From positions 1-14,153 of the forward strand of contig JAISJA010000079.1 in NCBI GenBank assembly GCA_031261765.1: a stretch of DNA of 14,153 bases, given 5' to 3'. Positions 1 through 14,153 of this stretch are shown one piece after another; the stretch's first letter is position 1; the number at the start of each line of letters is the position of its first letter. This stretch comes from Coriobacteriales bacterium (GTDB lineage: Bacteria; Actinomycetota; Coriobacteriia; Coriobacteriales; UBA8131). The notes under the pieces were generated by a model, which did no database searches, was not told where the DNA came from, and worked only from the letters and a program-made list of their open reading frames with translations. A program made the position numbers and the translations under genes.

Positions 1-401
1 ATCTCGCCGGGTCCAAGTGAGCGCTTGAAACCCTGTGCGCCGGTCGCGCAGAACACACAACCCATAGCACAACCTACCTGCGTAGAGAAGCAAACGGTCA
101 AACGGTTCTCTTCTGGAATACCAACGCACTCAACAACGTCGTTGTCCTCAACCTCTATAAGATATTTACGGGATCCGTCAGAGGAAACCTCGCGTTGTAT
201 CAAGCGCGGCAATATGATAGCATACTCGCTTGCTAGCTTTTCTCTAAGTCCCTTCGACAGGTTCGTCATTTCCTCAAAAGAACCCGCTTGGCGGGCATAC
301 AGCCATTCCGCTACCTGGCCAGCCCTGTATGCGGGCTCGCCTAGCTCTTGCAGGCGCGTCTTTAACTGTGACGCGCCATATGTTTTTATGTTCGTTTTCA
401 T
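1..401 (-). CDS. rlmN: 23S rRNA (adenine-2503-C2)-methyltransferase RlmN, 5' part
   Basis: This is the N-terminal 133 residues of a radical-SAM methyltransferase; the 3' part lies outside the window. RlmN methylates C2 of A2503 in 23S rRNA, and in many bacteria also A37 of some tRNAs. The CxxxCxxC radical-SAM motif is visible as CAMGCVFCATG, with cysteines at about residues 111, 115 and 118. It is preceded by the family-typical LTVCFSTQVG, and the N-terminal EEMTNLSKGLREKL segment is also typical. The ATG at 399-401 (read on minus) is the first ATG after an in-frame TGA and gives an N-terminus like other RlmN proteins. No Shine-Dalgarno precedes it; instead a TATAAT-like CATAAT ends only nine bases before the ATG, so a leaderless or very short-leader mRNA is possible. 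The gene is divergent from ddl. Identity is secure. Confidence 0.95.
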   Translation of the reverse strand, partial: MKTNIKTYGASQLKTRLQELGEPAYRAGQVAEWLYARQAGSFEEMTNLSKGLREKLASEYAIILPRLIQREVSSDGSRKYLIEVEDNDVVECVGIPEENRLTVCFSTQVGCAMGCVFCATGAQGFKRSLGPGE

Positions 402-527
402 GCTACTATTATTATGTCAAAAGACCTCGTCTTGGTTGTATGGGGCCGCACGCGAAAGCCGGCCGTGCGCAATGACACTCATAAGCCGCACCTCGTTTTG
501 TGTGTGCCGCAATAGAAAGGATGCCAG

Positions 528-1514
528 TTGACCACAAACATAAAACCGCTTAGGGTCGCCCTTTTGTGCGGAGGAAAGAGCAGCGAGCGCGATATATCAC
601 TTGCCGGGGCGGCTAACGTCCGCGGCATATTAGAGTCCAGCGGACATACGGTCATAGTCATAGACACTGCCGACAAGGACTTCATCAAGCAGATCGCAGA
701 CACAAACGCGGACGTCGCGTTTGTCTTGCTCCATGGCCGCGGCGGCGAGGATGGCACGGTACAGGGCCTGTTGGAGCTTATGGGCATACCGTATACCGGA
801 AGCGGCGTGCTGGCAAGCGCCACGGCGATGGACAAACAACGTAGCAAGATAGTATACGAGCATGCTAGCCTAAAAACACCAAGAAGCGTTTGTTTCTCAA
901 AAGACACGTGCGCTGGGGGATTGCTTGATGAAAAAGGCAAGCAATATGATATGGACGACCTGGTTCGTCACATAGGCCTGCCATGCGTCGTGAAGCCCGC
1001 GTGTGACGGATCTTCCGTTGGCGTGTCCATAGTGCAGGAAGAAGAAAACCTTGAACCCGCTATAACAGCGGCTTTTGGCGTATGTGAGCGACTGCTTATA
1101 GAAACGTATATAGACGGCACAGAGGTAACGGTGCCTGTCTTAGGTACGAAAGAGCCAATGGCGCTGTCGGTAATAGAGGTGGTTCCGAAAAACGAATTCT
1201 ACGACTTCGAGTCCAAATACAGCGACGGAGGCTGTGAACATATAATACCAGCGCGCATTACAGACGAACAGACACAAGCGTGTAAGGATGTCGCCATTGC
1301 CGCACATATGGCCTTAGGCTGCAGCGGCATGTCACGCACGGACATGATCTTAGACAAAGACGGCACTCCGTGGGTCATAGAGACGAACACCATACCCGGC
1401 ATGACCGACAAATCGTTGCTTCCGCATGACGCGCAGCATGACAATATATCAACAAGCGAGCTTTATAACATGCTAATATCATATGCGATAGAGGAGCACT
1501 CATGTACGACATAG
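528..1514 (+). CDS. ddl: D-alanine--D-alanine ligase
   Basis: ATP-grasp ligase that joins two D-alanines for the peptidoglycan stem peptide in the cytoplasm. Visible features, in order, are the N-terminal GGKSSERDISL (about residues 15-25), LHGRGGEDGTVQG (68-80) at the first D-Ala site, the ATP-grasp segment around VVKPACDGSSVGVS (154-167), FYDFESKY (224-231), whose final Tyr is the residue that marks D-Ala:D-Ala rather than D-Ala:D-Lac ligases, and the metal-binding RTDMI and IETNTIPGMT (284-293). The length of 328 aa is normal. The start is TTG at 528, with the Shine-Dalgarno GAAAGGA at 515-521; the nearby ATG at 521 is out of frame. It ends in TAG, backed by a second in-frame stop two codons later. 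The last 13 bases overlap the next gene, so the two are probably translationally coupled. Confidence 0.95.
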   Translation: MTTNIKPLRVALLCGGKSSERDISLAGAANVRGILESSGHTVIVIDTADKDFIKQIADTNADVAFVLLHGRGGEDGTVQGLLELMGIPYTGSGVLASATAMDKQRSKIVYEHASLKTPRSVCFSKDTCAGGLLDEKGKQYDMDDLVRHIGLPCVVKPACDGSSVGVSIVQEEENLEPAITAAFGVCERLLIETYIDGTEVTVPVLGTKEPMALSVIEVVPKNEFYDFESKYSDGGCEHIIPARITDEQTQACKDVAIAAHMALGCSGMSRTDMILDKDGTPWVIETNTIPGMTDKSLLPHDAQHDNISTSELYNMLISYAIEEHSCTT

Positions 1515-2389
1515 CGATAATAGGTGCGGGCCCCGCGGGGCTTTCCGCGGCGATAACGGCGCGAGCGCGGGACAAAGACGTCATAATCATATCCAACAGA
1601 CCACAAGAAAGCCCACTTGCGAAGTCAAAGCTCATAAATAACTATCCGGGGCTGCCAGGTATAAGCGGCGTTGGCTTGTTAGAAAACATGTTAAAACACG
1701 CAAACGAACTTGGTGTTAACTTCAAGCCAGCACGTGTCATAAGCGTCCTGCCTGTGTCTGAAGGTGACGCGACGACGTTCTCTATTACGACAAGTGACGA
1801 TTTCGTAGACGCTAAAAGCGTCATTTTGGCGTTTGGCGCGCAAACGGGCGGTAAGCCTTACCCTGGCGAACAAGAGTACCTTGGTCGCGGCGTGAGTTAT
1901 TGCGCAACGTGCGACGGCATGTTGTATCGCAACGCCACGGTGTGCGTTGCCGGCCTTAGTACCGAGGCCGTTAGCGAGGCGAATTTCCTAGCCGGTCTTG
2001 GGGCCACGGTGCACTTCATATCCAAAGCCCCGGCAAAGGACCTTGACACACAAGACGCCGCGAATACCATATATGCGCACACGGGCGTCATATCGTCAAT
2101 AGACGGCGACGCGCTTGGCGTTACCGGTGTTACGTTAAAAGAAGGGGATAAAGACGCACATATAAATTGCACGGGCGTGTTCGTGCTGCGCCCGTCGGTC
2201 GCGCCCAATGCCCTTCTGGCGACACTTCAGGTAAAAGACGGGTTCGTTAACGTTGACGCGCATATGCGCACGAACGTTCCCGGAGTGTTCGCCGCCGGCG
2301 ATTGCACGGGTGCGCCTTTACAGGTAGCTAAAGCCGTTGGCGAAGGCCAGGTAGCGTGTTTCGCCGCCGTAGATTATCTAGCGGGATAA
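1502..2389 (+). CDS. Thioredoxin-reductase-like FAD oxidoreductase with degenerate NADPH site
   Basis: A 295-aa flavoprotein of the low-molecular-weight thioredoxin reductase family. It has the N-terminal FAD motif IIGAGPAGLSAA (residues 6-17), the redox pair CATC (134-137), and the C-terminal FAD motif NVPGVFAAGDCTG (258-270). The NADPH domain is atypical. Where the family has a GGGxSAxEEA fingerprint this protein reads CVAGLSTEAVSEA (148-160), and where the HRR triad for the NADPH 2'-phosphate is expected it reads HFISKAP (171-177). It may therefore use another electron donor, such as ferredoxin or reduced flavin as in clostridial relatives, or act on a substrate other than thioredoxin; this part is inference. 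The start ATG has a good Shine-Dalgarno (GAGGAG at 1491-1496) inside ddl. Fourteen of its 17 isoleucines are ATA codons. Confidence 0.85.
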   Translation: MYDIAIIGAGPAGLSAAITARARDKDVIIISNRPQESPLAKSKLINNYPGLPGISGVGLLENMLKHANELGVNFKPARVISVLPVSEGDATTFSITTSDDFVDAKSVILAFGAQTGGKPYPGEQEYLGRGVSYCATCDGMLYRNATVCVAGLSTEAVSEANFLAGLGATVHFISKAPAKDLDTQDAANTIYAHTGVISSIDGDALGVTGVTLKEGDKDAHINCTGVFVLRPSVAPNALLATLQVKDGFVNVDAHMRTNVPGVFAAGDCTGAPLQVAKAVGEGQVACFAAVDYLAG

Positions 2390-2463
2390 ACACTTCAACA
2401 TAAGCTCCGGGCTTTTAAAAGAAGCCTCTCGTAACGGCCATGCCGCAACCTGCGCCGATATGG

Positions 2464-2469
2464 GATAAT
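2464..2469 (+). promoter_or_regulatory. Candidate -10 element for the SRP RNA gene
   Basis: GATAAT, preceded by TGG, lies seven bases before the point where the SRP RNA stem begins (about 2476-2477). That is the distance expected between a sigma-70 type -10 and the transcription start. No good -35 hexamer is visible at 16-18 bp upstream, so the call rests on position. Confidence 0.4.
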
Positions 2470-2475
2470 AAGGTT

Positions 2476-2562
2476 AGCTCAGGCGGCGCCATACCCCGAA
2501 CCTGGTCAGGTCTTGACGGAAGCAGCCATAAGGGGTCACTGGCGAGCGCCTGGGTCATTTTT
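2476..2562 (+). ncRNA. ffs: Small bacterial signal recognition particle RNA (4.5S type)
   Basis: This is the RNA core of the signal recognition particle, which binds Ffh and brings ribosomes making membrane or secreted proteins to FtsY. The Ffh-binding core is recognisable: CTGGTCAGG on the 5' side (2502-2510) and GGAAGCAGCC on the 3' side (2518-2527). Outer helices are visible by eye: CTCAGGCG (2478-2485) pairs with CGCCTGGG (2547-2554), CGCC with GGCG next inward, then ACCCC with GGGGT. The 3' end runs into a short T-tract (2558-2562). The size of about 87 nt fits the small SRP RNA type without an Alu domain. By alignment with the common core, the apical tetraloop is UGAC rather than GGAA. 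It lies between the flavoprotein gene and dedA. Confidence 0.88.
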
Positions 2563-2634
2563 CTAGACTTTGGTTTGGCACCTAAGCTGTCGATAGCCAC
2601 GCTCATTGACGACCCAACCAACGAAAGGTAGTTC

Positions 2635-3288
2635 TTGGACATCATCCAGTTCTTCATAGACCTCTTGCGCGACCCGCGCGGGTTTATCGCCAGTTGGATA
2701 ACCACGCTTGGCCCCATTTGGGTTTACGCTCCGCTGTTCGTAATCATATTCATCGAGACAGGCCTTGTCGTCACGCCGTTTCTGCCCGGAGACTCACTTT
2801 TGTTCACCGCTGGCATTTTCGCCGCGGACGGTGGCGGTTTGAATATATTCGTGTTGTTGGTGCTCATGTACATAGCCGCGGTTTTGGGCAACACGTCTAA
2901 CTATTGGATTGGCCGCAAGATAGGCGGGGCCATAATAAACTCCGGCCGCATAAAGGCGCTTACGCCCGAACGCATAGAGAAGACCCAGAAGATGTTCGAC
3001 AAATATGGTTTTCTAGCCATAGTGCTCACGAGGTTCCTGCCAATCATACGTACGTTTGCCCCGTTCATAGCAGGTTTGGGAGAGATGCATTTTTGGCGCT
3101 TCACGGCGTTCAACGTCATCGGCGGCGTCGCCTGGGTTTCGCTGTTCACGTTACTTGGCTATTTCTTTGGCGGCATTCCGTTCGTGCAAGACAATTTCGA
3201 GCTCGTGATAATAGCCATCATCGTCATAAGTTTCGTGCCTACCATAGTGGGCGTCATAAAAGCCAAGCTTGGTAAAAAGAAAAACTAA
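2635..3288 (+). CDS. DedA-family membrane protein
   Basis: A 217-aa polytopic membrane protein of the DedA (SNARE-associated/VTT) family. Characterised members are linked to recycling of undecaprenyl phosphate or other lipid carriers and to membrane potential homeostasis; the exact role here is not shown. Family marks are an acidic residue in the membrane segment (E41 in IFIETGLVV), PFLPGDSLLFTAG (48-60) with D53, GNTSNYWIGRKIGG (85-98), and TRFLPIIRTFAPFIAG (132-147) with R133, P136 and R139. Several hydrophobic segments follow, and the C-terminus is basic (KLGKKKN). The start is TTG at 2635 with GAAAGG at 2623-2628. If it does flip undecaprenyl phosphate, its place near ddl would fit a cell-wall theme, but that link is inference. 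Confidence 0.9.
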   Translation: MDIIQFFIDLLRDPRGFIASWITTLGPIWVYAPLFVIIFIETGLVVTPFLPGDSLLFTAGIFAADGGGLNIFVLLVLMYIAAVLGNTSNYWIGRKIGGAIINSGRIKALTPERIEKTQKMFDKYGFLAIVLTRFLPIIRTFAPFIAGLGEMHFWRFTAFNVIGGVAWVSLFTLLGYFFGGIPFVQDNFELVIIAIIVISFVPTIVGVIKAKLGKKKN

Positions 3289-3320
3289 ACCAAGCAAAAC
3301 CAAGTCAAACCAAACCAAAC
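3287..3320 (+). repeat. Short degenerate AACCAA-rich repeat
   Basis: Immediately after dedA the DNA consists of imperfect 5- and 10-base units of the type CAAAC/CCAAGC, repeated without G-C pairing potential inside the tract. It is purely composition and repeat based, and I see no regulatory function. The rest of the 122-bp gap before the protease gene holds a Shine-Dalgarno but no convincing terminator. Confidence 0.5.
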
Positions 3321-3410
3321 ATGTAAGTTCTGTGGAAAATACGCCATAAGCCTTCCCGTAGCGCTATCCTTGTACGGTGCGTCTGTCAAACGCTATAAGG
3401 AAAGGCCAAT

Positions 3411-5417
3411 ATGGACCTCAAAAACAAGATCATATACATCGTGTCAGCCGTAACGGTGGTTATAGCGATGACAGCCATGATAATAATATACGCGCTTTTG
3501 CTGCAGCCGCTTCAAGCAGGCGGAACAACGCTTTCTACGAAGAGCCTTGAAGAGGCGACGGAAGCTCCCGTTGTGGCGCAAACAGACGAAGGCCAAACGT
3601 TGTACACACGCCCTGCAGATGGCGAAGAGTATGCTCCCGAGCAAGTCGTTATAACATATGGAGCCAACGAAGACGAGACAGCTCTTTTCACGGCTATCGA
3701 AGCCGCTATAAACGACGCCTCTTCCGGCGCGCAGGGAGGCGCGCAAGTGCAAGCGCTCACACCCAATTCTACCACGCAAAAATCGGCGCTCGTAAGGCTT
3801 CCCCAAGACGTCTCCATAGAAAAAGCTTCTGCTATCATGCTAGCAATACCACAAGTTAGCACTGCGGAGCCAAACCATATAGCCTACGCGACACAAGGTT
3901 ATAGTGTCAATGATCCATATGCCGCAACCACCTATTGGCCTATCGCAGACAATGGACAAGGCAAACAGCATGCTCCTGCCGATACCAGCAGCTTCGTTAG
4001 CACAAACATGCACGACAACGGGTCACAATGGTGGCTTGCAAGTGTTCATGCGTTTGACGCGTGGAACACCGTCAGAACGGATGGCCAGGTGGAAGTAGCC
4101 GTGCTTGACACTGGCGTTCGTGCCACACACTCAGACCTGCAGAATAACATAGACAAAACAAACGCCAAGAGTTTTGTATCAGGCCAAAACGACGCCATAA
4201 ACGATCAAAACGGGCATGGTACGCACGTGGCCGGCATAATAGCCGCCGAAGCAAACAACAATAATATGTTCGCAGGCGTATCGTATAACGCGAAAGTGCT
4301 TCCGATACAAGTACTTGACAAGGACGCCAAAGGATACATAAGCGATATAGCCGCGGGCCTGGACTACGTTACAGGCCTAAAGACAAGCGGAGTGCTTGGA
4401 AACCTTCGCGTTGTGTCCATGAGCCTGGGAGCCGGAGCTGATACAACTTTGCATAACGCCGTGAGAAACGCCACGGACGCAGGATTGTTATGTGTCGCGG
4501 CCGTTGGTAACGACGGCGACTCGCGTCTTGTCTATCCTGGCGCCTACGACGAAAGCGTATGCGTGGGAGCCACGGACTCAACTAACGGAAGGGCCTGGTG
4601 CTGGCAAGAGAACACGATCACCCACACAAAAACGCAGTTCTATTTCAGCAACCATAACCAGTGCGTGGATATCGCGGCGCCCGGCGCCGTCATTTTAAGC
4701 ACGTACAACAACTCTGACAGAGGACTTTGTTGGGACTCCGGGACGTCAATGGCTACTCCCATAGTGGCAGGAACGGCGGCTTTGATGTTCGCAGAGAATC
4801 CTAGCCTGACCGTAAGCCAGGCAAAATCGGTCTTATACGATACCGCGACAGACTTGGGCACGACCGGCAGGGATGACTTCTTTGGGCACGGCCTTGTTAA
4901 CGCCGCCGCGGCCGTTGCCACGCCGGGCGCGTCCATTATAACTTCTATCGTTCCAGGCGACGCCTCTTTAACGGTGGCGTTCAACGCCCCGGCATCAAAC
5001 GGGGCATCTGCAATCAACGGATACAAGATAGAATACAGCGCAGACGCAACTACGTGGACAACGGCCTCGAATACGGTGGCCTCTTCTCCGTATATGATAA
5101 GCGGCCTTGCAAACGGCATACAATATTATGTGCGGATAAGCGCCGGCAACTTAATGGGATACGGGCCTTCAACTACGACGGAGAGCACATATGCGCCGGT
5201 TGCGCCATCCGCCAAGCCCGGTGCGCCCTCCATAGAGTCTGTGTCATGCGGCAACGGGTCCCTTGTGGTGTCATTTGGTGCTCCGCAAACCGGCGAAGGC
5301 ATAGACACTTACAAGATAGAATACAGCGCAGACGCAACTACGTGGACAACGGCCTCGAATACGGTGGCCTCTTCTCCATATACGATATATGGCCTTGCGA
5401 ACGGAACGGCATATTAG
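3411..5417 (+). CDS. Secreted subtilisin-like serine protease (S8), N-terminal part ending at an in-frame TAG
   Basis: This 668-residue product holds the catalytic part of a large surface protease. Residues about 7-35 are a hydrophobic signal or anchor segment after a short basic N-terminus. A propeptide-like region (about 70-165) follows, then the peptidase S8 domain. The triad is visible as D233 in VAVLDTGV, H269 in NGHGTHVAG and S446 in SGTSMATP, with the oxyanion-hole Asn (N367) in AAVGND. One complete FN3 domain (about 506-596) and most of a second (from about 604) come next. The reading frame stops at TAG (5415-5417), in the NGTAYY motif that recurs in most of the FN3 units, where a Tyr codon is expected. 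The same frame stays open to 8435, so the intact gene would be 3411-8435, about 1674 residues. The ATG start has AAGGAAAGG at 3397-3405. The protein as encoded could be secreted and active but would lack the C-terminal anchor. Confidence 0.92.
   Translation: MDLKNKIIYIVSAVTVVIAMTAMIIIYALLLQPLQAGGTTLSTKSLEEATEAPVVAQTDEGQTLYTRPADGEEYAPEQVVITYGANEDETALFTAIEAAINDASSGAQGGAQVQALTPNSTTQKSALVRLPQDVSIEKASAIMLAIPQVSTAEPNHIAYATQGYSVNDPYAATTYWPIADNGQGKQHAPADTSSFVSTNMHDNGSQWWLASVHAFDAWNTVRTDGQVEVAVLDTGVRATHSDLQNNIDKTNAKSFVSGQNDAINDQNGHGTHVAGIIAAEANNNNMFAGVSYNAKVLPIQVLDKDAKGYISDIAAGLDYVTGLKTSGVLGNLRVVSMSLGAGADTTLHNAVRNATDAGLLCVAAVGNDGDSRLVYPGAYDESVCVGATDSTNGRAWCWQENTITHTKTQFYFSNHNQCVDIAAPGAVILSTYNNSDRGLCWDSGTSMATPIVAGTAALMFAENPSLTVSQAKSVLYDTATDLGTTGRDDFFGHGLVNAAAAVATPGASIITSIVPGDASLTVAFNAPASNGASAINGYKIEYSADATTWTTASNTVASSPYMISGLANGIQYYVRISAGNLMGYGPSTTTESTYAPVAPSAKPGAPSIESVSCGNGSLVVSFGAPQTGEGIDTYKIEYSADATTWTTASNTVASSPYTIYGLANGTAY
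5022..5377 (+). repeat. 68-bp identical direct repeat in FN3 units 1 and 2
   Basis: Bases 5022-5089 and 5310-5377 are identical over 68 bp, including all third codon positions, and are spaced by exactly 288 bp (96 codons). Other FN3 units in the array differ widely at the DNA level. This marks a recent duplication or gene conversion between the first two units. Further identity continues beyond a single mismatch in each copy. Confidence 0.9.
5415..5417 (+). other. In-frame amber codon interrupting the protease gene
   Basis: The codon lies in the FN3 motif NGTAY-Y-VR. The equivalent codon is TAC or TAT (Tyr) in the other units, for example TAT TAC at the end of unit 3, so a single C-to-G change explains the TAG. 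No insertion or deletion is involved, and the reading frame on both sides continues the same domain. TAG is used as a normal terminator in this window (ddl, and the glutamate-synthase-like gene), so general reassignment is unlikely. Confidence 0.9.
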
Positions 5418-5423
5418 GTACGG

Positions 5424-8400
5424 GTGTCGGCCCATATCGCAGGCGGTTGGGGAGCGCCGGCAAATAGCGTCGAGACCTATGCTCCGTCCGTTGCGCCGGA
5501 CGCCCCTTCTATAGAGTCGGTGTCGCCCGGCGACTCGTCGCTTGCCGTCTCGTTTATACCTCCCGCACAAGACGGCGGCGCTGCCATTGACGCATATTGT
5601 GTGGAATACAGTACAAACGGGGTTTCGTGGACAAACGCCACGACAAACGCGGCGTCTTCTCCATATACGATATATGGCCTTACAAACGGCACGGCATATT
5701 ACGTTCGCGTATGCGCGCACAACGTAAACGGCAACGGGCCTTATGCAGCGACTGGCGCCGCTACGGCCCCCATCGCCCCGCGCACGGTGCCGTCCTCTCC
5801 TACGATAAACAATGTGGACGTGGGCGATTCATCCCTGGTTGTCTTCTTCTTGGCTCCAATTAAAAGCGGCGGTGCCGTCGTAGACGCCTACGAAGTGGAT
5901 TACAGTCCAGACGGTAGTACGTGGACGACCGCGTCTGACAACGTTGTGTCTTCTCCATATACCATAGATGGTCTTACGAACGGCACGGCATATTACGTTC
6001 GTGCACGCGCGCACAACGCCGTGGGGTGGAGCCAGTATGCCACAAGCTCGGACGCATACATACCGCTTGACGTACCGGGCGCTCCTACCATAAACAACGT
6101 TGTTCCCGGCAATGGCACGCTAACCCTTTATTTCTCATCGCCATCACAAAACGGCGGTGCGGACATTGACAAATACAGGATAGGTTATCGCGCGACAGAC
6201 AACGACACGTGGACATATTGCCAGTCAGAGCTAATGCTATATGGAGCGGTCAATATAACAGACCTGGCGAACGGCACGGCATACTATGTTTGTATCGCCG
6301 CGCACAACGCTAAAGGATATGGGCCTGCGGCCAGCACTAGCTATACGAACAGCGCGTACACTCCGTTAACGGTACCCGATGCGCCGTCTATAGTGTCTGT
6401 CATGCAGCAGGCGGAATCGCTGGTGCTTTGTTTTAACCCACCGGCGTTTAACGGTGGCGCGGACATAGACGCCTATATGGTGGAATACAGCACAGACGCC
6501 GTTACGTGGCAGGCATGCATGGATATCGTTACGCAATCTCCCTATACGCTAAACGGGCCCGTAAGCGGCGCGTCGTATTACGTACGCGTCTTTGCGCACA
6601 ACCAGGCCGGCCTTGGTGCGGCCGCGCAAACCCAATCTGCGTATCAATTGCAGGATTCCGCTCAAACAAACGTTCCAGAGCCGCCGGGAATAACCTCGGT
6701 AGTTCCGGCAGACAACGCCCTTAATGTCTATTTCCAGACCGTCCAGGCAAATGACGCATATAGGATAGAGTACAGCGCGACGGGACGGGACGGTGATTGG
6801 CAGGAAGCCACAGCCAATGCAGTCTCTTCTCCGTACGCCATAGACGGTCTTACGAATGGTACGGCGTATTACGTTCGCGTACGCGCGCACAACCAGTATG
6901 GATGGGGCCAGGCTGCGACGACACAGGAACGCTATGTTCCAAGCACGCGCCCCGATCCGCCTATGGGCATATCGGTTGCTTGTGGCAATTCGCTGCTATC
7001 TGTCATGTTCACCGCGCCTGCGTATGATGGAAATGCCGCTGTCGATAAATACAGGATCGAGTACAGCGTGTCTTTGGATGGTCCTTGGATGTCGTGTGCG
7101 ACCGAGCCCGTGAGCGCCGGCGCGGCCATGAACATACTGAACCTTGCGAACGGTACGCCATACTACATACGCGTGTGTGCGCATAACCTAAACGGTTACG
7201 GCGAATACGCCACCACACAAGACGCGTATACGCCGTCTACGGTACCGGGAGCGCCGATTATTAGTAACGTGCGACCGGGCGATCGGCACATCGCGGTTTC
7301 GTTTTCTGGTGCCGAGCTTAACGGCGGCGCGCAGATAGACGCATATGGTTTGGAATACAGCGTTGCCGACACCAACGAATGGCATATAGCCAGCATCACG
7401 ATAGACCCATCGCAAGGCGAATATGCCATAGACGGCCTTACGAACGGAACTGCATACTACATACGCATGGCTGCCCACAACCAAAACGGGTGGGGCGACA
7501 TAGCCAAGGACAACGTAACGTACACACCGTTCACGGCGCCTACTCCGCCGACCATAACCAAAGTGGTTCCCGGTGATAATTCGCTTATCGTATATTACAC
7601 CGCGCCCGAAAACGACGGCGGAAGCCCCATAGACCACTATGATATCGAGTACGCGGAAGCCAATACGCTGGCGCCTGGGAGCCTTACGGCTTCAGTCGAC
7701 GCCAGTTCTATTGACCATATATCTGCGTCAGACCTTGAGTTCGCGCGCAGGGTGGTAGAAGCCGTCGCACATTCCAATACGGCGCACTCGTTGGCGACAC
7801 CTCTTGGTGCAGACGAACCTATATGGAAAGTCGCCGCGTCTAACATTCCCATAACGGACCGCGAAGGAAGCTATGAGATAACGGGGCTTACAGGCGGAGT
7901 CCCGTATCTTGTGCGGCTTGTCGCGTACAACGAAGGTGGTGCCTTTTCGTATAACAACGCAGACGTTGACGCCGGCAACACGCCTTACGTACCCATAGTT
8001 CCACCGCTTGGCTCTACGCCAAGCCCGCCACTTGGCGAAGGCGAACAGCCCGAAAACCAACCCGCGGACGTAGTGTACGATACAGGCACTTCTTATTATG
8101 CCAACAACAACGATCTTAGAGAATCGGACGACCTTTATGATGACGAGGTTGGATTGTACTATAGCCACATCAAACGGGACTACGACAAATCGTCTGGTGC
8201 CGGTGCAGACAACGATGCCGACGCTACAGGCTCAAATGCGAACAGGCACTTGCCGTATATGGGCAACGGCACAGGTGACATCGATGTTGACGCAATGTTG
8301 TCTGACGCGGGACTTATGGTATATGGCTGGGCTGCAATAGTCATAGCGGCTTCAGTCTTTATCATTGTCGGTATAATCGTAGCGATAAAGGTGCGCTACC

Positions 8401-8435
8401 GCAAGCGCTGGTACACGTCTTTGACCAGCAAGTAA
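5424..8435 (+). CDS. C-terminal part of the interrupted subtilase: FN3 repeats and membrane anchor
   Basis: This is the continuation, in the same frame, of the protease gene after the TAG at 5415. A GTG at 5424 could serve as a start, but only a weak purine stretch precedes it and the sequence begins in the middle of FN3 unit 2. It therefore looks like the second half of a broken gene, or the part made by stop-codon readthrough, rather than a separate gene. It encodes the end of unit 2, eight further FN3 units, and a proline- then Asp/Asn-rich linker (about residues 860-955 of this part). A transmembrane helix (about 966-990, AAIVIAASVFIIVGIIVAIK) and a basic tail (VRYRKRW) typical of a C-terminal anchor with the tail inside follow. 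No LPxTG sortase signal is present. Made alone it would have no signal peptide. Confidence 0.8.
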   Translation: MSAHIAGGWGAPANSVETYAPSVAPDAPSIESVSPGDSSLAVSFIPPAQDGGAAIDAYCVEYSTNGVSWTNATTNAASSPYTIYGLTNGTAYYVRVCAHNVNGNGPYAATGAATAPIAPRTVPSSPTINNVDVGDSSLVVFFLAPIKSGGAVVDAYEVDYSPDGSTWTTASDNVVSSPYTIDGLTNGTAYYVRARAHNAVGWSQYATSSDAYIPLDVPGAPTINNVVPGNGTLTLYFSSPSQNGGADIDKYRIGYRATDNDTWTYCQSELMLYGAVNITDLANGTAYYVCIAAHNAKGYGPAASTSYTNSAYTPLTVPDAPSIVSVMQQAESLVLCFNPPAFNGGADIDAYMVEYSTDAVTWQACMDIVTQSPYTLNGPVSGASYYVRVFAHNQAGLGAAAQTQSAYQLQDSAQTNVPEPPGITSVVPADNALNVYFQTVQANDAYRIEYSATGRDGDWQEATANAVSSPYAIDGLTNGTAYYVRVRAHNQYGWGQAATTQERYVPSTRPDPPMGISVACGNSLLSVMFTAPAYDGNAAVDKYRIEYSVSLDGPWMSCATEPVSAGAAMNILNLANGTPYYIRVCAHNLNGYGEYATTQDAYTPSTVPGAPIISNVRPGDRHIAVSFSGAELNGGAQIDAYGLEYSVADTNEWHIASITIDPSQGEYAIDGLTNGTAYYIRMAAHNQNGWGDIAKDNVTYTPFTAPTPPTITKVVPGDNSLIVYYTAPENDGGSPIDHYDIEYAEANTLAPGSLTASVDASSIDHISASDLEFARRVVEAVAHSNTAHSLATPLGADEPIWKVAASNIPITDREGSYEITGLTGGVPYLVRLVAYNEGGAFSYNNADVDAGNTPYVPIVPPLGSTPSPPLGEGEQPENQPADVVYDTGTSYYANNNDLRESDDLYDDEVGLYYSHIKRDYDKSSGAGADNDADATGSNANRHLPYMGNGTGDIDVDAMLSDAGLMVYGWAAIVIAASVFIIVGIIVAIKVRYRKRWYTSLTSK

Positions 8436-8502
8436 CCAGTGTGTTAAACTAGCTATATAAACTATCGAATTACCGATTAAGAAAGACCTATCCATTATAG
8501 AC

Positions 8503-8508
8503 AAGGAG
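8503..8508 (+). promoter_or_regulatory. Ribosome binding site fixing the TTG start of rpsP
   Basis: AAGGAG lies eight bases before the TTG at 8517-8519, which gives the expected S16 N-terminus ([11 protein letters not shown]). The upstream gap of about 80 bp is AT-rich and probably contains the promoter of the ribosomal cluster, but I cannot fix one. The best pair, TTACCG and CATTAT 17 bp apart, is weak. Confidence 0.7.
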
Positions 8509-8516
8509 AGCTGGTT

Positions 8517-8951
8517 TTGGCTGTAAAGATTCGCTTGGCGCGTCATGGCGCGAAAAAGCACCCGTACTATCGTGTTGTTGTAATAGACTCACGCGCAAGG
8601 CGCGACGGTCGCGTTATAGAGGAGGTCGGCCGTTATAATCCCAACGTGGAGCCGGCCATGGTAACGCTTGACATTGAGAAGATAGACGCGTGGATTGGCA
8701 AAGGCGCGCAACTTACAGAGACCACGGCACGTCTGCTTAAAGGTGTACGCGAGAACGGTAACACAACGGCCGCGCCCGCAGCCGAGCAGCCCGCTGAGCC
8801 CGCCAAGCCCGAGAAGATAATCCTGGACAAGAAAGAGGAGCCTGAGGCCGAGGCACCCAAGGACGCCGAAGCCGAAGAGGCCAAGGAAGCTCCAGCAGAA
8901 GACGCTGCCGATAAAGACGCCGCAGCCGATGACGCTAAGGACGCTGAGTAA
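8517..8951 (+). CDS. rpsP: 30S ribosomal protein S16 with acidic C-terminal extension
   Basis: S16 binds 16S rRNA in the 30S subunit body and is needed for its assembly. Residues 1-80 are the normal domain: [20 protein letters not shown], then [22 protein letters not shown] in family-typical form. Residues 81-144 form an extra tail of Ala, Glu, Asp, Lys and Pro ([27 protein letters not shown]). It looks disordered and strongly acidic. Such tails on S16 occur in some actinobacterial lineages, and their role is not known to me. The gene opens the conserved rpsP-khpA-rimM-trmD cluster, and its TAA overlaps the ATG of khpA by one base. Confidence 0.95.
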
Positions 8952-9331
8952 TGTCTGACGAGGCGGTAGAGGTCGAAGACATGGCCGAGGATGAAGAAGC
9001 GGTTGAGATAGACGAGACGGAGCCGTTTGGCGAAACCGACGAGGCCGACGAATCTGACGAGTTTGGACTTCCAAGTGAAGCCGAAACCATAACAGAGCTC
9101 GTTCGCATGATTGCCGTGGCGTTGGCAGACGACAAAGACGCAGTCTCCGTTGACACGCAGATAACCTCCGACGACAATCGCTCCATCTCGGTTAATATAT
9201 CCGTAGCGCCCGATGACACCGGCAAGGTCATAGGCCGCCAGGGACACGTAATAAAATCCATACGCGCGCTCGCACGCGCGAACGCCGCGTATCTGAACTA
9301 CGGTCACGTGGACGTAGAGGTCCTGGACTGA
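8951..9331 (+). CDS. khpA: KH-domain RNA-binding protein KhpA with acidic N-terminal extension
   Basis: A small KH-domain protein that binds RNA, often with KhpB, and affects cell elongation and division or sRNA and ribosome function in Gram-positive bacteria. The KH domain occupies about residues 44-126 of 126, with the GxxG loop at GRQG (95-98) inside DDTGKVIGRQGHVIKSIRAL. The first 43 residues (EVEDMAEDEEAVEIDETEPF and on) are an acidic, probably disordered extension not found in the usual proteins of about 76 aa. An internal start near residue 44 cannot be excluded, but the ATG at 8951 overlaps the rpsP stop, has AAGGA just upstream (8937-8941), and the frame is maintained. The position between rpsP and rimM is the classic one. 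Confidence 0.92.
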   Translation: MSDEAVEVEDMAEDEEAVEIDETEPFGETDEADESDEFGLPSEAETITELVRMIAVALADDKDAVSVDTQITSDDNRSISVNISVAPDDTGKVIGRQGHVIKSIRALARANAAYLNYGHVDVEVLD

Positions 9332-9395
9332 GGAGCCGTACCGGCGCCCAAGCCACAACCGTTATTTACGCGCGCCCGCGAAGCAAGCGGTTAGC

Positions 9396-9989
9396 ATGCA
9401 AACATACGAACAGATAGCGCGCATTACAAAACCAAAAGGCCTTGACGGCAAGATAGCCGTCCGGGCCTTTTCAGATTTATACGTTGGACAAGACGTATGG
9501 ATAGTGCCACCTACGTCACGCGGCATACGCCACACCACCATAGAGGATATAAGCGATTATGCTATCAAGCTAGCAGGTGTTGACGATAGGAGCTCAGCAT
9601 ACGAGCTTCAAGGTAAATATCTGCTAGCTGCTTGTTCAGACGTGCGCCATGGGGACGGTTCTTGCGGCGTACAGACTGCATCATCCTGCGAGCCGCCAAG
9701 TGCAACCTCGTCATCCTGCGAGCCGCAAAGCGGCTGCGCAGGATCCCTTTTCGTACGCACGCCGCAAGAACCGTCCCCATGGCACGCGACCGTACGACCG
9801 GCAACCCGCGTATATGACAAGAACGAATATGTTGGTGACATAGATTACGTGGAGCAGACCCCGGCGCACCCTATGCTCATATTAAAAGACGGGGCTATGA
9901 TTCCATACGTGGACGACTTCATAGTAAAGACCACGGAAGACGCCATATACATGGACCTGCCAAGCGGGCTATTGGAGATCAATAAATGA
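9396..9989 (+). CDS. rimM: 16S rRNA processing factor RimM interrupted in frame by a palindromic repeat element
   Basis: RimM binds S19 and assists late 30S maturation. The N-terminal RimM domain is present (YEQIARITKPKGLDGKIAVRA, residues 4-24, through LQGKYLLA, 71-78). The C-terminal PRC-barrel domain is recognisable from about RVYDKNEYVGDIDYVEQ (138-153) through AMIPYVDDFIVK (167-178). Between them, residues about 84-130 come from a 138-bp inverted-repeat element (9646-9783) and are rich in Ser, Cys and Pro (SSCEPPSAT, SSCEPQSGC). They replace the start of the PRC domain, where relatives have a GEFY-type segment leading to the first barrel strand. The frame is kept (138 = 3 x 46), so a full-length protein can be made, but its fold and function may be altered. 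No clear Shine-Dalgarno precedes the ATG. The stop overlaps the trmD start (ATGA). Confidence 0.9.
   Translation: MQTYEQIARITKPKGLDGKIAVRAFSDLYVGQDVWIVPPTSRGIRHTTIEDISDYAIKLAGVDDRSSAYELQGKYLLAACSDVRHGDGSCGVQTASSCEPPSATSSSCEPQSGCAGSLFVRTPQEPSPWHATVRPATRVYDKNEYVGDIDYVEQTPAHPMLILKDGAMIPYVDDFIVKTTEDAIYMDLPSGLLEINK
9646..9783. mobile_element. REP/MITE-like palindromic element inserted in rimM
   Basis: Bases 9646-9670 and 9759-9783 form a perfect 25-bp inverted repeat whose outer part reads CATGGGGACGGTTCTTGCGG. Inside lie one full and one half copy of a second palindrome: TCATCCTGCGAGCCGC occurs at 9681-9696 and again at 9711-9726, where it completes a hairpin. The GGGGACGGTTCT core resembles, from memory, sequences found near REP-associated transposases. 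No transposase is encoded. The length is a multiple of three and no stop occurs in the rimM frame. Confidence 0.85.
9711..9746 (+). repeat. TCATYC-hairpin repeat, copy within rimM
   Basis: A 14-bp stem with one bulged G and an AAA loop runs from ATCCTGCG...CGCAGGAT inward to CCGC-AAA-GCGG. The same hairpin, with compensatory changes, occurs at 12511-12546. In the rimM mRNA it would sit inside the larger 25-bp stem. Confidence 0.85.
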
Positions 9990-10741
9990 TAATAGACACG
10001 CTTTCGGTGTTTCCTCAGATGTTCGACGGCCCTATGGGAATGTCCATGATAGGACGCGCGAGGAAAGCCGGCATCTTACGGTTTAATGCGTACGACCTTC
10101 GCGATTGGACCCATGACAGGCATCGTACGACAGACGACGAGCCATATGGCGGCGGCGCCGGGCAGTTAATGAAAGTCGAGCCGGTGTATGAGGCGCTTGA
10201 TGATTTAATGGGCCTTACCTCCAAGGGCGACGGCGTGGGCAACGCCGACATGGGCCACGCTTGCGACGATGGCGAAACCGGCGACGCGCGCCCCGTGCGT
10301 CCACAAGTCATATTCTTCGCTCCGCACGGCAAGCGCTTCGACCAACAAATGGCCGTGGAGTTATCAAGACAAGAGCACCTCATAATGGTGTGCGGTCACT
10401 ATGAGGGTTTTGACGAGCGCGTTTATGAACGCGCGGACCATATAATCTCTATAGGTGATTACGTGGTCACCGGCGGCGAGCTTGCGGCCATGGTCGTGAC
10501 CGACGCGGTATGTAGGCTCATTCCCGGCGTGCTTGGAAACGAACAGTCAAGCGTGGACGAGTCGTTCTCGGCCGAAAGCGACAACCTTTTGGAGTATCCG
10601 CAGTACACGCGTCCGGCGGAATACCGTGGCATGAAGGTGCCTGACGTGTTGCTGTCCGGCGACCACGCGGCCGTAGATAAGTGGCGCCACGAACAAGCGC
10701 TTAAGCGCACGGCCGAGCTGCGCCCGGACCTTTTGCGCTAA
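9986..10741 (+). CDS. trmD: tRNA (guanine-37-N1)-methyltransferase TrmD
   Basis: SPOUT-family enzyme that makes m1G37 next to the anticodon of tRNAs reading CNN/CCN-type codons, preventing +1 frameshifts; it is essential in most bacteria. Family motifs are clear: YGGGAGQLMK (54-63), MVCGHYEGFDERV (134-146), ISIGDYVVTGGELA (154-167) in the trefoil knot that binds S-adenosylmethionine, and LLEYPQYTRP (201-210). Compared with standard TrmD, about 20 extra polar residues (DGVGNADMGHACDDGETGD) lie between the QLMKVEP segment and the strand VRPQVIFFAPHGK. The ATG overlaps the rimM stop, and GGAG (9974-9977) precedes it. It is the last gene of the rpsP cluster; a hairpin repeat follows. Confidence 0.96.
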   Translation: MIIDTLSVFPQMFDGPMGMSMIGRARKAGILRFNAYDLRDWTHDRHRTTDDEPYGGGAGQLMKVEPVYEALDDLMGLTSKGDGVGNADMGHACDDGETGDARPVRPQVIFFAPHGKRFDQQMAVELSRQEHLIMVCGHYEGFDERVYERADHIISIGDYVVTGGELAAMVVTDAVCRLIPGVLGNEQSSVDESFSAESDNLLEYPQYTRPAEYRGMKVPDVLLSGDHAAVDKWRHEQALKRTAELRPDLLR

Positions 10742-10746
10742 ACGTC

Positions 10747-10767
10747 ATTCCGGGCTTGACCCGGAAT
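10747..10767 (+). repeat. REP-like hairpin after trmD
   Basis: ATTCCGGG pairs with CCCGGAAT across a five-base loop. The unit starts TCATTC and ends GAATC, like the other repeats in this window. It begins four bases after the trmD stop and has no T-tract, so it is a repeat or mRNA 3'-end stabiliser rather than a rho-independent terminator. Confidence 0.7.
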
Positions 10768-10821
10768 CTAAGCCGTAGCACAAAATCTGCCTATTATACG
10801 TGAGCTGTGCGAATCATCTAG

Positions 10822-10837
10822 TGGCGCCCATGCGCCA
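10822..10837. promoter_or_regulatory. Palindrome over the -35 region of the glutamate-synthase-like gene
   Basis: TGGCGC-CCAT-GCGCCA is a perfect 6-bp inverted repeat placed 15 bp upstream of the TATAAT at 10852. No -35 hexamer is visible here, so an operator or activator site is plausible but unproven. Confidence 0.3.
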
Positions 10838-10851
10838 TTCTTGGCTTGATA

Positions 10852-10857
10852 TATAAT
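10852..10857 (+). promoter_or_regulatory. Consensus -10 box of the glutamate-synthase-like gene
   Basis: An exact TATAAT, with predicted transcription start near 10864. The leader would then begin with the inverted repeat TAGAAAACTCTTTTCTA (10866-10882), which touches the strong Shine-Dalgarno AAGGAGGG (10882-10889) ahead of the ATG at 10895. A recognisable -35 is missing. Confidence 0.6.
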
Positions 10858-10894
10858 TACCTCAATAGAAAACTCTTTTCTAAGGAGGGAACAC

Positions 10895-12484
10895 ATGAAC
10901 TTGCAACGTCCCAATTCCAACGATGCCACCCAGACATCGAACCGATCCCGTTCTGTCGCGCCGGTCAGCGGCCTTTGCACTCGCTGTAAAGACGATTGCA
11001 CCGGAAACTGCGAGGTGTTCAAATCCTCGTTCCGCGGTCGCGAGGTAATCTACCCAGCTCCGTTTGGACATGTTACCGCAGGAGCGGACAAGGAATACCC
11101 CATCGACTATTCGCACCTTAACATCTGTGGATACGCGCTTGGGCTTAAAGGCCTGCCAGAGGGCGAGGAGGCCGGCCCGGACACGGCCACGTTCCCGTCT
11201 GTGAACACGGAGACGGAGTTCGGTTGGAAAAACAAAGTCAAGATGAAGATGCCGATATTCACAGGCGCGCTTGGCTCGACGGAAGTGGCGCGTGCGAATT
11301 GGGAGCAATTCGCTATTGGCACGGCCATAAGCGGCATCTCGCTTGTTTGCGGCGAGAACGTCTGCGGTATAGACCCAAAGCTTGAACGTGACAAGAACGG
11401 CCAGGTAGTGAACGCGCCCGACATGAAGCGCCGCGTTGAGCTATACAAACGCTACCAGGAAGATTATGGCGACATACTGGTGCAGATGAACGTAGAGGAC
11501 ACGCGTCTTGGCGTTGCCCGCTACGTTATAGAGGAACTTGGCGTTGACACCGTGGAGCTTAAATGGGGCCAGGGCGCGAAGTGCATTGGCGGGGAGATAA
11601 AAGTCGACTCGCTGGAACGCGCGCTGGAGCTACAGAGCCGCGGCTACATAGTAACGCCGGACCCGTCCAACGAGGGAATCCAGGAGGCGTTCAAAGCCGG
11701 GGCCATAAAACAGTTCGAGCGCCACAGCCGCCTTGGGTTTATCGACGAAGAGGATTTTTATAACCAGGTGCAGGCTATACGCGATTTGGGCGCGAAGCGC
11801 GTTACGCTTAAGACGGGCGCGTACCCGATGCGCGAGCTCGCGATGGCGCTTAAGTGGTCGTCCAACGCTCACATAGACCTGCTTACCATAGACGGCGCGC
11901 CGGGCGGTACCGGCATGAGCCCGTGGCGCATGATGGAAGAGTGGGGCGTACCCACGTTCTACTTGCAGTCCATGGCGTATGAGATGGCGAAGATGCTTGA
12001 CAGGCGGGGTGACTACGTGCCAGACCTTGCGATCGCAGGCGGCTTTAGCGAGGAAGCCGGCATATTCAAGGCGCTTGCTATGGGGTCGCCGTACTTCAAG
12101 GCCGTGTGCATGGGCCGCGCGCTTATGATACCGGGCTTCGTTGGCAAGAACATAGAGAAGTGGCTTAAAGAGGACAAGCTGCCAAAGAGCGTGGCGCCGT
12201 ACGGCACGACCAAAGAGGAGATATTCGTTACATACGAGACGTTGAAAGACAAATACGGTAAAGAGATGGACGAGATCCCGCTTGGCGCCGTCGCGCTTTA
12301 TACCTATGTCGATAAGTTACGCGTAGGCCTGCAACAGATAATGGCCGGATCGCGCAACATGCGCATAGGCACCATAAGCCGCCAGGACGTCATGGCCCTT
12401 ACGCCTGAGGCGTCGCAAGTAAGCGGCATACAGTACGTTATGGACGCGTACAGGGACGAGGCCATGGCGATAATCAAAGGGTAG
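10895..12484 (+). CDS. Stand-alone FMN-binding glutamate-synthase-like protein (GltB central domain)
   Basis: A 529-aa protein corresponding to the FMN/TIM-barrel synthase domain of the glutamate synthase large subunit. It lacks the N-terminal glutaminase domain and the C-terminal GXGXG helix. Motifs are VELKWGQGAKCIGGEI (219-234), VTLKTGAYPMREL (303-315), TIDGAPGGTGMSPWRMMEEW (331-350), and the FMN phosphate-site region IAGGFSEEAGIFKALAMGS (380-398) followed by VCMGRAL (404-410). In GltB this domain makes glutamate from 2-oxoglutarate and ammonia. The substrate here is not provable because no partner subunit is next to it. The usual 3Fe-4S cysteine cluster after the barrel is not seen; instead four cysteines, CxxCxxxCxxxC (28-39), stand near the N-terminus and could bind metal or Fe-S. 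The gene has its own promoter and a very strong Shine-Dalgarno. Confidence 0.88.
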   Translation: MNLQRPNSNDATQTSNRSRSVAPVSGLCTRCKDDCTGNCEVFKSSFRGREVIYPAPFGHVTAGADKEYPIDYSHLNICGYALGLKGLPEGEEAGPDTATFPSVNTETEFGWKNKVKMKMPIFTGALGSTEVARANWEQFAIGTAISGISLVCGENVCGIDPKLERDKNGQVVNAPDMKRRVELYKRYQEDYGDILVQMNVEDTRLGVARYVIEELGVDTVELKWGQGAKCIGGEIKVDSLERALELQSRGYIVTPDPSNEGIQEAFKAGAIKQFERHSRLGFIDEEDFYNQVQAIRDLGAKRVTLKTGAYPMRELAMALKWSSNAHIDLLTIDGAPGGTGMSPWRMMEEWGVPTFYLQSMAYEMAKMLDRRGDYVPDLAIAGGFSEEAGIFKALAMGSPYFKAVCMGRALMIPGFVGKNIEKWLKEDKLPKSVAPYGTTKEEIFVTYETLKDKYGKEMDEIPLGAVALYTYVDKLRVGLQQIMAGSRNMRIGTISRQDVMALTPEASQVSGIQYVMDAYRDEAMAIIKG

Positions 12485-12510
12485 CAAGTCCATACGGTTA
12501 TTCGTGATTG

Positions 12511-12546
12511 TCATTCTGCGAGTCGCGAAGCGACTGCGCAGAATCC
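12511..12546 (+). repeat. TCATYC-hairpin repeat, copy after the glutamate-synthase-like gene
   Basis: Same 14-bp stem with a bulged G and three-base loop as at 9711-9746. The two copies differ at five positions: two complete base pairs (T-A versus C-G) and one loop base. A truncated right half of a related repeat (CCCGGAATCCAGG, about 12552-12564) follows at once. Confidence 0.85.
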
Positions 12547-12562
12547 AATCCCCCGGAATCCA

Positions 12563-12589
12563 GGCAGGCGGCGTTTTGCGCCGCCTGCC
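12563..12589 (+). terminator. Strong GC-rich hairpin between the glutamate-synthase-like gene and glyQ
   Basis: GGCAGGCGGCG pairs perfectly (11 bp) with CGCCGCCTGCC across the loop TTTTG. It lies about 80 bp after the upstream gene. No T-run follows, so it is either a factor-assisted terminator or another palindromic repeat. Downstream, TATACT at 12618-12623 is a possible -10 for glyQ without a clear -35. Confidence 0.5.
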
Positions 12590-12670
12590 ATGTTATGTCT
12601 GCCATCGCCTGCTGCTGTATACTTTTATAAGCGAATACGCTAAAACATCAACACGCGTTGAAAGGCAAAC

Positions 12671-13534
12671 ATGGCACTTACGTTCCAGGAGATTATCCTC
12701 ACACTAGAAGATTATTGGGCAAAGCAAGGCTGCATAATATTGCAGCCATATGACAATGAGGTGGGCGCGGGCACGTTCCATTGGGCCACCACGCTGCGTT
12801 CGCTTGGTCCCGGCACGTGGAAGACCGCGTACGTGCAACCGTGCCGCCGTCCAACGGACGGACGTTACGGCGAGAACCCCAACCGTCTGCAACACTACTA
12901 TCAGTTCCAGGTGTTAATCAAACCATCGCCCGACAACGTGCAGGAGCTCTACCTGGACTCCCTGCGCGCTATAGGAATAGAGCCGTCGGAGCACGACGTG
13001 CGTTTCGTGGAAGACGACTGGGAGTCGCCCACGCTTGGAGCGTGGGGGCTTGGCTGGGAAGTGTGGCTAAACGGTATGGAGGTAACGCAGTTCACGTACT
13101 TCCAACAAGTGGGCGGCATAGAGTGCCGTCCAGTGCCGTCAGAGATAACCTACGGCCTTGAACGCCTTGCCATGTACATACAAGGCGTGGACAGCGTCTT
13201 TGACATCGTGTGGTCAGACGATGGCAACGACACCGTATTCACTTACGGCGACGTGTATTTGCAAAACGAGAGGGAATTCTCTACATATAACTTCGAGGTC
13301 GCGGACACTGACTTCCTGTTTGGCGAGTTCGACCGCTACGAGAAGGAATGTAATCGCACGCTGGAAGCCGGGCTACCGCTGCCGGCGTATGACTACGTGT
13401 TGAAGTGCTCGCACGCTTTCAACTTGTTGGACGCCCGCGGCGCCATAAGCGCCACGGAGCGCGCCGCATATATATTAAGGGTCAGGACGATAGCCAAAGC
13501 CTGCTGCGTGGCCTACGCGGAAGAGTCACGATGA
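12671..13534 (+). CDS. glyQ: Glycyl-tRNA synthetase alpha subunit
   Basis: Catalytic subunit of the bacterial alpha2-beta2 glycyl-tRNA synthetase, charging tRNA-Gly together with GlyS. The 287-aa length is normal. Characteristic segments are [20 protein letters not shown] (8-27), [19 protein letters not shown] (29-47), the class II motif 2 region [19 protein letters not shown] (54-72) with [36 protein letters not shown], and the motif 3-like [15 protein letters not shown]. The ATG at 12671 has GAAAGG at 12660-12665. It needs GlyS to work. The expected downstream glyS is not directly adjacent: a terminator, repeats and a nuclease gene lie between, and a gene that may be glyS begins at 14137. 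The TGA stop is embedded in the 5' arm of the terminator hairpin. Confidence 0.97.
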
Positions 13535-13563
13535 TACAGCAAAGCTGTATCATCGGCTTTTAT
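13529..13563 (+). terminator. Rho-independent-type terminator overlapping the end of glyQ
   Basis: A perfect 12-bp hairpin, CGATGATACAGC-AAA-GCTGTATCATCG, is followed by GCTTTTATT. The glyQ stop codon TGA is part of the left arm. The T-run is short and begins two bases after the stem, so efficiency is uncertain. Confidence 0.75.
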
Positions 13564-13568
13564 TGCGC

Positions 13569-13723
13569 GTCATTCCCGCCGTCATTCCCGCGAAGGCGGG
13601 AACGGGAATCCAGCCCTTTGTACGGTACGCCATTCCCGTTGAGTACCCCGTCATTCCCGCGAAAGCGGGAATCCAGCCTCTTGCACAGCCCGTCATTCCC
13701 GCGAAAGCGGGAATCCAGCCCTT
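13569..13723 (+). repeat. Cluster of GTCATTCCCGC palindromic repeats, left of the GIY-YIG gene
   Basis: Complete copies of GTCATTCCCGCGAAAGCGGG followed by AATCCAGCC lie at about 13650-13682 and 13692-13723. A variant with an internal CGGGAA duplication is at 13581-13619, and truncated left halves are at 13569-13580 and 13629-13639. Each full unit folds as ATTCCCGC-GAAA-GCGGGAAT. Translated in one frame the copies read SFPRKRESS, which is only a by-product of the repeat. All copies point the same way. Confidence 0.9.
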
Positions 13724-13738
13724 TATATTAGGAGAGTT

Positions 13739-14035
13739 ATGAAGAACCCATGCGTGTATATTTTGGCAAGCAAGTTTTTAGGGACTTTATATATTGGAGT
13801 TACAAGCGATTTGCCAAAACGCATATGGAAGCACAAGAACGATACGAACGAAGGTTTCACAAAACAGTATAGCGTCCATGATCTGGTTTATTATGAAATG
13901 CATGGTTCTATGGAAGAAGCCATATTGCGCGAAAAGCAAATGAAAAAATGGAACAGGAAATGGAAGGTACGCTTAATTAGCGAAAATAACCCGAAATGGG
14001 AGGATTTATACGATGATATTAAAGAACGATATTAA
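13739..14035 (+). CDS. Small GIY-YIG superfamily nuclease
   Basis: A 98-aa single-domain GIY-YIG protein of the short, widespread type related to the UvrC N-terminal nuclease domain. The signature strands are CVYILAS (5-11) and GTLYIGVTSDLPKRIWKHKN (15-34), with the conserved Arg at R28. They are followed by EGFTKQYSVHDLVYYE (38-53) and EEAILREKQMKKW (59-71), which contains the conserved metal-binding Glu region, and the family end NPKWEDLYDDI. The cellular role of these stand-alone proteins is unclear. ATG 13739 follows GGAGAG (13731-13736). The stop TAA overlaps the right-hand repeat by two bases. Codons are more A/T-rich than in glyQ, for example AAA, GAA and TTA, which suggests recent acquisition. 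Confidence 0.9.
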   Translation: MKNPCVYILASKFLGTLYIGVTSDLPKRIWKHKNDTNEGFTKQYSVHDLVYYEMHGSMEEAILREKQMKKWNRKWKVRLISENNPKWEDLYDDIKERY

Positions 14036-14117
14036 AGGGCTGGATTCCCGCAAAGGGCTGGATTCCCGCCTTCGCGGGAATGACGGCGGAGCTCGCGGGA
14101 ATGACGGCGGGAATGAC
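14034..14117 (-). repeat. Palindromic repeats right of the GIY-YIG gene, inverted orientation
   Basis: AAAGGGCTGGATTCCCGC occurs twice in perfect tandem (14034-14051, 14052-14069). The second copy runs into CTTCGCGGGAATGAC (14070-14084), completing a full hairpin unit. Two shorter right ends (CGCGGGAATGAC near 14094-14105 and GGCGGGAATGAC at 14106-14117) follow. These are reverse complements of the copies on the left side. Confidence 0.88.
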
Positions 14118-14136
14118 ACAGAAGGGGGTGTTGGCG

Positions 14137-14153
14137 ATGCCGAATAACAACCT
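14137..14153 (+). CDS. Start of a gene, probably glycyl-tRNA synthetase beta subunit (glyS)
   Basis: Only ATG CCG AAT AAC AAC and two further bases are inside the window. A strong Shine-Dalgarno, GAAGGGGG (14121-14128), stands eight bases before the ATG. The identity as glyS is inferred only from the usual glyQ-glyS order; five residues cannot prove it. Confidence 0.45.

Follow-up and report, generated by a model that had tools for sequence, protein, structure and literature searches.

The rimM locus and its palindromic element

The window (the whole stretch of DNA analysed here, 14,153 nucleotides) carries on its + strand, in this order, rpsP, a gene for a KH protein, rimM, trmD, a glutamate-synthase-like gene and glyQ, as assigned from open reading frames and Pfam matches. 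The nearest relatives found for its TrmD come from Coriobacteriia MAGs (loci L001-L011, 60-66% identity), several of which are presumably from termite guts, judging by their isolate names. The window glyQ is 83-90% identical to glyQ at eight loci, several of them in the family of genome G311, a sign, short of proof, that the window belongs to this family. The family comprises 33 genomes, including G001-G006, G008, G300, G338, G374 and G388, with G031 falling outside it. The TrmD of the window (9986-10741) has 251 aa and is about 30 residues longer than its nearest relative (L001, 663 nt matched); the extra stretch is acidic and glycine-rich, lies near residues 80-105 and has no palindrome reported in it. 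The features of rimM and of the element that it contains are as follows.

9396-9989, + strand: rimM, encoding 197 aa, in frame through the insert (open reading frame; Pfam RimM and PRC_RimM)
9411-9629, + strand: RimM N-terminal domain, residues 6-78 (Pfam PF01782; pLDDT >90)
9641-9788, no strand: whole palindromic element with imperfect outer pairs (fold; 44-nt imperfect inverted repeat)
9646-9670, + strand: left arm, 25 bp, with the core GGGGACGGTTCTT at 9651-9663 (inverted repeat)
9681-9700, + strand: incomplete copy of the nested repeat (95% identical, as a direct repeat, to 9711-9730)
9709-9746, + strand: REP-like hairpin with a CGTC tag, nested in the element, with an AAA loop and a stem of some 14 bp that has one bulge (sequence)
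9759-9783, - strand: right arm, complementary to the left arm throughout, with its core at 9766-9778 (inverted repeat)
9816-9971, + strand: PRC barrel, residues 141-192 (Pfam PF24986; modelled domain begins near residue 127)
12509-12546, + strand: intergenic second copy of the nested repeat (direct repeat; paired base changes in the stem)

The sequence-only reading of this DNA had placed a palindrome at 9646-9783 in frame inside rimM, with nested hairpins and a very stable hairpin in the middle of the mRNA, and in these respects it was right. The gene is one open frame, the arms are perfect over 25 bp, the loop holds both the CGTC-tagged hairpin (9709-9746) and its partial copy (9681-9700), and the RNA of the element is predicted to fold at -96.3 kcal/mol (z -10.26). 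Over 300 mononucleotide shuffles of rimM, inverted repeats reached 12 bp at most, against the 25 bp observed. The intergenic copy of the nested repeat at 12509 begins with TGTC, against CGTC in the hairpin within rimM, and the translated insert holds four cysteines.

Membership of the RimM family was assigned from the N-terminal RimM domain, the PRC barrel and the adjoining trmD; the NCBIfam 16S_RimM model matches the N-domain alone, with a score under the model cut-off. The same reading had the element replacing the first part of the PRC barrel, and a truncated barrel was rejected, as alignment and predicted structure show a complete domain with the insert in the interdomain linker. Residues 91-130 have pLDDT block means of 40-54, and the insert is predicted to be disordered, between two well-folded domains. 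A second look at the matches reported by Foldseek gave rmsd values of 7 to 14 for full-length RimM, which are large because a loose linker joins the two domains. The length of this linker varies in related genomes and is long in G311 and G300.

Linker palindromes in other RimMs and dispersal of the arm core

The RimM DNA set comprised 43 full-length genes including that of the window, the RimM of G388 being left out because a contig end cuts the gene. A check on whether relatives lack the insert found the window element in 0 of the 42 other genes, and a perfect inverted repeat longer than 13 bp occurs in two of the 43, namely the window (25 bp) and G374 (42 bp). The longest linker palindrome in L001-L006 and L008 was 10 bp. 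In G374, whose genome gave one RimM match, the 42-bp palindrome also lies in the interdomain linker (locus L245), differs from that of the window and has a core, GAGGGACGGGGTTGG, with 410 copies in this genome (at most one mismatch) versus 0 control hits. A third case is P0002, known as protein only: this RimM, encoded on a JGI metagenome contig, has a linker that reads HGDGSC..RTVPM, which is the translation of the two arms; the string GDGS was found only in the window RimM and P0002 among the 120 RimM-like matches listed of 143 above threshold.

P0002 and G374 carry different elements in RimM and fall within one clade of six rows (100/100), with four insert-free relatives alongside. The window pairs weakly with G311 (93/57), whose RimM linker is long and not palindromic, and the group of window, G311 and G335 has support of 95/92; the position of the window within the RimM tree is unsure because of its long branch. 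None of 200 bootstrap trees recovered a single origin of the RimM inserts, and no fewer than two changes are required by the starred branches.

The arm core is a dispersed repeat in several of these genomes. Exact copies of GGGGACGGTTCTT number 45 in G031, 23 in G388, 10 in G237, 9 in G003, 8 in G374 and 7 in G125, and at least one exact copy occurs in 42 of the 396 genomes of the class. By arithmetic, chance alone predicts about 0.06 occurrences of a given 13-mer per 2 Mb, so that roughly two dozen of the genomes would hold one, and single hits, being near chance, were therefore not used as signal. With at most one mismatch permitted, the count in G388 rises to 124, versus 4 for the reversed control. 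Many copies form facing pairs with short inverted flanks round each core, as in the window, and many lie at contig ends in the relatives. The whole element was absent from the 33 genomes of the G311 family, bar 30 nt at 90% in one, and the nested repeat was absent from all 33.

Y1_Tnp genes were present in 14 of 30 chosen genomes, at 29 loci, and in five of the 29 (L116, L117, L126, L128 and, as a close variant, L123) the core flanks the gene on both sides. At L116 it lies in 23-bp arms, at L117 the arms carry it minus one G, and at L126 and L128 it is exact or has one mismatch on either side; L119 has core copies near the gene and a 12-bp arm. The remaining Y1_Tnp loci are flanked by other arms, as is the single Y1_Tnp gene of G374, which has a different arm. 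No Y1_Tnp match was found in G388 or G003, both of which have in-frame inserts, or in G103, G147, G395 and G065, and the gene is present in G004, G101 and G010, genomes with few or no cores. The window itself has no Y1/HUH transposase gene. The transposase link is not genome-wide.

In-frame repeats in other proteins

Reading frames were examined through 45 facing pairs for the first core and through 41 distinct clusters in G374 for the second, taking the copies listed first in the tables, not a random draw; a Pfam scan of 40 frames assigned 28 to a family and left 12 without a match, and frames shorter than 180 aa in the first set or 210 aa in the second were not counted. In all, 19 internal in-frame inserts were listed, the window RimM and P0002 included. 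For the first core, internal inserts came from 5 of 16 facing pairs in G388, 1 of 3 in G003 and 1 of 21 in G031, with 0 of 5 in G374, G065, G300 and G297 together, and for the second core from 10 of the 41 G374 clusters.

In 14 of the 19, family matches lie either side of the repeat or across it. This holds for the window RimM, RecQ (L085), Maf (L087), NAD(P)H-hydrate dehydratase (L089), a NifK-like nitrogenase component 1 protein (L084), TsaB-RimI-TsaD (L091), an MFS protein (L218), DinG (L211), UvrD with two inserts (L296), AroE-AroK (L300), fumarase (L320), GlyQ-GlyS (L322) and PriA (L323). The upstream part of L091, presumably TsaB, rests partly on one of three TsaD stretches. The other 5 of the 19 have a Pfam match on one side only; the other side was assigned by alignment in P0002 and the L245 RimM, and in a radical SAM protein (L301), a Pyr_redox protein (L306) and TatD (L326) by motifs typical of these families. 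When Maf, RecQ, the NifK-like protein and the dehydratase are aligned with solved proteins by phmmer, the alignment breaks at the repeat and restarts beyond it.

Repeats at protein ends were left out of the 19 because many may fall outside the true coding part (L086, L090, L216, L310 in either frame, the second repeats of L084 and L091, and L171, L182, L208, L213, L215, L219, L312 and L313), as were L298, a DnaX with a family match upstream only, and L092, which has no Pfam match. The two UvrD inserts of G374 belong to different repeat families, and one (L296:1708-1818) lies within the helicase domain and the other (about 2288-2401) ahead of the tudor domain. In a DinG-like helicase of G388 (L211:240-4118), a run of several repeat-derived peptides separates the first helicase motif from the remainder.

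The left arm is read in the G/R-D-G register in 17 of the 19 inserts, the exceptions being DinG and AroE-AroK. With labels assigned by hand, this gives p 6e-7 against a null of one in three and 4e-4 against one in two, the latter being the fairer null because a flanking stop can block a frame. Clusters are also poor in stops in some genomes: the number of open frames out of six was 4.52 in G374 (n=29) versus 2.26 in shuffles and 2.25 in 150 random segments, 4.75 in G388 (n=16) versus 3.46 and 3.33 in G003 (n=3) versus 2.54 (sd 0.56), contrasts that are inflated because copies within a family are not independent. G031 shows no excess (3.05, n=21, versus 3.04).

Origin of the insert and comparison with known repeats

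The rimM insert is very probably a miniature palindromic mobile element with terminal arms of the Y1/HUH type and a loop like a CGTC REP, inserted in the RimM linker and tolerated in frame. The small element would most likely have been carried into rimM by a Y1/HUH transposase working in trans on its arms, and, as we infer the order of nesting, a CGTC REP-like repeat may have entered its loop or come along with it. The peptide would then loop out, presumably as a neutral addition with neither domain disturbed, and out-of-frame insertions would be lost by selection; this one may have been kept because it adds a whole number of codons with no stop among them and sits in a flexible linker. As similar repeats lie in frame in many housekeeping proteins of relatives, DNA parasites seem to double as protein-coding inserts in these bacteria. 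The wider proposal, that palindromes related to HUH terminal repeats are coding-compatible parasites throughout this Coriobacteriia family, stop-poor in the richest genomes, read in one hydrophilic register, spread over a broad housekeeping proteome and recurrent in the RimM linker (three lineages), is put forward tentatively, with the balance lying a little on the side of doubt.

Recruitment of the insert, with the mid-gene hairpin tuning translation of rimM-trmD or the cysteine-rich peptide altering RimM activity, seems improbable. It would make sense of the very stable predicted hairpin, the four cysteines, the linker being hit in three lineages and the favoured register (17 of 19 inserts), but the three RimM inserts are of unlike sequence and unequal length, inserts are missing from most other RimMs and the inserted loop is predicted to be disordered, and the entry of repeats into many unrelated proteins fits tolerance better than a common function. 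Slightly less probable again is an artefact or chimera in which a metagenome assembler joined the palindrome into rimM, since the frame is kept on either side, every residue of the RimM domains is present and palindrome-derived residues occur at the same linker in two other assemblies; such an error would be in keeping with a source that resembles a draft contig and with repeats that break contigs in relatives and have many copies at contig ends. Ordinary low-complexity growth of a linker that is variable in the group and sometimes long (G311, G300), palindromic by chance and with no mobile repeat, seems the least probable of the three, given arms of 25 bp where shuffles gave at most 12, perfect inverted repeats above 13 bp only in the window and G374 of 43 RimM genes, and an arm core that is a repeat in other genomes.

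The preferred reading, a tolerated mobile element, had been likened at the outset to the RPEs of Rickettsia. Rickettsia is the best-known source of protein-coding palindromes, and we know of no enzyme identified as mobilising them there. The likeness stands in kind, as a palindromic coding insert in frame that recurs in genes and genomes of the class; identity with an RPE family is not claimed. Palindromes inserted in frame in Rickettsia genes are described in the available part of PMC10969869, and the elements discussed here are like RPEs in being palindromes of about this size, in frame in unrelated genes and read as extra peptide (PMC10969869, PMC3733652, in the portions accessible). They differ from RPEs, on the same portions, in that the host belongs to another phylum and the sequence to another class, and in that the window arms resemble transposase-flanking repeats and a second repeat is nested in the loop.

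Several other classes are treated in PMC3733652, of which the following holds for the portion available. The TIRs of TIRtrons are the terminal inverted repeats that lie next to TIRYT tyrosine transposases (PMC3733652). The window element is like TIRtron TIRs in having inverted arms with a GGGG-A-type core, a core that in some relatives lies by Y1/HUH genes and is dispersed as dimers and clusters; the window core GGGGACGG departs at one base from the TIRtron motif GGGGWSAS, which is given for some TIRs only (PMC3733652). As in CGTC REPs, for which intragenic copies are known, the nested hairpin at 9709-9746 has an unpaired CGTC before the stem-loop; unlike them, it has a stem of about 14 bp with a bulge versus 8-9 bp, a loop of 3 versus 4-5, and sits within another element (PMC3733652). 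REPINs and GTAG REPs with RAYT share the facing palindrome pairs, high copy number and association with an HUH transposase, but the window element ends without GTAG and is intragenic, not extragenic (PMC3733652). Intragenic copies are reported there for GTAG and CGTC repeats and not for TIR repeats (PMC3733652).

In the open-access literature we found no paper on palindromic elements in Coriobacteriia or on RAYT with REPIN in Actinobacteria; TIRYT returned two papers, PMC6006769 among them, and a search with the arm sequence returned only an unrelated paper, the arm being absent from the accessible text of PMC3733652. Intragenic REPs are already published; what appears to be new is the class of element, the clade of its host, the nesting and the recurrence at the RimM site. 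If the wider proposal is true, the spread of palindromes such as the Rickettsia RPEs inside genes would become testable with an identifiable transposase. The same kind of insertion in another phylum, with repeats like the ends of tyrosine-transposase elements, would allow the insertion mechanism and protein tolerance to be studied together. The inserts would also form a natural map of sites that tolerate about 15 to 60 extra residues in RecQ, UvrD, PriA, GlyRS, RimM and others.

Two further features of the window may be recorded. A long frame at 3411-8435, which we take to be of subtilisin plus fibronectin-III type, contains repeats of about 290 bp, and an in-frame TAG at 5415-5417 divides it into two frames of the same register. 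A small gene for a GIY-YIG nuclease (13739-14035) lies between inverted clusters of TTCCCGC..GCGGGAA palindromes (13569-13725 and 14033-14117), several of which are CGTC-tagged. CGTC REPs are without a dedicated transposase according to the available part of PMC3733652, and GIY-YIG nucleases are for this reason possible partners of such repeats; no paper joining GIY-YIG and 'repetitive extragenic palindromic' was found in the open-access literature. Palindromes of this type are absent from the flanks of the GIY-YIG relatives in L339 and L340, the L340 gene starting at a contig end; the relatives in L337 (G408) and L338 (G006) are, as in the window, flanked by palindromes of the TTCCCGC..GCGGGAA type.
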